Below are positions 1 through 64,000 of a stretch of DNA of 64,000 nucleotides, in pieces. Below the pieces are notes generated by a model. It ran no database searches. It was not told the DNA's origin and was given only the letters and a program-made list of their open reading frames with translations. The position numbers and the translations under genes were made by a program. This stretch comes from Epidermidibacterium keratini (GTDB lineage: Bacteria > Actinomycetota > Actinomycetes > Mycobacteriales > Antricoccaceae): positions 2,480,001-2,544,000 of the forward strand of contig NZ_CP047156.1 of NCBI RefSeq assembly GCF_009834025.1. The letters run 5' to 3'. Numbering within the stretch: position 1 is the stretch's first letter; every line of letters begins with the position of its first letter.

Positions 1-1
1 T

Positions 2-1321
2 ACGACGCGCGCCAATCCGAAGGTCGGCGGGCGCGAACAGATGTTCCTGGACATCATCGGCGCGATGGAGCAGACCGCACGCGACCGCTTCGGCATCGCC
101 GAGGAGATCTCGCTGCCGCGCGACCCGAACGCCGCCGACACCCCACAGGACTTCGAGGGCATGACCTTCATCCCGGTCGCCGTCCGCGGCGGTCACCGCA
201 ACGGCAGCCGCGAACGCGTGGTCGACGTCGCCGGCCGCGCCGACCTCACGGTGCGCACCGACGCGCTCGCGACCAAGGTGTTGATCGAAGACGGACGCGC
301 CGTCGGAGTCGAGTACCTCAGCGGCCCACGGTTGTACGCCGCGGCGCCGCCGTCCTCGAACACCCCGGCCGATCCCCAGCGGCACACGGTTCGCGCACGC
401 AAGGAGGTCATTCTCGCCGGCGGCGCCTACAACACTCCGCAGCTGCTGATGCTGTCCGGAATCGGGCCGCGCGGCGAGCTCGAACGGCACGGCATCGGCG
501 TACTCGTCGACTCGCCTGGGGTCGGCGCCAACCTGCACGACCGTTACGAGGTCTCGCTCGTCTGGGACCTCAATCGAAACTATCCGATATTCGATGGTGT
601 CGAGCTCGATATTCCGAAGGATCTCGACAACCCCGACCGGCTTTTTGCCGAGTGGGAGAGCGACGGCGATGGGCCCTACGCGACGAACGGCTCGCTCGCT
701 GCGATCGTCGCCAAGTCGAGTGTGGCCGGCGATGCCGACGACCTCATCGTGTTTTCGCTACCTATCGATTTTCATGGATATTATCCGGGCTATGCCAAGG
801 ATGGCTCGGTCGCGCACAACCGGATGACGATCGTCGTACTCAAGGCGCACACCCACAACCGGGCGGGTTCGGTCACGCTGCGATCGGCCGATCCGCGCGA
901 CGTACCCGATATCGCGTTTCGCTACTTCGACGAGGGTTCGCCGGGATTTGATGATGATCTGCAGGGAGTGGTCGACGGCATGCACATCGCCCGCGACGTC
1001 GCCTCGCGCCTTGGCCAATATGAACCGACGCCTCGGGTGCCCGCGGCGGACGTCGAGGGCGATGAGCAGCTGCGGGAGTTCGTGCGCAACGAGGCGTGGG
1101 GCCATCACGCGTGTGGCACCGCGAAGATCGGCCGCGACGACGACCCGAACGCCGTACTCGACGGCGACTTCAACGTGCGCGGCGTCGAGGGGCTGCGGGT
1201 CGTGGATGCGAGCGTCTTCCCCGACATTCCGGGATTCTTCATCGCCTCGGCGGTCTACCTCGTCGCCGAGAAGGCCAGCGACGTCATCCTCGCGCAGTAC
1301 GCCGCCGATGAGCGCGACTGA
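2..1321 (+). CDS. GMC-family FAD oxidoreductase, 5' end outside window
   Basis: The frame is open from the first bases and stops at a TGA, leaving 439 residues: most of a glucose-methanol-choline oxidoreductase (usually 500-560 residues). The N-terminal Rossmann segment with the FAD GxGxxG motif lies outside the window. Visible marks are the second GMC signature GAYNTPQLLMLSGIG near nt 422-466, the following GVGANLHDR block, and the C-terminal block GHHACGTAKIG carrying the conserved active-site His, followed by VVDASVFPDIPGFF, the FAD-contacting tail. Family members oxidise alcohols, choline or sugars with FAD. The substrate cannot be told from sequence; choline dehydrogenase-like is the closest general label. 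It appears to be the last gene of its unit, because a strong hairpin follows it. Confidence 0.9.
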   Translation, partial: TTRANPKVGGREQMFLDIIGAMEQTARDRFGIAEEISLPRDPNAADTPQDFEGMTFIPVAVRGGHRNGSRERVVDVAGRADLTVRTDALATKVLIEDGRAVGVEYLSGPRLYAAAPPSSNTPADPQRHTVRARKEVILAGGAYNTPQLLMLSGIGPRGELERHGIGVLVDSPGVGANLHDRYEVSLVWDLNRNYPIFDGVELDIPKDLDNPDRLFAEWESDGDGPYATNGSLAAIVAKSSVAGDADDLIVFSLPIDFHGYYPGYAKDGSVAHNRMTIVVLKAHTHNRAGSVTLRSADPRDVPDIAFRYFDEGSPGFDDDLQGVVDGMHIARDVASRLGQYEPTPRVPAADVEGDEQLREFVRNEAWGHHACGTAKIGRDDDPNAVLDGDFNVRGVEGLRVVDASVFPDIPGFFIASAVYLVAEKASDVILAQYAADERD

Positions 1322-1357
1322 CCGTCTTATCCACAGCGAGCCGCGCCTCCCGAGACG

Positions 1358-1416
1358 ACCTGCGGTGGAACCTCTCACGCTACGGACGCGATAGCGCTAG
1401 AGGTTCCACCGCAGGT
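1358..1416. terminator. 18-bp inverted repeat after the GMC gene, ACCTGCGGTGG hairpin family
   Basis: Two perfectly complementary 18-nt arms (1358-1375 and 1399-1416) flank a 23-nt loop. The outer arm sequence begins ACCTGCGGTGG and there is no T run. Its place 36 nt after a stop codon suggests a terminator or 3' end stabiliser. The same outer arm recurs in the hairpin at 8075-8133. Confidence 0.6.
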
Positions 1417-1462
1417 GGGTATACCCGGCTGGCAGCGAGGCGCGGGACACAGCAAAAACCTC

Positions 1463-1487
1463 AAGTTGAGCGGAATACACTCAACTT
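1463..1487. promoter_or_regulatory. HAIR-like operator (HspR type) upstream of clpB
   Basis: A perfect 8-bp inverted repeat AAGTTGAG-N9-CTCAACTT lies 90 nt before the clpB start. Aligned to the actinobacterial HspR operator HAIR (CTTGAGT-N7-ACTCAAG) it reads GTTGAGC-N7-ACTCAAC, so the spacing is exact and most arm positions match. HspR is the known repressor of clpB and dnaK in actinobacteria. No HspR gene is in the window. Confidence 0.7.
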
Positions 1488-1577
1488 TGGCGCGTTGCAT
1501 CTATATAGGTGCCACCGAGCACCGCTGATGATCTGGACTTTTGACTTTGAACTCCGCGACGACGAGGAGATGCGTAC

Positions 1578-4193
1578 ATGGACGAACAGAAATTCACCAC
1601 TAAATCTTCAGAGGCCCTTGCTGCCGCGCAGCGACTGGCCACCGAGCGGGGCAACCCGCAGCTTGAGCCTGCCCACGTGCTGGTCGCGCTGATCGAGCCG
1701 AGCGACGGCATCGCGCGTCCGCTGCTGGATGCTGTTGGTGCCGACGTTCAGCAGGTGCTGACCGCCGCGCAGGCCGAGGTCGGCCGGCTGCCAAGCGCCA
1801 GCGGCGCGACGACCGCCGCTCCGCAGGCCAGCCGCGACCTACTCGGCGTACTCAACGCCGCGACCAAGCTCGCGAGCAGCCTGAACGACGAATACATCTC
1901 GACCGAGCACCTGCTGGTCGGCATCGCGCAGGCCGGGGGACCGGCACGCGCCCCGCTGACCGACAACGGCGCGACCCCGGACGCGTTGATCAACGCCTTC
2001 CAGGCCGTCCGCGGCTCGCGGCGCGTCACCAGCGCCGACCCCGAGTCGTCGTACCAGGCCCTGCAGAAGTACGCCGTCGACCTGACCGAGCGGGCCCGCA
2101 GCGGCAAGCTCGACCCGGTGATCGGGCGTGATACCGAGATTCGCCGCGTGATCCAGGTGCTGAGCCGGCGTACCAAGAACAACCCCGTCCTTATCGGTGA
2201 GCCCGGCGTCGGCAAGACCGCGATCGTCGAGGGCCTGGCCCAGCGCATCGTGGCCGGCGACGTGCCCGAGTCGCTGAAGGGCAAGCGGCTGATGAGCCTG
2301 GACCTCGCCTCGATGGTCGCCGGCGCGAAGTACCGCGGCGAGTTCGAGGAGCGGCTCAAGGCCGTGCTGCAGGACATCACCGAGTCCGAGGGCGAGATCA
2401 TCACCTTCATCGACGAGCTGCACACCATCGTCGGTGCCGGCGCGTCCGGCGAAGGCGCGATGGACGCCGGCAACATGATCAAGCCGATGCTGGCCCGCGG
2501 CGAGCTGCGGATGGTCGGCGCGACCACGCTCGATGAGTACCGCGAGCGGATCGAGAAGGACCCGGCCCTCGAGCGCCGCTTCCAGCAGGTGCTGGTCGGC
2601 GAGCCGAGCGTCGAAGACACCATCGGCATCCTGCGTGGGCTCAAGGACCGCTACGAGGTGCATCACGGCGTGCGCATCCTCGACCAGTCGCTGGTCGCCG
2701 CGGCCACGCTGTCGGACCGGTTCGTCACCAGCCGCTTCCTGCCCGACAAGGCGATCGACCTCGTCGATGAGGCCGCGAGCCGGCTGCGCATGGAGATCGA
2801 CTCGCGCCCCGTCGAGATCGACGAGGTGGAGCGCGCCGTACGCCGCCTCGAGATCGAGGAGATGGCGCTGTCGAAGGAGAGCGATGCTGGCTCCAAGGCA
2901 CGGCTCGAAGCGCTGCAGCGCGACCTGGCCGACAAGCGCGAGAAGCTCTCGGAGCTGACCGCGCGCTGGCAGAAGGAGAAGGGCGCGATCGAGGCGACCC
3001 GCTCTCTGAAGGAGCAGCTTGATCAGCTGCGCGGCGAGGAGGAGCGCGCCGAGCGCGACGGTGACCTGGCCAAGGCCGCCGAGCTGCGCTACGGGCGCAT
3101 CCCCGCGCTGGAGAAGGAGATCGCCGAAGCCACCGACGCCGAGATGGCCGAAGAGGTCATGCTCAAGGAAGAGGTGTCGGCCGACGACATCGCCGAAGTG
3201 GTCGCCGCCTGGACCGGCATCCCCGCCGGCCGCCTCATGGAGGGCGAGACCGCCAAGCTGTTGCGCATGGAAGAGGCGCTCACCGAGCGCGTCATCGGAC
3301 AGGGCACTGCGGTGCAGGCCGTCGCCGACGCCGTACGCCGCGCCCGGGCTGGCATCGCCGACCCCAACCGGCCGACCGGCAGCTTCCTGTTCCTCGGCCC
3401 GACCGGTGTCGGCAAGACCGAGCTCGCGAAGGCACTGGCGTACTTCCTGTTTGACGACGAGCGCGCGATGGTGCGCATCGACATGTCGGAGTACTCCGAG
3501 AAGCACAGCGTTGCGCGTCTGGTCGGTGCGCCTCCCGGCTACGTCGGCTACGACGAGGGTGGCCAGCTGACCGAGGCGGTACGCCGCCGCCCCTACAGCG
3601 TGATCCTGCTCGACGAGGTCGAGAAGGCCAACCCGGACGTCTTCGACATCCTGCTGCAGGTGCTCGACGATGGCCGGCTGACCGACGGGCAGGGCCGCAC
3701 GGTCGACTTCCGCAACACGATCCTGATCCTCACCTCGAACCTCGGTTCGCAGGCGATCAACAACGCGGATCTGGACGACGCGCAGAAGAAGGACGCCGTC
3801 ATGGCGGTCGTACGCGGGCACTTCAAGCCGGAGTTCTTGAACCGGCTTGATGAGGTCGTGGTCTTCGACAGCCTCGGCAGCGAGCAGCTGACCCGGATCG
3901 TCGACATCCAGCTGCAGGAGCTGGCGGGGCGGCTGGCCGATCGCCGGCTGAGCCTCGACGTGACCCCGGCCGCGAAGGAGTGGCTGGCCCTCGACGGGTT
4001 TGACCCGCTCTACGGCGCGCGCCCGCTGCGCCGGCTGATCCAGTCGGCCATTGGCGATCAGCTCGCCAAGCTGCTGCTGTCGGGTCAGGTCGTCGACGGC
4101 GACACCGTGCTGGTCGACGTGGCCGACGACGGCCTGTCGGTCAGCGCCAAGAAGACCGAGACCGAGCGCGCGTCGGTGCAGACCACCGCGTAG
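1578..4193 (+). CDS. clpB: ATP-dependent disaggregase ClpB (Hsp100)
   Basis: This 871-residue protein has the full ClpB layout. An N-terminal Clp repeat domain (about 1-145) is followed by AAA+ domain 1 with Walker A GEPGVGKT near 206-213 and Walker B FIDELHT near 278. The charged coiled-coil middle domain (about 410-520) distinguishes ClpB from ClpA and ClpC. AAA+ domain 2 has Walker A GPTGVGKT near 607-614, Walker B LLDEVEKA near 677 and the sensor-2 GARPLRR motif near 813. It works as a cytosolic hexamer with DnaK to rescue aggregated proteins. There is no ClpP-binding loop, as expected for ClpB. The start has a GAGGAG ribosome site nearby, and a HAIR-like operator upstream points to HspR control. 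A strong T-tailed hairpin follows, so it is probably monocistronic. Confidence 0.97.
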
Positions 4194-4244
4194 TCACCGG
4201 CGTACTTGTCGGCGTACTCGTCCTGCTGGACCGGCCACGCCGTG

Positions 4245-4313
4245 CAAAATCGCACCGCAGGAGGGGTACCTCGTCGTATTTCGACGAGGTACCCCTTTTT
4301 GGGTGCGATTTTG
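4245..4313 (+). terminator. Intrinsic terminator after clpB
   Basis: A nested hairpin has an inner 15-bp stem (4262-4276 with 4282-4296, loop TATTT) followed directly by a T run. An outer 12-bp stem pairs CAAAATCGCACC (4245-4256) with its complement at 4302-4313. A GC-rich stem plus T run on the plus strand fits rho-independent termination of clpB. Confidence 0.85.
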
Positions 4314-4404
4314 CCCGTCTGCAGGGCGTAGCCGGCGTGACGTAGGCTGGTCGAGACGTCCCCGGCGGATGTCCCGACCCGATTCCGCGACCTCAGGAGC
4401 ATGC

Positions 4405-4974
4405 GTGACAGTGCCGCCGGCCGGCCAGGCGCCAAACCCGCCGTCGCGCGACTTCGACGAGGCCGAACCCCCTGCCGAGTTGCGCCGCGCCAGCAACCTC
4501 TCGACGTTGATCGCCGCGCTGCTGGTCTTCTTGACGGTCTTGAATCTCACCCAGTTCAGTTCGCAGTTGCGCGCGGCCCGCCGCGTCGTCGCCGACTCCG
4601 CACCGGATCTCGCCGGCGGAGTCTCCGACGGCATGATCCGCGGCGTACTCATCCTGTCGCTCGTGCTCACCGCGGTCGTAGCGATTGGATTCGGGCTGAC
4701 CGCGCACGGCGCTCGCGGCCGCAAGTCGTGGACCAGGCCGGTCGGCTTCACCTTCGGCGGCATCATGATGGCGCTCGCCGTACTCAGCCTCGGCGCCGGC
4801 GCCGCAGGGCTGCCGCAGCTGGTGCTCGGGGCGATCGCGCTCTGGGTCGTGCTGCTGTTGTCGCGCCCCGTCGTGCGCGACTACCTCAAGCGCCGCCCAG
4901 CCGACCCCGCCCGACCGCCGTACCCGTCACCTCCGTCGCAGCAACCGCGCCGTGACGACGATCCCAGCAACTAG
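4405..4974 (+). CDS. Four-helix membrane protein, unknown function
   Basis: This is a 189-residue protein. The GTG at 4405 was chosen because AGGAG ends 5 nt before it; the ATG at 4401 is in another frame. About 30 hydrophilic residues rich in Pro, Glu and Ala precede TM1 (about 33-53). A short loop, TM2 (77-100), a basic turn GARGRKSW, TM3 (112-135) and TM4 (138-158) follow, then a Pro/Arg-rich cytoplasmic tail. I do not recognise the family. The next gene, 9 nt away, has the same arrangement of one helix, a soluble stretch, and three helices joined by a basic R-K-x-W-x-R turn, so the two may be paralogues acting together in the membrane. Confidence 0.8.
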   Translation: MTVPPAGQAPNPPSRDFDEAEPPAELRRASNLSTLIAALLVFLTVLNLTQFSSQLRAARRVVADSAPDLAGGVSDGMIRGVLILSLVLTAVVAIGFGLTAHGARGRKSWTRPVGFTFGGIMMALAVLSLGAGAAGLPQLVLGAIALWVVLLLSRPVVRDYLKRRPADPARPPYPSPPSQQPRRDDDPSN

Positions 4975-4983
4975 GAGTACGCC

Positions 4984-5958
4984 GTGAGCAATCACGACAA
5001 CAAGCCCGCCGACGACGGCACCGGTCCGCTGCCGGGCGACGACGCGACGAGTACGCCGCGCGACGACGCGAGCCTGGCACCTCGCGACGATGTGCCGGAG
5101 GCGAGCGGCTCGACGAGCGTGCCGCGCAAGGACGCCACGGAGCCGGTCGAGGTCACCGACGACGAGCGCGCCGAGGCTCCCCGCGAGCCGTCGAAGTACG
5201 AGCTCGACGAGCGAGCCGCGAAGCAGGACGACGACCTGGCCGCGCCGCCGGTCGCAGCCGATGAGACCGCCGAGCGCAAGGCCGTGCCGCCCAGCAAGTG
5301 GGCGATGATCTTCCTCGGCGGACTTGCCGCGCTACTGCTGGCCTTTGGCATCCTGAGCCTCACCCAGGACGCCAAGGCGCTGCACCGCTCGATCATGCCG
5401 CAGCAGGTGGCCGTCGTCTCGCAGTTGCTGGAGAAGAACGACGGCCCGAAGCTCAGCCAGGAGCAGCTCAAGACCGCGCAGGACAACTGGGTCGAAAACG
5501 GCGACGTCAACGACCCCTCAGGAGCCAACCTCGCTCCCGTCATCAACCAGGCCACCGGCGCCTCCGGCGATGACGAGGTCACCGCGGAGCGCATCGACAC
5601 TCTGGTCAAGGACAACGAGGTCAATCTGACTTGGACGATGGATGAGGTCCAGTCGATGCTCAACCGCCAGGTCGCGATGTTCCTGATCGGCGGCGCCGTC
5701 GCTGCCATCGCACTGATCTTCTACCGCCAGCGCAAGGGCTGGGCGCGCATCCTCGGCATGTTCATCTCGGGCCTCGCCGGCATCATGTTCCTCATGCAGG
5801 TGATCCAGGGCGGCCTCAACATCTTCGCCCTGCTGCTGACCGTCGCTGGCATCGGTGCGTTCTACTTCCTGATGAAGGGCCGCCTCGATGAGGGCCCGCC
5901 GCAACGCATGGGCTTCGGCAACATGTTCAGCCCGCGACGTCAGCGACCGGAGCAGTAG
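4984..5958 (+). CDS. Four-helix membrane protein with long acidic N-terminus, unknown function
   Basis: This 324-residue protein starts at GTG with TAGGAG a few nt upstream. The first 100 residues are disordered-looking and rich in Asp, Ala, Pro and Glu, with repeated PRDDA-like units. TM1 is near 105-125. A soluble segment of about 100 residues between TM1 and TM2 (126-225) could be extracytoplasmic. TM2-TM4 lie near 226-245, 250-272 and 275-297 with the turn RQRKGWARIL between TM2 and TM3. It is in one operon with the preceding membrane protein, whose helix pattern and basic turn it shares. No enzymatic motif is seen. Confidence 0.8.
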   Translation: MSNHDNKPADDGTGPLPGDDATSTPRDDASLAPRDDVPEASGSTSVPRKDATEPVEVTDDERAEAPREPSKYELDERAAKQDDDLAAPPVAADETAERKAVPPSKWAMIFLGGLAALLLAFGILSLTQDAKALHRSIMPQQVAVVSQLLEKNDGPKLSQEQLKTAQDNWVENGDVNDPSGANLAPVINQATGASGDDEVTAERIDTLVKDNEVNLTWTMDEVQSMLNRQVAMFLIGGAVAAIALIFYRQRKGWARILGMFISGLAGIMFLMQVIQGGLNIFALLLTVAGIGAFYFLMKGRLDEGPPQRMGFGNMFSPRRQRPEQ

Positions 5959-5961
5959 CTC

Positions 5962-6735
5962 GTGGCGACCGCGCTCGTCACCGGCGCATCGTCCGGACTG
6001 GGCGCCGAGTACGCCGACCAGCTCGGCGCGCTTGGCTACGACGTGGTGCTCACCGGTCGCGACGAGCGGGCGCTGGACGAGGTCGCTGAGCGAGTTCGCG
6101 CCAACGGGGTAAATGCCGACGTACTCGTCGCCGACCTGACCACCGAAGACGGCCTCGCTGCGGTCGAGGACGCCATCGTCGAGCGCGACGTGAGCATGTT
6201 GGTCAACAATGCCGGCAGCGGTACGCCGGGACACTTCCTGCGTGCCGATCCCGAGGTCGAGCAGCGGATGCTCGAGCTCAACGTGACTGCCGTGATGCGG
6301 CTGTGCCGGGCTGCGATCCCGGGCATGCAGCGGCGCGGGCGCGGCGAGATCATCAACGTCGCGTCGGTTGCGGCGTTCGTGCCCAGCGACACCGGGCCGG
6401 GGTACGCCGCGAGCAAGTCGTACGTCGTCATGCTGACCGAGTCGCTTGCCACCGCGCTGGCCGGAAGCCGGGTGCGCATGATGGCGGTGTGCCCGGGTTT
6501 CGTGCGCACCGACTTCCACCGGCGCATCGACATGGACACCTCATGGATCCCGGGCTGGGCGTGGCTTGAGCCGGCCCAGGTGGTCCGCGAGTCCCTTCGC
6601 GACCTCGCCCGTGGGCGCACTCGCAGCGTGCCCTCGGCCCGCTACAAGGTCGCGATGGGCCTGGCCGCAATCACACCGAGACCTCTGCTGCGGCGCGTTA
6701 TTGCCGCGTCTAGCGGCCACGTCGACCGCGCGTAA
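5962..6735 (+). CDS. Short-chain dehydrogenase/reductase
   Basis: This 257-residue classical SDR has the nucleotide-binding TGASSGLG at residues 7-14, the NNAGSG structural motif near 75, and the catalytic set Ser135, Tyr148 and Lys152 (GYAASK). The fold is a cytosolic NAD(P)-dependent oxidoreductase. Acidic and basic residues after the second strand do not settle cofactor choice. The GTG start lies 3 nt after the previous stop, so it is probably cotranscribed with the two membrane proteins. The C-terminal part (EPAQVVRESLRDLARG) resembles the DltE/YqjQ-like SDR group. The substrate is unknown. Confidence 0.9.
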   Translation: MATALVTGASSGLGAEYADQLGALGYDVVLTGRDERALDEVAERVRANGVNADVLVADLTTEDGLAAVEDAIVERDVSMLVNNAGSGTPGHFLRADPEVEQRMLELNVTAVMRLCRAAIPGMQRRGRGEIINVASVAAFVPSDTGPGYAASKSYVVMLTESLATALAGSRVRMMAVCPGFVRTDFHRRIDMDTSWIPGWAWLEPAQVVRESLRDLARGRTRSVPSARYKVAMGLAAITPRPLLRRVIAASSGHVDRA

Positions 6736-6969
6736 AGCGCTCTCACCTGCAGTTTTGCGGGCGGCTCAAGCGCGGAAGAAATGAAATCGTCCAGATAGGT
6801 CACAGGCGATTGTCACGGACAGATCACGACTGTATTGTTGTCCGGGTCTGTGAACGAGTCGCCTGACAGGGGGCGGCGCACAGAGACTGTCGAGCATGAC
6901 GGGGGCCGTTCCGGCTGCCACTAACGAACCCGGCTCGACGGCCAACCGAGAAGGAGAGCGGCCTCGCTT

Positions 6970-8058
6970 ATGGCGCCCTCGAAAAAGCACATCGTCGCGG
7001 CAGCGGCAGCAGGAATCATCACCGCGACTCTCGCCGTAGCTCCGGCAAACGCCGAGCCATCATCGGCACCGGCTAGTCCCACCACTGAGCAGTCGACCGA
7101 CGAGCTCGCCAAGCAGATCACCGACAAGCAGCACGAGCTTGCCAACGTCAACGAGGAATACCTCGTCGCGCAAGAAGACCTCGCTGCCAAGACCGAGGCA
7201 CAGAAGACCGCCCAGGCTGAGGTCGAGGGCGCGCAGGCTGGCCTGGAGACCGCCAAGGCGCAGGTCGCCGCGATGGGCGTCGAGGCCTACAAGTCCGGCT
7301 CGCTGCCGACCACGATCTACCTGCTGTCCGGCGAGTCGCCGCAGGAGTTCATCGACCGCGCCAACTCCCAGCAGTACGTCGATGCCTACCACGACCAGCG
7401 CCTGCAGGCTCTCGATGCCGCGCAGGCCAGCAGCCAGCAGGTCAAGGACCAGGCCGACCAGGCCAAGACCGCTGCTGAGCAGGCCGAGGCCACCCTCGCC
7501 GACAAGAAGTCCACTCTCGAAGACGAGATCCCGAAGCTGCAGGAGACGCTGGACAACCTCAACGCCGAGCAGCAGGCCGCGCTGGAGCAGTACCAGCAGC
7601 AGCAGATCGCTGCCGAAGCCGCGGCCAACGAGGCGGCCAACGGCCCGACCGGTGAAGCCGCCCCGAGCTCGGCTCCCTCGCCGGCATCGGCCCCCGCGAG
7701 CAACCCGGCGCCGCAGGCGGCATCCGGCTCGATCCAGGCCATGATCGACTGGGCGATGGCCCAGCAGGGCAAGCCCTACCAGTGGGGCGCGACCGGGCCC
7801 AACAGCTTTGACTGCTCGGGCTTCACGATGATGGCCTTCAAGCAGATCGGCATCAGCATTCCGCGCACCTCCGGCGCCCAGGCCGGCACCGGCACCGCGG
7901 TTCCGATGAGCGCGCTGCAGCCCGGCGACCTGCTCTACGGCCCCGGCCACGTCGGCCTCTACATCGGCAACGGCACCGCCGTCCACGCGCCGACCAGCGG
8001 GCAGAGCGTCACCACGATCACCGCGTCCTACTTCAAGGGCGCCCGGCGCATCGCCTAA
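6970..8058 (+). CDS. Secreted NlpC/P60 peptidoglycan endopeptidase, RipA-like
   Basis: This 362-residue protein has a Sec signal peptide (about 1-28, ending PANA), then a long Gln/Ala/Glu-rich coiled coil (about 40-215), a Pro/Ala/Ser linker, and a C-terminal NlpC/P60 domain (about 250-362). The catalytic Cys is in DCSG (Cys282), followed by His327 (GHVGLYIGNG) and His339 (VHAPTS). Such enzymes cut the D-Glu/mDAP bond of peptide stems to separate daughter cells. The coiled coil probably restrains the active site or binds a divisome partner. A GAAGGAG site precedes the ATG. The leader of more than 200 nt is longer than usual here; I do not recognise a c-di-AMP riboswitch in it with confidence. 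A hairpin follows. Confidence 0.93.
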   Translation: MAPSKKHIVAAAAAGIITATLAVAPANAEPSSAPASPTTEQSTDELAKQITDKQHELANVNEEYLVAQEDLAAKTEAQKTAQAEVEGAQAGLETAKAQVAAMGVEAYKSGSLPTTIYLLSGESPQEFIDRANSQQYVDAYHDQRLQALDAAQASSQQVKDQADQAKTAAEQAEATLADKKSTLEDEIPKLQETLDNLNAEQQAALEQYQQQQIAAEAAANEAANGPTGEAAPSSAPSPASAPASNPAPQAASGSIQAMIDWAMAQQGKPYQWGATGPNSFDCSGFTMMAFKQIGISIPRTSGAQAGTGTAVPMSALQPGDLLYGPGHVGLYIGNGTAVHAPTSGQSVTTITASYFKGARRIA

Positions 8059-8074
8059 GCCTCACGTACGCACC

Positions 8075-8133
8075 ACCTGCGGTGGTTCCTGTAGCGCTAT
8101 ACGCGACCTAGCGCTACAGGAACCACCGCAGGT
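8075..8133. terminator. 24-bp inverted repeat after the NlpC/P60 gene, ACCTGCGGTGG hairpin family
   Basis: Perfect 24-nt arms (8075-8098 and 8110-8133) surround an 11-nt loop. The first 11 bases of the arm are identical to those of the hairpin at 1358-1416 while the inner parts differ. There is no T run. It begins 16 nt after the stop codon. Confidence 0.65.
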
Positions 8134-8223
8134 CGCGTTTGGAGCGCCCGTATCGAGTACGGCGAAACCACATCGCGACCGGCACCCTCCAAGCACGCGG
8201 AGATTCGCCGAAGGAGGGCAACT

Positions 8224-8877
8224 GTGGACACCGCACTCATGACCGGACTCATCATTGTGGCGGCCATCGTCATCATTATCGGGTCGTTCATTTGGGAACG
8301 TAAGCGTGCCGAGAAGATGCAGGCCTTCGCCGCCTCCCGCGGCTTGAGCTACGCCAAACAAGACCAGCGCTGGGTGGGGATCGACCTCGGTTGGCCCTAC
8401 GGTAACGGCCGATCGCACAAGGCCAAGCACGTGATGACCGGCGAACACAACGGCCGCCCCCTGGTCGTCTTCGAGCACTACTGGGTCACCGGATCTGGCG
8501 ACGACCGCGAGACCCATCACGCGATGGTGACCGCGCTGCAGCTGCCTCGTGTGCTGCCCGAGCTCACGGTCACCCGCGAGGGCATGATGGGGTCGCTGGC
8601 GCGGCGCATGGGCATCAAGGACATCGAGCTGGAAAGCGACGACTTCAACCGCGCCTACAAGATCAAGTCGCCGAATCGCAAGTTTGCCTACGACGTCCTG
8701 CATCCGCGGTTTATGGAGTGGATGCTCTCGGTCAACGCCGACGGCTTCACGATCAACAGCGGCTATCTGGTCTACGCGACCGGTGGCCGGCTTGAGATCG
8801 AGCAGGTCGACGGCAAGATCGCCTACCTCGACACGGTCGCCGAACGCATCCCGTCGTTCGTGTGGAGTGTGCGTTGA
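8224..8877 (+). CDS. Membrane-anchored protein of unknown function
   Basis: This 217-residue protein has one N-terminal membrane helix (about 5-25) followed by a positively charged stop (WERKRAEK), so the bulk is probably cytoplasmic. The remainder is a mixed alpha/beta soluble domain with no Cys. Features include GIDLGWPYGNGRSHKAKHVMTG and a C-terminal half resembling bacterial proteins that carry an uncharacterised DUF after a single TM. The GTG start is decided by an excellent AAGGAGGG site 5 nt upstream. It stands alone between a hairpin and a lipoprotein gene. Confidence 0.75.
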   Translation: MDTALMTGLIIVAAIVIIIGSFIWERKRAEKMQAFAASRGLSYAKQDQRWVGIDLGWPYGNGRSHKAKHVMTGEHNGRPLVVFEHYWVTGSGDDRETHHAMVTALQLPRVLPELTVTREGMMGSLARRMGIKDIELESDDFNRAYKIKSPNRKFAYDVLHPRFMEWMLSVNADGFTINSGYLVYATGGRLEIEQVDGKIAYLDTVAERIPSFVWSVR

Positions 8878-8984
8878 CTCTCGTCACCGGCTAGCTAGCC
8901 GCTGAGCGTGGGACCGCAGAATCCGGCGTACAACGGCGTATCGTCGGTGCCCGGCCCACCCTCGATGCTTCCGGAGTGACCCGC

Positions 8985-9584
8985 ATGCGCCACCGCACCC
9001 GCGCGGCGATGATTGCTACGGCGTTGACGCTGTCGCTGTCCGCGTGTGGCGGCGTTCAAGAGCGGGCGAGTACGCCGAGCGCGACCACGACGACCACTCC
9101 GCCGCCGGCGGCGTCCGGACCGCAATGCGCCAGCCTGGGCGGAGACGCGCTGCCCGAGCTGTCGGACAAGACGCTGAGTGAGGCGGCCGCGGCCATGCCC
9201 GGCACCGTTACCTACTCCGGCTTCCTGCAGGCTAACGCCGACCGCGCCGAGCAACTCGACAAGGCCCGCGGGGTCAGCGTCTTTATCCCGGCCGACCCGG
9301 CGTTCACGGCCATGGATGCCGACACCGCGGCCAAGCTCGCCGACCCAGCCTGGGGACTCGCGCTGCTGGAGTACTCGGTGGTCACCCAGACCGTGCTGCC
9401 CGACGCGCTCAACACCACGGCCGCCGAGCTGCCGACCGTACGCAGCCAAGATGCGCAGATCACCACCGCGCCGGTCAACGGTGCACCGCTGCTCAACGGC
9501 GCCGCGGGGGTGCTGTGCGCCAGCATCGCCTTCGACGGCGGCGTGATCTACCTGACCGACAAGGTCCTGCTGCCGCCGGGTTAA
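8985..9584 (+). CDS. Fasciclin-domain lipoprotein, MPB70-like
   Basis: This 199-residue protein has a lipoprotein signal with lipobox LSAC, then a Thr/Pro-rich linker and a fasciclin (FAS1) domain over about residues 45-199. FAS1 marks are FIPADPAFTAMD, LLEYSVVTQ and a C-terminal VIYLTDKVLLPP strand. FAS1 domains act in cell-surface adhesion; MPB70/MPT83 of mycobacteria are the closest known actinobacterial type. The ATG at 8985 has GGAG 8 nt before it. A GTG at 8976 in the same frame would add three residues and cannot be excluded. There is no obvious operon partner. Confidence 0.85.
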   Translation: MRHRTRAAMIATALTLSLSACGGVQERASTPSATTTTTPPPAASGPQCASLGGDALPELSDKTLSEAAAAMPGTVTYSGFLQANADRAEQLDKARGVSVFIPADPAFTAMDADTAAKLADPAWGLALLEYSVVTQTVLPDALNTTAAELPTVRSQDAQITTAPVNGAPLLNGAAGVLCASIAFDGGVIYLTDKVLLPPG

Positions 9585-9668
9585 CGGCGTACCCGCGATG
9601 AGCAGCGAGAACGTAACAATCGATTAACGCGGGCGTGCCCCGACTCAGCGAGATAGTGGCGTAGGCCA

Positions 9669-9674
9669 TAAGGT
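9669..9674 (+). promoter_or_regulatory. -10 box TAAGGT of a probable leaderless mRNA
   Basis: TAAGGT ends 7 nt before the ATG at 9682 with no ribosome site between, the usual spacing for transcription starting at the first base of the start codon in actinobacteria. Confidence 0.55.
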
Positions 9675-9681
9675 CGGACAA

Positions 9682-11970
9682 ATGGTTCGCGATCCTGACG
9701 CGGGCACCGACCACCCGGCCCGCCCCACCCAGCACTCGCCCGAGCAGTCGCCTGAGCGGTTGTCTGACGACGTCCAGGCGACCAAAGCCACCGACGTGCT
9801 CGCCGATGGCGATCCCAACCACACCCCCTCCGTAGACGAGCTCATCGCCGAGTACGACGAGGAGAAGCCGTCTCGCCAGCTCAGCCCCGGGCTCGACCGG
9901 GTGATCACCGCCTTCACGTTTGCCGCGTCGGTGTTCGTGCTGTGGCAGGTCTTCTTCCCGCTGAGCCAGGGCAAGCAGTACTACCTCATCATCTTCCTGA
10001 CCCTCGTCCTGCCGCTGATCTTCCTGCTCTACCGGTTTGGGCGGCGCAAGCCGGTAGCAGAGGTCACCGAGGAGTCAACCGGCGATGGTGTCGACGAGGC
10101 GGCGGGTCGGCGTACTCGCCGCCGTCGGCGCACCGACAACCCGGGCATCATCGACTGGGCGCTGGCGATCATCGCGTTCATCGTCTGCGTCTACCCGCTG
10201 ATCCCGTTTGAGATCGGCGATGGCGGCGGTGGGTTCAACGCGTTCCTGGATCGACAGGGGTTGCTCGGCAACGTCGACCTCATCATGGGCTTCGCGCTGA
10301 CCATCTTGATCTTGGAGGCGACGCGGCGTACGACCGGGCTGGTCATGCCGATCGCGTGCATCATCTTCGCGCTGTATGCCTACTACGGCGGACTGCTGCC
10401 GCGCGACTGGGTGATCAGCCACGCGGGCATCAACTGGTCGCAGATCATCAACGCCTTCTACAACGAGGGCAACGGCTTCTTCGGTACGCCGCTGGCGGTC
10501 TGTGCGTCGTACATCGTGCTCTTCACCATCTACGGCGCCGTCCTCGAACGCACTGGCGCGGGCCGGTTCTTCGTCGACGTGTCGTTTGCCGCCTTCCGCA
10601 AGTCCAAGGCAGCTCCGGGGCGCACCGTCACGCTGTCCGGCTTCCTGCTCGGCACCGTCTCCGGCTCGGGTACGGCGACCACGGTCACGCTCGGCTCCAT
10701 CGCCTGGCCGATCCTGCGGCGCGCTCGCTATCCGCGCGAGAACGCCGGCGGCCTGCTCGCCGCGGCCGGCATCGGCGCGATCCTGTCTCCGCCGACCCTC
10801 GGGGCGGCGGCGTTCATCATCGCCGAATACCTGCAGGTCAACTACCTCGAAGTGCTGCTGTGGGCGACGATCCCGACGATCCTCTACTACACCGGCATCA
10901 TCCTGGCGGTCGAGATCGACGGGCGCCGCTTCGGTGCGCACGCGGTCGAGATGCCCAAGCAGCGGGCGTGGCCGCTGATCAAGCGGTTCGGCTACCACTT
11001 CTTCTCGCTGTTCGTGATCATCTTCTTCCTCGCGATGGACATCCCGCCGTTCAAGGCGATCGTCTACGCGATCGGTGTCGCGATGGCGTTCGGGCTGATC
11101 GAGCGGCTCGTCTCGAAGGGCGACCCGCTCGACCCGGACTACGTGAAGCCGTCGTCGCTGCCGGAGTCGCAGCGCCCGACTATCGGCAGCGCCGTACTGA
11201 CCTACCTCAAGGACATGTACTACGCGCTGTCCAGCGGCATCCGCTCGGTGCTTCCTGTCGCCGCCGTCTGCGCCGCCGCCGGCATCATCGTCTCGGTGCT
11301 GACCAAGACCGGTCTCGCCCAGACGCTGGGCAACATGCTCGTGCAGGCTGCCGCGGGTCTCAGCGACAACCCGACCGTCATCCTGATCATCACGGCCGTC
11401 TTCGCCGCGCTCGCAGTCACGCTGCTCGGGCTCGCCGTACCGGTCACCGCGTCGTTCATCATCGCGTGGACGATCTTCGCGCTGCCGATGACCGACCTCG
11501 GGATCAGCCGCCCGGAGACGGCGATGTTCATCTTCTACTACGCCGTACTCTCCGAGGTCTCACCGCCGACCGCGCTCGCGGCCGTCGCGGCCTCGGCGAT
11601 CACCGGCGGCAAGCCGATCGCCACGATGTGGCAGACGTGGAAATACACGCTGCCGGCCTTCCTTGCCCCGCTCGCGTTCGTGCTCACCGAAAACGGCTCG
11701 CACCTGCTGATGCAGGGCGACGCGCTGTCGATCATCTGGACGGCACTCGTTTCGATCATCGCGGTCGCGGCGCTCGCCGCGTGCACTGGAGGATGGCTCT
11801 ACGGCCCGGCCAACGCGATCGAGCGCATCCTGTGCATTCCGGCGGCGCTGCTGCTGCTCTACCTACAACCGTGGACCATCGGCATCGGCCTGGGCTTCCT
11901 GGTGCTCGCGTTCATCCTCAACATCGTCCGCACGACAAAAAACACACCTAGCCAGGAGGCAGTGGCATGA
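9682..11970 (+). CDS. TRAP transporter fused permease (DctQ-DctM fusion, TAXI type)
   Basis: This 762-residue membrane protein starts with about 70 hydrophilic residues and continues with a 4-helix DctQ-like part and a 12-helix DctM-like part, the single-chain arrangement of TAXI-linked TRAP permeases. Typical DctM stretches include LSGFLLGTVSGSGTATTVTLG, LAAAGIGAILSPPTLGAAAF and ITAVFAALAVTLLGLAVPVTA. It uses an ion gradient to take up a substrate delivered by the binding protein encoded by the next gene, which overlaps it by 4 nt (ATGA). Substrates of TAXI systems are mostly dicarboxylates or other organic acids; this one is not identifiable. A basic RRTRRRRRTDN segment near residue 150 marks the loop between the early helices. 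Confidence 0.95.
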   Translation: MVRDPDAGTDHPARPTQHSPEQSPERLSDDVQATKATDVLADGDPNHTPSVDELIAEYDEEKPSRQLSPGLDRVITAFTFAASVFVLWQVFFPLSQGKQYYLIIFLTLVLPLIFLLYRFGRRKPVAEVTEESTGDGVDEAAGRRTRRRRRTDNPGIIDWALAIIAFIVCVYPLIPFEIGDGGGGFNAFLDRQGLLGNVDLIMGFALTILILEATRRTTGLVMPIACIIFALYAYYGGLLPRDWVISHAGINWSQIINAFYNEGNGFFGTPLAVCASYIVLFTIYGAVLERTGAGRFFVDVSFAAFRKSKAAPGRTVTLSGFLLGTVSGSGTATTVTLGSIAWPILRRARYPRENAGGLLAAAGIGAILSPPTLGAAAFIIAEYLQVNYLEVLLWATIPTILYYTGIILAVEIDGRRFGAHAVEMPKQRAWPLIKRFGYHFFSLFVIIFFLAMDIPPFKAIVYAIGVAMAFGLIERLVSKGDPLDPDYVKPSSLPESQRPTIGSAVLTYLKDMYYALSSGIRSVLPVAAVCAAAGIIVSVLTKTGLAQTLGNMLVQAAAGLSDNPTVILIITAVFAALAVTLLGLAVPVTASFIIAWTIFALPMTDLGISRPETAMFIFYYAVLSEVSPPTALAAVAASAITGGKPIATMWQTWKYTLPAFLAPLAFVLTENGSHLLMQGDALSIIWTALVSIIAVAALAACTGGWLYGPANAIERILCIPAALLLLYLQPWTIGIGLGFLVLAFILNIVRTTKNTPSQEAVA

Positions 11971-12989
11971 AGGTAGGAAAGTCCCGCACGAGGATGGCGG
12001 TCGTCGCGATCGCGTCCGCTGTCGCGCTCGTACTCACCGGCTGCGGCGGTGGCAAGCAGACCGCCTCGCAGGCTGAGGAGAACTCCGACGGCAGCATTAA
12101 GTGCGAGTTCACAGAGGGCCAGCTGACGATCGCTACCGGCAACAGCAGTGGTGTGTACTACGTGCTTGGCGGCGGCATCGCCAACCTGATCAGCAATAAC
12201 TCCGATGGCAAGGTCAAGGCCACTGCGGCTGAGACCGGCGCGTCGGTGCAAAACATCCAGCAGCTCGTCGCCGGCGACTACGACATCGCCTTCACCCTGG
12301 CCGACACGGCTGCGGACGCGGTCGAGGGCAAGGGCGCGTTCGAAGGCAACAAAGCCGACATCAAGGCGCTCGCGCGGATCTACTCCAACTACACGCAGGT
12401 CGTCGTACGCAAGGACTCCGGCATCAAGTCGGTCGAAGACATGGCCGGCAAGACGATCTCGACCGGTTCGCCGAAGTCCGGCACCGAGGTCATCGCGACT
12501 CGTTTGCTGGAGTCGGCAGGTCTCAACATCGACTCCGACATCAGCGCGCAGCGCCTGGATCTTCAGGCCAGCGTCGACGGCATGAAGGACGGTTCGATCG
12601 ACGGGCTCGTGTGGTCCGGTGGCCTGCCGACTCCGGCGATCACCGACCTCTTCACCTCGATCGGCGGCGACGTCGAGTTCATCGATGTGACCCCTCAGCT
12701 GAAGAAGCTGCAGGACATCAACCAGGTGTACGCCGAGGGCACCATCCCGGCCGATACCTATGGCACGCCGAGCGAGATCAAGACGATCGTCGTACCCAAC
12801 CTGCTTGTTGTCAGCTCGGACTTCCCGACCAACAACGCCTGCGCGATCACCCAGATGATCTTCGAGAAGAAGAGCGATCTGGAGCAGGTGCACCCGTCGG
12901 CCGGTGAGCTGGACCCGAAGACGGCCCAGGAGACCGATCCGGTCGAGCTCAACGAGGGCGCCAAGCAGGCTCTGGAGGAGCTTAGCTAG
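11967..12989 (+). CDS. TAXI-family TRAP transporter solute-binding lipoprotein
   Basis: This 340-residue protein has a lipoprotein signal peptide with lipobox LTGC and then the TAXI fold. LTIATGNSSGVYYVLGGGIANLIS is the family opening, DIAFTLADTAADA follows, and GKTISTGSPKSGTEVIATRLLESAG matches the second lobe. TAXI proteins capture solute outside the membrane and hand it to the fused permease encoded immediately upstream. Translation is coupled by a 4-nt ATGA overlap. An inverted repeat begins 16 nt after the stop and separates the pair from pyrE. Confidence 0.95.
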   Translation: MKVGKSRTRMAVVAIASAVALVLTGCGGGKQTASQAEENSDGSIKCEFTEGQLTIATGNSSGVYYVLGGGIANLISNNSDGKVKATAAETGASVQNIQQLVAGDYDIAFTLADTAADAVEGKGAFEGNKADIKALARIYSNYTQVVVRKDSGIKSVEDMAGKTISTGSPKSGTEVIATRLLESAGLNIDSDISAQRLDLQASVDGMKDGSIDGLVWSGGLPTPAITDLFTSIGGDVEFIDVTPQLKKLQDINQVYAEGTIPADTYGTPSEIKTIVVPNLLVVSSDFPTNNACAITQMIFEKKSDLEQVHPSAGELDPKTAQETDPVELNEGAKQALEELS

Positions 12990-13005
12990 CGCCTCTCGAA
13001 CCAAT

Positions 13006-13064
13006 ACCGCACACCACAGCGGGGGTCACGCGAAATATCGCGTGGCCCCGCTCTGGTGTGCGGT
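13006..13064. terminator. Inverted repeat between TAXI gene and pyrE, CCGCACACCA hairpin family
   Basis: Outer arms ACCGCACACCA (13006-13016) and its complement (13054-13064) enclose a second stem (13018-13032 with 13039-13052, one bulged G). No T run follows. The same outer arm CCGCACACCA occurs in the hairpin at 16598-16670. Confidence 0.65.
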
Positions 13065-13122
13065 TGTGGTTGCTGCTGCCGGTATCGTGACGCGCGGACT
13101 TCCGACCGCCGAAGGAGCGCCG

Positions 13123-13653
13123 ATGACCGATCGACTGCTGGAGCTGATCAACGAGATCGCCGTCGTACACGGCAAAGTCACGCTCTCCAGCGGAGCGGAG
13201 GCCGATTGGTACGTCGACCTGCGGCGAGTCACCCTGCACCATGAAGCGGCGCCGCTGATCGGGGCGCGGATGCTCGAGGCGACCGCGGACCTGGAGTACG
13301 ACGTCGTCGGGGGACTGACCCTTGGTGCCGATCCCGTCGCCACGGCGATGCTGCACGCTGCGGCGGCGCAGGGCCGCGCCCTGGACGCGTGCGTCGTACG
13401 CAAGGCCCAGAAGGCGCACGGCATGCAGCGGCAGGTCGAAGGGCCAGGGGTCGAGGGCCGGCGGGTGCTCGCGGTCGATGACACCTCGACGACCGGCGGT
13501 TCGGTGCTGCAGGCCGTCGAGGCGCTGCGGGCCGCAGGGGCTGAGGTCGTCGGCGTCGGGCTGGTCGTCGACCGCGGGGTCGCAGACGTGGTCGCGCAGG
13601 CCGGACTTCCGCTGCGCACGGTCTACACCACCGCCGACCTCAACACCCCCTAA
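13123..13653 (+). CDS. pyrE: Orotate phosphoribosyltransferase
   Basis: This 176-residue type I phosphoribosyltransferase converts orotate and PRPP to OMP in de novo pyrimidine synthesis. The PRPP-binding loop is VLAVDDTSTTGGS near residues 115-127, preceded by the KAQKAHG flexible loop (near 90-96) that carries the catalytic Lys. The N-terminal HGKVTLSSGAEADWYVDLRR is characteristic of PyrE. The ATG at 13123 is decided by GAAGGAG 5 nt before it; the longer in-frame extension would run through the upstream hairpin. The length is normal for the family. Other pyr genes are not adjacent. A 21-bp tandem repeat array starts 17 nt after the stop. Confidence 0.95.
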   Translation: MTDRLLELINEIAVVHGKVTLSSGAEADWYVDLRRVTLHHEAAPLIGARMLEATADLEYDVVGGLTLGADPVATAMLHAAAAQGRALDACVVRKAQKAHGMQRQVEGPGVEGRRVLAVDDTSTTGGSVLQAVEALRAAGAEVVGVGLVVDRGVADVVAQAGLPLRTVYTTADLNTP

Positions 13654-13670
13654 CCCCCGCCCCTTCCGCC

Positions 13671-13775
13671 GATCCGAACGTTAATCCCGCCGATCCGAGC
13701 GTTATTTCCGTCGATCCGAGCGTTATTTCCGTCGATCCGAGAGAAGTTGTGCGTCGATCCGAAAGAAGTCGCGCA
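13671..13775 (+). repeat. Five-unit 21-bp tandem repeat array (GATCCGA family), locus 1
   Basis: Heads GATCCGA start at 13671, 13692, 13713, 13734 and 13755, exactly 21 bp apart. The 14-bp tails come in two sorts: RCGTTAWTYCCG-type in units 1-3 and an AGAAGT-containing type in units 4-5. The array lies between the pyrE stop and the lemA promoter region. The same family occurs at 18375-18452 (reverse) and 26668-26772. Confidence 0.9.
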
Positions 13776-13865
13776 CAGGGAACGCATATCGACGCGTCGG
13801 CCTCCAAGCACGCGGTTCCGATACGGTAGAGCCTGAGTTTCGCTCGGTCCTAGGGAGGACTTCTC

Positions 13866-14810
13866 GTGAGCATTGGTGTCATCATCCTGCTGATCGTCCT
13901 AGCGATCATTGCGTTCGTCGTCATCGGCGGCGTCGTGATGTACAACCGCTTCGTCTCGCAGCGCAACCTCGTCGAGGAGTCCTGGCGACAGATCGACGTC
14001 GAGCTCAAGCGCCGCTACGACCTGATTCCCAACCTGATCGAGACCGTCAAGGCGTTCGCAACTCATGAGCGGCAGGTGCTCGAGTCGGTCGTGCAGGCGC
14101 GCGCAAACGCGGTCAACGTGCACGATGCGCCGGGTCGTACGCCGGAGCAGCAGGGCCGCGCCGAGGGCGAGCTGTCGGGGAGCCTGAACCGGCTGTTCGC
14201 GCTGGCCGAGAACTACCCGACCTTGCGCTCAAACGAAAACTTCCTGCAGCTGCAGCGCGAAATGACCGACACCGAGGACCGGATCGCGGCCGGCCGCCGC
14301 TTCTACAACGGCAACGTCCGCGCGCTGAACACCCGCGTCGAGTCGTTCCCGTCGAACATCATCGCCAACATGTTCAAGTTCACCAAGGAGCAGTACTTCG
14401 AGCTTGACGACCCGGGCGCGCGCGACGCCGTACGTGCCGACTTCTCGTCCCTGACCGGTGCGGGCCCTCAGTCGCGTGAGACCTACCGCGACCCCAACAG
14501 CACCCAGGGTGCGACTCCGGGAATGACCGCGGGATCGCCGCAGGCAATCAGCAACCCGGCGCCGATGCCGCAGCCCGGACAGTCGTCGCCGCAGTTCCAG
14601 TCAGAGCCGAGCTCCTACCCAACTTCCCAGCCACAGCAGCAGGTTCAGCCGCCGGCACAGGGTTTCGGCCAGCAGGGATTCGGTCAGCAGGGCTCGCCGC
14701 AGCAGGGTAGCGGTCAGCAGGGTTACGGCCAGCCAGCGAGCCAGCCGTCGCAGAGTCAGTTTGGTACGCCGCCACCGAACTCCGATCCCGGGCAACCGGG
14801 CCCGCGCTAA
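13866..14810 (+). CDS. LemA family protein with Q/G-rich C-terminal extension
   Basis: This 314-residue protein has one N-terminal helix (about 4-26), then the LemA helical domain (about 27-195) with the conserved NLVEESWRQIDVELKRRYDLIPNL start and RRFYNGNVRALNTRVESFPSNI end. The usual LemA length is 180-200. Here residues 200-314 are an extra low-complexity tail rich in Gln, Gly, Pro and Ser with repeated GFGQQG-like units. LemA topology places the helical domain outside, or facing the membrane. The role is unsettled and often linked to envelope stress and TPM-domain partners. The GTG start has GGGAGG upstream. A small membrane protein gene follows 10 nt later. Confidence 0.92.
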   Translation: MSIGVIILLIVLAIIAFVVIGGVVMYNRFVSQRNLVEESWRQIDVELKRRYDLIPNLIETVKAFATHERQVLESVVQARANAVNVHDAPGRTPEQQGRAEGELSGSLNRLFALAENYPTLRSNENFLQLQREMTDTEDRIAAGRRFYNGNVRALNTRVESFPSNIIANMFKFTKEQYFELDDPGARDAVRADFSSLTGAGPQSRETYRDPNSTQGATPGMTAGSPQAISNPAPMPQPGQSSPQFQSEPSSYPTSQPQQQVQPPAQGFGQQGFGQQGSPQQGSGQQGYGQPASQPSQSQFGTPPPNSDPGQPGPR

Positions 14811-14820
14811 TCCCTGACGC

Positions 14821-15087
14821 ATGGACACTTTCGCGCTGCAGCTTGACCTCGGGGCGATCCAGACCATCGGCCTGATTGCGCTCGGCGTACTTCTGCTGTT
14901 GGCGATCCTCTTCGCCGTGATCATCAAGAAGATCGTCGGCAAGATCATTGCTGTCGTCATCTTGGTCGGGCTGGCGGTAGCGATCTATTCGCAGCGCGGC
15001 AACCTTCAGAGCTGTGAACCCGGCACGACCTGCACGTTCTTCGGAGTGGACGTCGACGTACCCGATCCCAACCCCGACCTGAGCTAG
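14821..15087 (+). CDS. Small membrane protein, unknown function
   Basis: This 88-residue protein has a helix near 14-36 and a second near 40-58, separated by a short KKIVGK turn, then a 30-residue tail with two Cys (QSCEPGTTC) and many Asp and Pro. The Cys pair could form a disulphide if the tail is outside. It begins 10 nt after lemA, so it is probably cotranslated with it. A possible TAATCC box overlapping the lemA stop is too weak to call a separate promoter. No recognised family. Confidence 0.7.
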   Translation: MDTFALQLDLGAIQTIGLIALGVLLLLAILFAVIIKKIVGKIIAVVILVGLAVAIYSQRGNLQSCEPGTTCTFFGVDVDVPDPNPDLS

Positions 15088-15118
15088 GCGGGCTCCGACG
15101 CGGCCGCAACGAACGGGA

Positions 15119-15124
15119 TACGGT
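15119..15124 (+). promoter_or_regulatory. -10 box TACGGT of a probable leaderless mRNA
   Basis: TACGGT ends exactly 7 nt before the ATG at 15132. The intervening CAGGGGT is a poor ribosome site, so initiation at the first nucleotide of the mRNA is the simplest reading. Confidence 0.5.
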
Positions 15125-15131
15125 CAGGGGT

Positions 15132-16526
15132 ATGCCGATCGTCGACCCGCGTCCTTGCATCGATGAGCTACGTGCCGTATTGCCCGACTCGGTGCTGGTC
15201 ACCGACGAGGACGTCACACTCGCGTACTCGCGCGACATGGCCATGCTGGCGCCGAGTGAGCAGCCCGCTGCGGTCGTCCACGCGCGCAGCACCGACGACG
15301 TCGTCGCAGTGGTCAAAGCGGCCGCCAAGTACGGCGTCGGCGTACACCCAAGAGGTGCTGGATCGGGGCTGGCGGGTTCCTCGAATGCGACGGCGGGTTC
15401 GATCGTGCTGTCGCTGAAGGGGATGGACCAGATCCTTGAGGTCAATCACCAGGACCGCTACGCACGCGTGCAGCCCGGGGTGGTCAATCTGGACTTCCGC
15501 ACGGCGCTCGCCGAGCACGGACTGTTTTACCCGCCGGATCCCTCGTCGTTCGACTGGTGCACGCTGGGCGGCAACCTGTCGACGAACGCCGGCGGACTCT
15601 GCTGCGTGAAGTACGGCGTGACGACCGACTTTGTCATGGGCCTCGAGGTTGTCTTGGCTGACGGCGAGGTGCTGCGGACTGGTCGGCGTACCGTCAAGGG
15701 CGTCGCCGGCTACGATCTCGCGCGAGTTTTCGTAGGCGCAGAAGGAACTTTGGGCATCATCACCGAGGCGACGCTGATGTTGCGCCCGCTGCCCGAGGCG
15801 CCAGCGACGCTCGTCGCGACGTTCAACGACCTATATGACGCCGGTGCCGCCGTACAGCAGATCATCGATGCCGGGCTCGTCCCGTCGCTGCTGGAGATCA
15901 TGGACCAGACAGCGATTCGCGCGGTCGATGACCTGCACCGCATGGAGCTCGATCGCTCGGCTAAGGCGTTGCTGATCGCGCAGTCCGACAGCGGTGGGGC
16001 GCGGGCCGAGCGTGAGATGGACGGGATTGAGAAGGCTGCGCGGTCGTGCGGTACGACGGAGCTGCACCGCACCGAGGACGTCGACGAGGGCAACATGCTG
16101 CTCTTTGCGCGGCGTCAGGCGTTGCCCGCATTGGAGGCGTTGAAGGGCGGATCGCTGGTTGACGATGTCGCCGTACCCCGCTCCCGGATGGCTGACTTCC
16201 TTTGCGGCTGCGAGGAAATCGGCGAGCGCACCGGCACTGTGATCGGCACCTGCGGTCACGCCGGCGACGGCAACATGCACCCGACCATCTGCTTCACCCC
16301 AGGCGACGAGGCCGAGTACGAGCGTGCGAAGGACGCGTTCGCACAGATCCTTGACCTTGGGCTCTCGATGGGCGGCACAGTCACTGGCGAGCATGGGATC
16401 GGCAGTATCAAGATGGACTTCCTGGCCAAGGAGATCGGCGAGGTGGGTCTGCGCGTGCACCGGCAGATCAAGAACGCGCTCGATCCCCAGGGCATCCTCA
16501 ACCCCGGCAAGCTCTTCACCCCGTAA
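15132..16526 (+). CDS. FAD-linked oxidase, glycolate oxidase GlcD-like / D-lactate dehydrogenase-like
   Basis: This 464-residue protein has an N-terminal PCMH-type FAD-binding domain (about 30-215), with VHPRGAGSGLAGSSNAT as pyrophosphate loop and LGGNLSTNAGGLCCVKYG plus GTLGIITEATL as family signatures. The C-terminal cap domain ends in GTVTGEHGIGSIKMDFL. The C-terminal GHAGDGNMHP motif provides metal-binding His. The protein oxidises a 2-hydroxyacid (glycolate, D-lactate, 2-hydroxyglutarate or similar) and passes electrons to an acceptor. No GlcE or GlcF genes are adjacent, so a self-contained single-subunit enzyme is more likely than the three-subunit glycolate oxidase. Confidence 0.9.
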   Translation: MPIVDPRPCIDELRAVLPDSVLVTDEDVTLAYSRDMAMLAPSEQPAAVVHARSTDDVVAVVKAAAKYGVGVHPRGAGSGLAGSSNATAGSIVLSLKGMDQILEVNHQDRYARVQPGVVNLDFRTALAEHGLFYPPDPSSFDWCTLGGNLSTNAGGLCCVKYGVTTDFVMGLEVVLADGEVLRTGRRTVKGVAGYDLARVFVGAEGTLGIITEATLMLRPLPEAPATLVATFNDLYDAGAAVQQIIDAGLVPSLLEIMDQTAIRAVDDLHRMELDRSAKALLIAQSDSGGARAEREMDGIEKAARSCGTTELHRTEDVDEGNMLLFARRQALPALEALKGGSLVDDVAVPRSRMADFLCGCEEIGERTGTVIGTCGHAGDGNMHPTICFTPGDEAEYERAKDAFAQILDLGLSMGGTVTGEHGIGSIKMDFLAKEIGEVGLRVHRQIKNALDPQGILNPGKLFTP

Positions 16527-16597
16527 CCCTCTCGTTCGGCGGTCTTGAGTCGCGCTCTCGATCTCTAGATGAGTTCGTGAGACGGTCGCCGGCTGAA

Positions 16598-16670
16598 GCC
16601 AAAACCGCACACCACGCGCGTGCTCACGCAGTATTTGACGTGGGGTGTGTCCCTGGTGTGCGGAATTGGC
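16598..16670. terminator. Inverted repeat after the FAD oxidase gene, CCGCACACCA hairpin family
   Basis: Arms GCCAA-AA-CCGCACACCA (16598-16614) and the complementary block at 16654-16670 pair with a symmetric A/A internal mismatch. The 39-nt interior has no strong stem. It sits 72 nt after the stop. The outer arm is shared with the hairpin at 13006-13064. Confidence 0.55.
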
Positions 16671-16768
16671 TCGATGCGTCGCGTCCGTGGGCCTGTGGAT
16701 GGAGACTTCCTGCTCACCTGCGCTTTAGGTAGTGTCGGTGCTCACATCCGGAGTTGAGGAGCAGCCCG

Positions 16769-17362
16769 ATGCGGATTCGCCTACTCGGTGCTTGTGCGGC
16801 AGTTGCGCTGGCAGCTGGTCTTGTCGGATGCACGGGCGAAGAGGATCCGGGTCCGCAGACAATTGGGCCGGAGTCGAGTACGTCGGCGACGGGGTCGGCT
16901 TCGAGTAGCGCTGCGCTATCGTCTGCGGCGGTCACGACAGCACCGAAGCCGGCGCAGACGTTTCCGCCGGAACAGCAGCCGATCGTCGATGTCTACTACG
17001 GATACTACGACGCCCTCTACTCGCTGCAGGCGGACACCGATGATTCGGTTCGAGCCGCGCTAACGCCATACGCAACTGCGGAAGTCGTTGAGTTTGTAGT
17101 AGGAGTCTTCGCCAAGTATCGGCTCAATGGAGAAGAATCTCGTGGGTGGCCGACCTACGGGACCATCGAAGTTGTCGTTGATGGCCAGGCTGCCGTGATT
17201 CGGGAGTGCCGCGACAGTAGTTCGGAGTCGGTGGTCAAGGTCGACACTGGGGAAGTGGTCGACTACGGATCGCCCAACACCCAGACACAGACGGATCTGG
17301 CCATCCAGCCGACAGGCAATTGGGCGGTTACGGAGACGTATGCAACTGGGGGTGGGTGTTGA
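16769..17362 (+). CDS. Lipoprotein of unknown function
   Basis: This 197-residue protein has a clear lipoprotein signal (lipobox LVGC), a Ser/Thr/Ala linker to about residue 70, then a compact domain of about 125 residues resembling NTF2-like secreted domains in layout. That domain has two early helices (VDVYYGYYDALYSL and VRAALTPYATAEVVEFVVGVFAKY) followed by beta strands and a Gly/Cys tail. The ATG at 16769 follows GAGGAG; a TTG 15 nt earlier is in frame but less likely. A TAGTGT box lies about 30 nt upstream. It overlaps the next secreted protein gene by 7 nt, so the two are translated together. Confidence 0.8.
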   Translation: MRIRLLGACAAVALAAGLVGCTGEEDPGPQTIGPESSTSATGSASSSAALSSAAVTTAPKPAQTFPPEQQPIVDVYYGYYDALYSLQADTDDSVRAALTPYATAEVVEFVVGVFAKYRLNGEESRGWPTYGTIEVVVDGQAAVIRECRDSSSESVVKVDTGEVVDYGSPNTQTQTDLAIQPTGNWAVTETYATGGGC

Positions 17363-18351
17363 GGAAGCTCATCTCAGCCTGCACCACAATCGGACTCGTC
17401 CTGGCGACTCCGATCATTGGATATGCCGACCTGACCAGCGACGCTGCCACGGGTGGTAGCGCGAGCGCGTCGAACTCAGGTGAGAGCCAGACGATTCTGG
17501 AGTCGGCCGCGAGCGGAGGGGCGCCTCCTGGAGGAGCGCAGTCGGACCCGGCCGGATCCGGTGGGGGCGGGGCGGCGGATCCGTGTGTGTATCAGGCACC
17601 GTCCGATGCGGCGGCGGATGCGGCCGCATCGGCGGCCTCGGCTGTGGATGAGGCAGCGTCGTACGCGGAGATTAAGTCGTATGCCGATGCGTTAGCTCAG
17701 GCGATTCATGATCAGGGGGCGAAGCAGGGGTCTCCGAACTGGGAAGACGGGTCGGTGGTGGTGGCGTCGTGTCCGGGTGGGCAGTCGGGGTATTACGCGA
17801 TTCCGGAGGCGGGTGCGCCGGCGTTGCCGTCTCCGGCGGAGCTGGCGGTGCAGGCGTCGGCGTCGGTGACGGTGGTGACGCCGCCGGTGGTGTTTTCGCC
17901 GTACTGGGCGTTGGATGATGGCCGGTTTGCGACGTTGAAGAATGCTGAGACGTGGGTGTGGATCGATCCGGTGGATTGGTCGGGTTATGCGCCGCGGGTG
18001 GAGGCTGGTCCGGTGTGGGTGGAGGCGACGATTACGCCGATTCAGATTGTGGTGAGCCCGAATGATGGGGTGACCGAGCCTGTGACGTGTGAGGGGCCGG
18101 GTACGCCGGTGGGCGAGGGTGTTCCGCTCAGTGAGCCGTCGCCGACGTGTTCGTTGCGGTTCGTGCAGCAGACGGATGGTAATTCGTGGCCGGTGGGGGT
18201 GCAGGTGGTGTATTCGGTGAGCTGGGTTGGTTTCGACGGGACGGTCAATGTCTCGGGCACCCTGGAGAACTTGATCAGTGCGCCGGCGACGTATCCGTTG
18301 GCGGTGTTGTCGAGCAAGACGCGTCTGGTTGATCCGAACGCCAGCGACTGA
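17356..18351 (+). CDS. Secreted protein of unknown function with G-ending codon use
   Basis: This protein of about 331 residues starts at GTG 17356 (or TTG 17359, one codon later), inside the end of the preceding lipoprotein gene. A signal peptide of about 25 residues ends near GYADL. Then come an Ala/Gly/Ser-rich low-complexity region, a helical segment rich in Ala and Asp, and a C-terminal part (about 190-331) of beta strands with VWVEATITPIQIVVSP and a conserved Cys pair (PVTCEGPG and SPTCSLRF). Codons end mostly in G or T (GTG, TCG, GAT, AAT, TGT), unlike the C-ending use of neighbours. That suggests a different history. Function unknown. Confidence 0.78.
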   Translation: MLRKLISACTTIGLVLATPIIGYADLTSDAATGGSASASNSGESQTILESAASGGAPPGGAQSDPAGSGGGGAADPCVYQAPSDAAADAAASAASAVDEAASYAEIKSYADALAQAIHDQGAKQGSPNWEDGSVVVASCPGGQSGYYAIPEAGAPALPSPAELAVQASASVTVVTPPVVFSPYWALDDGRFATLKNAETWVWIDPVDWSGYAPRVEAGPVWVEATITPIQIVVSPNDGVTEPVTCEGPGTPVGEGVPLSEPSPTCSLRFVQQTDGNSWPVGVQVVYSVSWVGFDGTVNVSGTLENLISAPATYPLAVLSSKTRLVDPNASD

Positions 18352-18374
18352 GCTGACGTTGCACCGCTGTTTTC

Positions 18375-18452
18375 TCTCGGACCGCGCGCAATATCTCTCG
18401 GATCGCGCGCAATATCTCTCGGATCGGCGGGATTAACGTTCGGATTGCGGTT
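18375..18452 (-). repeat. 21-bp tandem repeat array (GATCCGA family), locus 2, reverse orientation
   Basis: Read on the minus strand, units start with AATCCGA, GATCCGA, GATCCGA and GGTCCGA at 21-bp spacing. Plus-strand TCGG ends of the heads lie at 18375, 18396, 18417 and 18438. Tails are of the CGTTAATCCCGC type (first) and the AGATATTGCGCG type (next two). The array fills the space between the convergent ends of the secreted-protein gene and tam, with the last unit touching the tam stop. Confidence 0.85.
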
Positions 18453-19221
18453 AGGCGGGGCGGTGGCCGACGGCGAAGATGCGACGGAAGGGAAAGACCG
18501 TCCCGTAAGCGCGGCGCGGATAGGCATCACGCAGCACCGGCGACAGGTCGGTGAGGAACTGCTCCTGCTCAACTTCGTCGAGTAAGCCGAGGATCGGGGT
18601 CAGTGCCGTGCCGCGCACCCAGTCGAGCACCGGGTCATCGCCCTGCAGCACCTGGTTGTACGTCGTCTCCCACGTGTCGATCTGCAGACCGACCGAGGCG
18701 AAAAGGTCGCCGTACTCCTCGGGTTCGAGCACCGGCGACTCGCGCAGCTTCACATCGGCCAGGCGTGCCTGCCATTTATGGGATCGGGCGAGCCCGCGAA
18801 TGATTCGGTGCGACGGCGCGTCGAAGTTGCCGGGCACCTGGATCGCAATCCAGCCTCCGGCGGGCAGCCGCGCGGCGATCTCTCGCACGACGTCGACATG
18901 GTTGTCGACCCACTGGTACGCCGCATTCGAGATGACGACATCGGCTTCCTCCGGCGGGAGGAACGTCGCAAGATCGCCATTCTCAAAGGAAACCTCATCA
19001 CTGGAGAACGCCGACGCGCGGTCGAGCATGGTGGGGGAGTTGTCGACGCCGATGATGCGCGCCTCGGCCCACCGATCGCGAAGTGAGGCCGTCAGCTCGC
19101 CCGGGCCGCACCCGAGGTCGTAGACCAGCGACGGCTGCGGGGCGCCGATGCGCGCTACGAGCTCATAAAACGGCCGCGAACGTTCGTCGGCATAACGAGA
19201 ATACTGCTGCGGATCCCACAT
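18451..19221 (-). CDS. tam: Trans-aconitate 2-methyltransferase
   Basis: This 256-residue class I SAM-dependent methyltransferase has motif I VYDLGCGPGELTASL (near 33-47), acidic GVDNSP at the end of strand 2, and ISNAAYQWV (near 97-105), the Tam-type motif following strand 4. The N-terminal MWDPQQYSRYADERSRPFYEL is the usual opening of Tam. The enzyme methylates trans-aconitate, a spontaneous by-product that inhibits the citric acid cycle. A TAGAGT box ends 8 nt before the ATG, so a leaderless or very short leader is likely. It transcribes away from the exonuclease III gene end with a 25-nt gap. Confidence 0.92.
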   Translation of the reverse strand: MWDPQQYSRYADERSRPFYELVARIGAPQPSLVYDLGCGPGELTASLRDRWAEARIIGVDNSPTMLDRASAFSSDEVSFENGDLATFLPPEEADVVISNAAYQWVDNHVDVVREIAARLPAGGWIAIQVPGNFDAPSHRIIRGLARSHKWQARLADVKLRESPVLEPEEYGDLFASVGLQIDTWETTYNQVLQGDDPVLDWVRGTALTPILGLLDEVEQEQFLTDLSPVLRDAYPRRAYGTVFPFRRIFAVGHRPA

Positions 19222-19246
19222 ATACAGCGACTCTAGTACACCAAGC

Positions 19247-20098
19247 CTAGTCGAAGTCGACCGTCAGAGGCGCGTGGTCGCTCCAGCGTTCGGCGTACGT
19301 CGGTGCCCGCCCAACGACCGCTGATCGCGAGCGTCCCGCGAGCCGCTGCGTCGCGATCTCGTAGTCGATGCGCCATCCCGCGTCGTTGTCGAACGCCTTG
19401 CCACGCCACGACCACCACGTGTAGGGACCGGGTCCGTCGCCGCCATAGAGACGCCCAAGATCAACCCACCGGCCGGTGTGCTCGACCGGACCCGACGAGC
19501 CGGGTACGCCGTCCCACCCGTAGCCAAACCAGCCGTCGAGGTAGGCACGCTCCTGCGGCAAGAAGCCGGACTTCTTCAGGTTTCCCTTCCAGTTCTTGAT
19601 GTCGAAGTCGCGATGCGCGATGTTGAGGTCGCCGGTCAGCAGCGCCTCGCCGTCGCCGGCCTCGGACCGATCAGCGAGCGCGTCGAGCCGCGCCTGCATG
19701 GCATCGAGGAACTGGTGCTTCTCAACCTGCCGGTCGGTCTCGGCCTCGCCGGTGTGGACGTACGCCGAGATCACGGTGAGTACGCCGTACTCGTCGGGCA
19801 GGTCTACTTCCAGCCAACGCCCGTCGGTGTCGAACCCGGGCAACCCGGTGCGCACAGCGAGAGGCTCGTCTTCGGTCAGGACCGCGACCCCGTTGCGCCC
19901 CGCGAGATGCGACTCGGCATGCGCCACGTGCCATGGCTCGAAGCGGCTCCCCGCGATCGCCGAGCGCAGGTGTGCCTCGGTGCCGCGAACCTCCTGCAGC
20001 GTCACGACAGTGGGGTTCTGCGCCTCCAGCCAGCCGATCCCACCGCGACGTGCGGCGGCCCGGATGCCGTTGACGTTGGCGGTGATGACGCGAAGCAC
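19247..20098 (-). CDS. xthA: Exodeoxyribonuclease III family DNA repair nuclease
   Basis: This 283-residue endonuclease/exonuclease/phosphatase-fold protein opens with LRVITANVNGIRAA. VTLQEVRG supplies the metal-binding Glu, LTGDLNIAHRDFDIKN the catalytic Asp/Asn pair, and WSDHAPLTVDFD the C-terminal Asp-His. AP endonuclease activity with 3'-5' exonuclease is expected. The GTG at 20098 is decided by a GGGAGGA site; the longer in-frame extension reaches into the divergent promoter region and is not supported. It forms a divergent pair with the YeiH gene. Confidence 0.92.
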   Translation of the reverse strand: MLRVITANVNGIRAAARRGGIGWLEAQNPTVVTLQEVRGTEAHLRSAIAGSRFEPWHVAHAESHLAGRNGVAVLTEDEPLAVRTGLPGFDTDGRWLEVDLPDEYGVLTVISAYVHTGEAETDRQVEKHQFLDAMQARLDALADRSEAGDGEALLTGDLNIAHRDFDIKNWKGNLKKSGFLPQERAYLDGWFGYGWDGVPGSSGPVEHTGRWVDLGRLYGGDGPGPYTWWSWRGKAFDNDAGWRIDYEIATQRLAGRSRSAVVGRAPTYAERWSDHAPLTVDFD

Positions 20099-20197
20099 GC
20101 GGCGGTTCCTCCCAGAGATGGCCGATAGCCGGCGAGATGCAGGCCGATAGTCAGATGTGACGTGAGTCCCCATCACCTGTGGTGCAAAGTGATCAGG

Positions 20198-21247
20198 ATG
20201 AGTGCAGATCCAGGGGGCGAGCCTACCGATCAGGGCAGAGTGAGCCGGATCGCGAAGAAATATGGGCCGGGCCTTGCTGTCGTCGCGGTCGGCACGCTCG
20301 CGGCGTACGCCGTGCACTGGCTGGTTCCCGGGTTCCACCAGAGCAGCGCCGCCGTCTTGCTCGGCGCGATCGCGGTCAACCTGGGCATCCTGCCGGAGAG
20401 GCTCAACCCCGGCATCACGTTCGCGGCAAAGAAGTTGCTGCGCATCGCGGTTGTGCTGCTGGGCTTCAGCCTCTCGCTTACCCAGGTCGGGGAGCTCGGG
20501 TTCGCCGGCCTCGCTCTGGTCCTGATCACCGTCGCTGTCGCGTTCTTTGGCACCCTCGCACTCGCACGGCTACTGCGAGTACGCCGAGCGACCGGGTTGC
20601 TGGTCGCGACTGGTTTCTCGATCTGCGGTGCGTCCGCGATTGCCGCTATGGAGCCGGTAGCTAAAGGAAAGAAGGATGACACTGCGGTCTCGATCGCCCT
20701 CGTCACGCTCTGCGGCAGCCTGGCGATCGTCGTGCTGCCGCTGCTACGTCATCCGCTCGGGTTCACCGACCCGGTCATGTTTGGTCAGTGGGTCGGTGCA
20801 TCGGTGCACGACGTCGGGCAGACCGTCGCGACCGCCAACATCGTGCCCGGCGCGTTGCAGACCGCCGTTGTGGTCAAGCTGACCCGCGTCATCCTGCTCG
20901 CCCCCATGGTGCTGCTGGTCGGCCTTGCGATGCACTCGCGCTACGCCGCCAGCAAGGCTGACGCGGACCCGACCGGTACGGCGAAGCGCCCGCCGCTTAT
21001 CCCGCTGTTCGTCGCCGCGTTCATCGGCGCAATCGTCCTGAACTCGCTGGTCACGCTGCCCGAAGGCGTGCTGGAGACCCTCAAGCTGGCTCAAGAGATC
21101 CTGCTCGCGGCCGCGCTCTTCGCACTCGGCACCGGCATCCACTGGAAGGTGATGCGTCGCGCGGGTGGCAGGCCGCTGCTGCTGGGGCTGCTGTCCTGGG
21201 TGCTTGTCGCAGGCGTCGCGTACGCCGGCGTACTCGCCATAAACTGA
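20198..21247 (+). CDS. YeiH family putative sulfate/anion exporter
   Basis: This integral membrane protein of about 349 residues has 9-10 helices. Family marks are HQSSAAVLLGAIAVNLG, the ARLLRVRRATGLLVATGFSICGASAIAAMEPV block with the conserved CGASAI, and HDVGQTVATANIVPG. It belongs to the conserved UPF0324 (YeiH) family, some members of which have been annotated as sulfate exporters. The ATG at 20198 gives an N-terminal cytoplasmic stretch of about 18 residues. A GTG at 20162 in frame would add 12 residues and no clear ribosome site favours either. No LysR regulator, the usual partner in E. coli, is adjacent. Confidence 0.85.
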   Translation: MSADPGGEPTDQGRVSRIAKKYGPGLAVVAVGTLAAYAVHWLVPGFHQSSAAVLLGAIAVNLGILPERLNPGITFAAKKLLRIAVVLLGFSLSLTQVGELGFAGLALVLITVAVAFFGTLALARLLRVRRATGLLVATGFSICGASAIAAMEPVAKGKKDDTAVSIALVTLCGSLAIVVLPLLRHPLGFTDPVMFGQWVGASVHDVGQTVATANIVPGALQTAVVVKLTRVILLAPMVLLVGLAMHSRYAASKADADPTGTAKRPPLIPLFVAAFIGAIVLNSLVTLPEGVLETLKLAQEILLAAALFALGTGIHWKVMRRAGGRPLLLGLLSWVLVAGVAYAGVLAIN

Positions 21248-21287
21248 CCCGAGCCTGGTCATCACCGGGATTCGCCCGGCCGGTCAG

Positions 21288-21293
21288 TACGAT
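21288..21293 (+). promoter_or_regulatory. -10 box TACGAT of a probable leaderless mRNA
   Basis: TACGAT ends 7 nt before the ATG at 21301. It sits inside the inverted repeat CGGTCA-N7-TGACCG (21281-21299), which could be an operator covering the transcription start. Confidence 0.55.
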
Positions 21294-21300
21294 TGACCGC

Positions 21301-22746
21301 ATGCCTCGCGACACTTCCTCCCGTATCGCGCCCATCGTCCGGCGTCTTGGACAGGTCGCTTTGGGCCTGGCCGGTGCCGATATCGGCATGCGGCTTGGCT
21401 CTCGAACGAAGGCAAAGATCGGGCCCGCGACAGTGGATGCCCGCGTCCGGCCGACGATGCGCGGCGGCGGTAGCGTCGTCCATATCCCGCCGGCCGGTGA
21501 CGCCACCCTGGCTACCCACAAGGGCCCGCTTCGTCTCGATGCGATGGTGGTCGGCATCGATGAAACCGCTGCCCGCAAGGCCATCGCGGAACCCAAGAAG
21601 ATCGATGTCGGTGACGACGTCAAACGAGCCGCCACGACACTCGGGGCCCGGTCTGCCGGCAGTGCGCTGCTCGGAGCGGCTGTCGGCGGCGCCTTCCTCG
21701 GGCGGTCACCCCGCCAAAAGCTGACAGGGTCGGCGGTCGGCGCCACCGCCGGATTTGCCAGTCTTGCCGGCAGCGCCGCTTATGCCTGGCGCACCAGGGA
21801 TCTTGCGTCGTGGCGCACACCCAAGCTCACCGGGCTGCTGAGCCGCGCACCGGCCGTCATCGGTGATCTGCAGCAGGTGCCCGACCAGTTTGAGCGATAC
21901 CGCAAGCAGATCGGTGAGATCACCGCGACCGTGAGCGGCCTCTACCGCAACCTGACCGCCTTGCCCGGCCCGCCACCGGACGACGCGATCCGCGTCGTGT
22001 GGGTCTCTGACATCCACAACAACCCGCTCGCCTACGACGCGATCAAGGCGCTCGCCGAGCAGTACGACGTCGCGTTCGTACTCGACTCCGGTGACATCAA
22101 CGACTGGGGCAACGCCGCCGAGTCGCGAACTTTTGCTGCGATTAAAGAGATCCCGGTCCCGTACGTGTTCATCAAGGGCAACCACGACGGTCCGGGAACT
22201 CTCAAGGAGATCGCCAAGTTCTCCAACGTCGCGATCCTGAGCGACGGTACGCCGCACGAGGTTGGCGGCCTGCGGCTGGTGGGTGATGCTGACCCGCGCT
22301 TCACCCCCGACAAGTCGACCGGCGACGACAACTTCCCCAAGTCCAAGCTGGCCGAGATCGGCAAAGAGTTCGCGCAAAAGATCACCCCCGAGCGTGCTGA
22401 CGTCGCGGTCGTGCACGATCCCGTCGTTGCTGGAGAGCTCGTTGGCGCGGTGCCGCTGGTGCTCTCGGGGCACACGCACCGGCGCAAAGATCGCGTTGTC
22501 GGCGAGACGGTTCTGCTGACCCAGGGCAGCAGCGGGGGAGCCGGGCTGCGCGGCATCCGGAGCGATCCGCCTGCAGCGCTTGACATCTCGGTGCTGCACT
22601 TCGACCGCAAGACCCGACGGCTGCACACGGTCGACGACTACACCGTCGGCGGGCTCGGCCTGTCGCAGGTGTCGGTGGTACGCCGATCAGCCGACGAGCT
22701 GGGCCGCGACAAGGCTGTTGCGTCGGACTCGGCGAAGAAGAAGTAG
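21301..22746 (+). CDS. Calcineurin-like metallophosphoesterase with N-terminal membrane-associated region
   Basis: In this 481-residue protein the first 225 residues form a family-unknown domain. It contains the repetitive Gly/Ala stretch SAGSALLGAAVGGAFLG and, farther on, VGATAGFASLAGSAAYAW, which is probably membrane-inserted. Residues 230-430 are a metallophosphoesterase with all ligands: Asp237 and His239 (SDIHNN), GDIND, GNHD (Asn294-His295), and GHTHR (His391, His393). It should hydrolyse a phosphoester with a two-metal centre close to the membrane. The substrate is unknown. The gene ends 2 nt before the MFS-kinase fusion gene, suggesting one transcript. Confidence 0.9.
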   Translation: MPRDTSSRIAPIVRRLGQVALGLAGADIGMRLGSRTKAKIGPATVDARVRPTMRGGGSVVHIPPAGDATLATHKGPLRLDAMVVGIDETAARKAIAEPKKIDVGDDVKRAATTLGARSAGSALLGAAVGGAFLGRSPRQKLTGSAVGATAGFASLAGSAAYAWRTRDLASWRTPKLTGLLSRAPAVIGDLQQVPDQFERYRKQIGEITATVSGLYRNLTALPGPPPDDAIRVVWVSDIHNNPLAYDAIKALAEQYDVAFVLDSGDINDWGNAAESRTFAAIKEIPVPYVFIKGNHDGPGTLKEIAKFSNVAILSDGTPHEVGGLRLVGDADPRFTPDKSTGDDNFPKSKLAEIGKEFAQKITPERADVAVVHDPVVAGELVGAVPLVLSGHTHRRKDRVVGETVLLTQGSSGGAGLRGIRSDPPAALDISVLHFDRKTRRLHTVDDYTVGGLGLSQVSVVRRSADELGRDKAVASDSAKKK

Positions 22747-22748
22747 CG

Positions 22749-24812
22749 ATGGCCCAGGCAAACGTACGTCGAAGCGGGCGACGCGAACGATCACTCGTCG
22801 CGTTGGTGAAGATTCGCCCGTTCCGGCGTATGTGGGCCTCGATCGGCATCTCCAGCTTCGGCGACTGGATCGGGCTGCTGGCGATGATGACGCTCGCGCA
22901 GCAGCTCACGAAGGCGAGCTCGGGGGCCACCCAGGCCGCCGCAGTCTCCGGCGTACTCATCGTGAGGCTTGCTCCCGACCTGATCTTTGCACCGATCGCC
23001 GGAGCCATCGCCGACCGGTTCGACCGCCGGCGCACCGTCATCATTGGCGAGATCCTCGCCGCGGTGCTCTACATCGCGATCGCTATTACCTATGACATCC
23101 GCACGATGTATATCGGCCAGTTCCTGATCGAAGCCATTGGGTTGATCACCATGGCCTCGAAGCAGACGCTGTGGATGTCGACGGTGCCTAAAGAGAAGAT
23201 CCCGATCGGCAACCAGCTGCTGATGTTCAGCATCTACGGCAGTTTCCCGATCGCCGCGGTGGTCTTCACAACGCTCGCGACATTGCACTCGTTCTTCATT
23301 CCGCCGTCCGCGGCGCCGGCGCTGGCGGAGCAGAAGTTCGTCGTACTCGCAGCACTTTTCCTCGACGCCGCAACCTATTTGGTCTCGGCAGCGATCATCT
23401 TCATCTCCAGATCCGACCTGCCTGCGCGCGTCGCCGGTCGCGACCAACAGCCGGACAGCATCGTCAAGGTGATCGGCGAGGGCATCAAGTTTGTCTTCGG
23501 AAACCGGGTGGTGCGTGCGCTGTATGTCGGCGTGATCGGCGCGTTCGCCGCAGCCGGTATCACCGCCGGCATCGCACTGACCTACGTCAACACCCTTGAT
23601 GCGGGCTTCGCTGGCTACGGCATCCTGCTGGGTACGGCGTTTACCGGCCTAGCGATCGGGATGCTCGTCGGACCGAAGGTCTTTCCTTCTCTGTCACGCA
23701 AGCGGATCTTCGGCATGTCAATCGCGATCGCCGGCGTGTTCTTGATCGGGATGGGCCTGGCCCGCGACTTCATCCTCGGTGTGGGATTGAGCTTCGGCGT
23801 GGGCTTCTTTGCCGGTATGGCGTGGATCCTGGGCTACACGATGATCGGTCAGGAAGTCGCCGAACACATCCGTGGCCGGACGTTCTCCTTCGTGGTCTCC
23901 AGCGCCCGCATCATGCTGATGCTGACGCTCGGCCTCGGGCCGGTCCTGTCGGCGTTCCTCGGCGGTCACAACTTCGCGATGGGCGGCGTCACCTTCATCT
24001 TCACCGGCCCGGGGTTGACCCTCGTGTTGGCCGGCGCCGTCGCGATGCTGATCGGTCTGTACTCCGGCCGAAGTGCGGGGCCGACTCGGGCGCTGGGCAT
24101 GCGGTGGTTCCTGGACCGAATCTCCGGCGAAGACGTCTTCGCGATGAACAACGCCGGCGGCCTCTTTATCGTCATCGAGTCGGCCGACCGGCGGCTCGCA
24201 GCCGAGCAGGCAAAGGCGCTGTCGGCGCGACTGTCGGCCGACGGCTATCCCGTCGTACTGACCGGCGAGCCGACCGACTCCGGCGTGGGCGCCCGCATCG
24301 CCGAGCTGCTCGACCACATCGCGCGCGGCGACGCCGACGCCGGCGGCGTACTGCCATCGACGGCGGTCTTCCTGGCCGCCGCCGACCGCGCAGAGCACGT
24401 CGACAAGGTCATCCGGCCCGCGCTCGATGACGGCAAGATCGTCGTGTCCAGCGGCTATGTCGACACAACTCTGGCCTTCTTCAGCCACGCGTCCGAGGTC
24501 GACACCGAGGAGATCGTGCGGCTGTCGGACTGGGGCAACGAGGGGTTGTATCCGGACCTGACGCTGATCTTGGACATCGACGTCGCCGACGACGCGCCAC
24601 TGAGCCAGGTGCGTCAGAGCCTGCTCGACCGACGGGAGGCGATGGTCCGCGGCTACCGCGTCGTCCCGCCTGCCACGCCTGCCGAAGGCCTGCTGCCCGA
24701 CGTGTGGGCGCCGGTCAGCGCGGCCCTCACCGCCCGTCACGCGTTCGTCATGAACGGCGGCACGGAGCGCGATATCGCGACGGTCCCGCCGTTGAGTTCA
24801 CCGCCGCAGTAA
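22749..24812 (+). CDS. MFS transporter fused to degenerate thymidylate kinase domain
   Basis: In this 687-residue protein, residues 1-440 are a 12-helix major facilitator domain (FGDWIGLLAMMTLAQQ, IADRFDRRRTVIIGE between helices 2 and 3), similar to macrolide-efflux type MFS. Residues from about 465 to 687 align with thymidylate kinase from FIVIESADRRLAAEQ onward. The P-loop (GGEGAGKST in the true enzyme downstream) and DRY (here SGY) are missing, while AADRAEHVDKVIRPAL and YVDTTLAFF are retained. The second half is therefore a pseudokinase. MFS-Tmk fusions with an intact kinase exist in other actinobacteria. Here a separate functional tmk follows 42 nt later. Confidence 0.9.
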   Translation: MAQANVRRSGRRERSLVALVKIRPFRRMWASIGISSFGDWIGLLAMMTLAQQLTKASSGATQAAAVSGVLIVRLAPDLIFAPIAGAIADRFDRRRTVIIGEILAAVLYIAIAITYDIRTMYIGQFLIEAIGLITMASKQTLWMSTVPKEKIPIGNQLLMFSIYGSFPIAAVVFTTLATLHSFFIPPSAAPALAEQKFVVLAALFLDAATYLVSAAIIFISRSDLPARVAGRDQQPDSIVKVIGEGIKFVFGNRVVRALYVGVIGAFAAAGITAGIALTYVNTLDAGFAGYGILLGTAFTGLAIGMLVGPKVFPSLSRKRIFGMSIAIAGVFLIGMGLARDFILGVGLSFGVGFFAGMAWILGYTMIGQEVAEHIRGRTFSFVVSSARIMLMLTLGLGPVLSAFLGGHNFAMGGVTFIFTGPGLTLVLAGAVAMLIGLYSGRSAGPTRALGMRWFLDRISGEDVFAMNNAGGLFIVIESADRRLAAEQAKALSARLSADGYPVVLTGEPTDSGVGARIAELLDHIARGDADAGGVLPSTAVFLAAADRAEHVDKVIRPALDDGKIVVSSGYVDTTLAFFSHASEVDTEEIVRLSDWGNEGLYPDLTLILDIDVADDAPLSQVRQSLLDRREAMVRGYRVVPPATPAEGLLPDVWAPVSAALTARHAFVMNGGTERDIATVPPLSSPPQ

Positions 24813-24841
24813 CGGCGCCGACCCGTGTCGCGGCGGCGCGG

Positions 24842-24847
24842 TAGGTT
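24842..24847 (+). promoter_or_regulatory. -10 box TAGGTT of a probable leaderless mRNA
   Basis: TAGGTT ends 7 nt before the GTG at 24855, which fixes the short start of tmk rather than the upstream in-frame codon at 24825. Confidence 0.55.
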
Positions 24848-24854
24848 GGAGCGC

Positions 24855-25472
24855 GTGCCAGGGCTATTCATCACTTTCGAAGGCGGCGAGGGCGCCGGGA
24901 AGTCGACGCAGATCGCGCGGCTTGCGCAGCACCTCGAAGCCGAGGGCCGCGAGGTCATCGTCACCTTCGAGCCCGGCGGCACCCCACTCGGCAAAGAAGT
25001 ACGGCGCCTTGTGCTCAGCCCGGACAGCCACGTCACGCCGCGCAGCGAGGCGCTGCTCTACGCGGCCGACCGCGCACACCACGTCGACACGGTGATCGAG
25101 CCTGCGCTGGCGGCCGACAAGGTCGTGATCTGCGACCGCTACGTCGACTCCACCTATGCCTACCAGGGCGCGGGCCGGGCGCTCGCGCTTGACGACGTGC
25201 GCACGGTGATGCAGTTCGCGGTCGCCGGGCGGATACCCGATCTCACCGTGCTGCTGGACATCGACCCGCTCGAAGGGCTGCGACGAGCGCGGGGCGACGG
25301 GACCGGCGACCGGATCGAGGCCGAGGGGCTGGAGTTCCACCAGGCCGTACGCCGTGGCTTCCTCGCGCTGGCCGCGGCCGAGCCGGAGCGGTTCGTCGTA
25401 CTCGACGCCTCCGGCACGCCCGAGCGGATCGCCGCGGCGATCGCCGACGTGGTCGAGGAGCGTGTGCGATGA
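24855..25472 (+). CDS. tmk: Thymidylate kinase (dTMP kinase)
   Basis: This 205-residue enzyme makes dTDP from dTMP and ATP. P-loop GGEGAGKST is at residues 10-18, the DRY motif at 94-96 (ICDRYVDSTYAYQGAGRAL), and a basic LID region around RARGDGTGDRIEAEG (near 140-155). Length and motif order are those of a fully active enzyme, unlike the pseudokinase domain of the preceding gene. The start was chosen from the leaderless -10 spacing and because FITFEGGEGAGKST begins at its usual distance from the N-terminus. Its stop overlaps the start of holB by 4 nt. Confidence 0.96.
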   Translation: MPGLFITFEGGEGAGKSTQIARLAQHLEAEGREVIVTFEPGGTPLGKEVRRLVLSPDSHVTPRSEALLYAADRAHHVDTVIEPALAADKVVICDRYVDSTYAYQGAGRALALDDVRTVMQFAVAGRIPDLTVLLDIDPLEGLRRARGDGTGDRIEAEGLEFHQAVRRGFLALAAAEPERFVVLDASGTPERIAAAIADVVEERVR

Positions 25473-26662
25473 GCGCGCCCGTGTTTGACCAGCTCGTCGG
25501 GCAGGACGCGGCGATCGGCGTACTCGACCATGCCTCGCGCGCCGCCGGCGAGATCGTCCGTGGCGACGGACCGGGCACCGCGATGACGCACGCGTGGCTG
25601 TTTGTCGGTCCGCCGGGATCGGGCCGGAGTACGGCGGCGCGCGCGTTTGCCCAGGCACTGCAGTGCGAGTTCGGCGGCTGCGGGCAGTGCGCGGACTGCC
25701 ACACCGTCAAGGTCGGCACCCACGCCGACGTCCACATCGTCACCCCCGAAGGCCTGTCGATCTCGGTGCGCGAGATGCGCGAGATCGTCCGGGTCTCGGC
25801 GTTCCAGCCGACCGGGCAGCGCTGGCAGATCGTCATCATCGAGGACGCCGACCGGCTCACCGAAGGCGCTTCGAACGCGCTCCTCAAGGCGATCGAGGAG
25901 CCCAGCCCACACACCGTGTTCCTGCTCTGTGCGCCGACGACGCATCCGGACGACGTCTCGGTCACGGTGCGCTCGCGGTGCCGCGTGGTGTCCTTGCGGA
26001 CGCCGCCGGCGGACGACGTCGCACGCGTGCTGATCGAGCGCGATGGGATCGATCCCGAGCTCGCGCAGTGGGCGGCACACGCGGCGCAGGGACACATCGG
26101 CCGCGCCAAGCGACTCGCCACCGACGAGGTGGCGCGCAACCGCCGCGAGACCGTGCTCGCGGTCCCGCTGCGCCTGACCTCCATGCAGGGGTGCCTCGAG
26201 GCCGCCGACGAGCTGATCGAGGCCGCCGAGTCCGAGGCGCGGGCGATCTCCGAGGCGCTCGACGAGCCGGAGCGGGAGTCGCTCAGCCAGTCGCTGGGCG
26301 CCGGCGGCACCGGCAAGGGCGCGGGCACGGCGGCTCGCGGGATGGCCGGGGCGTTACGCGAGCTCGAACGCAAGCAGAAGACCCGCGCGACCCGCGTGCA
26401 GCGTGACTCGCTGGATCGGGCGCTGGTCGACCTGACCGGGTTCTACCGCGACGTCCTGCTCGTGCAGGTCGGCTCGGACGTCGAGCTGTCGCATGCCGAT
26501 CACGAGCGGCAGGTGCGCGAGGTCGCCGATCGGGTGGGTCAGGACTGGGTGCTGCGCGGTCTCGACCAGATCGTCGCCACTCGCACGGCGCTGGAGACCA
26601 ACGTCAAGCCGAAGTTCGCAATCACCGCGCTCACCACGGCGCTGCGCCTCCCGCGCGCCTAA
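25469..26662 (+). CDS. holB: DNA polymerase III delta' subunit
   Basis: This 397-residue clamp-loader subunit has an AAA+ core: modified P-loop GPPGSGRS (Arg instead of Lys), a zinc module QCEFGGCGQCADC with four Cys, sensor region IVIIEDADRLTEGASNALLKAIEEP, and the SRC motif TVRSRCRVVSLRTP. The C-terminal collar helix bundle follows from about 250. Delta' does not need ATPase activity, which agrees with the altered P-loop. The gene is translationally coupled to tmk (ATGA overlap), the classical tmk-holB pairing. A 21-bp repeat array begins 6 nt after its stop. Confidence 0.95.
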   Translation: MSAPVFDQLVGQDAAIGVLDHASRAAGEIVRGDGPGTAMTHAWLFVGPPGSGRSTAARAFAQALQCEFGGCGQCADCHTVKVGTHADVHIVTPEGLSISVREMREIVRVSAFQPTGQRWQIVIIEDADRLTEGASNALLKAIEEPSPHTVFLLCAPTTHPDDVSVTVRSRCRVVSLRTPPADDVARVLIERDGIDPELAQWAAHAAQGHIGRAKRLATDEVARNRRETVLAVPLRLTSMQGCLEAADELIEAAESEARAISEALDEPERESLSQSLGAGGTGKGAGTAARGMAGALRELERKQKTRATRVQRDSLDRALVDLTGFYRDVLLVQVGSDVELSHADHERQVREVADRVGQDWVLRGLDQIVATRTALETNVKPKFAITALTTALRLPRA

Positions 26663-26667
26663 CCGCC

Positions 26668-26772
26668 GTTCCGAACGTTATTTCCGCCGATCCGAACGTT
26701 ATTTCCGCAGATCCGAGCGTTATCGCGTTCGATCCGAGCGTTATTTCCGCAGATCCGAGCGTTAACCATCCC
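26668..26772 (+). repeat. Five-unit 21-bp tandem repeat array (GATCCGA family), locus 3
   Basis: Heads GTTCCGA, GATCCGA, GATCCGA, GATCCGA and GATCCGA begin at 26668, 26689, 26710, 26731 and 26752, again exactly 21 bp apart. Tails are CGTTATTTCCG in most units, with CGTTATCGCG and CGTTAACC variants. The array sits between the holB stop and the start of the RHH gene, in the same orientation as locus 1. Confidence 0.9.
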
Positions 26773-26870
26773 GGTCACTTGCCTGTGGCAGAGCCGTGCA
26801 TATGCCGTGACACCACTATGACGTCAGATCCAGCCTTGCGTGGCGTCACAACTGAGCGCATGATGGCGCC

Positions 26871-27653
26871 ATGGATCTTTCACACTATCTCCGGGGAGTA
26901 CGCGACGGCGTCGACAACGCCGCCGCCCTGGCGGACGACGACACCAAGCAGGTGGCGACTCGACTGGCCTCGTCAGTTGAGTCGTCAGTGCAGCTAGCTC
27001 TCATCGAGGCGCTCGCTGATGCCACCCACGAGATCAGCGCCGAGCTGGCGCCAGGTTCGGTGGGTATGACGATGCGCGGGCTTACGCCGGAGTTCACCGT
27101 GAACGTGCCCGAGAGGGCACCGGAGGCGACGTACCTCGAGCCAGCCCAGGCTGACGAGCAGGCAGATGGCGAGCAGGCTGACGGTTCCGAAGACGATGAC
27201 ACCACGGTGCGGTTTTCGCTGCGGCTGCCCAAGTGGGCGAAGGACAAGGCCGACAAGCGCGCGGCCGAGGAAGGCGTCTCGACCAACACGTGGCTCGCCG
27301 AACGCGTCATCCGTGACCTCTCCAAACACGGACGCCCCGCCGGCCCCCACGGTCGCCCCGCGGGCCCGCCTGGGCGCCGCGAGGGTCACGGACCGCGCGA
27401 ACGCCACGGATCACGCGAGCGTCACGGATCGCGCGAGCGAGACCGTCATGGCGATCGCGAACACGCCGGCCGGGGACCGCGTCACGGTGGCCCGCGCGGA
27501 CACGGGGGACCGCCGTTTAACCAGGGTGACCTCGGCGCGATCATCGACGTCGCGACCCAGGCGATCCGCGACTGGACAGGCGATACGCACGGCGGCCGCG
27601 GTGGACATGGACGTGGGCGCGGCCCAGGCGGCAACGTCCAAGGCTGGGTTTAG
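26871..27653 (+). CDS. Ribbon-helix-helix (HicB/Arc-like) protein with Arg/Gly/His-rich tail
   Basis: This 260-residue protein has three parts. Residues 1-105 are an alpha/beta region (VDNAAALADDDTKQVATRLASSVESS) that resembles the first part of HicB-like antitoxins. Residues 112-150 (TVRFSLRLPKWAKDKADKRAAEEG then STNTWLAERVIRDL) match a ribbon-helix-helix DNA-binding domain. Residues 151-220 are a low-complexity tail of Gly, Arg, His and Pro with repeats such as ERHGSRERHGSRER. A short C-terminal segment (DLGAIIDVATQAIRDWTG) looks folded. The start is not preceded by a clear ribosome site; a 10-bp palindrome ATGGCGCCAT (26863-26872) covers the start codon. No HicA toxin is adjacent. It probably regulates the DUF4097/DUF1707 genes that follow. 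Confidence 0.75.
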   Translation: MDLSHYLRGVRDGVDNAAALADDDTKQVATRLASSVESSVQLALIEALADATHEISAELAPGSVGMTMRGLTPEFTVNVPERAPEATYLEPAQADEQADGEQADGSEDDDTTVRFSLRLPKWAKDKADKRAAEEGVSTNTWLAERVIRDLSKHGRPAGPHGRPAGPPGRREGHGPRERHGSRERHGSRERDRHGDREHAGRGPRHGGPRGHGGPPFNQGDLGAIIDVATQAIRDWTGDTHGGRGGHGRGRGPGGNVQGWV

Positions 27654-27659
27654 GCAGCG

Positions 27660-28550
27660 ATGATCTCGATCGACCGGCCGTTTGCGGCCGAGCGAGTCTC
27701 GCTGAAGCTGCCCGGTGCCGTCCGGCTGCGAGTACGCCGCACTGACGGTGACGACACGATCGCGATCCGCAGCGATAGCGGCGATCCGGAGGATCTCAAG
27801 GTCACCGAACGCGATGGCACGCTGCGGGTGAAGCACGAGGACAGGTGCGCCGGACGCGCGGCGTACGACGTCGAGATTCACTCACGGGAGCCGATCGACC
27901 TCCGGGTCGCGGCACCGCGGCTGGAGCTACTGGCCGAGCAGGATCTTGGCTCGATCGACCTCGCAGCGGGTGCCGTCGCAGTCGAGCTCGGGCGCGTGGG
28001 CGACGTCAAGGTGGTCGCGAAGTCGGGCGAGGTGCGCATCGACGAGCTCGACGGCGAGCGGGCCTTCATCGCCTCAGCATCGGCCGATGTGGTGGTCGAT
28101 CGCTGCTACGCGAGCCTCGACACGCGCATGGGCACCGGCGACCTGCGGGTCGGCGTACTCGCCGCGCCGCTCGCTGCGCGCTCAGCGACCGGTGACGTCG
28201 AGGCCGAGTGGGCCGGAGCGGACGTGCAGGTCCGTAGCGGATCCGGCGCGGTCAGCGTCGGCGTACGCGACGACATCGCCACCTGGCTTGACCTTTACAG
28301 CGGCACGGGGCACGTCGAGGTCGATGTGCCACCCAGCGAACCCCCCGCCGAAGACGAGCCCTACGTAGCAATCAGCATCGCTACCGGGACCGGCAACATC
28401 CGCATCTTCCGAGCCGACGACCCAGACGACAACGACGAGGCTCCAGGCAACAGCACAGATTCTCCCGACACCACTGAAAACCCGAAGACCCACGGAAACC
28501 CGAAGACCAACGGAAAGGCACAGGACGATGACTCCACCGGTTCCCCGTGA
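27660..28550 (+). CDS. DUF4097 family beta-helix protein
   Basis: In this 296-residue protein, residues 1-250 are a run of short beta strands typical of DUF4097 (LRVAAPRLELLAEQDLG, VKVVAKSGEVRIDEL, LAARSATGDVEAEW, VQVRSGSGAVSVGV). Repeated Ser/Thr-Gly-Asp/Glu turns are consistent with a right-handed beta-helix. The last 45 residues are polar and rich in Asp, Asn, Pro and Thr. There is no signal peptide and no membrane helix, so it may be cytoplasmic or a partner of the following membrane protein, whose gene it overlaps by 23 nt. The biochemical role of the family is unknown. Confidence 0.85.
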   Translation: MISIDRPFAAERVSLKLPGAVRLRVRRTDGDDTIAIRSDSGDPEDLKVTERDGTLRVKHEDRCAGRAAYDVEIHSREPIDLRVAAPRLELLAEQDLGSIDLAAGAVAVELGRVGDVKVVAKSGEVRIDELDGERAFIASASADVVVDRCYASLDTRMGTGDLRVGVLAAPLAARSATGDVEAEWAGADVQVRSGSGAVSVGVRDDIATWLDLYSGTGHVEVDVPPSEPPAEDEPYVAISIATGTGNIRIFRADDPDDNDEAPGNSTDSPDTTENPKTHGNPKTNGKAQDDDSTGSP

Positions 28551-29019
28551 CCAGATGCGGATCGGCGACCGCGAGCGCGAGGCAATGACCGAGCGGCTTG
28601 CCAAGGCGCATTCGCTCGGACAGCTCACCCTCGACGAGTTCGACGAGCGCGTGACGCGCACCCAGGGGGCGCGCACTCGTGGCGACCTCGACACGCTGGA
28701 TGCTGACCTTCCCCGTGAGCGTGGCGATTCCGTCCGCCGCGACTTCTCGCGTGAGGGTCGGGCGGCGCTGCGTGACTCGCACGGACGGATTCGCTGGGCC
28801 AGGATCGCGCTGATCGCGTTCGCGCTCTGGCTCGTCTCGCGCGTCGTGTTCGGCATGATGTACCTGGCCGGCGGCCCGGAGCATCACCGCGGCTACCGAG
28901 GTTACGACGACGGCGGCATCTACTTCATGTCAGTTATTCCGATGCTCATCGTCGCCGCGCTGGCGTTCCTCGGCGTGCGCCGCTATCGGCGTACTCGGCA
29001 AAACGCGCACCGCAGCTGA
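28528..29019 (+). CDS. DUF1707 membrane protein
   Basis: In this 163-residue protein, the N-terminal DUF1707 domain (about 7-60) has RIGDREREAMTERLAKAHSLGQLTLDEFDERVTRT, the SHOCT-like helical motif of this family. A basic linker and two membrane helices follow, near 91-112 and 131-150, with a Gly/Tyr-rich loop RGYRGYDDGG between them. DUF1707 proteins occur next to DUF4097 genes in many actinobacteria, which agrees with the overlap here. It may be a membrane anchor for the upstream beta-helix protein. No enzymatic motif. Confidence 0.85.
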   Translation: MTPPVPRDQMRIGDREREAMTERLAKAHSLGQLTLDEFDERVTRTQGARTRGDLDTLDADLPRERGDSVRRDFSREGRAALRDSHGRIRWARIALIAFALWLVSRVVFGMMYLAGGPEHHRGYRGYDDGGIYFMSVIPMLIVAALAFLGVRRYRRTRQNAHRS

Positions 29020-29032
29020 CGCGCCTAAATCC

Positions 29033-29075
29033 ACCGGCCACGGTCGCGCGCCTGCGACCGTGGCCGGTCTGCGTT
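29033..29075 (+). terminator. Hairpin terminator after the DUF1707 gene
   Basis: A 15-bp perfect stem (29033-29047 with 29054-29068), loop of 6 nt, followed within 5 nt by TTTT, begins 14 nt after the DUF1707 stop. It should end the RHH-DUF4097-DUF1707 transcript before ricT. Confidence 0.8.
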
Positions 29076-29083
29076 TTCGCAGG

Positions 29084-29089
29084 TAATCT
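29084..29089 (+). promoter_or_regulatory. -10 box TAATCT of a probable leaderless mRNA
   Basis: TAATCT ends 6 nt before the ATG at 29096, just after the terminator hairpin, so ricT has its own promoter and is probably leaderless. Confidence 0.5.
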
Positions 29090-29095
29090 CTGGCT

Positions 29096-29929
29096 ATGGG
29101 AATGCTGTGTGCGGTTTCCTTCAATCGCGCCGGCCAGCTCTACTACTTCGATCCCGCCGGGGTCGAGGTCGCAGTGGGGGACCAGGTCCTTGTTCCCGTG
29201 GGCGATCAGGCTGAGGTCGCCGAGGTCGTATGGGCCTCGGAATGGGTCTCCGATGACACCGACGGGTTCGAGAAGATCCTCGGTCTCGCAGGCGATCGCG
29301 ACCGCAAGCGAGCCGGAGTGGTACGTCGAGCCAAGGCGCGCACGCGGGTCGCAGCCAAGCGGCTGATCCGCGAACACGGGCTGCCCATGAAGATCGTCGG
29401 CATAGACGTGGAGGTCGACGACTCCGCATCGCGCGTGGTGCTGGCGACACTCTTCTTCTCGGCGCCGCACCGGGTCGACTTCCGCGCCCTCGTGCGCGAT
29501 CTCGCCGCCACGATCGACGCGCGGCTGGATTTACGTCAGGTCAACCCGCGCGACGAGATGCGTCTGCAAAACGCGATCGGGTCATGCGGACGCGACACCT
29601 GCTGCTCGACGTTCCTGGCCGACTTCGAACCGGTCTCGCTGCGGATGGCGCGCGATCAGGATCTGCCGGTCAACCCGATGCGGATCGCGGGCGCGTGTGG
29701 GCGGCTGATGTGCTGCCTGAAGTTCGAGCATCCGCTCTACGCCAGGTATAAGAGCAACGCCCCCGACGTCGGCTCGTGTGTCTCGACCGGCGAGGGAGAG
29801 GGGCGCGTGGTCGAGCATCGTGCGCTCGAGGACGCGGTCGTCGTACGCCTCGACGAGGACGGTCGTCGCGTGACCTGCCCGCTCGCCTCGGTGTGCTCGT
29901 CGCGGGCGGCGTACGACTCGCGAGGCTAG
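29096..29929 (+). CDS. PSP1-domain protein RicT (YaaT) homologue
   Basis: This 277-residue protein has the PSP1 domain over its C-terminal two thirds. Two Cys clusters, GSCGRDTCCSTF (near 162-173) and GACGRLMCCLKFE (near 200-212), are the ligands that hold iron-sulphur centres in the B. subtilis RicA-RicF-RicT complex. The N-terminus (VSFNRAGQLYYFDPAGVEVAVGDQVLVP) is a beta-barrel-like segment. In Firmicutes RicT acts with RNase Y on mRNA processing; the actinobacterial role is not established. tmk-holB-ricT is a conserved order across both phyla; here a three-gene module lies between holB and ricT. Confidence 0.9.
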   Translation: MGMLCAVSFNRAGQLYYFDPAGVEVAVGDQVLVPVGDQAEVAEVVWASEWVSDDTDGFEKILGLAGDRDRKRAGVVRRAKARTRVAAKRLIREHGLPMKIVGIDVEVDDSASRVVLATLFFSAPHRVDFRALVRDLAATIDARLDLRQVNPRDEMRLQNAIGSCGRDTCCSTFLADFEPVSLRMARDQDLPVNPMRIAGACGRLMCCLKFEHPLYARYKSNAPDVGSCVSTGEGEGRVVEHRALEDAVVVRLDEDGRRVTCPLASVCSSRAAYDSRG

Positions 29930-29978
29930 CGGGTACGCCGCTCTAGCAGCGTGAGGCTGGGGCTGCGATGCTGGGGCG

Positions 29979-31394
29979 ATGAGCGACGAAACGGGAGTCT
30001 CCTACGCGTCGGTGACCGGCCGTGCGGTGATCGGTGCGGCCGTGCTCGGCTCCGGCATGGCCATGCTCGACTCGACCGTCGTCAACGTTGCGCTGAAGGC
30101 AATCGGTGCCGAGCTCGACGCCTCGCTGGCTGACCTGCAGTGGATCTCCAACGGGTATCTGCTCAGCCTCGCCTCGCTCATTTTGATCGGCGGGTCGCTG
30201 GGCGACCGGTTCGGACGGCGCAAGGTCTTCACGATCGGGGTCGCGGGTTTCGCGGTCGCGTCGCTGCTGTGCGGGCTCGCGGTCAACGCGCAGATGCTCA
30301 TCGCGGCGCGCGTGCTGCAAGGTGTCGCGGGCGCACTGCTGACGCCGGGATCGCTGGCCATGATCCAGGGCGCGTTCGTGCCGGACGACCGGCCGCGCGC
30401 GATCGGAGCATGGACCGGACTTGGCGGTGTCGCGACCGCGATCGGACCGTTCCTCGGTGGCTGGTTAGTCGAGTATGTCAGCTGGCGCTGGGTTTTCTTG
30501 ATCAACCTGCCGATAGCGGTGGTGACACTGATCGTCGCGCGTCGCGTACCGGAGACAAAGAATCCCGACACGGTACCGGGTTTTGACATCGTGGGCGCCG
30601 TACTCGGCACGCTCGGGCTCGCGGGAATCACCTACGCGCTGATCGAGCTGACCAGCAAGCCCGCGACGGCGTACGTCGCGCTTGCCGTCGGCGTACTCGC
30701 CGCAATCGGGTTCGTCGTCAACGAAGCCCGCTGCCCGCACCCGATGATGCCGCTGGATCTGTTTCGCTCCAAGCAGTTCAGTGGCGCCAACATCATGACG
30801 CTGCTGGTGTACGCCGCTCTCGGTGCCGTGCTGTTTTTCCTGGTGCTGCAGCTGCAGACCGTGTCTGGATACGCGCCGCTGCAGGCCGGTATGTCGACGC
30901 TGCCGATCACCGCGGTGATGCTGTTGCTGTCGGCTCAGGGTGGGGCGCTGGCTCAGAAGATTGGGCCGCGAATCCCCATGACCGTCGGGCCGCTGCTCTG
31001 CGCTGCCGGTGTGGTGCTGCTGTCGCGAGTCGATGAGAACCCTAACTATATTCTCGAAGTTGGCCTTCCCCTCGTCGTCTTCGGGCTTGGGCTCGCGGCG
31101 TTGGTAGCTCCGCTGACAGCGACCGTGCTGGCTGCGGCGCCGGACCACCAAGCGGGGATCGCGTCGGGGATCAACAATGCGATCGCACGTGCCGGAACGC
31201 TACTGTCGGTCGCCGCATTGCCGCTGATCGTGGGGCTGTCGGGCGACGACTACTCGGTGCCGTCGGTGTTCAGCGCCGGATATCGCAACTCCATGCTGAT
31301 CTGCGCGGGACTGCTGGTGGCCGGCGGGGCACTGGCGGCGCTGACGATCCGCAACCCCGAGCGCACACCGACCGCCTCAGCCACCGCGGCATGA
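29979..31394 (+). CDS. 14-helix MFS multidrug exporter (EmrB/QacA, DHA2 type)
   Basis: This 471-residue protein has 14 predicted helices. The DHA2 signature near TM1 is SGMAMLDSTVVNVAL, then DLQWISNGYLLSLASLILIGGSLGDRFGRRKVF covers loop 2-3, and LTPGSLAMIQGAFVP is the motif C region of helix 5. The expected activity is proton-driven export of lipophilic or cationic compounds. The next gene, a GNAT acetyltransferase, overlaps it by 4 nt, suggesting a joint role in resistance or in exporting a modified compound. No regulator is adjacent. Confidence 0.93.
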   Translation: MSDETGVSYASVTGRAVIGAAVLGSGMAMLDSTVVNVALKAIGAELDASLADLQWISNGYLLSLASLILIGGSLGDRFGRRKVFTIGVAGFAVASLLCGLAVNAQMLIAARVLQGVAGALLTPGSLAMIQGAFVPDDRPRAIGAWTGLGGVATAIGPFLGGWLVEYVSWRWVFLINLPIAVVTLIVARRVPETKNPDTVPGFDIVGAVLGTLGLAGITYALIELTSKPATAYVALAVGVLAAIGFVVNEARCPHPMMPLDLFRSKQFSGANIMTLLVYAALGAVLFFLVLQLQTVSGYAPLQAGMSTLPITAVMLLLSAQGGALAQKIGPRIPMTVGPLLCAAGVVLLSRVDENPNYILEVGLPLVVFGLGLAALVAPLTATVLAAAPDHQAGIASGINNAIARAGTLLSVAALPLIVGLSGDDYSVPSVFSAGYRNSMLICAGLLVAGGALAALTIRNPERTPTASATAA

Positions 31395-31930
31395 TCCGAC
31401 GAGTACGCCGCTCTGATGGCGAGGCGCTCGCTGACATCTACCGGCCGTATGTGCTGGAGACGTCGATCTCCTTCGAAGTCGACGCACCGGATGCTGCGGA
31501 GATGGAGCGGCGGATCGAAGCTGGTATGCGGTTTCCCTGGTATGTCGAGGAAGTTGACGACAAGATCGTCGCCTACGCGTATGCCTCGAAGCATCGCGAG
31601 CGGGCGGCGTACCAGTGGGCAGCGGACGTGTCGGTCTACACGAGAGCGGGTTCCGCTCGCCGTGGCTCGGGTCGGCGATTGTATGAGCGAGTGCTCGATG
31701 ACTTGCGCGCGCTTGGTTATGCGAATGCGTTTGCTGTGATCACGCTTCCGAACGACGCGAGCGTCGGTTTTCATGAGGCGATGGGCTTCGTGCCGGTCGG
31801 CGTGTATCGGAACGTGGGGTTCAAGCACGGCCACTGGCACGATGTTGGCTGGTGGCAGCTCCCGTTGCGCGACAACTGGACCCCAACTCCCGATCTCACC
31901 CCACCGCGCCCCATGCCACCCGAGCAGTAA
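31391..31930 (+). CDS. GNAT acetyltransferase, phosphinothricin N-acetyltransferase-like
   Basis: This 179-residue protein opens with MIRRVRRSDGEALADIYRPYVLETSISFEVDAP, the classical start of the Pat/Bar-like GNAT group. It continues with the acetyl-CoA pyrophosphate loop RRGSGRRLYERVL (near 94-106) and GFHEAMGFVPVGVYRNVGFKHGHWHDVGWW toward the C-terminus. The reaction is transfer of acetyl from acetyl-CoA to an amino group. The substrate might be phosphinothricin, methionine sulfoximine or another amino acid analogue. It is translationally coupled to the upstream exporter gene. Confidence 0.88.
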   Translation: MIRRVRRSDGEALADIYRPYVLETSISFEVDAPDAAEMERRIEAGMRFPWYVEEVDDKIVAYAYASKHRERAAYQWAADVSVYTRAGSARRGSGRRLYERVLDDLRALGYANAFAVITLPNDASVGFHEAMGFVPVGVYRNVGFKHGHWHDVGWWQLPLRDNWTPTPDLTPPRPMPPEQ

Positions 31931-31939
31931 ATCAGCGTC

Positions 31940-32011
31940 CACCTATCGGTGATCGATCCCCACCCATCGGTGATCGAGCATGAAACGGGCGCGCCACTTA
32001 TCGGTGATCGA
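31940..32011 (+). repeat. Three-copy intergenic repeat CACYYATCGGTGATCGA
   Basis: Near-identical 17-mers begin at 31940, 31961 and 31995. The first two are 21 bp apart and the third 34 bp further on. They differ only at the fourth and fifth bases. The cluster begins 10 nt after the GNAT stop and precedes the tRNA-Thr promoter. It is unrelated in sequence to the GATCCGA arrays but shows the same 21-bp step. Confidence 0.75.
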
Positions 32012-32120
32012 GCAGCGAGGGAGCGCCAGCGACTGAGCGGTTGTCGAGATCACTTCCGCAGCGTCCCCGCTCATCCGACCGCAGCGATGCCCCAGCCGGG
32101 CGGACCCGGCGCGAGACCCG

Positions 32121-32126
32121 TATACT
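32121..32126 (+). promoter_or_regulatory. -10 box TATACT of the tRNA-Thr gene
   Basis: TATACT, followed by a T run, lies 17 nt before the mature tRNA 5' end, a normal distance for a short 5' leader removed by RNase P. No clear -35 box. Confidence 0.55.
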
Positions 32127-32143
32127 TTTTCGGCGTACAACCC

Positions 32144-32219
32144 GCCGCCTTAGCTCAGTCGGCAGAGCGATTCACTCGTAATGAATAGGTCGTCGGTTCG
32201 ATTCCGACAGGCGGCTCCA
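32144..32219 (+). tRNA. tRNA-Thr (anticodon CGT)
   Basis: The 76-nt cloverleaf includes an encoded CCA. Acceptor stem GCCGCCT pairs with AGGCGGC; the D-stem is GCTC/GAGC, the anticodon stem ATTCA/TGAAT with loop CTCGTAA (anticodon CGT at 32177-32179, reading ACG threonine codons), and the T-stem GTCGG/CCGAC with loop TTCGATT. The discriminator base is T. Confidence 0.97.
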
Positions 32220-32507
32220 TCTGATTCACCGGGGCGTGACCTCTGACCAGCATCACCGCTGGTCGGAGGCGCTTCTTCTCCCGCACTGGTTGGCCGTGAA
32301 CGTGCTCTCCAGTGACCGGATTTCAGCAACGGACCTCCCGCGACGATTTGGGCGAGACCGGCTGACTCCTCATCTCCAGGCTCGGCCGAGACTGCACGTG
32401 TCTCGGCGGCTGGATGTCGGTTTCGCAAGCAATCCATTCCCCGGCCGGAACTGCTCTGCGCGATCGCCGCGTCACATCATGGATGTTGGCCACGGAAGGA
32501 CGGCCAC
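32220..32507. other. 288-nt intergenic region after tRNA-Thr
   Basis: I see no gene, clear hairpin or duplicated tRNA 3' end here. The first 70 nt contain CTGACCAGCATCACCGCTGGTC, where an imperfect short inverted repeat (GACCAGC/GCTGGTC near 32243-32263) could terminate the tRNA transcript. The last 30 nt carry the ribosome site (GAAGGA) of the next gene. Confidence 0.5.
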
Positions 32508-33542
32508 GTGTACGACAGATTCTCAGCGATGTACCAAGGGCCCCAGTACGCCGGGGATGACGTGTCAGCCCGGAGCACGGTAGAGGCGATGCTAACCGCC
32601 ACGGGACCCGACCGCCCAGTGTCGCGCGCGGCAGTCTGGGCGAGTTTTGCTGCAATCGCCGCCACGATCATGGCGTTCACCATCGCCCTATTCGCTGACT
32701 TCACAGTTGGCGGGAAAGGGCGTGATTGGTTCGGCGGTGGAGCTTGGGAGAACCCGCGAATTATTCAGGAGTCTGCCGGCAATCAGCTCGCAGGGATCGT
32801 GTTATCACTCGTCGTGATGTGTATCTTGCTTGCCACACTTCTCGCGCTCGATCGAAAGCGAACAACTCATCGGTTACTTCTAGTGATTTGTGCCCTGTCA
32901 TGGGCCGCGGGAATCATGTTCGACGCGCTTATTCGCAAACGTCCAGGTGGGCCCGAGACCGAATCCGGTGAATATGGACCCGCAGCCATTGCATTCGTTC
33001 TCGCAGTTGGATCCGCCCTAGTAGCGATTGTGATCTGCGTGTTCGCCTTCGACAGCGGTAAGCCGGTAGACCGGGCGGGCACCAGGCCACTGCACAACCT
33101 TGTCGGGATCTTCTGTGTTGCAGTCGGTGTGGCTTGGTTCGTGCCGATCTACCATCTGTCGGGAGGCGACGATCTCGGGTCCAGCAAGATCAACATGCTC
33201 ATGAACGAGAGCGGATCGGGCCACGACGAGGACTTCGCCCCGGTAACCATTTCACGCACGATCGTCGGGACCACATATCTCGCGGAGATCACGTTGGTTC
33301 TAGTTGCCGCCTTGGTTTATCTGCTGATCGCGTCAACTCGGCGGTCGGTCGCCATGGCGGTCGGCGTGATCGGCGCGGTCGCCGGAATCATGATCTCGCA
33401 GGCGAACGAAGCGCTCTACTTCTACGCGTTGCGGCAGTCAACCGGTCTGGAGTTTGGCGGTGCTGTCTTCGTCTGGCTCGGGGTATGGGTCGCGAGTCTG
33501 ATGGCCATCGTCCTCCGAGCATGGCTGCGCCGTCCCGGTTAA
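32508..33542 (+). CDS. Polytopic membrane protein of unknown function
   Basis: This 344-residue protein starts at GTG with GAAGGA upstream. It has about eight hydrophobic segments: near 47-68, 93-113, 122-140, 160-182, 198-216, 250-272, 280-300 and 312-338. The extracytoplasmic-looking loop GGKGRDWFGGGAWENPRIIQ follows the first helix, and an acidic-polar loop (SGSGHDEDFAP) lies before the later helices. No transport or enzyme motif was recognised. Codon use is less C/G-ended than in core genes of the window. Its 3' end overlaps the convergent MpaB-type gene by 105 bp. Confidence 0.75.
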   Translation: MYDRFSAMYQGPQYAGDDVSARSTVEAMLTATGPDRPVSRAAVWASFAAIAATIMAFTIALFADFTVGGKGRDWFGGGAWENPRIIQESAGNQLAGIVLSLVVMCILLATLLALDRKRTTHRLLLVICALSWAAGIMFDALIRKRPGGPETESGEYGPAAIAFVLAVGSALVAIVICVFAFDSGKPVDRAGTRPLHNLVGIFCVAVGVAWFVPIYHLSGGDDLGSSKINMLMNESGSGHDEDFAPVTISRTIVGTTYLAEITLVLVAALVYLLIASTRRSVAMAVGVIGAVAGIMISQANEALYFYALRQSTGLEFGGAVFVWLGVWVASLMAIVLRAWLRRPG

Positions 33543-34535
33543 TCGGTGGTTGGTTTGGCTGCTGGCGGGAGTCGGGCGCCCAACTTTCGATTCGGCGAGG
33601 CGCACACCATGCGGCACAGGACATCCGGGCGTGAACGTGCCGAGCTCGCTGACCTCGTAGCCATCGGGATATCCGCGCACCTGCGGAGTGTCCCGCACCA
33701 ACTGCGGCTCCGCGCGCGGTGAGGCGAACCACCGGATCGCGAGTCCCCGCGCCTTCAGACCGCCGCGGACCAGCACGCGCTCGATCGCCGTCGGGGTCGG
33801 GAATCGAAACGCGTCCAGCAGCGGTTGGTCCATCATCGCGAAGGACACTCGGCGTACGACGGCCTTCGGAAGCAGGTTGAACGGCGGGAAGGTCGTCAGC
33901 AGCTCGAGCGTGGCGTCGGCGACGGCGCGAGCGCCTGGGCTGTAAGCAAAGTTGGCTCGCTCGTAATCGTCGAGCAGCTTCTCGAACTCGGCGTACGTCT
34001 CGGGAATGTCCTTGATCGCCATGTGCCTGCCGATCGCGCGGTAGTAGTTGGTCGCGCCGACGATCTCGTTGTCGGTGAGGGGTCGCCACTCGTAGTCGGC
34101 GATCCATCGCACCGGGCACACGACGAACGTCGACAGCACGTAGAGCATGTCGTCGTTGCTGATGTCGTACATCGCATGCATCTGGTTGATCCGCCGCATC
34201 GCGGCACGGCCAGCGGGATCAGAGAACCCATGCTCGACCGGCTCGGCCAACAGCAGCGCAGTGTCGTCGTAACGCTTCTGGGTGTGCTCGGTGAACTGCT
34301 TCGTCTCGTAGAGAAGGTCGCCGATCGAGGGTACGGCGTACGTCCGGAACAGCGCGAAACTCAGCGCGTGCGTGTTGCCCCATGGAAACTCGAACGCGCC
34401 GATTCGCTGGGCGAACGTGGCGTAGTCGGCGACGGGGTCGGTGCGTGACAGCTCGTCGCGGATCGCATATCGCTCCGCTCGACGGGACTTAAACCGGTTC
34501 GCCACCGACGACGCGAGTGTCGTGAAGCTGGGCAT
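33438..34535 (-). CDS. MpaB-type oxygenase (DUF2236 family)
   Basis: This 365-residue protein shows the latex-clearing-protein/MpaB-like family pattern. Features are an N-terminal helix with ERYAIRDELSRTDP, the conserved heme/metal-pocket region HALSFALFRTYAVPSIGDLLY, and TFVVCPVRWIADYEWRPLTDNE and ATNYYRAIGRHMAIKDIPETYAEFEKLLDDYE, typical of DUF2236. DUF2236 includes heme-b oxygenases and other redox enzymes. The substrate is unknown. The ATG at 34535 has GGAGG 5 nt before it. The last 50 residues (from HGVRLAESK) look unrelated to the family and run antisense into the neighbouring membrane-protein gene, as if the original stop had been lost. A perfect palindrome lies about 50 nt upstream. 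Confidence 0.85.
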   Translation of the reverse strand: MPSFTTLASSVANRFKSRRAERYAIRDELSRTDPVADYATFAQRIGAFEFPWGNTHALSFALFRTYAVPSIGDLLYETKQFTEHTQKRYDDTALLLAEPVEHGFSDPAGRAAMRRINQMHAMYDISNDDMLYVLSTFVVCPVRWIADYEWRPLTDNEIVGATNYYRAIGRHMAIKDIPETYAEFEKLLDDYERANFAYSPGARAVADATLELLTTFPPFNLLPKAVVRRVSFAMMDQPLLDAFRFPTPTAIERVLVRGGLKARGLAIRWFASPRAEPQLVRDTPQVRGYPDGYEVSELGTFTPGCPVPHGVRLAESKVGRPTPASSQTNHRLTGTAQPCSEDDGHQTRDPYPEPDEDSTAKLQTG

Positions 34536-34584
34536 GGCGGCCTCCGTGTGCGTGGGCGGTCCCGCGCGTTGCCGACGGACGATA

Positions 34585-34614
34585 CACGAACATGACTCGC
34601 GCGTCATGTTCGTG
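34585..34614. promoter_or_regulatory. Palindromic operator candidate upstream of the MpaB-type gene
   Basis: Perfect 12-bp arms CACGAACATGAC and GTCATGTTCGTG are separated by six bases (TCGCGC). The site is 50 nt upstream of the minus-strand start at 34535 and 115 nt upstream of the small membrane protein gene on the plus strand, so it could control either or both. Size and symmetry fit a TetR-class dimer site. Confidence 0.6.
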
Positions 34615-34728
34615 CACCACCAGCGCCGCCGCCAATCTGCCCCAAACCCCATTCGCGGTGGTCAGGGCGATGCAGCGGCGTAACCTGAACACGGCGTTGC
34701 ACGACGCCCCGAGCCCTTGGGAGGACGA

Positions 34729-35043
34729 ATGCGTTCACGCTGGCTCGTAGTGTGGGCGCTCGTTTCGGCGGTCAGTGCGGTCGTAATTCCCTCTCTCTTA
34801 TTCGCAATGTCAGCTAGTTGGAACCCCGTGCGACTTTTGCGAGGTGCGTACGACGGCTCTCTCGTCAGCGATGGAGGAGCGTGGGATTGGGCTCTTTCGA
34901 TGTTCATCCTCGGCGGGTGGCCCTTTCTCTTAGCCGCTTTCGTGCTCCTTGTTGCAGCGAAGCGACGTTGGACCGAGGAGCGAGCTGAGCGTGAATGGTG
35001 GGACGAGCACGGCGACGCCTCGATCAACCATCACCGCCCCTAG
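34729..35043 (+). CDS. Small two-helix membrane protein, unknown
   Basis: This 104-residue protein has an ATG preceded by GGGAGG at 5 nt. The first helix (about 5-27) may be a signal anchor, and the second is near 58-78 (FILGGWPFLLAAFVLLVAA). The C-terminal 25 residues are charged (RRWTEERAEREWWDEHG). No homologue recognised. With the next gene it forms a small two-gene membrane unit. Confidence 0.65.
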   Translation: MRSRWLVVWALVSAVSAVVIPSLLFAMSASWNPVRLLRGAYDGSLVSDGGAWDWALSMFILGGWPFLLAAFVLLVAAKRRWTEERAEREWWDEHGDASINHHRP

Positions 35044-35090
35044 GGCATCGATGGATGAGCGGGCTTCGAATGACGGACGCGGAGTAGCCA

Positions 35091-35426
35091 ATGGGACGCC
35101 TACATCGCTGGAGGCTCAAGGCCTTCACGGCTGCGGCGTTGTGGCTGGTCGTGCTTTGGGTGTTCGGTTACCTGGTTCTGGTCAATAATCCGGAGATCGC
35201 CGCATGGGAGGAGCTGAGAAGAAACCGGCCGGACGACGACTCCTGGACACCGTCGCTGTGGGAAGTCCTAGGTCCATTCGCAGTAGCGGTCTCCATCCCC
35301 GCGATCGCCCTGACTTACGGAGCGGTGAGCGAGTACCGCGCGAAGCGCCGACATCCACCGCACCACTGGGACTGGAGGAAGCTTGATACCGCGGCAAAGT
35401 CTGATCACGAGCCGTCGTTCCGTTGA
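35091..35426 (+). CDS. Small two-helix membrane protein, unknown
   Basis: This 111-residue protein has GGAG 6-7 nt before the ATG. Helices are near 10-31 (AFTAAALWLVVLWVFGYLVLV) and 60-79, joined by a charged loop with NRPDDDSW. The C-terminus is basic and His-rich (KRRHPPHHWDWRKL). The overall layout (helix, loop, helix, charged tail) resembles the preceding gene. Its last 22 bp overlap the convergent methyltransferase gene. Confidence 0.6.
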   Translation: MGRLHRWRLKAFTAAALWLVVLWVFGYLVLVNNPEIAAWEELRRNRPDDDSWTPSLWEVLGPFAVAVSIPAIALTYGAVSEYRAKRRHPPHHWDWRKLDTAAKSDHEPSFR

Positions 35427-36064
35427 CGACGGCCGGCGATAACCCACTGGCCTTCGAGGTGGAGTGCGGTGAGTCCGGCTTCGTACAGCAGCCGGGTCAC
35501 CTCAGCGTCATTGCGCTCCCAAAGCTCCCACGTCTGTGGCCACGCAGCGCCTTTGAGTTCGTATGTCGTCACGGCCTGGATCCGATCGCCGTCGCGCACG
35601 ATGTCGCTCAGCCTTATCGTCACCGGTCCGCTGTTGCGCACGCTCGGATTCCAGGAACGACCCGGCGCAAACCGTTCGATGACGAGTACGCCGTCGGGAG
35701 TGAGATGAGACGACGCGGACTGCACGAGCGGCAGTGGATCCTTGCTATTGATGAGATGTGACAGCAGCAGAACAGACTCGAATCGTTCAGTGAGCGCGAG
35801 ATTCGCAATGGGCGTGCAGATCGTGCGTGCGCCGACCACGTGCGCCAGCATCTCGGATGAGTCGTCGACGGCTGTGACGATTCGACCCTCCCGGGTGAGC
35901 GGATTTGCGATACGACCGGCGCCCGAACCGAGATCAAGGACGGTCTGCCGGTCGCCAAGAAATCGGCGTACGTCGGTGAGCGTCGGCTCGGGGTCCATCG
36001 CCCGGTAGACCGCGACCGGACAGCCGTCGCGCGTGACCACACGAGACTCGTCTTGTTTGCGCAT
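35405..36064 (-). CDS. SAM-dependent class I methyltransferase
   Basis: This 219-residue protein has motif I VLDLGSGAGRIANPL (near 44-58), an acidic residue closing strand 2 (VTAVDDSSEML), and a hydrophobic strand 4 (FESVLLLSHLINS). This is the compact methyltransferase_25-type layout. The substrate is unknown. It is the last gene of a minus-strand operon whose previous gene ends 1 nt before this ATG. Confidence 0.85.
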   Translation of the reverse strand: MRKQDESRVVTRDGCPVAVYRAMDPEPTLTDVRRFLGDRQTVLDLGSGAGRIANPLTREGRIVTAVDDSSEMLAHVVGARTICTPIANLALTERFESVLLLSHLINSKDPLPLVQSASSHLTPDGVLVIERFAPGRSWNPSVRNSGPVTIRLSDIVRDGDRIQAVTTYELKGAAWPQTWELWERNDAEVTRLLYEAGLTALHLEGQWVIAGRRQRNDGS

Positions 36065-36065
36065 C

Positions 36066-36506
36066 TCAGCCCCGCTTGGGGAGAGTCGCGCGCATGATCG
36101 CGTCGCGGACGTCGGCCGGTGCGAGAAAGAGCCGCGGTTGTAGCTCTTCCCAGCCAGGGTGTTTAGTCTTCATCGCAAACTCCAGGTGGTCGCGGCCGAT
36201 GGCGTGGGAGAGGTCGAGTTCTGCGCCCGTCTCGCCAACCACCTGCAGGTGATACATCCACCACGATCCGTCAGCTTCCTGGTGCAGAAACGTTGCCTCA
36301 AACCCCATCCGCTCGGCGTCCAGCGAGGCCACGCACTCGTCGTACCGCTCGTGCAGCATGCCCATCCAGTCATCAAAACTGGACTCGGCACCGTCGAGCA
36401 GCGGTGCTCGGCTGAGGCTGAGTCGCGTTCCCGCGGGAACGGATGGCGGCATCGACCAACCAGCGCCATCTGGATCGACAGGCCGAAAAGGGATCCGCTC
36501 GGTCAT
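36066..36506 (-). CDS. DUF6176-like small protein
   Basis: This 146-residue soluble protein has a central motif WMGMLHERYDECVASLDAERMGFEATFLHQ followed by WWMYHLQVVGE, resembling the DUF6176 alpha+beta family whose members are about 100-115 residues. Here an N-terminal extension of 30 residues is present. Function unknown. Its start overlaps the DUF2087 gene by 4 nt (ATGA) and its end is 1 nt from the methyltransferase gene, so the three form one operon. Confidence 0.6.
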   Translation of the reverse strand: MTERIPFRPVDPDGAGWSMPPSVPAGTRLSLSRAPLLDGAESSFDDWMGMLHERYDECVASLDAERMGFEATFLHQEADGSWWMYHLQVVGETGAELDLSHAIGRDHLEFAMKTKHPGWEELQPRLFLAPADVRDAIMRATLPKRG

Positions 36507-36976
36507 TTCGCCGCTCCTTCATGAAGAGCCACGAAGACTGACCGTTCGACGGCCGGAACTTCCTGAGACTCGGACGCGCTGCGTTCTGGCAGCGTAATAC
36601 TCACCCAGAAGGAGTTGGCATCGCGCGACAGGTAGCCGTAGTCGACAAGCTCGCGACGCAACCACGCGAAGTCGGGATGGGCTTCGGCAAGTACGTCGGA
36701 GATCTCGCGCTCAGAGTAGCGCCGCTTCGGGTCGAGGCGACGTACTAACTCAAGGAGTACGACGGTCCGCGCGCGACGCTTCGCCGGGATGGCTCGCAGG
36801 CGCTGTCCGTCGAAGAACGTTGCGACAGTCTTGTCGTAGAACCGCGTGTCCCCAGACGACATTGCTTGCGGGGCGGGGGTTTCCCGAAGCATGGCGGCAC
36901 GAGCCGCGGTGTAGTTCTCGCCCGTCGTGCGCATGCGCCCACGGACGAGTGCTTTGAAATCGCTATCGCGAGTCAT
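36503..36976 (-). CDS. DUF2087 domain protein
   Basis: In this 157-residue protein, residues 52-125 carry DUF2087: KTVATFFDGQRLRAIPAKRRARTVVLLELV, then RRYSEREISDVLAEAHPDFAWLRRELVDYGYLSR, a winged-helix-like pattern often attached to ArsR-type regulators. The N-terminal 30 residues (DFKALVRGRMRTTGENYTAARAAM) form a basic helix hairpin. A regulatory role for the operon is plausible. It is the first gene of the minus-strand operon. Confidence 0.75.
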   Translation of the reverse strand: MTRDSDFKALVRGRMRTTGENYTAARAAMLRETPAPQAMSSGDTRFYDKTVATFFDGQRLRAIPAKRRARTVVLLELVRRLDPKRRYSEREISDVLAEAHPDFAWLRRELVDYGYLSRDANSFWVSITLPERSASESQEVPAVERSVFVALHEGAAK

Positions 36977-37157
36977 ATCTACCTGTTCCGACGCCGACGA
37001 CCCAGCTCGCGGCGTCAGTGGCTGACTTCGCGGTCGAATCGTTCGAGGATTCGCTCCCCTTCACCGAGGGCGGCCGGTCGCTGGGATCCGGCTTCGGCTA
37101 GGCGTGAACTCGCCGCGTCCATGCTGGCATCCAGGGCACGAACATGCAACGCCGATC

Positions 37158-37688
37158 TCAACCCAGGGCCAGCTCGAGCATCTGGCGCACTTCGGCCTTC
37201 ACTGGGCGGTCCTCACTGAGCGCCGACACCACGGCGCCGTCGACTACTGCGATCACCAGGCCAGGATCCAATGAGCTGCCGTGTGCAGCAAGGATCTGGC
37301 CGACCGCGTCCTCGAGTCGGCGACGACCGTCCCGGTAAGCGCGGGCCAATGCAGGGATCCGGCCGGCTGCGACGAGGTGCTCGTAGTGACCGCGCACATT
37401 CCCAACACGACGAGGGAGTAGTGCGCGAATCAAATCGTCTGCAAGGCCGGGGCCGAGGTCAGCGACGACGCGCTCGGCGGTCAGCGCCCAGCCAGAGACG
37501 ATCCGAGCGCCGGCTTCGGCAAGCAGATCGTCGCGAGACGAGAAGTAGTACGTCGTTGCCGCGAGCGGCACGGATGCCGCGTCCGCGACCCGGCGGTGCG
37601 TCACGGCAGCCGGACCGTCGTCCAGCGCCAGGCGGGCAGCCGCGGCGACGATCGCCGTACGCCGCCGCTCGCCCTTCGGCGTCGTCAC
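37158..37688 (-). CDS. TetR family transcriptional regulator
   Basis: This 176-residue TetR repressor has an N-terminal helix-turn-helix (RRRTAIVAAAARLALDDGPAAVTHRRVADAASVPLAATTYYFSSRDDLL, residues 8-57) and a C-terminal ligand domain of the TetR_C_33-like sort. The GTG start overlaps the SMR gene stop by 4 nt, so the two are translationally coupled. It should repress the pair through the palindrome TGGTACG-AG-CGTACCA 18 nt upstream of the SMR start. Confidence 0.9.
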   Translation of the reverse strand: MTTPKGERRRTAIVAAAARLALDDGPAAVTHRRVADAASVPLAATTYYFSSRDDLLAEAGARIVSGWALTAERVVADLGPGLADDLIRALLPRRVGNVRGHYEHLVAAGRIPALARAYRDGRRRLEDAVGQILAAHGSSLDPGLVIAVVDGAVVSALSEDRPVKAEVRQMLELALG

Positions 37689-38005
37689 TCCGTGCCCGCG
37701 AGCCGCAGCCCCACGATGCCGGCGATGATCAGCACGATCGACAGCAGCTTGAGCACCGATGCCGACTCCTTGAGCCAAACGATCCCGACGATCGCGGTGA
37801 GTACGGCGCCTGTCCCGGTCCAGATCGCGTACGCCGTACCGACCGGAAGCGACTTCAACGCCCAGGCCAGACCACCCAGGCTGGCGACCGCTGCGACCAA
37901 GAAGATGACCGACGGCCACAGTCGGCTGAAGCCATGCGACTGCTTGAGCGCGAGTGCCCACACCGTCTCCAACATGCCCGAAACCAACAGCACGATCCAT
38001 GCCAT
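37685..38005 (-). CDS. SMR family exporter, SugE/Gdx type (guanidinium exporter-like)
   Basis: This 106-residue four-helix small multidrug resistance protein opens with MAWIVLLVSGMLETVWALALKQSHGF; the Glu in helix 1 is the coupling residue. SLPVGTAYAIWTGTGAVLTAIVGI is the SugE/Gdx pattern of helix 3. Gdx proteins exchange guanidinium for protons; related members export quaternary ammonium compounds. In many bacteria the gene is under a guanidine riboswitch; here a TetR gene is in the same operon and a palindromic operator lies at the promoter. The ribosome site is GAGGAGG. Confidence 0.9.
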   Translation of the reverse strand: MAWIVLLVSGMLETVWALALKQSHGFSRLWPSVIFLVAAVASLGGLAWALKSLPVGTAYAIWTGTGAVLTAIVGIVWLKESASVLKLLSIVLIIAGIVGLRLAGTE

Positions 38006-38022
38006 AGCGTCCTCCTCAGAAC

Positions 38023-38038
38023 TGGTACGAGCGTACCA
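38023..38038. promoter_or_regulatory. TetR operator candidate of the SMR-TetR operon
   Basis: Perfect 7-bp arms TGGTACG and CGTACCA with a 2-bp spacer lie 18 bp upstream of the SMR start, where a repressor would block the promoter. Confidence 0.7.
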
Positions 38039-38126
38039 AAATGGACCTCTTAACCAAGCCGTGGCGACCAAGGTCACCACGGCGGGTCGGCCCGATCCGA
38101 TTGACCGCCGAGCGGACCGAGGAATA

Positions 38127-38150
38127 ACATCTGATCAACTCATCAGATGT
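38127..38150. promoter_or_regulatory. ArsR/SmtB operator candidate
   Basis: Perfect 9-bp arms ACATCTGAT and ATCAGATGT separated by six bases end 12 nt before the arsR start, with GAGG between as ribosome site. Length and A/T-containing arms fit metal-sensing ArsR/SmtB operators. Confidence 0.7.
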
Positions 38151-38162
38151 CGAGGTATTGAT

Positions 38163-38549
38163 ATGGAAGCAGTCACGGGCCTGGACGGCTGCGCCGTACC
38201 AACGGTGCACCCGGACAAGGTCACCGCGGTCCGAGAAGCCGCGCCGGCCGACTCAGAGCTCAGCGAGGTCACGAGCGTCTTCAAGCTGCTCGGCGATCCC
38301 ACGCGCACCCGCCTGCTCTATGCGCTGCTGGAAGCCGGCGAGCTCTGTGTCTGCGACCTTGCGGCGGCGACCGGGCTGCAGGAGGTCACGGTCTCGCAAT
38401 CGCTGCGCATGCTGCGCGCGTCGAAGGTCGTGATCGGGCGCCGCGAGGGCCGCAACGTCTACTACCGCCTGCTCGATGCGCATGTGCGATTGCTGCTCGA
38501 CATCACCCGTGAACACGTTTTGCATGCACCTGGGGAAGGGAAAAGCTAA
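38163..38549 (+). CDS. ArsR/SmtB family metal-sensing repressor
   Basis: This 128-residue winged-helix regulator has TSVFKLLGDPTRTRLLYALLEAGELCVCDLAAATGLQEVTVSQSL (residues 38-83) as family signature. The CVCD motif (near 62-65) in the third helix is the alpha3 metal site seen in CadC-like and ArsR sensors. A further Cys is near position 10. The downstream CDF exporter overlaps by one base (TAATG), so Zn, Cd, Co or Ni sensing is most plausible. It autoregulates through the palindrome directly upstream. Confidence 0.92.
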   Translation: MEAVTGLDGCAVPTVHPDKVTAVREAAPADSELSEVTSVFKLLGDPTRTRLLYALLEAGELCVCDLAAATGLQEVTVSQSLRMLRASKVVIGRREGRNVYYRLLDAHVRLLLDITREHVLHAPGEGKS

Positions 38550-39454
38550 TGGGCGCTGGACATTCGCACGATATTTCGGGTTCCGCCGCTGGCCGTCACC
38601 GCTGGCGGCTGGTCGTCGCGTTCATCCTCGTCGGCGGCTTCTTCGGCGTCGAGCTCGTCGTCGGCCTGATCTCCCAGTCGCTTGCGCTGCTGTCGGACGC
38701 GGGCCACATGGCAGCCGATGTGACCACGCTCGGCGCTGCGCTGATCGCGACTCGACTGGCCGCGAAGCCGGACTCGAGCGGTCGCCGCACCTACGGCCGC
38801 TACCGCGCGGAGATCTTCGCCTCCGGGTTCGCCGTACTCGTCATGCTCGGCGTCAGCATCTACATCGCGATCGAAGCCATCTCTCGAATCGGGAACGCTC
38901 CCGAGATCGCGACGGGGATGGTGCTCGTCGTCGGCGCACTCGGCCTCGTCATCAACATCATTTCGATGTTCCTGCTTCGCTCTGGCGCGAAGGAGAGCCT
39001 GAACCTCAAGGGCGCCTACCTCGAGGTGCTGGCGGACACTCTCGGCTCGGTCGGCGTTATCGTCGCGGGCCTGATGGTCTCCTGGACCGGCAACGTCTGG
39101 TGGGATACCGGGATCGCCTTGTTCATTGCGATCTTCGTGGCGTTCCGCGCGCTGATTCTCGCCCGCGAGGTCCTTCGTGTCCTCGGCCAGCATGCTCCCG
39201 CTGGCATGGAGCCGTCGGAGATTCTGCAGACCCTCGAGTCAGTTCCGGGCGTCGTCGAGGTGCACGACCTGCACGTATGGACGCTTACCTCCGGCATGGA
39301 CGTCGCCACCGCGCACCTGGTCGCGCAGCCCGACAACGGTCCGGAAGTCCTCAGCGCCTCGGCCGATGCACTCAAGGAGAAGTTCGGCATCGCGCACGCG
39401 ACGCTGCAGGTGGAGTCGCCGGACAAGAAGGAGTGCACCGGCGCCGACTGGTAG
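38549..39454 (+). CDS. Cation diffusion facilitator, CzcD/ZitB type
   Basis: This 301-residue CDF exporter has six helices in the first 205 residues and a cytoplasmic ferredoxin-like domain at the C-terminus (EVHDLHVWTLTSGMDVATAHL). The helix 2 metal site is LLSDAGHMAAD (His and Asp), and the helix 5 site reads GAYLEVLADTLGS, where a Glu replaces the His of typical Zn transporters (HVxxDxxGS). Metal/proton antiport of Zn2+ or a similar cation is expected; the His-to-Glu change may shift selectivity. The repressor gene upstream sets its expression. Confidence 0.92.
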   Translation: MGAGHSHDISGSAAGRHRWRLVVAFILVGGFFGVELVVGLISQSLALLSDAGHMAADVTTLGAALIATRLAAKPDSSGRRTYGRYRAEIFASGFAVLVMLGVSIYIAIEAISRIGNAPEIATGMVLVVGALGLVINIISMFLLRSGAKESLNLKGAYLEVLADTLGSVGVIVAGLMVSWTGNVWWDTGIALFIAIFVAFRALILAREVLRVLGQHAPAGMEPSEILQTLESVPGVVEVHDLHVWTLTSGMDVATAHLVAQPDNGPEVLSASADALKEKFGIAHATLQVESPDKKECTGADW

Positions 39455-39507
39455 TGGTCTCGGCGGTCACTCGCTCGTAACGCCCCTCGTTGCTCGACGA
39501 GCCGGGA
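39455..39507. repeat. Dispersed intergenic repeat, copy 1 (degenerate)
   Basis: TGGTCTCGGCGGTCACTCGC and the following CCTCGTTGCTCGAC align with the better copies at 41556-41634 and 50897-51026. The repeat begins directly after the CDF stop codon. Confidence 0.55.
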
Positions 39508-39524
39508 GTGTCGGGATGATTGCC

Positions 39525-39530
39525 TAGCAT
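39525..39530 (+). promoter_or_regulatory. -10 box TAGCAT of a probable leaderless mRNA
   Basis: TAGCAT ends 7 nt before the ATG at 39538 and contains the upstream in-frame ATG (39529), so the shorter start is preferred. Confidence 0.5.
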
Positions 39531-39537
39531 GTCGGGC

Positions 39538-40713
39538 ATGTTGCAAACGTTGGCCATCTCCGGCTACCGGTCACTGCGCTCGGTGGTGGTGCCCCTCGCC
39601 CCGCTGACCGTCGTCAGTGGCGCCAACGGAACTGGGAAGTCATCGCTCTACCGAGCGCTCCGGTTGCTCGCCGACTGCGGGCAGGGGCACGTCGTCGGAT
39701 CGCTGGCTCGCGAGGGCGGACTCTCCTCGGCGCTGTGGGCCGGACCGGAGTCGCTGAAGGGCGCCCGCCGCGGCGCTCCGGTGCAGGGGACGGTCCGCAA
39801 GGAGCCAGTCGCCGTGCAGCTTGGATTTGGCTCTGACGAGTTTGGCTACATCGTCGATCTCGGCCTGCCGCAATGCACCGATAGCGCCTTCTCCCGCGAT
39901 CCCCAGATCAAGCGCGAGCTGGTCTTCAGCGGCTCGGTCATGCGTCCGGCGACGACGCTGGTCAGGCGCAAGCGTCGAGTGGCCGAGGTGCGCGACGCCG
40001 GTGGCTGGAGTCAGCTCGCGCAGGATCTTCCGGCGTACCGCAGCGTTCTCGCCGAGTACGCCGACCCTCACGCGACACCAGAGCTCAGCCAAGTCCGCGA
40101 ACAGATCCGCAGCTGGCGCTTCCACGACGGGTTCCGAGTCGACGCCCACGCGCCGGCTCGCCAGGTGCAGGTGGGAACACGTACGCCGGTGCTTGCCGAC
40201 GATGGCGCGGATCTTGCTGCCGCCGTGGCGACGATAAAGCAAGAGGGACTGGGCGACCTGGAGAGCGCCATTGCCGAAGCCTTCGACGGCGCGACACTCT
40301 CGGTGCACGACGCCGACGGACTGTTTGAGCTGCGGTTGCAGCAATCCGGGATGCTCCGTCCGTTGCGTGCAGCAGAGCTGAGCGACGGCACATTGCGCTA
40401 CATCATGTGGGCAACCGCGCTGCTCACGGTCGAGCCACCGCCGCTGCTCGTGCTCAACGAGCCCGAGACCTCACTGCATCCCGACTTGCTCGAACCGCTG
40501 GCCTCTCTCGTGCGTGCGGCCGCGAATCGCAGCCAAGTCATCGTGGTCTCACATTCTCGACCGTTCATCGAACGCCTCGGTGCGGTGCCGCTCGACGAGG
40601 CCGAAGGCGACGAGCCTGCGATTGAGATCGAGCTGGTCAAGGACCTCGGCGAGACGATGGTTGCGGGGCAAGGACTGCTGACCCGACCACGGTGGGAGTG
40701 GGGCAGCCGCTAG
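39538..40713 (+). CDS. AAA family ATPase, SMC/RecF-like (AAA_21)
   Basis: In this 391-residue protein, Walker A VVSGANGTGKSSLYRAL lies near 23-39 and the Walker B region VLNEPETSLHPDLLEPLASLVRAAANRSQVIVVSHS near 303-338 (Asn in place of the usual first Asp). A signature-like AELSDGTLRYIMWATALL precedes it at 280-297. This is the stand-alone ABC-ATPase pattern of AAA_21/OLD-like proteins. There is no coiled coil insertion and no Toprim domain. Some relatives belong to phage defence systems, but no nuclease partner is adjacent, so the role is open. It lies tail-to-tail with an SGNH hydrolase gene with a 9-nt gap. Confidence 0.85.
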   Translation: MLQTLAISGYRSLRSVVVPLAPLTVVSGANGTGKSSLYRALRLLADCGQGHVVGSLAREGGLSSALWAGPESLKGARRGAPVQGTVRKEPVAVQLGFGSDEFGYIVDLGLPQCTDSAFSRDPQIKRELVFSGSVMRPATTLVRRKRRVAEVRDAGGWSQLAQDLPAYRSVLAEYADPHATPELSQVREQIRSWRFHDGFRVDAHAPARQVQVGTRTPVLADDGADLAAAVATIKQEGLGDLESAIAEAFDGATLSVHDADGLFELRLQQSGMLRPLRAAELSDGTLRYIMWATALLTVEPPPLLVLNEPETSLHPDLLEPLASLVRAAANRSQVIVVSHSRPFIERLGAVPLDEAEGDEPAIEIELVKDLGETMVAGQGLLTRPRWEWGSR

Positions 40714-40722
40714 CCGGCGATA

Positions 40723-41484
40723 TCAGCTGACGGCTGGTAGGCGTTGCCAATCCACATGCTTGGCTCGTCGTCCATCGCCGGATGCCCTTCGTAGCAGGCG
40801 ATCTCGCGCGACGAGCGGTAACTGTCGAGCGCCGAAGGCCGCCGCGTCAAACCGCCCGGGCGCCGGGTCGGGTCCGGGCGCAACCGTCGTCCACTTCGCC
40901 GGCGCCGGGTATCCGAGGTGAGCCAGGACGCTCGCTGCGACTCGGCGGTGCCCGTGGCGGTTCAGATGTATTCGGTCCGCGGACCAGTACGCCGCCCGCT
41001 GCAGCTCGGCATCTGCAAACGTGTCGACCAGCTCGACGTCGTACCCGTCGACGAGCTCGCACACCATCGCATGCAGGGCAGCGGCGTTGCGGCGGATCGC
41101 ACGGCCCATTGGCAGGTGTGCTGTCGGATCGGCGTTGCTCAGCATCACCAGGCGTACGCCGGCGCGCTGAGTGCGCACGATGACCGACTCAGTCGTCTCG
41201 CGCAGGCGCCCCAGGTTGGGCCGCAGCGCGAGCAGGTCGTTGCCCCCACCGCAAAACGTCATCAGGTCCGGCGACATCGCCAACGCGGCATCGAGCTGGT
41301 CGCTCGCGATCGGAGCGAGCTGCCGGCCACGGACGGCGAGATTGAGGTAGTCGAGCGGTTGGCTCTTGGCGATCCGCTTGGCGACGAGGTCAGCCCAGCC
41401 CCGCACCGACCCGTCTTTGCGCACGTCGCCAACGCCCTCGGTGAAGCTGTCGCCGAGGGCGGCGTAGCGCAGGGCGTGGGACAT
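40723..41484 (-). CDS. SGNH/GDSL hydrolase
   Basis: This 253-residue protein has block I ALGDSFTEG with the nucleophile Ser, a conserved Gly/Asn region LNLAVRGRQL, block III FCGGGNDLL, and block V SADRIHLNRHGH with the catalytic Asp-His. It is an intracellular esterase/lipase-like enzyme because no signal peptide is present. The C-terminal 50 residues are basic. AGGAG lies 8 nt before the ATG. Substrate unknown. Confidence 0.9.
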   Translation of the reverse strand: MSHALRYAALGDSFTEGVGDVRKDGSVRGWADLVAKRIAKSQPLDYLNLAVRGRQLAPIASDQLDAALAMSPDLMTFCGGGNDLLALRPNLGRLRETTESVIVRTQRAGVRLVMLSNADPTAHLPMGRAIRRNAAALHAMVCELVDGYDVELVDTFADAELQRAAYWSADRIHLNRHGHRRVAASVLAHLGYPAPAKWTTVAPGPDPAPGRFDAAAFGARQLPLVARDRLLRRASGDGRRAKHVDWQRLPAVS

Positions 41485-41555
41485 AGCGTGGGCTCCTGGT
41501 GTCGCTGGGCAGGCCCTCCAGGATAGGCGAAAGTTCGCGGGTGAACTCGCGAATG

Positions 41556-41634
41556 TGGTCTCGACAACCGCTCACTCGCTAGCGCTCGCTCGCTGCTCGA
41601 CCACCGAGAACTGGGGCTGCTCGACCACCGGGAA
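41556..41634. repeat. Dispersed intergenic repeat, copy 2
   Basis: TGGTCTCGACAACCGCTCAC through CGCTGCTCGACCACCGAGAA forms one arm type; a second partial copy (GCTGCTCGACCACCGGGAA) follows directly at 41616-41634. Related to sequences at 39455 and 50897. Confidence 0.65.
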
Positions 41635-41643
41635 GAGGGTCGC

Positions 41644-42858
41644 TCACTCGCCGAGGACGTGGAGGTGTACGCCGTCCGCGAGGCGGTAGGGGTTGGTCGT
41701 GATCAGTGCGCCGACGGTACGCCGCAGCCGCGAGATCTCCGCCCGCACACTCACCTGGTGCGCCGAGTCGCCGTACAGCGACGTCGACAACGCGCTGGCG
41801 GTCAGCCCGGCCGGTGACGCTCGGGCGATCAACCCGAGCAGCTCGCCATGCCGTGCGGTCAACGCGATCCGCCACGGTTCGTCATCCGAGCGCAGCTCCA
41901 GCACCGGCGTATCGGTCAGATCCAACCGACCCACAATCGGCGTCGCGGCCGCGTTGGGATGCACCAGCCACCCGCCGTCGACCGGGTCCGCGGTGCACAG
42001 TCCCAGCCCAGGCACGGCCGCCGCACGACCCGCACGCGGCGCCTCGATCCGCTCTGGCGCAGCGAATCCGCCGGCATCGGCGACCCAGCCGTCCTCGTCC
42101 ACCAATAGGTAGGGCCCGGACTGTACGCCGGTCAGCGCAGCGTTCGCGCGGCGTAGCCGATCCAGCCGGGCTGCGTAACCGGCTTCGATCTGGCCGGTCG
42201 CAAGCCGCACTGCGGTGTTGACCAGGGCCCCGATCGCCGGGTGCAGGGTAAGGGCCGGACCGCTCACGTCGACCACGCCCAGCAGCTCGCCCGAGCGCGG
42301 GTCGTGGACGGGCTCTGCCGTGCAGTACCAGGGATGCTGGGTCTGCTCGAAGTGCTCCGCGGCAAACAGCTGGACCGGCGCTGCCTCGGCCAGCGCCGTA
42401 CCGATCGCGTTGGTGCCGACGACCTGCTCGGTCCACCGCATCCCAGCGATAAACCCGAGGCGTTCGGCCTGGGCACGCACCGATGTCGCACCTTCGTTCC
42501 ACAGGATGACCCCGTCGGCGTCGGTCACCACGAGCAGGAACTGCGACGCGTCGGCGATCGCGCCGAGCACTTTGCGCAGCTCGGGCATCACCACAGCCAT
42601 CGGTGACGCGTTGCGACGCGACTCCAGCTCGGCTGCACCCAGCAGCACCCGCTCGTTGCCGCCGTCGGGCACCAGCCCCAGATCGAGCATCCGCGCCCAC
42701 GACCGCGCGACCACCGGGCGGGGCGGCGTACTCGTCTGGCGTCCGGTAAATGCCTGGTCATAGAGCCGATTCAGCGAGCGCGCGTACGCCGGAAGATCAA
42801 CGCCCGGCTGGACCGCCCGCACATCGGGGGTCTCGAAGACGGGGTGCTGCTTGGGCAT
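41644..42858 (-). CDS. GAF-domain transcriptional regulator
   Basis: This 404-residue protein has an N-terminal segment, then a GAF sensor (about 95-245) with VVTDADGVILWNEGA and the AcoR-like GTNAIGTALAEAAPVQLFAAEHF and GVVDVSGPALTLHPAI. The C-terminal winged helix spans about 330-404 (ALTARHGELLGLIARASPAGLTASALSTSLYG and VSVRAEISRLRR). It resembles the sensor half of AcoR/MimR regulators without the sigma-54 AAA+ domain. It is divergent from the flavin monooxygenase gene, which it probably activates through the palindrome at 42914-42927. AAGGAG lies 5 nt before the ATG. Confidence 0.88.
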   Translation of the reverse strand: MPKQHPVFETPDVRAVQPGVDLPAYARSLNRLYDQAFTGRQTSTPPRPVVARSWARMLDLGLVPDGGNERVLLGAAELESRRNASPMAVVMPELRKVLGAIADASQFLLVVTDADGVILWNEGATSVRAQAERLGFIAGMRWTEQVVGTNAIGTALAEAAPVQLFAAEHFEQTQHPWYCTAEPVHDPRSGELLGVVDVSGPALTLHPAIGALVNTAVRLATGQIEAGYAARLDRLRRANAALTGVQSGPYLLVDEDGWVADAGGFAAPERIEAPRAGRAAAVPGLGLCTADPVDGGWLVHPNAAATPIVGRLDLTDTPVLELRSDDEPWRIALTARHGELLGLIARASPAGLTASALSTSLYGDSAHQVSVRAEISRLRRTVGALITTNPYRLADGVHLHVLGE

Positions 42859-42913
42859 GGGCCGCTCCTTGGACGCCCTCCGAGCATAAGCAACCCGTGT
42901 GAGGGCTGCCACA

Positions 42914-42927
42914 TGCAACACGTTGCA
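42914..42927. promoter_or_regulatory. Palindrome TGCAAC-AC-GTTGCA in the divergent regulator/monooxygenase promoter
   Basis: Perfect 6-bp arms are separated by 2 bp, midway between the divergent starts at 42858 and 42991. Further TGCAA and GCAAC half-sites occur nearby at 42947-42951 and 42965-42969. It is the likely binding site of the GAF regulator. Confidence 0.55.
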
Positions 42928-42990
42928 ACCCTTCGCGCCGTGCCTGCAATGCGGTGATCTGGATCGCAACACACCCTTGGAGGGAGCACC

Positions 42991-44820
42991 ATGACGCAGG
43001 TAGAGGACCGACCCGCCACCGTCGACGAGCCAAGCGAGATTGCCAATCGCTGGTTTACCGAGCTGCAGTCCGCACTCGCCGCCGGCGACATCGATACGGC
43101 AAGTGGCCTGTTTGCCGCGACCAGCTTTTGGCGCGACCTGATCGCGATGAGCTGGAACATCACCACGGTCGAAAACCCAGACGGGGTGCGCGACCTACTC
43201 GGCCAGACGCTCGACGCTGCGCAGCCGACCAACTTCGAGCTGTCCGAGCCGGCGACCACCGACGACGGGGTGACCACGGCGTGGTTCACCTTCGAGACGG
43301 CGATCGGTCGCGGACGCGGACTGGTGCGGCTCGTTGACGACGACGGATCGCCCAAGGCGTGGACCTTCTTGACTACGCTTTACGAGCTCAAGGGCCACGA
43401 GGAGCCGCGCGGAGTACGCCGTCCCAAAGGCGCCGAGCACGGCATCAACAAGGATCGCCAGACCTGGCTGGAACGCAGGCAGGAGGAAGAGGCCAACCTG
43501 GGGGAGAGCGAGCAGCCCTATGTCCTCGTGATCGGCGGCGGCCAGGGCGGGATCGCGCTTGGCGCCCGGCTGCGCCAGCTCGGCGTGCCCGCCGTCGTTA
43601 TTGACAAGCACGACCGTCCGGGTGACCAATGGCGCTCACGCTACAAGTCGCTGTGTCTGCACGACCCGGTCTGGTACGACCACCTGCCGTACCTGAAGTT
43701 TCCCGACAACTGGCCGGTTTTTGCGCCGAAGGACAAGGTGGGTGACTGGCTGGAGTTCTACACCCAGGTGATGGAGGTGCCCTACTGGTCCAAGACCGTC
43801 GCCAAGGGCGCGTCGTACGACGAGGCGAAGGGCGAGTGGACGGTCGAGATCGAACGTGACGGCAACCCGATGACCCTGCACCCGAAGCAGGTCGTGCTCG
43901 CGACCGGGATGTCTGGCAAGCCCAACATCCCAGTGCTACCAGGGCAAGACGTGTTCAAGGGCGACCAGCAGCACTCGTCGCAACACCCCGGCCCGGACGA
44001 GTACGCCGGCAAGAAGGTCGTCGTGATTGGCAGCAACAACTCGGCCTTCGATATCTGCGGCGCGCTGTGGGAGCACGGTGCCGACGTGACGATGGTTCAG
44101 CGCTCCAGCACGCACATCGTCAAGAGCGACAGCCTGATGGACATCGGCCTCGGTGACCTCTACTCCGAGAGGGCCGTCGAGTCCGGTGTCACGACGGAGA
44201 AAGCCGACCTGGTCTTCGCCTCGCTGCCGTACCGGATCATGCACGAGTTCCAGATTCCGCTCTACGAGCAGATGGCCGAGCGCGACAAGGACTTCTACGA
44301 CCGGATGACCGCGGCCGGGTTCGACCTTGACTGGGGTGACGACGGATCCGGGCTATTTATGAAATATCTGCGTCGTGGCTCCGGCTACTACATCGACGTC
44401 GGTGCCGCTGACCTCATTGCCAACGGCGACGTCAAGCTCGCCAAGGGCCAGGTCGACCACCTGAGCGAGGACTCCGTCGTACTCACCGACGGCACCGAGC
44501 TGCCGGCAGACCTCGTGGTCTATGCGACCGGCTACGGCTCGATGAACGGCTGGGCCGCCGACCTCATCAGCCAGGAGGTCGCCGACAAGGTCGGCAAGGT
44601 ATGGGGTCTTGGCTCGGACACCACAAAAGATCCCGGGCCGTGGGAAGGCGAGCAGCGCAACATGTGGAAGCCCACGCAGCAGGAAGGCCTGTGGTTCCAC
44701 GGCGGCAACCTGCACCAGTCACGGCACTACTCGCTCTACCTGGCGCTGCAGCTCAAGGCCCGCTACGAAGGAATCGACACCCCGGTCTACCGGCTGCAGG
44801 AGGTGCACCACCTGAGCTAG
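42991..44820 (+). CDS. Flavin-containing monooxygenase with N-terminal NTF2-like domain
   Basis: In this 609-residue protein, residues 15-140 are an NTF2/SnoaL-like domain (ANRWFTELQSALAAGDIDTASGLF). From 170 onward it is a FAD/NADPH monooxygenase: YVLVIGGGQGGIALG (FAD GxGxxG near 180), the FMO-like region DQWRSRYKSLCLHDP, and VVVIGSNNSAFDICGAL (NADPH site near 345). VVYATGYGSMNGWA lies near the end. The fusion layout is known in actinobacteria and proteobacteria. It inserts one oxygen atom into an organic substrate, possibly a terpene or ketone; the substrate is unknown. GGAGGGAG precedes the ATG. Confidence 0.9.
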   Translation: MTQVEDRPATVDEPSEIANRWFTELQSALAAGDIDTASGLFAATSFWRDLIAMSWNITTVENPDGVRDLLGQTLDAAQPTNFELSEPATTDDGVTTAWFTFETAIGRGRGLVRLVDDDGSPKAWTFLTTLYELKGHEEPRGVRRPKGAEHGINKDRQTWLERRQEEEANLGESEQPYVLVIGGGQGGIALGARLRQLGVPAVVIDKHDRPGDQWRSRYKSLCLHDPVWYDHLPYLKFPDNWPVFAPKDKVGDWLEFYTQVMEVPYWSKTVAKGASYDEAKGEWTVEIERDGNPMTLHPKQVVLATGMSGKPNIPVLPGQDVFKGDQQHSSQHPGPDEYAGKKVVVIGSNNSAFDICGALWEHGADVTMVQRSSTHIVKSDSLMDIGLGDLYSERAVESGVTTEKADLVFASLPYRIMHEFQIPLYEQMAERDKDFYDRMTAAGFDLDWGDDGSGLFMKYLRRGSGYYIDVGAADLIANGDVKLAKGQVDHLSEDSVVLTDGTELPADLVVYATGYGSMNGWAADLISQEVADKVGKVWGLGSDTTKDPGPWEGEQRNMWKPTQQEGLWFHGGNLHQSRHYSLYLALQLKARYEGIDTPVYRLQEVHHLS

Positions 44821-46544
44821 AAGAGCTGGCGGAAGTTTGTCGAGGCGAGGTCCAGCAGCTCGTCGCCACGGCCGGACAGTACGGTGCGGATCGCATAGAG
44901 CGTGAAGCCCTTGACCTGTTCGGCCGTGACGGCAGGCGGAATCGTGAGCTCCTCGCGCGCGGTGCGTACGTCGACGAGCGCCGGACCGTCGTGCGCGAAG
45001 GCCTCGCGCAGAGCGCTTTCCAGCTCGCTGGACTCGTCGACCTTCCAGCCCTTGATGCCCATCGCCTCTGCCACAGCAGCGAAGTCGGGATTGTCTAGAC
45101 CGGTGCCGAACTCGACGAAACCGGCCGCCTTCATCTCCAGCTCGACGAAGTTCAGCGAGGAGTTGTTGAAGACGACCATCTTTACTGGCAGCTTGTTTTG
45201 GGTGATGGTGAGCAGCTCACCGAGCAGCATGGAGATGCCGCCGTCGCCGCTCATCGTGACAACCTGCCGCCCCGGAAACGCCTCCTGGGCGCCGACCGCC
45301 TGCGGTACGGCGTTTGCCATCGAGCCGTGGTTAAACGAGCCGACGATCCGCCGCTTGCCGGTGGCTCGCAGATAGCGGGCGGCGTAGATGACCGGGGAGC
45401 CGACATCGGGGGAGAAGATCGCGTCATCATCGGCGATCTCGTCGATCAGTTTGGCGAGATACTGCGGATGAATCGGCTTGCCGCGCTTGGACGGCGTCGC
45501 CAGGTCATCCAGACGCTCGCGCGTCTTGGCGTAGTGCCTGAGTGCATCGTCGAGATGCCCGCGGTCGCTGGAGCGCTGCAAGAGGGGGAGTAGCGCTGAG
45601 ACGGTGTCGCGCACGTCGCCGACGAGCCCGAGCTCCAGCGGCACGCGGCGGCCGAGCTGGTCGCCGCGGATGTCGACCTGGATGAAGGTGGCGTGCTTCG
45701 GATAGAACTGCTGGTAGGGGAAGTCCGTGCCGAGCATCAGCACCGTCTCCGCAGACTCCATGGCGCGGTAACCGGACGCAAAGCCGAGAAGACCGGTCAT
45801 GCCCACGTCGTACGGGTTGTCGTACTCGATGTACTGCTTACCGCGCATCGTGTGCACGATCGGCGCGCCAAGGATGTCGGCGAGCTGGATGACCTCGTCG
45901 TGCGCGCCGGCGACGCCGGCGCCGGCCAGGATGGTCGTCTTGTTGCTGCGGCGCAGCAGATCCGCCGCCTGCTCCAGCTCGGAGTCGGATGGCCGCACAT
46001 GGGGAACGGCGCGGTTGATCAGGCTGACCCGCTCGTCACTCGGTCGGCCGAGGGCGACATCGCCGGGGATCGTGATGACAGCGACGCCGCGACGCTCGAT
46101 AGCGTGCCGCATCGCGATCTCCAGCACACGTGGCATCTGGCTGGGGTGCGAGACGAGCTCGGCGTACACGCTGCACTCACGGAAAAGCTCGGAGGGATGC
46201 GTCTCCTGGAAGTAGTTGCTGCCGATCTCGGCAGTGGGAATCTGGGCGGCAATGGCCAGCACCGGGACACGGCTTCGGTTGGCGTCGAAGAGTCCGTTGA
46301 TCAGGTGCAGGTTGCCCGGACCGCAGCTGCCCACGCAGACAGCCAGCTCGCCGGTGACCTCGGCATCGGCAGCGGCGGCAAACGCCGCGCCCTCCTCATG
46401 CCGCACGTGCACCCACTCGATTGTGCCGTCACGACGCAGGGCATCGGTCAACCCGTTGAGCGAATCGCCTGGGACGCCGTACATCCGCCGGACGCCGTTG
46501 GCCTTGAGTACGTCGACGATGTTTGCTGCGATTGTGCGGGCCAC
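44817..46544 (-). CDS. poxB: Pyruvate dehydrogenase (quinone)/pyruvate oxidase-like ThDP enzyme
   Basis: This 575-residue thiamine diphosphate enzyme has an N-terminal domain with HVRHEEGAAFAAAADAEVTG (catalytic Glu), a central FAD-type domain, and the ThDP motif GDGGISMLLGELLTITQNKLPVKMVVFNN (GDG to NN spacing 27). The end (EQVKGFTLYAIRTVLSGRGDELLDLASTNFRQLF) matches the membrane-binding tail of E. coli PoxB. The reaction is pyruvate to acetate and CO2 with electrons to quinone. The GTG at 46544 has GGAGGGG directly before it. It converges with the monooxygenase gene, with a 4-bp overlap of stops. Confidence 0.92.
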   Translation of the reverse strand: MARTIAANIVDVLKANGVRRMYGVPGDSLNGLTDALRRDGTIEWVHVRHEEGAAFAAAADAEVTGELAVCVGSCGPGNLHLINGLFDANRSRVPVLAIAAQIPTAEIGSNYFQETHPSELFRECSVYAELVSHPSQMPRVLEIAMRHAIERRGVAVITIPGDVALGRPSDERVSLINRAVPHVRPSDSELEQAADLLRRSNKTTILAGAGVAGAHDEVIQLADILGAPIVHTMRGKQYIEYDNPYDVGMTGLLGFASGYRAMESAETVLMLGTDFPYQQFYPKHATFIQVDIRGDQLGRRVPLELGLVGDVRDTVSALLPLLQRSSDRGHLDDALRHYAKTRERLDDLATPSKRGKPIHPQYLAKLIDEIADDDAIFSPDVGSPVIYAARYLRATGKRRIVGSFNHGSMANAVPQAVGAQEAFPGRQVVTMSGDGGISMLLGELLTITQNKLPVKMVVFNNSSLNFVELEMKAAGFVEFGTGLDNPDFAAVAEAMGIKGWKVDESSELESALREAFAHDGPALVDVRTAREELTIPPAVTAEQVKGFTLYAIRTVLSGRGDELLDLASTNFRQLF

Positions 46545-46634
46545 GGCCCCTCCGATCGGGTAGTCCGACGATGCCCCTCCTTGATACACCGCTCACGTAG
46601 CGTGGGGCCAGCAACGGACCAGGTGGAGGCCAGT

Positions 46635-47486
46635 ATGCGCAGCGCGGCAGTGGACGGGTTCACCCTTGAGTACGACGACACCGGCTCGGGCGGCAGTGCG
46701 CCGGTCATGCTGCTGCACGGATGGCCCGGGGACCGACGTGACTATCGCGCCCTCGTACCGCTGATCAACGCTCGGACGATCGTGCCGGACCTGCGCGGAT
46801 TCGGCGGGTCTGACCGGCACGAGGCAGATCCGGCGCAGCAGTACGACGCCGCCGGTCAGGCTCGCAGCGTGATCGGGGTGCTCGACGAGCTTGCGATCGA
46901 GCGCGCCGTCATCGGCGGCTACGACATCGGAAGCCGGGTGGCGCAGGCGATCGCGCGAGACCATGCCGATCGCGTCGCCGCGCTAGTGATCGCCCCACCC
47001 GTGCCTGGGATCGGTACCAGGATCCTCACTCCCCAGGCACAGCGGGAGTTTTGGTACCAGCCGTTCCACCAGCTCGCGCTCGCGGATCGGCTGGTGAGTG
47101 GGCGCGACGCGACCCGGGCCTATCTCGAGCACTTCTGGACCCACTGGTCTGGCCCTGACTATCAGCTCGACGAGGGTGAGCTGGATCGGTTGGCCGCGGA
47201 CTATTCGCGTCCGGGAGCGTTTGCTGCGTCGATCTCCTGGTATCGCGCAGGTGCGGGAGCGGTCGCAACCTCGGCGAGTGAGCAGGCACCGGACCGAACG
47301 GACCGAATCGCGGTGCCGACGACGATCCTGTGGCCAAGTCACGACCCGCTCTTTCCGATCGAGTGGAGCGATCGCATCGACGAGTGGTTCAGCGATGCAA
47401 CTCTCGAGATCGTCGACGGCGTAGGGCATTTCGCGCCATTAGAGTATCCGCAGAGGTTTGCTGACGCGATTAACGCCGTCAGCTGA
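46635..47486 (+). CDS. Alpha/beta hydrolase, epoxide hydrolase/dehalogenase-like
   Basis: This 283-residue protein has the oxyanion motif HGWPGD near residue 27, the nucleophile elbow GGYDIGSRVA with Asp instead of Ser (as in epoxide hydrolases and haloalkane dehalogenases), and the catalytic His in GVGHFAPLEYP near the end. Asp nucleophiles form an ester intermediate. Cytosolic, no signal peptide. AGGTGGAGG is 5 nt before the ATG. It lies between monooxygenase genes, so it may hydrate epoxides formed by oxygenases. Confidence 0.88.
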   Translation: MRSAAVDGFTLEYDDTGSGGSAPVMLLHGWPGDRRDYRALVPLINARTIVPDLRGFGGSDRHEADPAQQYDAAGQARSVIGVLDELAIERAVIGGYDIGSRVAQAIARDHADRVAALVIAPPVPGIGTRILTPQAQREFWYQPFHQLALADRLVSGRDATRAYLEHFWTHWSGPDYQLDEGELDRLAADYSRPGAFAASISWYRAGAGAVATSASEQAPDRTDRIAVPTTILWPSHDPLFPIEWSDRIDEWFSDATLEIVDGVGHFAPLEYPQRFADAINAVS

Positions 47487-49113
47487 ACCGAACGCTGGGG
47501 TAGCCGTCCTGGACCTCGGCGGTGATGAGCTTGCGGAACTTCGGCGTGCCGCCGTTGTAGACGAGGTAGCGGATCGTGCCCTTCTCATGACCGGGCACGT
47601 TGGAGTTGTATCCGGTGAACCAGCCCTGCGCATTGCGCATCAGCATCATTCCGTAGAGCTCGGTGACTTCCTTGGTCCACGCCTCTCCCGCCTGCGGGGT
47701 GGCTTCCACTCGGGTGTAGCCGTTGTCGATTGCGTAGCGCATCAGGTCGGTGCACCAGTCGACGCCGATCTCAATGCCACGAGGGAAGTTCGTCGTCGCC
47801 GACGCGCTCTGCGGCCCGTTAGGCATGAGCATGTTCGGAAAGCCGGGCACCTGAAGCCCGTAGCTGGTGACCGGCCCAGCGGCCCACAATTCGCGAAGGG
47901 TGCCGCCGTCGCGACCACGGATATCGATGCGGTCGAAGGCGCCGGTGATCGCATCAAAGCCGGTGGCGTAGATGATGACGTCGAGCTCGACATCCTCTGC
48001 GGTAGTGCGGATCCCGTCTTCGGTGATGCGTTCGATCGGTGTCGTCTTCAGGTCTACCAGGCGGACGTTGTCGCGGTTGTAGGCCTCGAGGTAGTTGGTC
48101 TCCAGCGGGACGCGCTGCACCCCGAAGCCGTGGTCTTTCGGAATAAGCAGCTCGGCGACCTCAGGGTCGTCGACACGGTCGCGAATCTTGTCGGCGATGA
48201 ACGCGCTGATCTCGGCGTTGGCGTCCTCGTCCATGAAGATATCGCGGAAATTTGCCAGCCATATCCCGAATCCCGGTTCGGCGTACAGCTTCTCCCACAT
48301 GGCGACGCGCTCTTCGCGCGGTACCTCGAAGAAGGGACGGCGGTCCGGATCGTGGATGAACCCGCCAGGAGTGCGCGCGCAGAGCGCGAAGATCTCGTCG
48401 TACCGCTCCTTGATCGATGCCATCTCGGCCGGCGTGATCTCGGAGTTGTGCAGCGGCGCGGTCCAGTTGGGTCTGCGTTGGAAGACAGTCAGCTCGGCGG
48501 CCTGCTCTGCAACGACCGGGATGAGCTGGATCGCCGTTGCGCCAGTGCCGATCACGCCCACTCGCTTGCCCGCGAGGTCGACGCCGGACTCCGGCCAGTC
48601 GTAGGTGTGGAAGGACTCGCCGGCGAAGTCGTCCATGCCGGCATACCTCGGGAGCGTCGGGGCCGACAGAAGTCCGACGGCCAGGATCAGCCATCGGGTC
48701 GTGACAGTGCGACCGTCGTCGAGCGCGAGACTCCAGGTCGCGGACGCGTCGTCGTACGCCGCGGAGTTGACGGTGACGCCAAACTGCATGTCTTCGCGGA
48801 GCCCGAACTTGTCGGCGACGTACTGCAGGTAGCGGAGGTTGTCCGGCTGCGGTGAGAAGCGCTCCTTCCAGTCCCACTCGGCTAGCAGCTCGTCGGAGAA
48901 CGAGAAGCCATAGGTGTAGCTCTCGGAGTCAAAACGGGCCCCCGGGTAGCGGTTCCAGAACCAGGTGCCGCCGAGCTCCTTGCCCGACTCGAGGACTGTC
49001 GCGTCGATGCCGAGCTCGCGCAGGCGATAGAGCTGGTAGATGCCGCAGACTCCGGCGCCGATGATCACCGCCTCGTGGTCGAGGGCGGTGTCCTTGTCAT
49101 GGGGAGCCGTCAT
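47479..49113 (-). CDS. Baeyer-Villiger monooxygenase (class B flavoprotein)
   Basis: This 544-residue protein has FAD motif AVIIGAGVCGIYQLYRL near residue 15, the Baeyer-Villiger signature FAGESFHTYDWP near 161-172 (FxGxxxHTxxWP), and the NADPH motif VGVIGTGATAIQLIPV near 182. FQRRPNWTAPLHN and YATGFDAITGAF also match cyclohexanone monooxygenase relatives. It converts ketones to esters or lactones using NADPH and O2. The ATG lacks a clear ribosome site. Its end overlaps the convergent hydrolase gene by 8 bp. Confidence 0.93.
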   Translation of the reverse strand: MTAPHDKDTALDHEAVIIGAGVCGIYQLYRLRELGIDATVLESGKELGGTWFWNRYPGARFDSESYTYGFSFSDELLAEWDWKERFSPQPDNLRYLQYVADKFGLREDMQFGVTVNSAAYDDASATWSLALDDGRTVTTRWLILAVGLLSAPTLPRYAGMDDFAGESFHTYDWPESGVDLAGKRVGVIGTGATAIQLIPVVAEQAAELTVFQRRPNWTAPLHNSEITPAEMASIKERYDEIFALCARTPGGFIHDPDRRPFFEVPREERVAMWEKLYAEPGFGIWLANFRDIFMDEDANAEISAFIADKIRDRVDDPEVAELLIPKDHGFGVQRVPLETNYLEAYNRDNVRLVDLKTTPIERITEDGIRTTAEDVELDVIIYATGFDAITGAFDRIDIRGRDGGTLRELWAAGPVTSYGLQVPGFPNMLMPNGPQSASATTNFPRGIEIGVDWCTDLMRYAIDNGYTRVEATPQAGEAWTKEVTELYGMMLMRNAQGWFTGYNSNVPGHEKGTIRYLVYNGGTPKFRKLITAEVQDGYPSVRFS

Positions 49114-49157
49114 TTCGTCACTGTACGACGGCGCCGCGTCGCGCCGACACGGCGTTG

Positions 49158-49163
49158 TAGTGT
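49158..49163 (+). promoter_or_regulatory. -10 box TAGTGT of a probable leaderless mRNA
   Basis: TAGTGT ends 6 nt before the ATG at 49170 with no ribosome site between. Confidence 0.5.
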
Positions 49164-49169
49164 CCGAAT

Positions 49170-49877
49170 ATGAGAATGCGATTGCGGCAGGTGGCGCTGG
49201 TCGCCGCGGACCTCGACCCGGTCGAGCGGCAGATTCAGGAGCAGCTCGGGGTCGAGCTCTGCTTCCGCGACCCAGGGGTGGGCGCATATGGCCTGCACAA
49301 TGGGCTCTTTCCGATCGGAGACAAGTTCCTGGAAGTTGTTGCTCCGACGGAGGACGGCACGACGGCGGGTCGGCTGCTGGACAAGCGCGGTGGCGACGGC
49401 GGCTACATGGTGCTGCTGCAGGTCGACGATCTTGCCGGTTTCGAAGCGCGGCTACCTGAGCTCGGCGTTCGCGTGGTGAGTACGCCGACCGGCGAGGGCA
49501 TCGTCGGCCGGCACCTGCACCCGAAGGACATCGGCGGCGCGATCGTCTCGATCGACGAGACGCAGGACTGGGACGACTGGGGTTGGGCCGGACCCTCGTG
49601 GCGAGAGCACGTGCGCACCGATGTCGTGTCTGACCTCATCGGCGTCACCGTGCAGTCGTCGGATCCGGACGCGATGGCCGCTCGCTGGGGTGAGGTTCTC
49701 GGTCGCCGGGTGCTCGACGGCGCCATCCCGACGATCGAGCTCGATGAGGGCGAGATCGAGTTCGTGCCGGACAGTGACGGGCGCGGTGACGGCATCAGCG
49801 CCTTCACCGTGCGTGCGACGGACGAGAACCTGCGCGTGGCCGATGTCGGCGGCGTGCAGGTGCGGTTTAGCGACTGA
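49170..49877 (+). CDS. VOC superfamily (glyoxalase-like) protein
   Basis: This 235-residue protein has two beta-alpha-beta-beta-beta units. The first opens with RLRQVALVAADLDPVERQIQEQLG and includes FLEVVAPTEDGTTAGRLL; the second begins DVVSDLIGVTVQSSDPDAMAARWGEVLG. It is a glyoxalase/bleomycin-resistance/dioxygenase-type fold. Metal ligands cannot be assigned with certainty (His at GRHLHP, Glu at FLEVV). Role unknown; it is followed 18 nt later by a quinone oxidoreductase gene, probably in the same operon. Confidence 0.85.
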   Translation: MRMRLRQVALVAADLDPVERQIQEQLGVELCFRDPGVGAYGLHNGLFPIGDKFLEVVAPTEDGTTAGRLLDKRGGDGGYMVLLQVDDLAGFEARLPELGVRVVSTPTGEGIVGRHLHPKDIGGAIVSIDETQDWDDWGWAGPSWREHVRTDVVSDLIGVTVQSSDPDAMAARWGEVLGRRVLDGAIPTIELDEGEIEFVPDSDGRGDGISAFTVRATDENLRVADVGGVQVRFSD

Positions 49878-49895
49878 GTTGTCGAGGGAGATCTG

Positions 49896-50879
49896 ATGCG
49901 TGCGGTTGTCGTCCCGGAGTACGCCCCGATTGAGGAGATCTCCATCGGAGATGTTGCGCAGCCTCAGCCCGGTCCAGACGAGGTCGTTGTCGAGGTCGCG
50001 GCGGTTGGCATCGGGTTTGTTGACGGGCTGAAGGTCCAGGGTCGGTATCAGACCAAAGATCCGCTGCCATTCACTCCTGGCGCCGAGCTAAGCGGCCGAA
50101 TTCTTCAGACAGGACAGGGAGTTTCTGGCTGGAACGTCGGTGACCGTGTCTTTGCCAATGTGCGCAGCGGCGCGCTCGCCGAGTACTGCGTCGTACCCGC
50201 CGCCGCGCTGCGACGACTGCCAGACAACGCGTCGTACGCCGAGGGCGCGGCAATGCCGATCAACTACCTGACCGCGCTCTATGCGATTGCCGACCGAGCT
50301 GCCGCCGAGCCGGGTGAGACGCTGCTCGTCCTCGGGGCGTCCGGCGGGACCGGCGCGGCAGCGATCGCCATCGGCAAGCTACTCGGGCTGCGCGTGATCG
50401 CGGCGGCATCGACTGAGGAGAAGCGCGAGTTTGCCGCGGGGTTGGGTGCGGACGAGACGATCGACTCGTCGGCGCCGGACTGGCGCGAGCGGTTCAAGGG
50501 CGAGGGCAACGGTGTCGACATCGTTTTTGACCCGGTCGGTGGACAGCTCGGGGAAGAGGCGTTTCGCGCTCTGGCCTGGCGCGGACGGTTGTTGGTGATC
50601 GGCTTCGCCTCGGGCGAGATCCCATCGGCCCGCTACAACATCGCACTTCTGAAAGGCGCGTCATTGGTCGGCGTCGACATGGCGCAGCTGGAGCGGCGTG
50701 AGCCGGAGCTGGCAAAGGAGCGCCTGGCGCAGCTCGACGCGTGGCTTGCCTCGGGGGAGTTAAAGCCCGTGGTCGGCGAGATCGTCGAGTTCGATGACTT
50801 CCAGCGTGCCTTCGCCCAGCTCAGCGGGCGATCTGCCCAAGGAAAGGTCATCGTCCAGGTCGGCCACCTCGATGGTTGA
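49896..50879 (+). CDS. Zinc-independent MDR/quinone oxidoreductase
   Basis: This 327-residue medium-chain dehydrogenase/reductase of the NADPH:quinone oxidoreductase group has an N-terminal GroES-like domain (about 25-115) without the catalytic zinc Cys and the nucleotide motif LVLGASGGTGAAAIAIGKLLG near 145-165. VDIVFDPVGGQLGEEAFRALAWRGRLLVIGFASG is typical of the family. It reduces quinones or enones with NADPH. GAGGGAG is close before the ATG. Confidence 0.9.
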   Translation: MRAVVVPEYAPIEEISIGDVAQPQPGPDEVVVEVAAVGIGFVDGLKVQGRYQTKDPLPFTPGAELSGRILQTGQGVSGWNVGDRVFANVRSGALAEYCVVPAAALRRLPDNASYAEGAAMPINYLTALYAIADRAAAEPGETLLVLGASGGTGAAAIAIGKLLGLRVIAAASTEEKREFAAGLGADETIDSSAPDWRERFKGEGNGVDIVFDPVGGQLGEEAFRALAWRGRLLVIGFASGEIPSARYNIALLKGASLVGVDMAQLERREPELAKERLAQLDAWLASGELKPVVGEIVEFDDFQRAFAQLSGRSAQGKVIVQVGHLDG

Positions 50880-50896
50880 GGTTTCGCGGTGAAGGT

Positions 50897-51026
50897 GATT
50901 TCGACGGACGCTCGTCGCTAGCGCTCCTCGCTGCTCAATCACCGAGAAACCGCGATGCTACGCACTAGTGCCATTCGGTGGTTGAGCAGCCGCGAGCCCG
51001 CAGGGCGAGCGGCGTCCGTCGAAACC
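50897..51026. repeat. Dispersed intergenic repeat, copy 3, two arms in inverted orientation
   Basis: The left arm (50897-50943) and right arm (50977-51026) are imperfectly complementary over nearly 45 bp: GATTTCGACGGACGCTCGTC on the left and CGTCCGTCGAAACC on the right end, with CTGCTCAATCACC/GGTGGTTGAGCAG inside. It fills the gap between the quinone oxidoreductase and the dioxygenase genes. This looks like a known class of actinobacterial intergenic inverted repeats. Confidence 0.75.
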
Positions 51027-51089
51027 ACTCGCGAGGCAGCCGGTCAATCATGGTTAGGGTTTGGGTGCCGGCTGATGAAGGGATCTGCG

Positions 51090-51941
51090 ATGACGCTCAT
51101 GCCCGCCGCGTTCTTTGGACACGGCAACCCGATGAATGCCCTTGAGGTCAACCGCTACACGCAGTCGTGGCGATCGTTTGGCGAGCTTGCGCCGACCCCA
51201 CGCGCCATTCTGGTCGTCTCCGCGCACTGGTACATCAATGCGACCGCGGTGACCGCCATGCCGAGGCCGCGCACGATCCACGACTTCTTCGGCTTCCCGC
51301 AGGAACTCTTCGACGTGCAGTACCCCGCTCCCGGACTGCCCGAGCTGGCCGAGGAGGTCAGCGACGTCGTCCATCCGACGTGGGTCGGCGCTGACGCCGA
51401 CTCGTGGGGGATCGACCACGGCACCTGGTCGGTGCTGACCCACACGTTCCCGCAGGCTGACATCCCCGTCGTGCAGCTCAGCATCAACGCCAACAAGCCG
51501 CTGGACTATCACCTCGAGCTCGGTGCCAAGCTCGCCCCGCTTCGCGAACGTGGCGTGCTGATCGTCGCGAGCGGCAACGTCGTGCACAACCTAGGTGGGC
51601 TGGATCCGGCGCTCGGCGACGGCGGGTTTGCGTGGGCGGAACGTTTCGATACCGCCGCGCGCGAACTCATGACCGTTGACCCGACCGACATCACCAGGCT
51701 CGACGCGCACCGCGACTTCGGGTACGCCGTACCCACGCCAGATCACTTCATACCGCTGCTATATCTGGCAGGTTTGGCCGGCCAGCAGGACGCGGCGACC
51801 GACGTACTCGTCGACGGCTACTACTTCGGGTCGCTGTCTATGACGTCCTACACGCTCGGCCTGGACGCGACGGTGCCGTCGGAGCCGGGGAGTACGCCGA
51901 GCCTGCCGCCCGGCGTACCCGCCGACTCATCGAATATCTGA
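51090..51941 (+). CDS. LigB-type extradiol dioxygenase, YgiD/DOPA dioxygenase-like
   Basis: This 283-residue class III extradiol dioxygenase fold has FFGHGNPMNAL near residue 7 (metal His), SAHWYINATAVTAMPRPRTIHDFFGFP (second His region), the conserved DSWGIDHGTWSVLTHTFPQADIPVVQLS, and ASGNVVHNLGGLDP near 165 (catalytic His). It should open catecholic rings next to the hydroxyls. The start was placed at 51090 because GAAGGGA lies 6 nt upstream; ATG at 51075 is an alternative. Its 3' end overlaps the convergent MFS gene by 15 bp. Confidence 0.9.
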   Translation: MTLMPAAFFGHGNPMNALEVNRYTQSWRSFGELAPTPRAILVVSAHWYINATAVTAMPRPRTIHDFFGFPQELFDVQYPAPGLPELAEEVSDVVHPTWVGADADSWGIDHGTWSVLTHTFPQADIPVVQLSINANKPLDYHLELGAKLAPLRERGVLIVASGNVVHNLGGLDPALGDGGFAWAERFDTAARELMTVDPTDITRLDAHRDFGYAVPTPDHFIPLLYLAGLAGQQDAATDVLVDGYYFGSLSMTSYTLGLDATVPSEPGSTPSLPPGVPADSSNI

Positions 51942-53270
51942 GGTCTCCGGCGACTCCTGCACCGCACGCGGTTTAGCGCGTAGCAGGATCGCGATGATGG
52001 CCGCGGCGATCATCGCGAACCCGACGACCCACAGGCCGGTGTTCTGGCTTCCGGTGAGGTCAGAGAGCCAGCCGGTGATGTACGGCGCCGCGAAACCGGC
52101 GGTGTTGCCCACGGAGTTGATGAGCGCGATGCCCGATGCCGCAGCGGCTCCGGCCAAGAATGCGGTCGGCAGCGACCAGAAGGCGGGCAGTGCGCAGAGT
52201 ACGCCGACGGCGCACACCGTCACCGCGACCATCGCCGCAAACGGGCTGTTGAGATAGAGCGCGATAGGGATGGCGATGCCGCCCATGATGGCGGGACCGG
52301 CGACGTGCCAGGTGCGCTCACCCGTGCGGTCGCCATGCCGGCTCCACCACACCATCGCAACAGCGCCTATGACGTAAGGGATCGCGACGATCAGACCGCG
52401 CTCCATGAGCGTGTAGGACGTACCGAACTGCTCCTCAAACCCGGCGACGATCGTCGGCAGGAAGAAGCCGAGCGCGTAGAGGCCGTAGACAATTCCGAAG
52501 TACACGAACGCCAGAGCCCAGACGCGGCCCTTCGTCAACGACTCGCGGATGCTCACGTGGAACTGCCCGTGCCGCGACGACTCCTCGGACTCGATCTTCG
52601 CTCCGAGCGCCTCCCTCTCGTCAGGCTCGAGCCACTTGGCATCCTGCGGTCGGTCGGTGAGGTAGAACCAGCAGATGACGCCGACGATGATCGCCGGAAT
52701 GCCTTCCAGCAGGAACATCGAGCGCCAGCCTGACAAGCCAAACAGTCCGTGCGTGTACTCGATCAGGGCCGACGACAGCGGTGCGCCGATCGCCGACGAC
52801 AGCGGGATCGCCACCATAAACAGCGCCGTGGCGCGAGCACGCTGTCGCTCTGGGAACCAGAACGTCAGATACAGGATGATGCCCGGGAAGAAGCCGGCTT
52901 CGGCAACGCCAAGCAGGAACCGCAGCACGTAGAGCCAACCCGCGTTGGGCACAAACGCCATGGCGGCCGCGACAATGCCCCAGCTGACCATGATCCGGGC
53001 GATCCAGCGCCGGGCGCCGAACTTGTGCAGCGCCAGGTTGCTCGGCACTTCGAGCAGCAGGTAGCCAAAGAAGAAGATCCCCGCGGCGAAGCCGAAAGCG
53101 GTCGCGGTGAGGCCGAGCTCCTCGTTCATGCCGCCAGGTCCGGCAAAGCCGATATTGGTGCGGTCGAGGTAGTTGATGAAGTAGAGCAGGATCAAGAACG
53201 GCATCAGTCGCCGTGTGGCCTTCTTCAGCGCGCTCTGTAGTGCCGGAGATTCGGCGGGGGCTTGCGTCAT
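51927..53270 (-). CDS. MFS transporter, anion:cation symporter (ACS) type
   Basis: This 447-residue 12-helix transporter shows LILLYFINYLDRTNIGFAG near residue 27, the ACS signature of tartrate/phthalate/hydroxyphenylacetate permeases. Loop 2-3 carries LEVPSNLALHKFGARRWIARIMVSWG, and RFLLGVAEAGFFPGIILYLTFWFPERQRARATAL is the helix 4-5 motif. Uptake of an organic acid by proton symport is expected, which fits the aromatic catabolism around it. AAAGGA is a fair ribosome site 10 nt upstream. Confidence 0.93.
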   Translation of the reverse strand: MTQAPAESPALQSALKKATRRLMPFLILLYFINYLDRTNIGFAGPGGMNEELGLTATAFGFAAGIFFFGYLLLEVPSNLALHKFGARRWIARIMVSWGIVAAAMAFVPNAGWLYVLRFLLGVAEAGFFPGIILYLTFWFPERQRARATALFMVAIPLSSAIGAPLSSALIEYTHGLFGLSGWRSMFLLEGIPAIIVGVICWFYLTDRPQDAKWLEPDEREALGAKIESEESSRHGQFHVSIRESLTKGRVWALAFVYFGIVYGLYALGFFLPTIVAGFEEQFGTSYTLMERGLIVAIPYVIGAVAMVWWSRHGDRTGERTWHVAGPAIMGGIAIPIALYLNSPFAAMVAVTVCAVGVLCALPAFWSLPTAFLAGAAAASGIALINSVGNTAGFAAPYITGWLSDLTGSQNTGLWVVGFAMIAAAIIAILLRAKPRAVQESPETSDIR

Positions 53271-53372
53271 GGGTGGGACATCCTTTCGGCCCGGCTCATT
53301 CGGTCCGGCTCACAGACACCCTGCACCCTCGGCGGCACTGCCCACAAGACGATCGGGACTGCAGGTCGTGAT

Positions 53373-53933
53373 CTACACGCCGCGTTCGTCGGGATCGGAG
53401 AGCCACGGCGCGGTCGGGTAGCCGTCTTCGAGCTGGACCTGCAGCGAGTTCAGCGTGGCGCCGAGCATGGCGTAGGCGCCGACCAGCATGCAGATCTCGA
53501 TGAGCTGCATGTCTCCGAACCGCTGAGAGAGCGTGTCCCAGGTCTGCTGGCTGAGCCGGTGATCATCAACGAGCTCATCGGCCGCGCGAATGAGTAGCGC
53601 GTCCTCTGCGGCCAACTGCGGCTGCGGCGTACCGATCTCCGCGATCACGTCATCTTCGACACCAGAGGTGGCAGCGATCTTGGCGTGGTGGCCCCATTCG
53701 TATTCCGCACGGATGCCGTACGCCGCACGCAGGATCAAGATCTCTCGCTCGCGCGGCGTCAGCAGCGAGCGGGCAAGCAGTCGTGTGCCAAGTGGCAGGT
53801 AGGCGCCGAACAGGTCGGGGTGACGGACGAGCGTGCTGAAGACCCGAAAGTCGCGGCCGGCGGCATCCATGAGCTGCTGCTGATACTCGGTGCGGTCCTC
53901 GGGCAGGATCGGGTCCAGTCGCGGCGTTGACAT
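53373..53933 (-). CDS. Carboxymuconolactone decarboxylase-family protein
   Basis: This 186-residue AhpD-like fold protein includes LLTPREREILILRAAYGIRAEYEWGHHAKIA, the CMD signature with ExxWGHH and no CxxC, so it is not a peroxidase. ADELVDDHRLSQQTWDTLSQRFGDMQLIEI is the second half. Relatives act as decarboxylases or isomerases in aromatic degradation, but function can only be assigned broadly. The ATG at 53933 has AGGGAG 6-7 nt upstream. Confidence 0.85.
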   Translation of the reverse strand: MSTPRLDPILPEDRTEYQQQLMDAAGRDFRVFSTLVRHPDLFGAYLPLGTRLLARSLLTPREREILILRAAYGIRAEYEWGHHAKIAATSGVEDDVIAEIGTPQPQLAAEDALLIRAADELVDDHRLSQQTWDTLSQRFGDMQLIEICMLVGAYAMLGATLNSLQVQLEDGYPTAPWLSDPDERGV

Positions 53934-53985
53934 GCGCACTCCCTCTACGTTTTCGATGGTGGCCAGCACGAGTATGCCGAACTGG

Positions 53986-55002
53986 CTAGCTCAGGGCGGG
54001 AAGCGTTGGGATCACCTCGCCCGTCGCGCGCCCGTTGGGATCGAGCAACCAGCCCATGCGCTTGATGCAACGCAGCGTCACCGAGGAGTCGATGACCTCG
54101 ATCGGAGCGAGCTCACGCTCGAGCCATTCGTGGGTCGCGCGGGCCTGCTGCAAGGACTCGTTCCACGTGCCGATGATCAGGTTGGCGGGCCCGGTCAAGC
54201 TCGAGCACATTCGTAGCTGCGGCAGCAGCCGCAACTGTCGGACAACTCGCCCGACATCTGCCATCGCGACTCGACACCACCAGTTCACCCAGATGGGCGT
54301 GGGCGTCGCCGACTGCGCGATCTCGCAGCGAAACGTCATTGTTCCCTGGCGCAGCAGGTGATCGAGCTCGCGGCGTACTGTGCGCTCCGGTCGGTCGAGC
54401 GCCGCCGCGATCGAGGCTGCCGTCATCCGTCCGTCGGTGGCGAGCAGTGAGGCGATGGGGCGCTGACGTTCGGTCATGACCGTGGATCGCGACGGACTGG
54501 CGACGCCCGGCAGGGCGCTCACCGCCTGCACCTGCGTCGGTGTCAGGGCGCCGAGCCGCCAATACGATCCGTCGAGGTGTGTCTGCGACACGACGTGCGA
54601 GGTCGTCGATTCGATCCCATCTAGCTGCGGAAACTCATCGAGCACGAGCCGCGAGAGCGCACCGAGATCATCGACGAGGATCGTCAGTAGCAGGGTGTGG
54701 TTGCCGACCGCCTGCTCGATCGACGCGACCTCGGCGAACCGCGCGAGCTGGCCGCACAGCACGCTCACCTTGGGCAGCGCACAGCGAACCTCGACAAAGG
54801 CCACGAGGCGGTGACTATGCAGCCTGCGGGTGGGGTACGCCGTAACCCAGGACAGTCCGTCTGCGCGAACTCGTTCCCAGTGGCGGGCCAGGGTTGCCGG
54901 GGATGAGTTGAGTACCCGCGCCAGCTCTTGCCACGGTGCGCGCGGGCGGATCTGTAAGGCGTGGATAAGCGAAAGGTCGAGCTCGCTAAGTGGTTGTGTC
55001 AC
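53986..55002 (-). CDS. Tandem Lrp/AsnC family regulator
   Basis: This 338-residue protein carries two Lrp/AsnC units. HTH1 spans about 1-50 (LDLSLIHALQIRPRAPWQELARVLNSSPATLARHWERV), with a ligand domain to about 150; HTH2 spans about 177-215 (IASLLATDGRMTAASIAAALDRPERTVRRELDHLL), followed by a second ligand domain. Single Lrp proteins are near 150-165 residues, so this is a fused pseudo-dimer. It is divergent from an M20 amidohydrolase and MHS transporter operon, which it probably regulates. The start is GTG. Confidence 0.9.
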   Translation of the reverse strand: MTQPLSELDLSLIHALQIRPRAPWQELARVLNSSPATLARHWERVRADGLSWVTAYPTRRLHSHRLVAFVEVRCALPKVSVLCGQLARFAEVASIEQAVGNHTLLLTILVDDLGALSRLVLDEFPQLDGIESTTSHVVSQTHLDGSYWRLGALTPTQVQAVSALPGVASPSRSTVMTERQRPIASLLATDGRMTAASIAAALDRPERTVRRELDHLLRQGTMTFRCEIAQSATPTPIWVNWWCRVAMADVGRVVRQLRLLPQLRMCSSLTGPANLIIGTWNESLQQARATHEWLERELAPIEVIDSSVTLRCIKRMGWLLDPNGRATGEVIPTLPALS

Positions 55003-55110
55003 TTTCTTTCAGCCTCGGTGGGGACATTGGCCGAAACTTGCGTTATCTGCCCATCGTAGGGGCATTGCGCTCACCATCGAGAGTTCGACACTGACCGATT
55101 GGAGCCGTTG

Positions 55111-56331
55111 ATGAACCTCCGCGAAGACGCGAGCGCGATCCAGGACGACTTGGTCCAACTGCGCCGTACCCTGCACCAGATCCCCGAAATCGGGCTTGAC
55201 CTGCCGCGCACCCAGGAGACGGTGATGGCCGAGCTGGAGAGCCTCGGGCTGGAGCTACACACCGGTACCAAGACGACCTCGATCACTGGCGTGCTGCGCG
55301 GCGGTAAGCAGGGGTCGAACCCGCGCACCGTGCTGATCCGCGGTGACATGGATGCACTCCCGGTCGACGAAGAGACCGGCCTGGACTTCGCCTCGACCAA
55401 CGGCGCGATGCACGCCTGCGGTCACGATCTGCACACGACTGCCCTTGTGGGTGTCGCGCGCCTGCTCAGCGCCCATCGCGACCAGATCGCCGGCGATGTC
55501 GTGCTGATGTTCCAGCCCGGCGAAGAGGGGTTCGACGGAGCTGGCGTGATGATCGAGGAAGGGATCCTCGATGCCGCAGGCCATCGCGTCGATGCGGCGT
55601 TCGGCATGCACGTCTTCTCCAACATGATCGCGAGCGGTCAGTTCGTCAGCCGCCCCGGCCCGATGCTGTCGGCCTCGCATCGACTTTCGGTGACCGTCCA
55701 CGGCGCCGGTGGGCACGGATCGGCGCCGCACAGGGCGAAGGATCCGATCATCACGGCCGCCCAAATGATCACCGCTCTGCAGACGATGGTGACTCGCACG
55801 TTCGACATCTTCGATCCCGTCGTGATCACCGTCGGGAAGATCAGCGGCGGCACGAAGCGCAACATCATCCCCGACACCGCGAGCTTCGAGGCGACGGTAC
55901 GTCGTTTCAGCGAGGCCAGTGAGCAGCTACTGACCGAGGCCGTCTACCGCACCCTGAAGGGCGTCGCCGCGTCGTACGGCGTCGACGTCGAGATCGACTT
56001 CGCGGCTGAGTATCCGACGACTGTTAACGCGGCCGAGGAGGTCGAGTTCGGCGCCAACGTGATCCGCGAGCTGCTCGGCGAAGAGCGATATGAGCCGCTG
56101 CCGCAGCCAATCTCGGGCTCCGAAGACTTCTCGCGGGTCATCGCCGCCGTCCCGGGCGCCTTCATCGGCCTCGGGGCGTGCCCGCCGGATCGCGACCCCG
56201 AGACTGCGCCCATGAACCACTCGCCGCGCGCTGACTTCGACCCAGCGGTGCTCGGCGACGCGGCCGCCGTGTACGCCGCACTGGCGACCGACCGGCTGAC
56301 GTTGCTGGCCGAGAAGGAGGCAACCGAATGA
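55111..56331 (+). CDS. M20D amidohydrolase, hippurate hydrolase-like
   Basis: This 406-residue metallopeptidase-fold amidohydrolase has RGDMDALPVDEETGLDFAS and MHACGHDLHTTALVG, which give the metal Asp, Cys and His, and FQPGEEGFDGAGVM, which gives the Glu pair. Small-domain dimerisation is seen in VTVHGAGGHGSAPHRAKDPI. The family cleaves N-acyl amino acids such as hippurate or indole-acetyl-amino acids. The ATG at 55111 follows GGAG by 6 nt. It overlaps the MHS transporter gene by 4 nt, so uptake and hydrolysis of an acylated amino acid may be coupled. Confidence 0.93.
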   Translation: MNLREDASAIQDDLVQLRRTLHQIPEIGLDLPRTQETVMAELESLGLELHTGTKTTSITGVLRGGKQGSNPRTVLIRGDMDALPVDEETGLDFASTNGAMHACGHDLHTTALVGVARLLSAHRDQIAGDVVLMFQPGEEGFDGAGVMIEEGILDAAGHRVDAAFGMHVFSNMIASGQFVSRPGPMLSASHRLSVTVHGAGGHGSAPHRAKDPIITAAQMITALQTMVTRTFDIFDPVVITVGKISGGTKRNIIPDTASFEATVRRFSEASEQLLTEAVYRTLKGVAASYGVDVEIDFAAEYPTTVNAAEEVEFGANVIRELLGEERYEPLPQPISGSEDFSRVIAAVPGAFIGLGACPPDRDPETAPMNHSPRADFDPAVLGDAAAVYAALATDRLTLLAEKEATE

Positions 56332-57710
56332 GCACACCGGTCAACCCAGACGGCACCACCAGCGAGAACGTCGACGCGCCGAAGACCGCCGGCACCCAGA
56401 GCCGCGCACGCACGCTGTTTGGCATCGGCAGCGGAAACGCGATGGAGTGGTTCGACTGGAACATCTATGCGACGTTCGCGCCGTTCTTTGCCTCGCAGTT
56501 CTTCAACTCCAAGGACCCGGTGTCGGACGTGCTGAGCACCCTCGCGGTGTTTGCCGTCGGCTTCCTGGCCCGTCCGTTTGGCGGCCTGCTGTTTGGCTGG
56601 ATCGCCGACAAGAAGGGCCGCAAGCTCTCGATGTCGCTGACCATCGGCGTCGCCGCCGTCGGCAGCCTGGTCATCGGGCTCTCGCCGACGTACACCCAGA
56701 TCGGGGTGGGCGCGTCGCTGATCCTGCTGGTCGCAAGGCTCGGTCAGGGCCTGGCCCACGGTGGTGAGCTGCCGTCTGCGCAGACCTACATTGCCGAGAC
56801 CGCACCCAATGCCAAGCGCGGGCTGTGGTCGAGCCTGATCTACTTCTCCGGCACGTGCGGCATCATCATCGGCACGCTGATGGGCGCCGTACTCGCCACC
56901 GTGCTCACCGAAGAGCAGATGACCAGCTTCGGCTGGCGCATCCCGTTCATCATCGGTGGTCTGTTTGGGCTGTATGCGCTCTTCATGCGGCGCCGGATGT
57001 ACGAGACCGAGACGTTCGTCGAAGAGACGACGTTGGACGAGAAGCTCGAGAGCGCCGGCGGGCATCACGAGTCGATCTGGCAGACGATCAAGGCCCATCC
57101 CAAGCTGCTGTTCCAGGTCATCGGAATGGTCGCGGGCGCCACCGTCATCTACTACGTGTGGGCGGTATCGGCGCCGCAGTACGCGATCAACGTGCGCGGC
57201 ATTGATCCCGAGGGCGCGCTATGGGCCGGCGTCGGTGCCAATCTGATCTTCCTGATCGTGCTGCCGATCTGGGGCATCATCTCCGATCGCATCGGGCGCA
57301 AGCCGGTCATGCTGATCGCGCTGCTCGGACTTGCAGTGCTCTACTTCCCGCTCAACGCGATGATCGGTACGTCGGCGTTCAGCCTCTTCATCGCGATCTC
57401 GATCGCACTGATCTTCATGGGCGGATTCTCCTCGATCGGTCCTGCGGTGTTTGCCGAGATCTTCCCGACTCGCATTCGAGCGGTCGGGCTGGGCGTTCCG
57501 TACTCGATCTCGGTCGCGCTGTTTGGCGGTACGGCGCCGTACCTGCAAACGTTCTTCGCCGATCGCGGGATGAGCGCGACGTTCCAGTGGTATGCGATCG
57601 CTCTTGGCGTCATCTCCGCGATCGTCGTGCTGACTCTGCCGGAGACCAAGGGGATCGACTTGGCGCATGAGTCTGTCGGCGCGCATGGACGCCGCAAGGT
57701 CCGCGCCTAG
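56328..57710 (+). CDS. MFS transporter, metabolite:H+ symporter (MHS) family
   Basis: This 460-residue 12-helix protein has GIGSGNAMEWFDWNIYATFAPFFASQFF near the N-terminus (the MHS opening motif). FLARPFGGLLFGWIADKKGRKLSM is loop 2-3 and RLGQGLAHGGELPSAQTYIAETAPNAKRG is the helix 4-5 region. The MHS group includes proline/betaine, citrate, ketoglutarate and shikimate uptake. It is probably the importer of the substrate cleaved by the amidohydrolase upstream. Confidence 0.93.
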   Translation: MSTPVNPDGTTSENVDAPKTAGTQSRARTLFGIGSGNAMEWFDWNIYATFAPFFASQFFNSKDPVSDVLSTLAVFAVGFLARPFGGLLFGWIADKKGRKLSMSLTIGVAAVGSLVIGLSPTYTQIGVGASLILLVARLGQGLAHGGELPSAQTYIAETAPNAKRGLWSSLIYFSGTCGIIIGTLMGAVLATVLTEEQMTSFGWRIPFIIGGLFGLYALFMRRRMYETETFVEETTLDEKLESAGGHHESIWQTIKAHPKLLFQVIGMVAGATVIYYVWAVSAPQYAINVRGIDPEGALWAGVGANLIFLIVLPIWGIISDRIGRKPVMLIALLGLAVLYFPLNAMIGTSAFSLFIAISIALIFMGGFSSIGPAVFAEIFPTRIRAVGLGVPYSISVALFGGTAPYLQTFFADRGMSATFQWYAIALGVISAIVVLTLPETKGIDLAHESVGAHGRRKVRA

Positions 57711-58243
57711 CGGTGGGAGACCCAGGGTTGCTGGCCGGTTTCGACGAGCTTGCGAAGCAGCGCCGTACCGGTCTCCAGCTCCTCTTTGGTGAACGCAGAA
57801 GCCCACTTGCGCTCGCGGAGATTGTGCTCGTGGAAGACGTCGACCAGCTTGCGCGACCCATGGTCGGTGAGCTGGATCCGACGTCCTCGCGCGTCTCCCT
57901 CCACACCTGAGCGCTGCACGATTCCCTGACGCTCCAGGGTGTTTGCCAGAGACGTCACCGCTGGCTTGCTCATCCCAGTACGCCGGGCGGCGGCCCTCAG
58001 CTCGAGTGGGCCGTCGACCCAAAGCGTGAAGCACAGCCGAAACGCCGACCATGACCAGCCGGCCGGTCGGTGCACGCTGGATTCCAGGTCGTAGACGATC
58101 GCGTTGGTGACGCGATAGAGCAGCAGGACCATCTGCATCGCGTCGATGTCGATGCCTTCCATCCGCTGCGACACAGCGGTTTTTGCGTCCGCGACCAGGC
58201 CGAGAGAGTCGCCTGAGGTCTCGGACTCGGTCATGCCGCTCAT
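57707..58243 (-). CDS. MarR family transcriptional regulator
   Basis: This 178-residue winged-helix MarR protein includes the recognition region RAAARRTGMSKPAVTSLANTLERQGIVQRSGVEGDARGRRIQLTDHG (near 100-145). The C-terminus has the helix used for dimerisation. It is divergent from the MBL-hydroxylase-hmgA-fahA operon and should respond to an aromatic acid such as homogentisate or its precursor. The ATG at 58243 follows GAGGGAG. A palindrome lies in the shared promoter region. Confidence 0.92.
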   Translation of the reverse strand: MSGMTESETSGDSLGLVADAKTAVSQRMEGIDIDAMQMVLLLYRVTNAIVYDLESSVHRPAGWSWSAFRLCFTLWVDGPLELRAAARRTGMSKPAVTSLANTLERQGIVQRSGVEGDARGRRIQLTDHGSRKLVDVFHEHNLRERKWASAFTKEELETGTALLRKLVETGQQPWVSHR

Positions 58244-58300
58244 CTCGTCTCCCTCTAGGCCTTTACAACGCGGGACTTGCTTCATAGCATGATGCCAGAA

Positions 58301-58316
58301 CGTTAAAGGTTTAACG
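58301..58316. promoter_or_regulatory. MarR operator candidate CGTTAAA-GG-TTTAACG
   Basis: A perfect 7-bp inverted repeat around GG ends 12 nt before the start of the MBL gene and 58 nt upstream of the marR start. Its overlap with the likely transcription start of the catabolic operon would give repression of both directions. Confidence 0.7.
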
Positions 58317-58328
58317 AATGGAGCGGAC

Positions 58329-59291
58329 ATGGCGAAGGCATTCGCGTCCTCGGCCGATCTCGGCGAAAAAGCCGAGACCCTTGAGGTGCTCGCCGACGGC
58401 ATCTACGCGCTGACCGCCGAGGGCGATCCCAACATGGGCGCCATCGAAGCCGAGGACTTTGTCGTCGCCTTCGAGTCGCGGGCGACACCCAAGGCGACCC
58501 AGGACTGGCTGGCCCAGCTGCGCGAGCACACCGACAAGCCGGTCCGCTACTGCGTGCTCAGCCACTATCACGCCGTGCGCGTGCTCGGCGCTTCGGCGTA
58601 TGACGCGGAGTCGATCATCACCCACGAGACGACCCGCCAGCTCATCGACGAGCGCGGGCAGGCCGACTGGGACTCCGAGTACGGCCGGATGCCTCGGCTG
58701 TTTCGCGAACCGGAGACGATCCCCGGCTTGACCCATCCGGACCTCACCTTCACCGACACGCTGGTGATCCCGCTCGGCGGCGATCGCGGCGACCTGGAGC
58801 TGCGCTACTGCGGACGCGGGCACACCGCCGGCGACATCATCGCCTGGGTGCCGAAGCACAAGATCCTTTTTGCCGGCGACCTTGTCGAAGCGCAAGCTGC
58901 TCTCTACACCGGCGATGCCTTCCATTTCGACTGGCACGAGGGAACTCTCGACGCTGTCAAGGCACTCGGCGCCGAGCAGCTCATCGGAGGGCGCGGTGCG
59001 GTGGCACAGGGCCGGGAGGCGTGTGACGCCGCGATCGAGCAGACCCGCAAGTTCCTGCGCGGCATGATCGACAACGTAGGTGCGGTCCACAAACGTGGCG
59101 GATCGCTGAAGGAAGCCTTCGATGCGACGCACGCGGCCTTGGTTGACGACTTCGGGCAGTGGCCGATCTTCGAGCACTGTCTGCCGTTTGACGTCAAGCG
59201 GCTCTGGGACGAGTACGACGGCGTCGAGTGGCCGGCAATCTGGACAGCGCAGCTCGACCGCGAGGTCTGGGACCAGCTGCAGAACTCATGA
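58329..59291 (+). CDS. MBL-fold protein with altered metal ligands
   Basis: This 320-residue metallo-beta-lactamase fold protein is recognised by the beta-rich start (LEVLADGIYALTAEG), VLSHYHAVRVLGASAY (in place of the canonical HxHxDH: HYHAVR keeps two His and loses the Asp-His pair), RGHTAGDIIAWVPKHKILFAGDLVE, and IGGRGAV in place of the last metal His motif. One metal site may remain, or none of the usual chemistry. The gene opens the homogentisate operon; GGAG is 5 nt upstream. A role as a thioesterase or lactonase on an aromatic intermediate would be guesswork. Confidence 0.85.
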   Translation: MAKAFASSADLGEKAETLEVLADGIYALTAEGDPNMGAIEAEDFVVAFESRATPKATQDWLAQLREHTDKPVRYCVLSHYHAVRVLGASAYDAESIITHETTRQLIDERGQADWDSEYGRMPRLFREPETIPGLTHPDLTFTDTLVIPLGGDRGDLELRYCGRGHTAGDIIAWVPKHKILFAGDLVEAQAALYTGDAFHFDWHEGTLDAVKALGAEQLIGGRGAVAQGREACDAAIEQTRKFLRGMIDNVGAVHKRGGSLKEAFDATHAALVDDFGQWPIFEHCLPFDVKRLWDEYDGVEWPAIWTAQLDREVWDQLQNS

Positions 59292-60856
59292 TGATCACGC
59301 CGAGCCACAACGGTCGTGCCCGGCTGCCGGTCGCGGTGGTCGGAGCAGGGCCCGTGGGCCAGACGGCGGCGCTCTCGCTCGCACGGTGGGGTCTTCAGGT
59401 CGCCTTCTTCGACAAGCGTGCCGAGCGTGATCCCATTGGTAGCAAGGCAATCTGCCAGGCCCGCGACGTCCTCGACATCTGGGCCTCGCTGGGGACTGGC
59501 ACCGTACTGGCCGACGAGGGCGTCACCTGGACCACGGCGCGCACCTACTACCAGGGCCGCGAGATCGACTGCTGGCAGTTCGTCGATGCGGGGGAGTCGC
59601 CGTACCCGCCATTCGTCAATATCTCCCAGCAGCGCACCGAGGAGGTGCTCGACCGGTGCCTTGACGAGTCCGGCATCGACTGCAGGTGGGGCGTGGAGAT
59701 CACCGGCCTGGAGCAGTACGACGACCGGGTCACGCTCGAGGTTGATGGCCGGCCCGAGACGTTCAGCCATGTCGTGTTCGCGACGGGATCGCGCGGGTCG
59801 ATCCGGGAGCGTCTGGGCATCGACTTTCCCGGGCATACCTTCGATGACGCGTTTCTGATCTGCGACATCGAGGCCCAGCTGCCCGGGTGGGAGTTCGAGC
59901 GCCGTTTCCACTTCGACCCGGAATGGAACCCGGGCCGGCAGGTGCTGATCCACGCCTGCCCAAACTCGATCTATCGCATCGACTGGCAGGTGCCGCCGAC
60001 GTACGACCTCGACGCCGACGTCGCGAGCGGTGGTCTGGACCGACGCATCCGCCAGATCATCGGGGAGAGCACGCCGTACCGCATCGACTGGAAGTCGGTA
60101 TATCGCTTCCATTCCAGGCATGTTGACCAGATGGCGGCTGGGCGGGTGCTGCTGGCCGGCGACGTCGCACACCTCGTCGCGCCGTTCGGTGCACGTGGCC
60201 TCAACACGGGTGTCTTTGATGCCGACAACCTCGGGTGGAAGATCGCCTTCGACGCTTTCGGCTGGGCCGGTCCGCAGCTGCTGCCGTCGTACTCGACCGA
60301 GCGCGTCGCCGCTGCCAAGGAGAACGCCGAGATCGTCGACGCGACGATGGCGATGCTCGTGCCGCAGGACGCCGAGGCTGCGGCACGACGCAGCGAGATG
60401 CTGGAAGCGGCGGCGACTGGCGGTGGCATGCCGGTCGACTCGGGCCGCTTTGCCGAGCCTTACTGGTATGTCGACTCTCCGCTGACAACCGCCGACCCGT
60501 CGCGTCCGTTTGCTGGCCGCCCGCCGAAAGGACAGACACCGCCTGCGGCGCCGGGAATCATGCTTCCCGACGTACTCCTCGCTGACGGCACACGACTGCG
60601 CGATCACTGCCGCACCGCGATCACCCTCGTCGGGCCGGGCGCCTTGCCTCACGCTGCCGCGCCGATCCGTCAGCTCGACGCCGACTTGCTTACCGAACGT
60701 GCCCGAGACACGCTCGGCTACCGCGACGGCGAGACATGGGTGATGCGCCCGGATTGCTACATCGCAGGTATAGCAGCAGACTCCGCAAGCCTTGCCGCCA
60801 TCGTCGAGCGCACGCTCGGCTCCGTGACTTCCGACCAACCCGACCCAACGAGGTGA
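59288..60856 (+). CDS. FAD-dependent aromatic hydroxylase (MhpA/PHBH-like)
   Basis: In this 522-residue group A flavin monooxygenase, VAVVGAGPVGQTAALSLARWG near residue 14 binds FAD. VLLAGDVAHLVAPFGARGLNTGVFDADNLGWKIA near 287-320 is the second FAD motif (GD) typical of 3-hydroxyphenylpropionate/resorcinol hydroxylases, and the C-terminal thioredoxin-like tail is present. NADH-dependent ring hydroxylation is expected. Next to hmgA, the most sensible substrate is 3- or 4-hydroxyphenylacetate-like, giving homogentisate. It is coupled to the MBL gene by an ATGA overlap. Confidence 0.92.
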   Translation: MMITPSHNGRARLPVAVVGAGPVGQTAALSLARWGLQVAFFDKRAERDPIGSKAICQARDVLDIWASLGTGTVLADEGVTWTTARTYYQGREIDCWQFVDAGESPYPPFVNISQQRTEEVLDRCLDESGIDCRWGVEITGLEQYDDRVTLEVDGRPETFSHVVFATGSRGSIRERLGIDFPGHTFDDAFLICDIEAQLPGWEFERRFHFDPEWNPGRQVLIHACPNSIYRIDWQVPPTYDLDADVASGGLDRRIRQIIGESTPYRIDWKSVYRFHSRHVDQMAAGRVLLAGDVAHLVAPFGARGLNTGVFDADNLGWKIAFDAFGWAGPQLLPSYSTERVAAAKENAEIVDATMAMLVPQDAEAAARRSEMLEAAATGGGMPVDSGRFAEPYWYVDSPLTTADPSRPFAGRPPKGQTPPAAPGIMLPDVLLADGTRLRDHCRTAITLVGPGALPHAAAPIRQLDADLLTERARDTLGYRDGETWVMRPDCYIAGIAADSASLAAIVERTLGSVTSDQPDPTR

Positions 60857-60863
60857 CCTCCGC

Positions 60864-62048
60864 ATGGCCTACTACCGCGCCGTGGGCAACATCCCGCCGA
60901 AGCGCCACACCCAGCATCGCAATGACGATGGCAAGCTCTATTACGAAGAGCTGATGGGGGAGGAGGGATTCTCCGCAGACTCCTCGTTGCTGTATCACAA
61001 GTACATCCCCTCGACGATCACCGATTCACGACCGTGGGACCTTGGCTCACACAAGCTCGTGCCCAACCACCCGCTCAAGCCGCTGCACTTGAAGCTGCAC
61101 TCGCTGTTCAGTGATGAGGAGGCCGACAACCTCGATCCGGTGCGCGGCCGGCGGATGGTGCTGGGCAACGGCGACGTACGTATCTACTACTCGGTGTCGT
61201 CGGTGACGTCGCCGCTCTACCGCAACGCCGTCGGCGATGAGCTCGTCTACATCGAGGAAGGCTGGGGCACGGTCGAGACCGTCTTCGGCGTGCTCGACTA
61301 CCGCCAGGGCGACTACATCGTCATTCCACGCGCCACCAACCACCGCTACGTCCCCGGCGAGCGCACCCGCTTCTACATCGTCGAGGCAAACTCGCACATC
61401 AGCCCGGCCCGCAACTACCTCTCCAAGTACGGTCAGCTGCTGGAGCACTCACCCTTCTGTGAGCGTGACCTGACCGGACCCGGCGACGTGCTGCTGCACG
61501 AGGAGGAGAACGTCGACATCTACGTCAAACACCGCACCAGCGAAGGCATTGTCGGCACCATCTTCACTACGCCGCAGCACCCGTTCGATGTCGTTGGGTG
61601 GGACGGCTGCCTGTATCCCTACACGTTCAACATCAGCGACTACGAACCGATCACCGGACGGGTGCACCAGCCGCCGCCGACCCACCAGGTCTTCGAGGGC
61701 AACAACTTCGTGGTCTGCAACTTCGTGCCGCGCAAGGTCGACTATCACCCCCTGTCGATCCCAGTTCCCTACTACCACTCGAATGTGGACTCCGACGAGG
61801 TCATGTTCTACTGCGGCGGCAACTACGAGGCCCGCAAGGGCTCGGGGATCGGCAATGGGTCGATCTCGCTGCATCCCGGCGGCCACGCGCATGGTCCACA
61901 GCCCGGTGCCTATGAGAAGTCGATCGGGGTCGAGTACTTCGACGAGCTCGCGGTCATGGTCGACACCTTCCGTCCGCTGGAGCTCGGCGAAGGCGGCCTC
62001 GCCAGCGACGACGAGTCCTATGCCTGGAGCTGGGCGACGAATGCCTAA
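60864..62048 (+). CDS. hmgA: Homogentisate 1,2-dioxygenase
   Basis: This 394-residue iron enzyme opens homogentisate to maleylacetoacetate. Motifs are the N-terminal GNIPPKRHTQH and the iron site of the family: PYYHSNVDSDEVMFYCGGNYE (His near 305, Glu near 312) and SLHPGGHAHGPQPGAYEKS (His near 341). The length is slightly short of the 430-440 residues of the human/Pseudomonas form, as in several actinobacterial enzymes. The ATG follows GAGGTGACC. It lies 7 nt after the hydroxylase gene. Confidence 0.95.
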   Translation: MAYYRAVGNIPPKRHTQHRNDDGKLYYEELMGEEGFSADSSLLYHKYIPSTITDSRPWDLGSHKLVPNHPLKPLHLKLHSLFSDEEADNLDPVRGRRMVLGNGDVRIYYSVSSVTSPLYRNAVGDELVYIEEGWGTVETVFGVLDYRQGDYIVIPRATNHRYVPGERTRFYIVEANSHISPARNYLSKYGQLLEHSPFCERDLTGPGDVLLHEEENVDIYVKHRTSEGIVGTIFTTPQHPFDVVGWDGCLYPYTFNISDYEPITGRVHQPPPTHQVFEGNNFVVCNFVPRKVDYHPLSIPVPYYHSNVDSDEVMFYCGGNYEARKGSGIGNGSISLHPGGHAHGPQPGAYEKSIGVEYFDELAVMVDTFRPLELGEGGLASDDESYAWSWATNA

Positions 62049-62826
62049 CCGGCTGACCCGAGGACTCGTTGACGATGCGGGGCTGTTTCCGCCGACCTCG
62101 CTGCAGATGCGCGATGCGCTCGCCCGCAACGCTCGCGACCGAGCGGCCGGGCCACCGATGCTGACCAACCGGTTCCTGGTCACGAGCGCCGACCTACCGG
62201 CGATGCTCGATGCATTGCCTGCGGGGCAAGAGATCGAGATTGGGCTGATCCACGGGGGTGACGTCGATTCGCTGTCGGCGGCGCTCGAGCAGGCGGGCAG
62301 CCTCCTGCGGCATATCGAGCTCAAGGGCCTCGACGCGTGGGACGGCGTACCCGACGACCTGCCGGTATACGTGGAGGCAGTACCGCGTTCCGGACTGCCC
62401 GAGGTCATCGAAGCGACGCAATCGGCGAAACGCAGCGCACCCACCGGCGTCAAGGTGCGATGTGGGGGAGTGAGCGCGGATCTCTTTCCGTCAGTCGACG
62501 AGCTCGCGACGGCGCTGCGCGCCATCATCAGTGCGGGCGTGCCGATGAAGGCGACCGCCGGACTGCATAGCGCTGTCCGCAATACAAATCCCCAGACCGG
62601 TTTTGACCACCACGGGTTCGTCAACCTGCTCGTGGCGATCGACACCGCCTTGCGGGACGGAGATGTCGCGGCTGCCCTGGCCGAACGCGACCCGGAGACC
62701 CTCGCCCAACGGGCCCGCGGGATCGATCGCGAGGGCGCGGAGCAGGTGCGAAGCGTGCTCGTCTCGTACGGGTCATGCAGCACGTCCTCACCTGTGCAGC
62801 AGGCACGCGAGCTCCGCTTGCTGTAA
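62041..62826 (+). CDS. Uncharacterised alpha/beta protein in the homogentisate operon
   Basis: This 261-residue soluble protein has alternating strands and helices: TNRFLVTSADLPAMLDAL, EIEIGLIHGGDVDSL, LPVYVEAVPRSGLPEVI, GVKVRCGGVSADLFPSVDELATALRAI and GVPMKATAGLHSAVRN. This pattern suits a TIM-barrel fold. The opening LVDDAGLFPPTSLQMRDAL recalls a conserved actinobacterial family without assigned function. Its ATG lies inside the end of hmgA (8-bp overlap) and fahA follows 25 nt later. No maleylacetoacetate isomerase of the known zeta-GST or MaiA type is in the window, so a role in that step is conceivable but unproven. Confidence 0.8.
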   Translation: MPNRLTRGLVDDAGLFPPTSLQMRDALARNARDRAAGPPMLTNRFLVTSADLPAMLDALPAGQEIEIGLIHGGDVDSLSAALEQAGSLLRHIELKGLDAWDGVPDDLPVYVEAVPRSGLPEVIEATQSAKRSAPTGVKVRCGGVSADLFPSVDELATALRAIISAGVPMKATAGLHSAVRNTNPQTGFDHHGFVNLLVAIDTALRDGDVAAALAERDPETLAQRARGIDREGAEQVRSVLVSYGSCSTSSPVQQARELRLL

Positions 62827-62851
62827 CCAACGATAAGGAACTTTCACAACT

Positions 62852-64000
62852 ATGTCTGATGTTTCGGCCACCGACGGTTTTGGCCTGGCGAACCTGCCCT
62901 ACGGAGTCTTCAGCACTGAAGGCCAAGCGCCCCGAGTCGGCGTGCGCTACGGCGACCGGGTGCTCGACCTGGCTGCGGCACTCGATGACCCGGTCTTCAG
63001 TGAGCCGACCCTGAACGCGTTCATGTCTCTCGGCCGGGCCGCGTGGGACGACACCCGCGCCCGCGTGACCGAGTTGCTCTCCACGCAGCCGGACCACCCG
63101 GCGCTGATCGAACTCAGCGACGTGACGCTGCACCTGCCGATCCATGTGCCGGACTACGTCGACTTCTACGCATCCGAGCATCACGCCAGCAACGTCGGTC
63201 GTATCTTCCGTCCGGACGCCGAGCCGCTGCTGCCCAACTGGAAACACATGCCGGTCAGCTATCACGGGCGTGCGTCGACGGTCGTGGTGTCCGGCACCGA
63301 CATCGTCCGACCTCAAGGCCAGCACAAGGCCCCGGATGCTGACGCGCCGACCTTCGGCGCGTGCCAGCGTCTTGACGTCGAGGTCGAGCTGGGGTTCGTC
63401 GTCGGGATGGGGGCCGAGCTTGGCGCGCCAGTGAGCGGTGCCGACTTCGCCGAGCACGTCTTTGGCGCCGTACTGCTCAACGACTGGTCGGCGCGCGATA
63501 TCCAAGCTTGGGAGTACGTCCCACTCGGCCCGCACCTGGGCAAGTCGTTTGCCACCTCGATCAGCCCCTGGGTCGTGCCCCTCGCAGCGCTTGAGGCCGC
63601 CCGGACGAGTACGCCGCCGCGCACGCACGATTTGCTGCCATATCTGCAGGACGGCGACGACTGGGCGCTGGAGATCGACCTCGAACTGGACGTCAACGGT
63701 GCCGTACTGTCGCGACCGCCGTACGCCGGGATGTACTACTCCGGCGCGCAGATGCTGGCTCACCTGACCGTCAACGGCGCCCGCCTCAACACCGGCGACC
63801 TCTATGGCTCGGGAACCGTATCCGGCACGCAGCTCGAGCAGCGTGGCTCGCTGCTCGAGCTGTCGTGGGGTGGCAAGGAGCCGATCACCCTGCCGGACGG
63901 GTCGACGCGCACGTTCCTGGAGGACGGCGATATCGCCACGATCCGCGGCTCGTTCGTCGGTGCCGGCGGCGAGCGATGCTCCTTCGGCGAGGTCACGGGC
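62852..64000 (+). CDS. fahA: Fumarylacetoacetase, 3' end outside window
   Basis: The frame from ATG 62852 stays open to the last base (383 codons), so it has no stop inside the window; the family is about 400-420 residues. FAH-type marks are FGLANLPYGVFS at the N-terminus, the catalytic/metal region HVPDYVDFYASEHHASNVG (Asp-Glu-His), LPNWKHMPVSYHGRAST, DVEVELGFVVGMG and LLNDWSARDIQAWEYVPLGPHLGKSF. It hydrolyses fumarylacetoacetate to fumarate and acetoacetate, the last step after hmgA. AAGGA lies about 12 nt upstream, somewhat far. Confidence 0.95.
   Translation, partial: MSDVSATDGFGLANLPYGVFSTEGQAPRVGVRYGDRVLDLAAALDDPVFSEPTLNAFMSLGRAAWDDTRARVTELLSTQPDHPALIELSDVTLHLPIHVPDYVDFYASEHHASNVGRIFRPDAEPLLPNWKHMPVSYHGRASTVVVSGTDIVRPQGQHKAPDADAPTFGACQRLDVEVELGFVVGMGAELGAPVSGADFAEHVFGAVLLNDWSARDIQAWEYVPLGPHLGKSFATSISPWVVPLAALEAARTSTPPRTHDLLPYLQDGDDWALEIDLELDVNGAVLSRPPYAGMYYSGAQMLAHLTVNGARLNTGDLYGSGTVSGTQLEQRGSLLELSWGGKEPITLPDGSTRTFLEDGDIATIRGSFVGAGGERCSFGEVTG

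What the first reader, a model, noticed from the sequence alone, without database searches (positions are those of the whole stretch)
62041..62826. Unknown protein between hmgA and fahA where an isomerase is expected
The pathway needs maleylacetoacetate to fumarylacetoacetate isomerisation between the products of hmgA and fahA. No glutathione-type isomerase is visible, and actinobacteria generally lack glutathione. The gene occupying the position encodes a TIM-barrel-like protein of unknown function, overlapping hmgA. It could be a thiol-independent or mycothiol-dependent isomerase, or an accessory enzyme.
Basis: inference. Interest (0 to 1): 0.66.

Follow-up and report, generated by a model that had tools for sequence, protein, structure and literature searches.

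The report
Unnamed fahA-linked enzyme, probable missing isomerase
A bacterial gene that databases call 'hypothetical' sits beside the last gene of the tyrosine/homogentisate breakdown route in members of five bacterial phyla, has an enzyme-like conserved core, and is the best candidate for the one step of that route for which no known enzyme was found in the genomes tested.

Summary
X (window 62041-62826, 261 aa) overlaps hmgA by 8 bp, precedes fahA by 25 bp, and has no significant Pfam, NCBIfam, PHROGs or PDB-sequence match. The genome has no maiA-type isomerase. X belongs to an unnamed family. In one phylum draw it occurs in 43 of 108 fahA+ and 0 of 188 fahA- genomes. It lies directly upstream of fahA in 30 of those 43, in 14 of 15 actinobacterial X+ genomes of another draw, and in 24 of 24 plasmid records. 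maiA reached its cut-off in 0 of 54 actinobacterial and 0 of 296 phylum-draw genomes. A homologue model (pTM 0.81) is a barrel nearest to deoxyribose-phosphate aldolase; near-invariant E93, E112, K138, R140, K170 and C246 lie at strand ends. Copies away from fahA often lack the Cys. Best reading (inferred, about 0.55): a glutathione-free maleylacetoacetate isomerase using its own Lys/Cys. Against it: many hmgA-fahA genomes have neither X nor maiA, so a third solution or spontaneous isomerisation must exist. No activity is shown.

The parts
62041..62826 (+). X: unnamed-family protein, 261 aa; proposed glutathione-free maleylacetoacetate isomerase
62041..62048 (+). 8-bp overlap of X start (ATG 62041-62043) with hmgA stop (TAA 62046-62048); likely translational coupling (inferred)
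62452..62469 (+). K-V-R-C-G-G motif (residues 138-143), end of a barrel strand in the homologue model
62548..62568 (+). K-A-T-A-G-L-H motif (residues 170-176), next barrel strand; K170 candidate Schiff-base lysine (inferred)
62770..62781 (+). G-S-C-S motif (residues 244-247), end of the last strand; C246 candidate nucleophile (inferred)
60864..62048 (+). hmgA-type homogentisate 1,2-dioxygenase, short 394-aa form
62852..64000 (+). fahA, fumarylacetoacetase (runs past the window end; 389 aa in the genome)
59228..60856 (+). FAD-dependent aromatic hydroxylase upstream in the same direction (start uncertain)
58329..59291 (+). MBL-fold metallo-hydrolase upstream in the same direction
57707..58402 (-). 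MarR-like regulator, divergent (start uncertain, frame overlaps the MBL gene; named by eye, conserved in some relatives, no family scan run)

Best explanation
X is the maleylacetoacetate (MAA) cis-trans isomerase of these organisms, unrelated to the glutathione-dependent zeta-GST MaiA. It is a single-domain (beta/alpha)8 barrel. MAA binds with its carboxylates held by R140 and other conserved basic/polar residues. A lysine (K170, possibly helped by K138 and E112) activates the conjugated C4 ketone as a protonated imine or by hydrogen bonding. C246 adds reversibly to the maleyl double bond, which rotates and is released as the trans form, fumarylacetoacetate, for FahA. Shown: gene order, family, fold model of a homologue, residue conservation, absence of maiA. 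Inferred: substrate, reaction, roles of the residues.
For: (1) Position: X is directly upstream of fahA on the same strand in 14 of 15 actinobacterial X+ genomes (draw) and 30 of 43 X+ genomes of the phylum draw around L001's genome, plus 5 of 43 about 3 kb away; 24 of 24 plasmid records carrying X have fahA next to it (coordinates; many near-copies). (2) Specificity: X in 43 of 108 fahA+ and 0 of 188 fahA- genomes; the same 43 with a second, larger profile partly built from these genomes. (3) Pathway gap: maiA over its cut-off in 0 of 54 actinobacterial genomes, 0 of the 3 source genomes of L001-L003, 0 of 296 of the phylum draw. (4) Compact plasmid cassettes: hppD-X-fahA-hisC-hmgA-permease in Priestia, hppD-hmgA-X-fahA in Tsukamurella, hmgA-X-fahA with CoA-transferase in Streptomyces Alt3 and with CoA-transferase and thiolase in Rhodococcus. 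X is the gene without an assigned role. (5) Two copies not next to fahA still sit with route genes: X-hppD-hmgA in G526, MBL-FMO-X in G332. (6) Near-invariant E93, E112, K138, R140, K170 and C246 map to the C-terminal ends of strands in the model, where barrel enzymes keep active sites (established knowledge). (7) Seven of the nine fetched copies without C246 at its place lie away from fahA (L046, L047, L109, L161-L164). (8) X and FahA distances co-vary (r 0.73, 56 loci).
Against: X is absent from 19 of 34 actinobacterial fahA+ genomes and 65 of 108 in the phylum draw, and none of these has maiA over cut-off. 15 fetched fahA loci hold hmgA but no X; for 6 of them (L093, L141-L144, L168) the genome has an X copy elsewhere, for 8 none was found, and for the Nocardia record L198 none was found in that record. 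So X is not required wherever the route runs, unless a third isomerase exists. Two X copies beside fahA have lost C246 (L103, L090); L047 and L109 have a Cys one residue earlier. Intact copies also occur without any route gene in the fetched stretch (G416 in L167; L003). No member has a tested activity; no sequence link to any known isomerase; hhalign finds no link to the aldolase family. The window's own protein gave only a poor model (pTM 0.43); the good model is of its 35%-identical homologue in L001. X-HmgA and HmgA-FahA distances co-vary about as strongly (0.76, 0.78 against 0.83 for X-FahA, 33 loci). Where maiA exists (Pseudomonadota) mutual exclusion with X was not tested beyond plasmids.
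Confidence: 0.55

Rival explanations
1. X acts in the same route but on another reaction: a repair or side-step enzyme (for example an aldolase/hydrolase clearing reduced or misdirected products such as succinylacetoacetate, or acting on acetoacetate), while MAA isomerises spontaneously with low-molecular-weight thiols or is accepted by FahA.
For: The nearest folds are class I aldolases. Many hmgA-fahA genomes manage with neither X nor maiA. In 23 of the 56 fetched loci with X and fahA, no hmgA was found in the fetched stretch.
Against: X was found only in fahA genomes of the phylum draw (43 in fahA+, 0 in 188 fahA-) and stands in compact cassettes in which the isomerase is the step without a gene.
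Confidence: 0.25
2. X is a thiol-cofactor-dependent isomerase (mycothiol, bacillithiol or other).
For: Known cis-trans isomerases of related substrates use glutathione (MaiA, recalled) or mycothiol (maleylpyruvate isomerase; PMC3937715, passages). The own genome has 8 MDMPI_N proteins, consistent with a mycothiol user.
Against: One conserved family serves Actinomycetota, Bacillota, Cyanobacteriota, Planctomycetota and Balneolota, whose main thiols differ (recalled), and has its own conserved Cys. No match to PF11716 or to GST families among the hits.
Confidence: 0.1
3. X is an accessory (scaffold, stabiliser or regulator) of FahA or HmgA without catalysis.
For: Tight coupling to fahA; losses of C246 in two fahA-linked copies (L090, L103).
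Against: Active-site-like set of near-invariant polar residues at the C-terminal ends of strands.
Confidence: 0.07
4. The isomerase is another gene: the enoyl-CoA hydratase listed as 'mai' in a Rhodococcus genome paper (PMC4591350, passages) or one of the MDMPI-family proteins elsewhere in the genome.
For: The paper's table lists 'mai' as an enoyl-CoA hydratase-isomerase near hmgA/fahA. Eight MDMPI_N genes exist in the window's genome.
Against: A homologue of one such hydratase (from L187) lies in 3 of 101 fetched fahA loci, X in 56 of 101 (loci were partly chosen for X). The nearest of the 8 MDMPI genes is over 200 kb from the cluster.
Confidence: 0.08

Closest known systems
Maleylacetoacetate isomerase MaiA/HmgC (zeta-class glutathione transferase, TIGR01262)
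   Same: Proposed reaction and place in the route; maiA lies next to fahA (L199) or one gene from hmgA (L200) on two Alphaproteobacteria plasmids.
   Different: No sequence match of X to the model; different predicted fold; the X genomes tested lack maiA over cut-off.
Mycothiol-dependent maleylpyruvate isomerase (MDMPI/DinB-like, PF11716)
   Same: Actinobacterial answer to the analogous problem in the gentisate route (PMC3937715, passages).
   Different: No sequence match; X is modelled as a barrel with its own Cys.
[quoted passage not shown]
   Same: The first 33 of 50 structure rows (Z 13.8-12.1, 3.5-4.6 A rmsd, about 200-237 residues aligned) are DERA or designs on DERA. By eye, both have a conserved Asp near the N terminus, a Lys and then K-x-T/S-x-G on successive strands and a G-x-S/C motif on the last strand, in the same order.
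   Different: 8-17% identity; no Pfam DeoC hit; hhalign probability 0.24%. No evident counterpart in X of DERA's second lysine motif KxxGG after K167 (by eye).
Maleate cis-trans isomerases of the Asp/Glu racemase group (recalled)
   Same: Cysteine-based, cofactor-free cis-trans isomerisation of a maleyl double bond.
   Different: Different fold and two-cysteine site (recalled); no such Pfam family among the hits of X.

Membership tests
MaiA, zeta-class GST (TIGR01262) | match to the family model | tested here: not met
   P0001 has no NCBIfam hit up to E 1; TIGR01262 is not among the families hit by any of 62 members at E 0.1
MaiA, zeta-class GST (TIGR01262) | maleylacetoacetate isomerase activity with glutathione | not testable with these tools
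   needs an assay
Mycothiol-dependent maleylpyruvate isomerase (PF11716) | MDMPI_N domain | tested here: not met
   no such hit in P0001 or the 62 members at E 0.1
DERA / DeoC class I aldolase | sequence-family match (Pfam DeoC) or profile-profile link | tested here: not met
   no DeoC; hhalign X profile (62 rows) vs 8 DERA sequences, probability 0.24%, E 0.26; other settings no better
DERA / DeoC class I aldolase | (beta/alpha)8 barrel with DERA-like arrangement | tested here: inconclusive
   homologue model, pTM 0.81; DERA fills the first 33 rows, Z up to 13.8, but homocitrate synthase (12.1) and aldo-keto reductases (11.2) follow closely; Foldseek's list mixes DERA with aldo-keto reductases and others
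DERA / DeoC class I aldolase | Schiff-base lysine in K-T-S/A-T-G on the sixth strand | tested here: inconclusive
   K170-A-T-A-G on a strand of the model; Schiff base not tested
Homogentisate pathway gene set (functional grouping of X) | confined to and neighbouring pathway genes | tested here: met
   43 of 43 X+ genomes of the phylum draw are fahA+; 24 of 24 plasmid records adjacent to fahA; exceptions to adjacency listed in the report
Maleylacetoacetate isomerase by function (EC 5.2.1.2) | catalyses MAA to FAA | not testable with these tools
   context and residue evidence only

The most novel reading that the evidence does not exclude
X founds a new enzyme family: a cofactor-free maleylacetoacetate cis-trans isomerase on an aldolase-type TIM barrel that activates the substrate as a lysine iminium ion and isomerises it by reversible cysteine addition. 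It is a natural counterpart of the iminium chemistry so far engineered into DERA, and replaces the glutathione enzyme in lineages without glutathione.
Probability: 0.33. Interest if true: 0.8.

Novelty: new variant of a known kind. Interest (0 to 1): 0.62.

Why it matters
The homogentisate route is a main road for tyrosine, phenylalanine and hydroxyphenylacetates, yet its middle enzyme is known as a glutathione-dependent protein (recalled) that was found over its cut-off in none of the 350 actinobacterial and phylum-draw genomes tested. A single unnamed family in that slot in five phyla, on plasmid cassettes as well as chromosomes, would fill the gap, give a role to many 'hypothetical' genes and offer a cofactor-free isomerase. 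It makes the question directly testable with three proteins and a spectrophotometer.

Tried and rejected
First structure model, of the window protein itself with 4 rows (A1), was poor (pTM 0.43) and not used.

Profile searches of the PDB sequences with 19 and 62 X sequences gave only chance-level hits (best E 0.037 and 0.038). Pfam and NCBIfam scans gave no hit above cut-off for P0001 and only scattered weak hits for the 62 members; PHROGs gave none for the two proteins scanned.

Sequence homology to DERA was tested and not found. The likeness is of fold and motif order only.

Gene fusions: 11 long frames holding X were checked against six window proteins; none hits another of them.

Enoyl-CoA hydratase as the isomerase: 3 of 101 loci, rejected as a general answer. 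MDMPI: 8 genes in the genome, none near.

A replacement gene in loci without X: eight neighbours from L079, L080, L089, L141, L150 and L152 scanned (of ten proteins): TetR, PF06983, HPPD-type glyoxalase domains (2), biopterin hydroxylase, flavin-reductase-like (2), acetyl-CoA hydrolase/transferase; no evident isomerase. Not exhaustive. Gene calls in the high-GC loci are crude and some are wrong frames.

Paper searches for a named glutathione-free or actinobacterial maleylacetoacetate isomerase found none in the listings (open-licence PMC papers only). Passages were seen of PMC11889516, PMC11012174, PMC9400869, PMC10950700, PMC3937715 and PMC4591350; no paper was read whole.

The Fisher p of 2e-22 ignores kinship and should not be taken at face value. 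In one search, 143 of 296 genomes matched the fahA model at E 0.001; I kept the 34 over 260 bits and dropped 109 with weak matches to wider FAH-family proteins. Genome searches score only a capped number of first-look candidates per genome, so single misses are possible.

Full report
WHAT IS THERE. Codon-position G+C matches the neighbours. Upstream in the same direction lie an FAD-dependent hydroxylase and an MBL-fold hydrolase. HmgA is a short form: it passes the two Pfam HgmA models but not the NCBIfam equivalog cut-off (65 of 510 bits); FahA passes its cut-off. X matches nothing above cut-off in Pfam or NCBIfam. The 62 family members give only scattered weak hits, P0001 and the L001 protein none in PHROGs, and the profiles only chance-level PDB hits.

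THE GENOME. The window lies in a 4.02-Mb single-contig genome. It has no maiA match at E 0.001 and eight MDMPI_N proteins, the nearest over 200 kb away.

THE FAMILY. X occurs in 23 of 61 genomes (own included) and, by one scan of named genomes limited to close peptide matches, in a Balneolales, a Planctomycetia and a Vicinamibacteria MAG; in the first two it is next to fahA, in the third no fahA was found in the fetched 14 kb. I fetched 24 of the X places. X is next to fahA in 21; the exceptions are L046, L047 and L109, divergent copies without C246 at its place. Further draws quantify the link. Actinobacterial draw: 34 genomes have a true fahA (over 260 bits) of 296 searched; X is in 15 of the 34 and directly upstream of fahA in 14 of the 15. 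In a smaller 119-genome draw X is in 7, all 7 with a true fahA. Phylum of the L001 genome (Balneolota by NCBI name): fahA in 108 of 296; X in 43 of 296, all inside the 108; directly upstream in 30, about 3 kb off in 5, elsewhere in 8. The second X profile was partly built from these genomes, so it is a check of sensitivity, not independent. Plasmids: fahA in 119 of 72,556 records; X in 24 records (union: Streptomyces 11, Priestia 6, Pseudonocardia 2, Rhodococcus 2, Tsukamurella, Nonomuraea, Kovacikia 1 each), each with fahA adjacent (coordinates). Many are near-copies. X is labelled 'hypothetical protein' in the 22 records with a feature there; two have none. A Nocardia farcinica record has hmgA-fahA and no X.

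THE GAP. maiA over its cut-off: 0 of 54 actinobacterial genomes, that is the 34 fahA+ and 20 further X+ relatives (two genomes had weak sub-cut-off hits); 0 of 3 source genomes; 0 of 296 in the phylum draw. In the 14 control genomes the model rings in 3, over the cut-off in 1. On plasmids a maiA query hits 220 records (60 seen); in two Alphaproteobacteria plasmids looked at, maiA stands beside fahA (L199) or one gene from hmgA (L200), with no X in the locus; a third, L197, has hmgA-fahA with neither nearby. Compact cassettes show the point: Priestia hppD-X-fahA-hisC-hmgA-permease, Tsukamurella hppD-hmgA-X-fahA, Rhodococcus hmgA-X-fahA with CoA-transferase and thiolase nearby, the cyanobacterium Kovacikia with HPPD, hmgA, X and fahA. 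From hydroxyphenylpyruvate or homogentisate to fumarate and acetoacetate, each holds a gene for every step but the isomerase, plus X. Whether maiA exists elsewhere in these named organisms was not searched.

FOLD AND RESIDUES. The window protein itself modelled poorly. Its homologue in L001, closer to the family consensus (355 bits against 227 for the window protein's frame with the refined profile), gave pTM 0.81, mean pLDDT 79: a (beta/alpha)8-type barrel. Foldseek's first hit is a deoxyribose-phosphate aldolase (E 2e-4), mixed with aldo-keto reductases and others; VIA-align puts DERA entries or DERA-based designs in the first 33 rows, Z 13.8-12.1, with homocitrate synthase (12.1) and aldo-keto reductases (11.2) close behind. 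There is no sequence-profile link to DERA, so this is a likeness of fold, not family membership. In the 62-row alignment D11 is kept in 61, E93 61, E112 58, K138 60, R140 59, K170 61, H176 57, N195 61, R237 60, C246 57. E93, E112, K138, R140, K170 and C246 fall within two residues of the C-terminal ends of strands. The order D - K - KxTxG - GSCS resembles DERA's D16 - K137 - K167TSTG - GxSS, with C246 near where DERA has a serine; this is by eye.

CYSTEINE AND POSITION. In 97 copies (some the same gene fetched twice), nine lack C246 or K170 (a tenth, L180, is an alignment gap). Seven of these are away from fahA (L046, L047, L109, L161-L164); L046 still has hmgA beside it, and L047 and L109 have a Cys one residue earlier. 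Two are beside fahA (L090, L103). Intact copies away from fahA: G526, in an X-hppD-hmgA array; G332, MBL-FMO-X; G416 and L003 without pathway genes in the fetched stretch.

HOW IT MOST LIKELY WORKS. Inference: MAA is a cis-enedione; a thiolate adding to its double bond allows rotation, as glutathione does in MaiA (recalled). X has its own conserved Cys and a Lys in a motif like that of DERA's Schiff-base lysine. DERA can do iminium catalysis: an engineered variant adds nitromethane through an iminium ion at Lys-167, from a low activity in the wild type (PMC9400869, passages). A Lys-activated, Cys-catalysed isomerisation is therefore chemically reasonable but unproven.

RESULTS AGAINST. 19 of 34 actinobacterial and 65 of 108 other fahA+ genomes have no X and no maiA over cut-off. 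Among fetched loci, 15 have hmgA with fahA but no X in the locus. In six of these (L093, L141-L144, L168) the genome holds an X copy elsewhere: Cys-less in G393, G474 and G486, intact in G332 and G416, not read in G424. In the others (L079-L082, L084, L089, L152, L157 and the Nocardia record L198) none was found, so the route seems to run without X in places. A third isomerase, direct use of MAA by FahA, or spontaneous isomerisation must cover these. X-FahA distances correlate (r 0.73, 56 loci), but in the 33 loci with all three genes X-FahA (0.83), HmgA-FahA (0.78) and X-HmgA (0.76) are alike. On the FahA tree the X label needs 16 changes, at least 7 forced by starred branches, so gain or loss happened repeatedly.

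LITERATURE. Searches of open-licence papers listed no glutathione-free maleylacetoacetate isomerase. A Rhodococcus genome paper lists hmgA AII08874, fahA AII08876 and, as 'mai', the enoyl-CoA hydratase-isomerase AII08877 (PMC4591350, passages); the number between hmgA and fahA, AII08875, does not appear in the passage. That it is X is my inference from numbering. In R. globerulus proteomics HmgA and HmgB are named as found; HmgC is named only as part of the general or Cupriavidus route in the passages seen (PMC11889516).

VERDICT. A real, widespread, unnamed family bound to fahA; most likely the missing isomerase, with a credible but untested catalytic proposal.

Noticed in passing
window 58329-60856: An MBL-hydrolase plus FAD-hydroxylase pair also flanks hmgA/fahA on two Alphaproteobacteria plasmids (L197, L200), so it may be a portable module of the homogentisate route; the MBL step is unassigned.
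   Followed up: partly
L141 2042-2935, L150 7773-8624, L152 4719-5540: A flavin-reductase-like gene lies next to or near fahA in three loci without X of the phylum draw (Pfam confirmed for L141 and L150; L152 by eye).
   Followed up: partly
L046 8100-8993, L047 8306-9178, L109 7003-7875: Divergent X copies (TNSLH instead of TAGLH, no C246 at its place) away from fahA in relatives; possible change of function.
   Followed up: partly
L161-L164: Cys-less X homologues at a site beside HU-like genes (named by eye), a site where L145 carries fahA instead; suggests an old X-fahA pair that split.
   Followed up: partly
L092 4416-8154 (G332): MBL-FMO-X array without hmgA or fahA next to it; fahA and hmgA lie on another contig of that genome.
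   Followed up: partly
window 60864-62048: The HmgA is a short 394-aa form far below the NCBIfam equivalog cut-off although plasmid relatives are annotated as homogentisate 1,2-dioxygenase; that model may miss this subfamily.
   Followed up: no
L181, L182 (Priestia plasmids): A plasmid-borne tyrosine degradation cassette (hppD, X, fahA, hisC-annotated aminotransferase, hmgA, permease) in Bacillota.
   Followed up: partly
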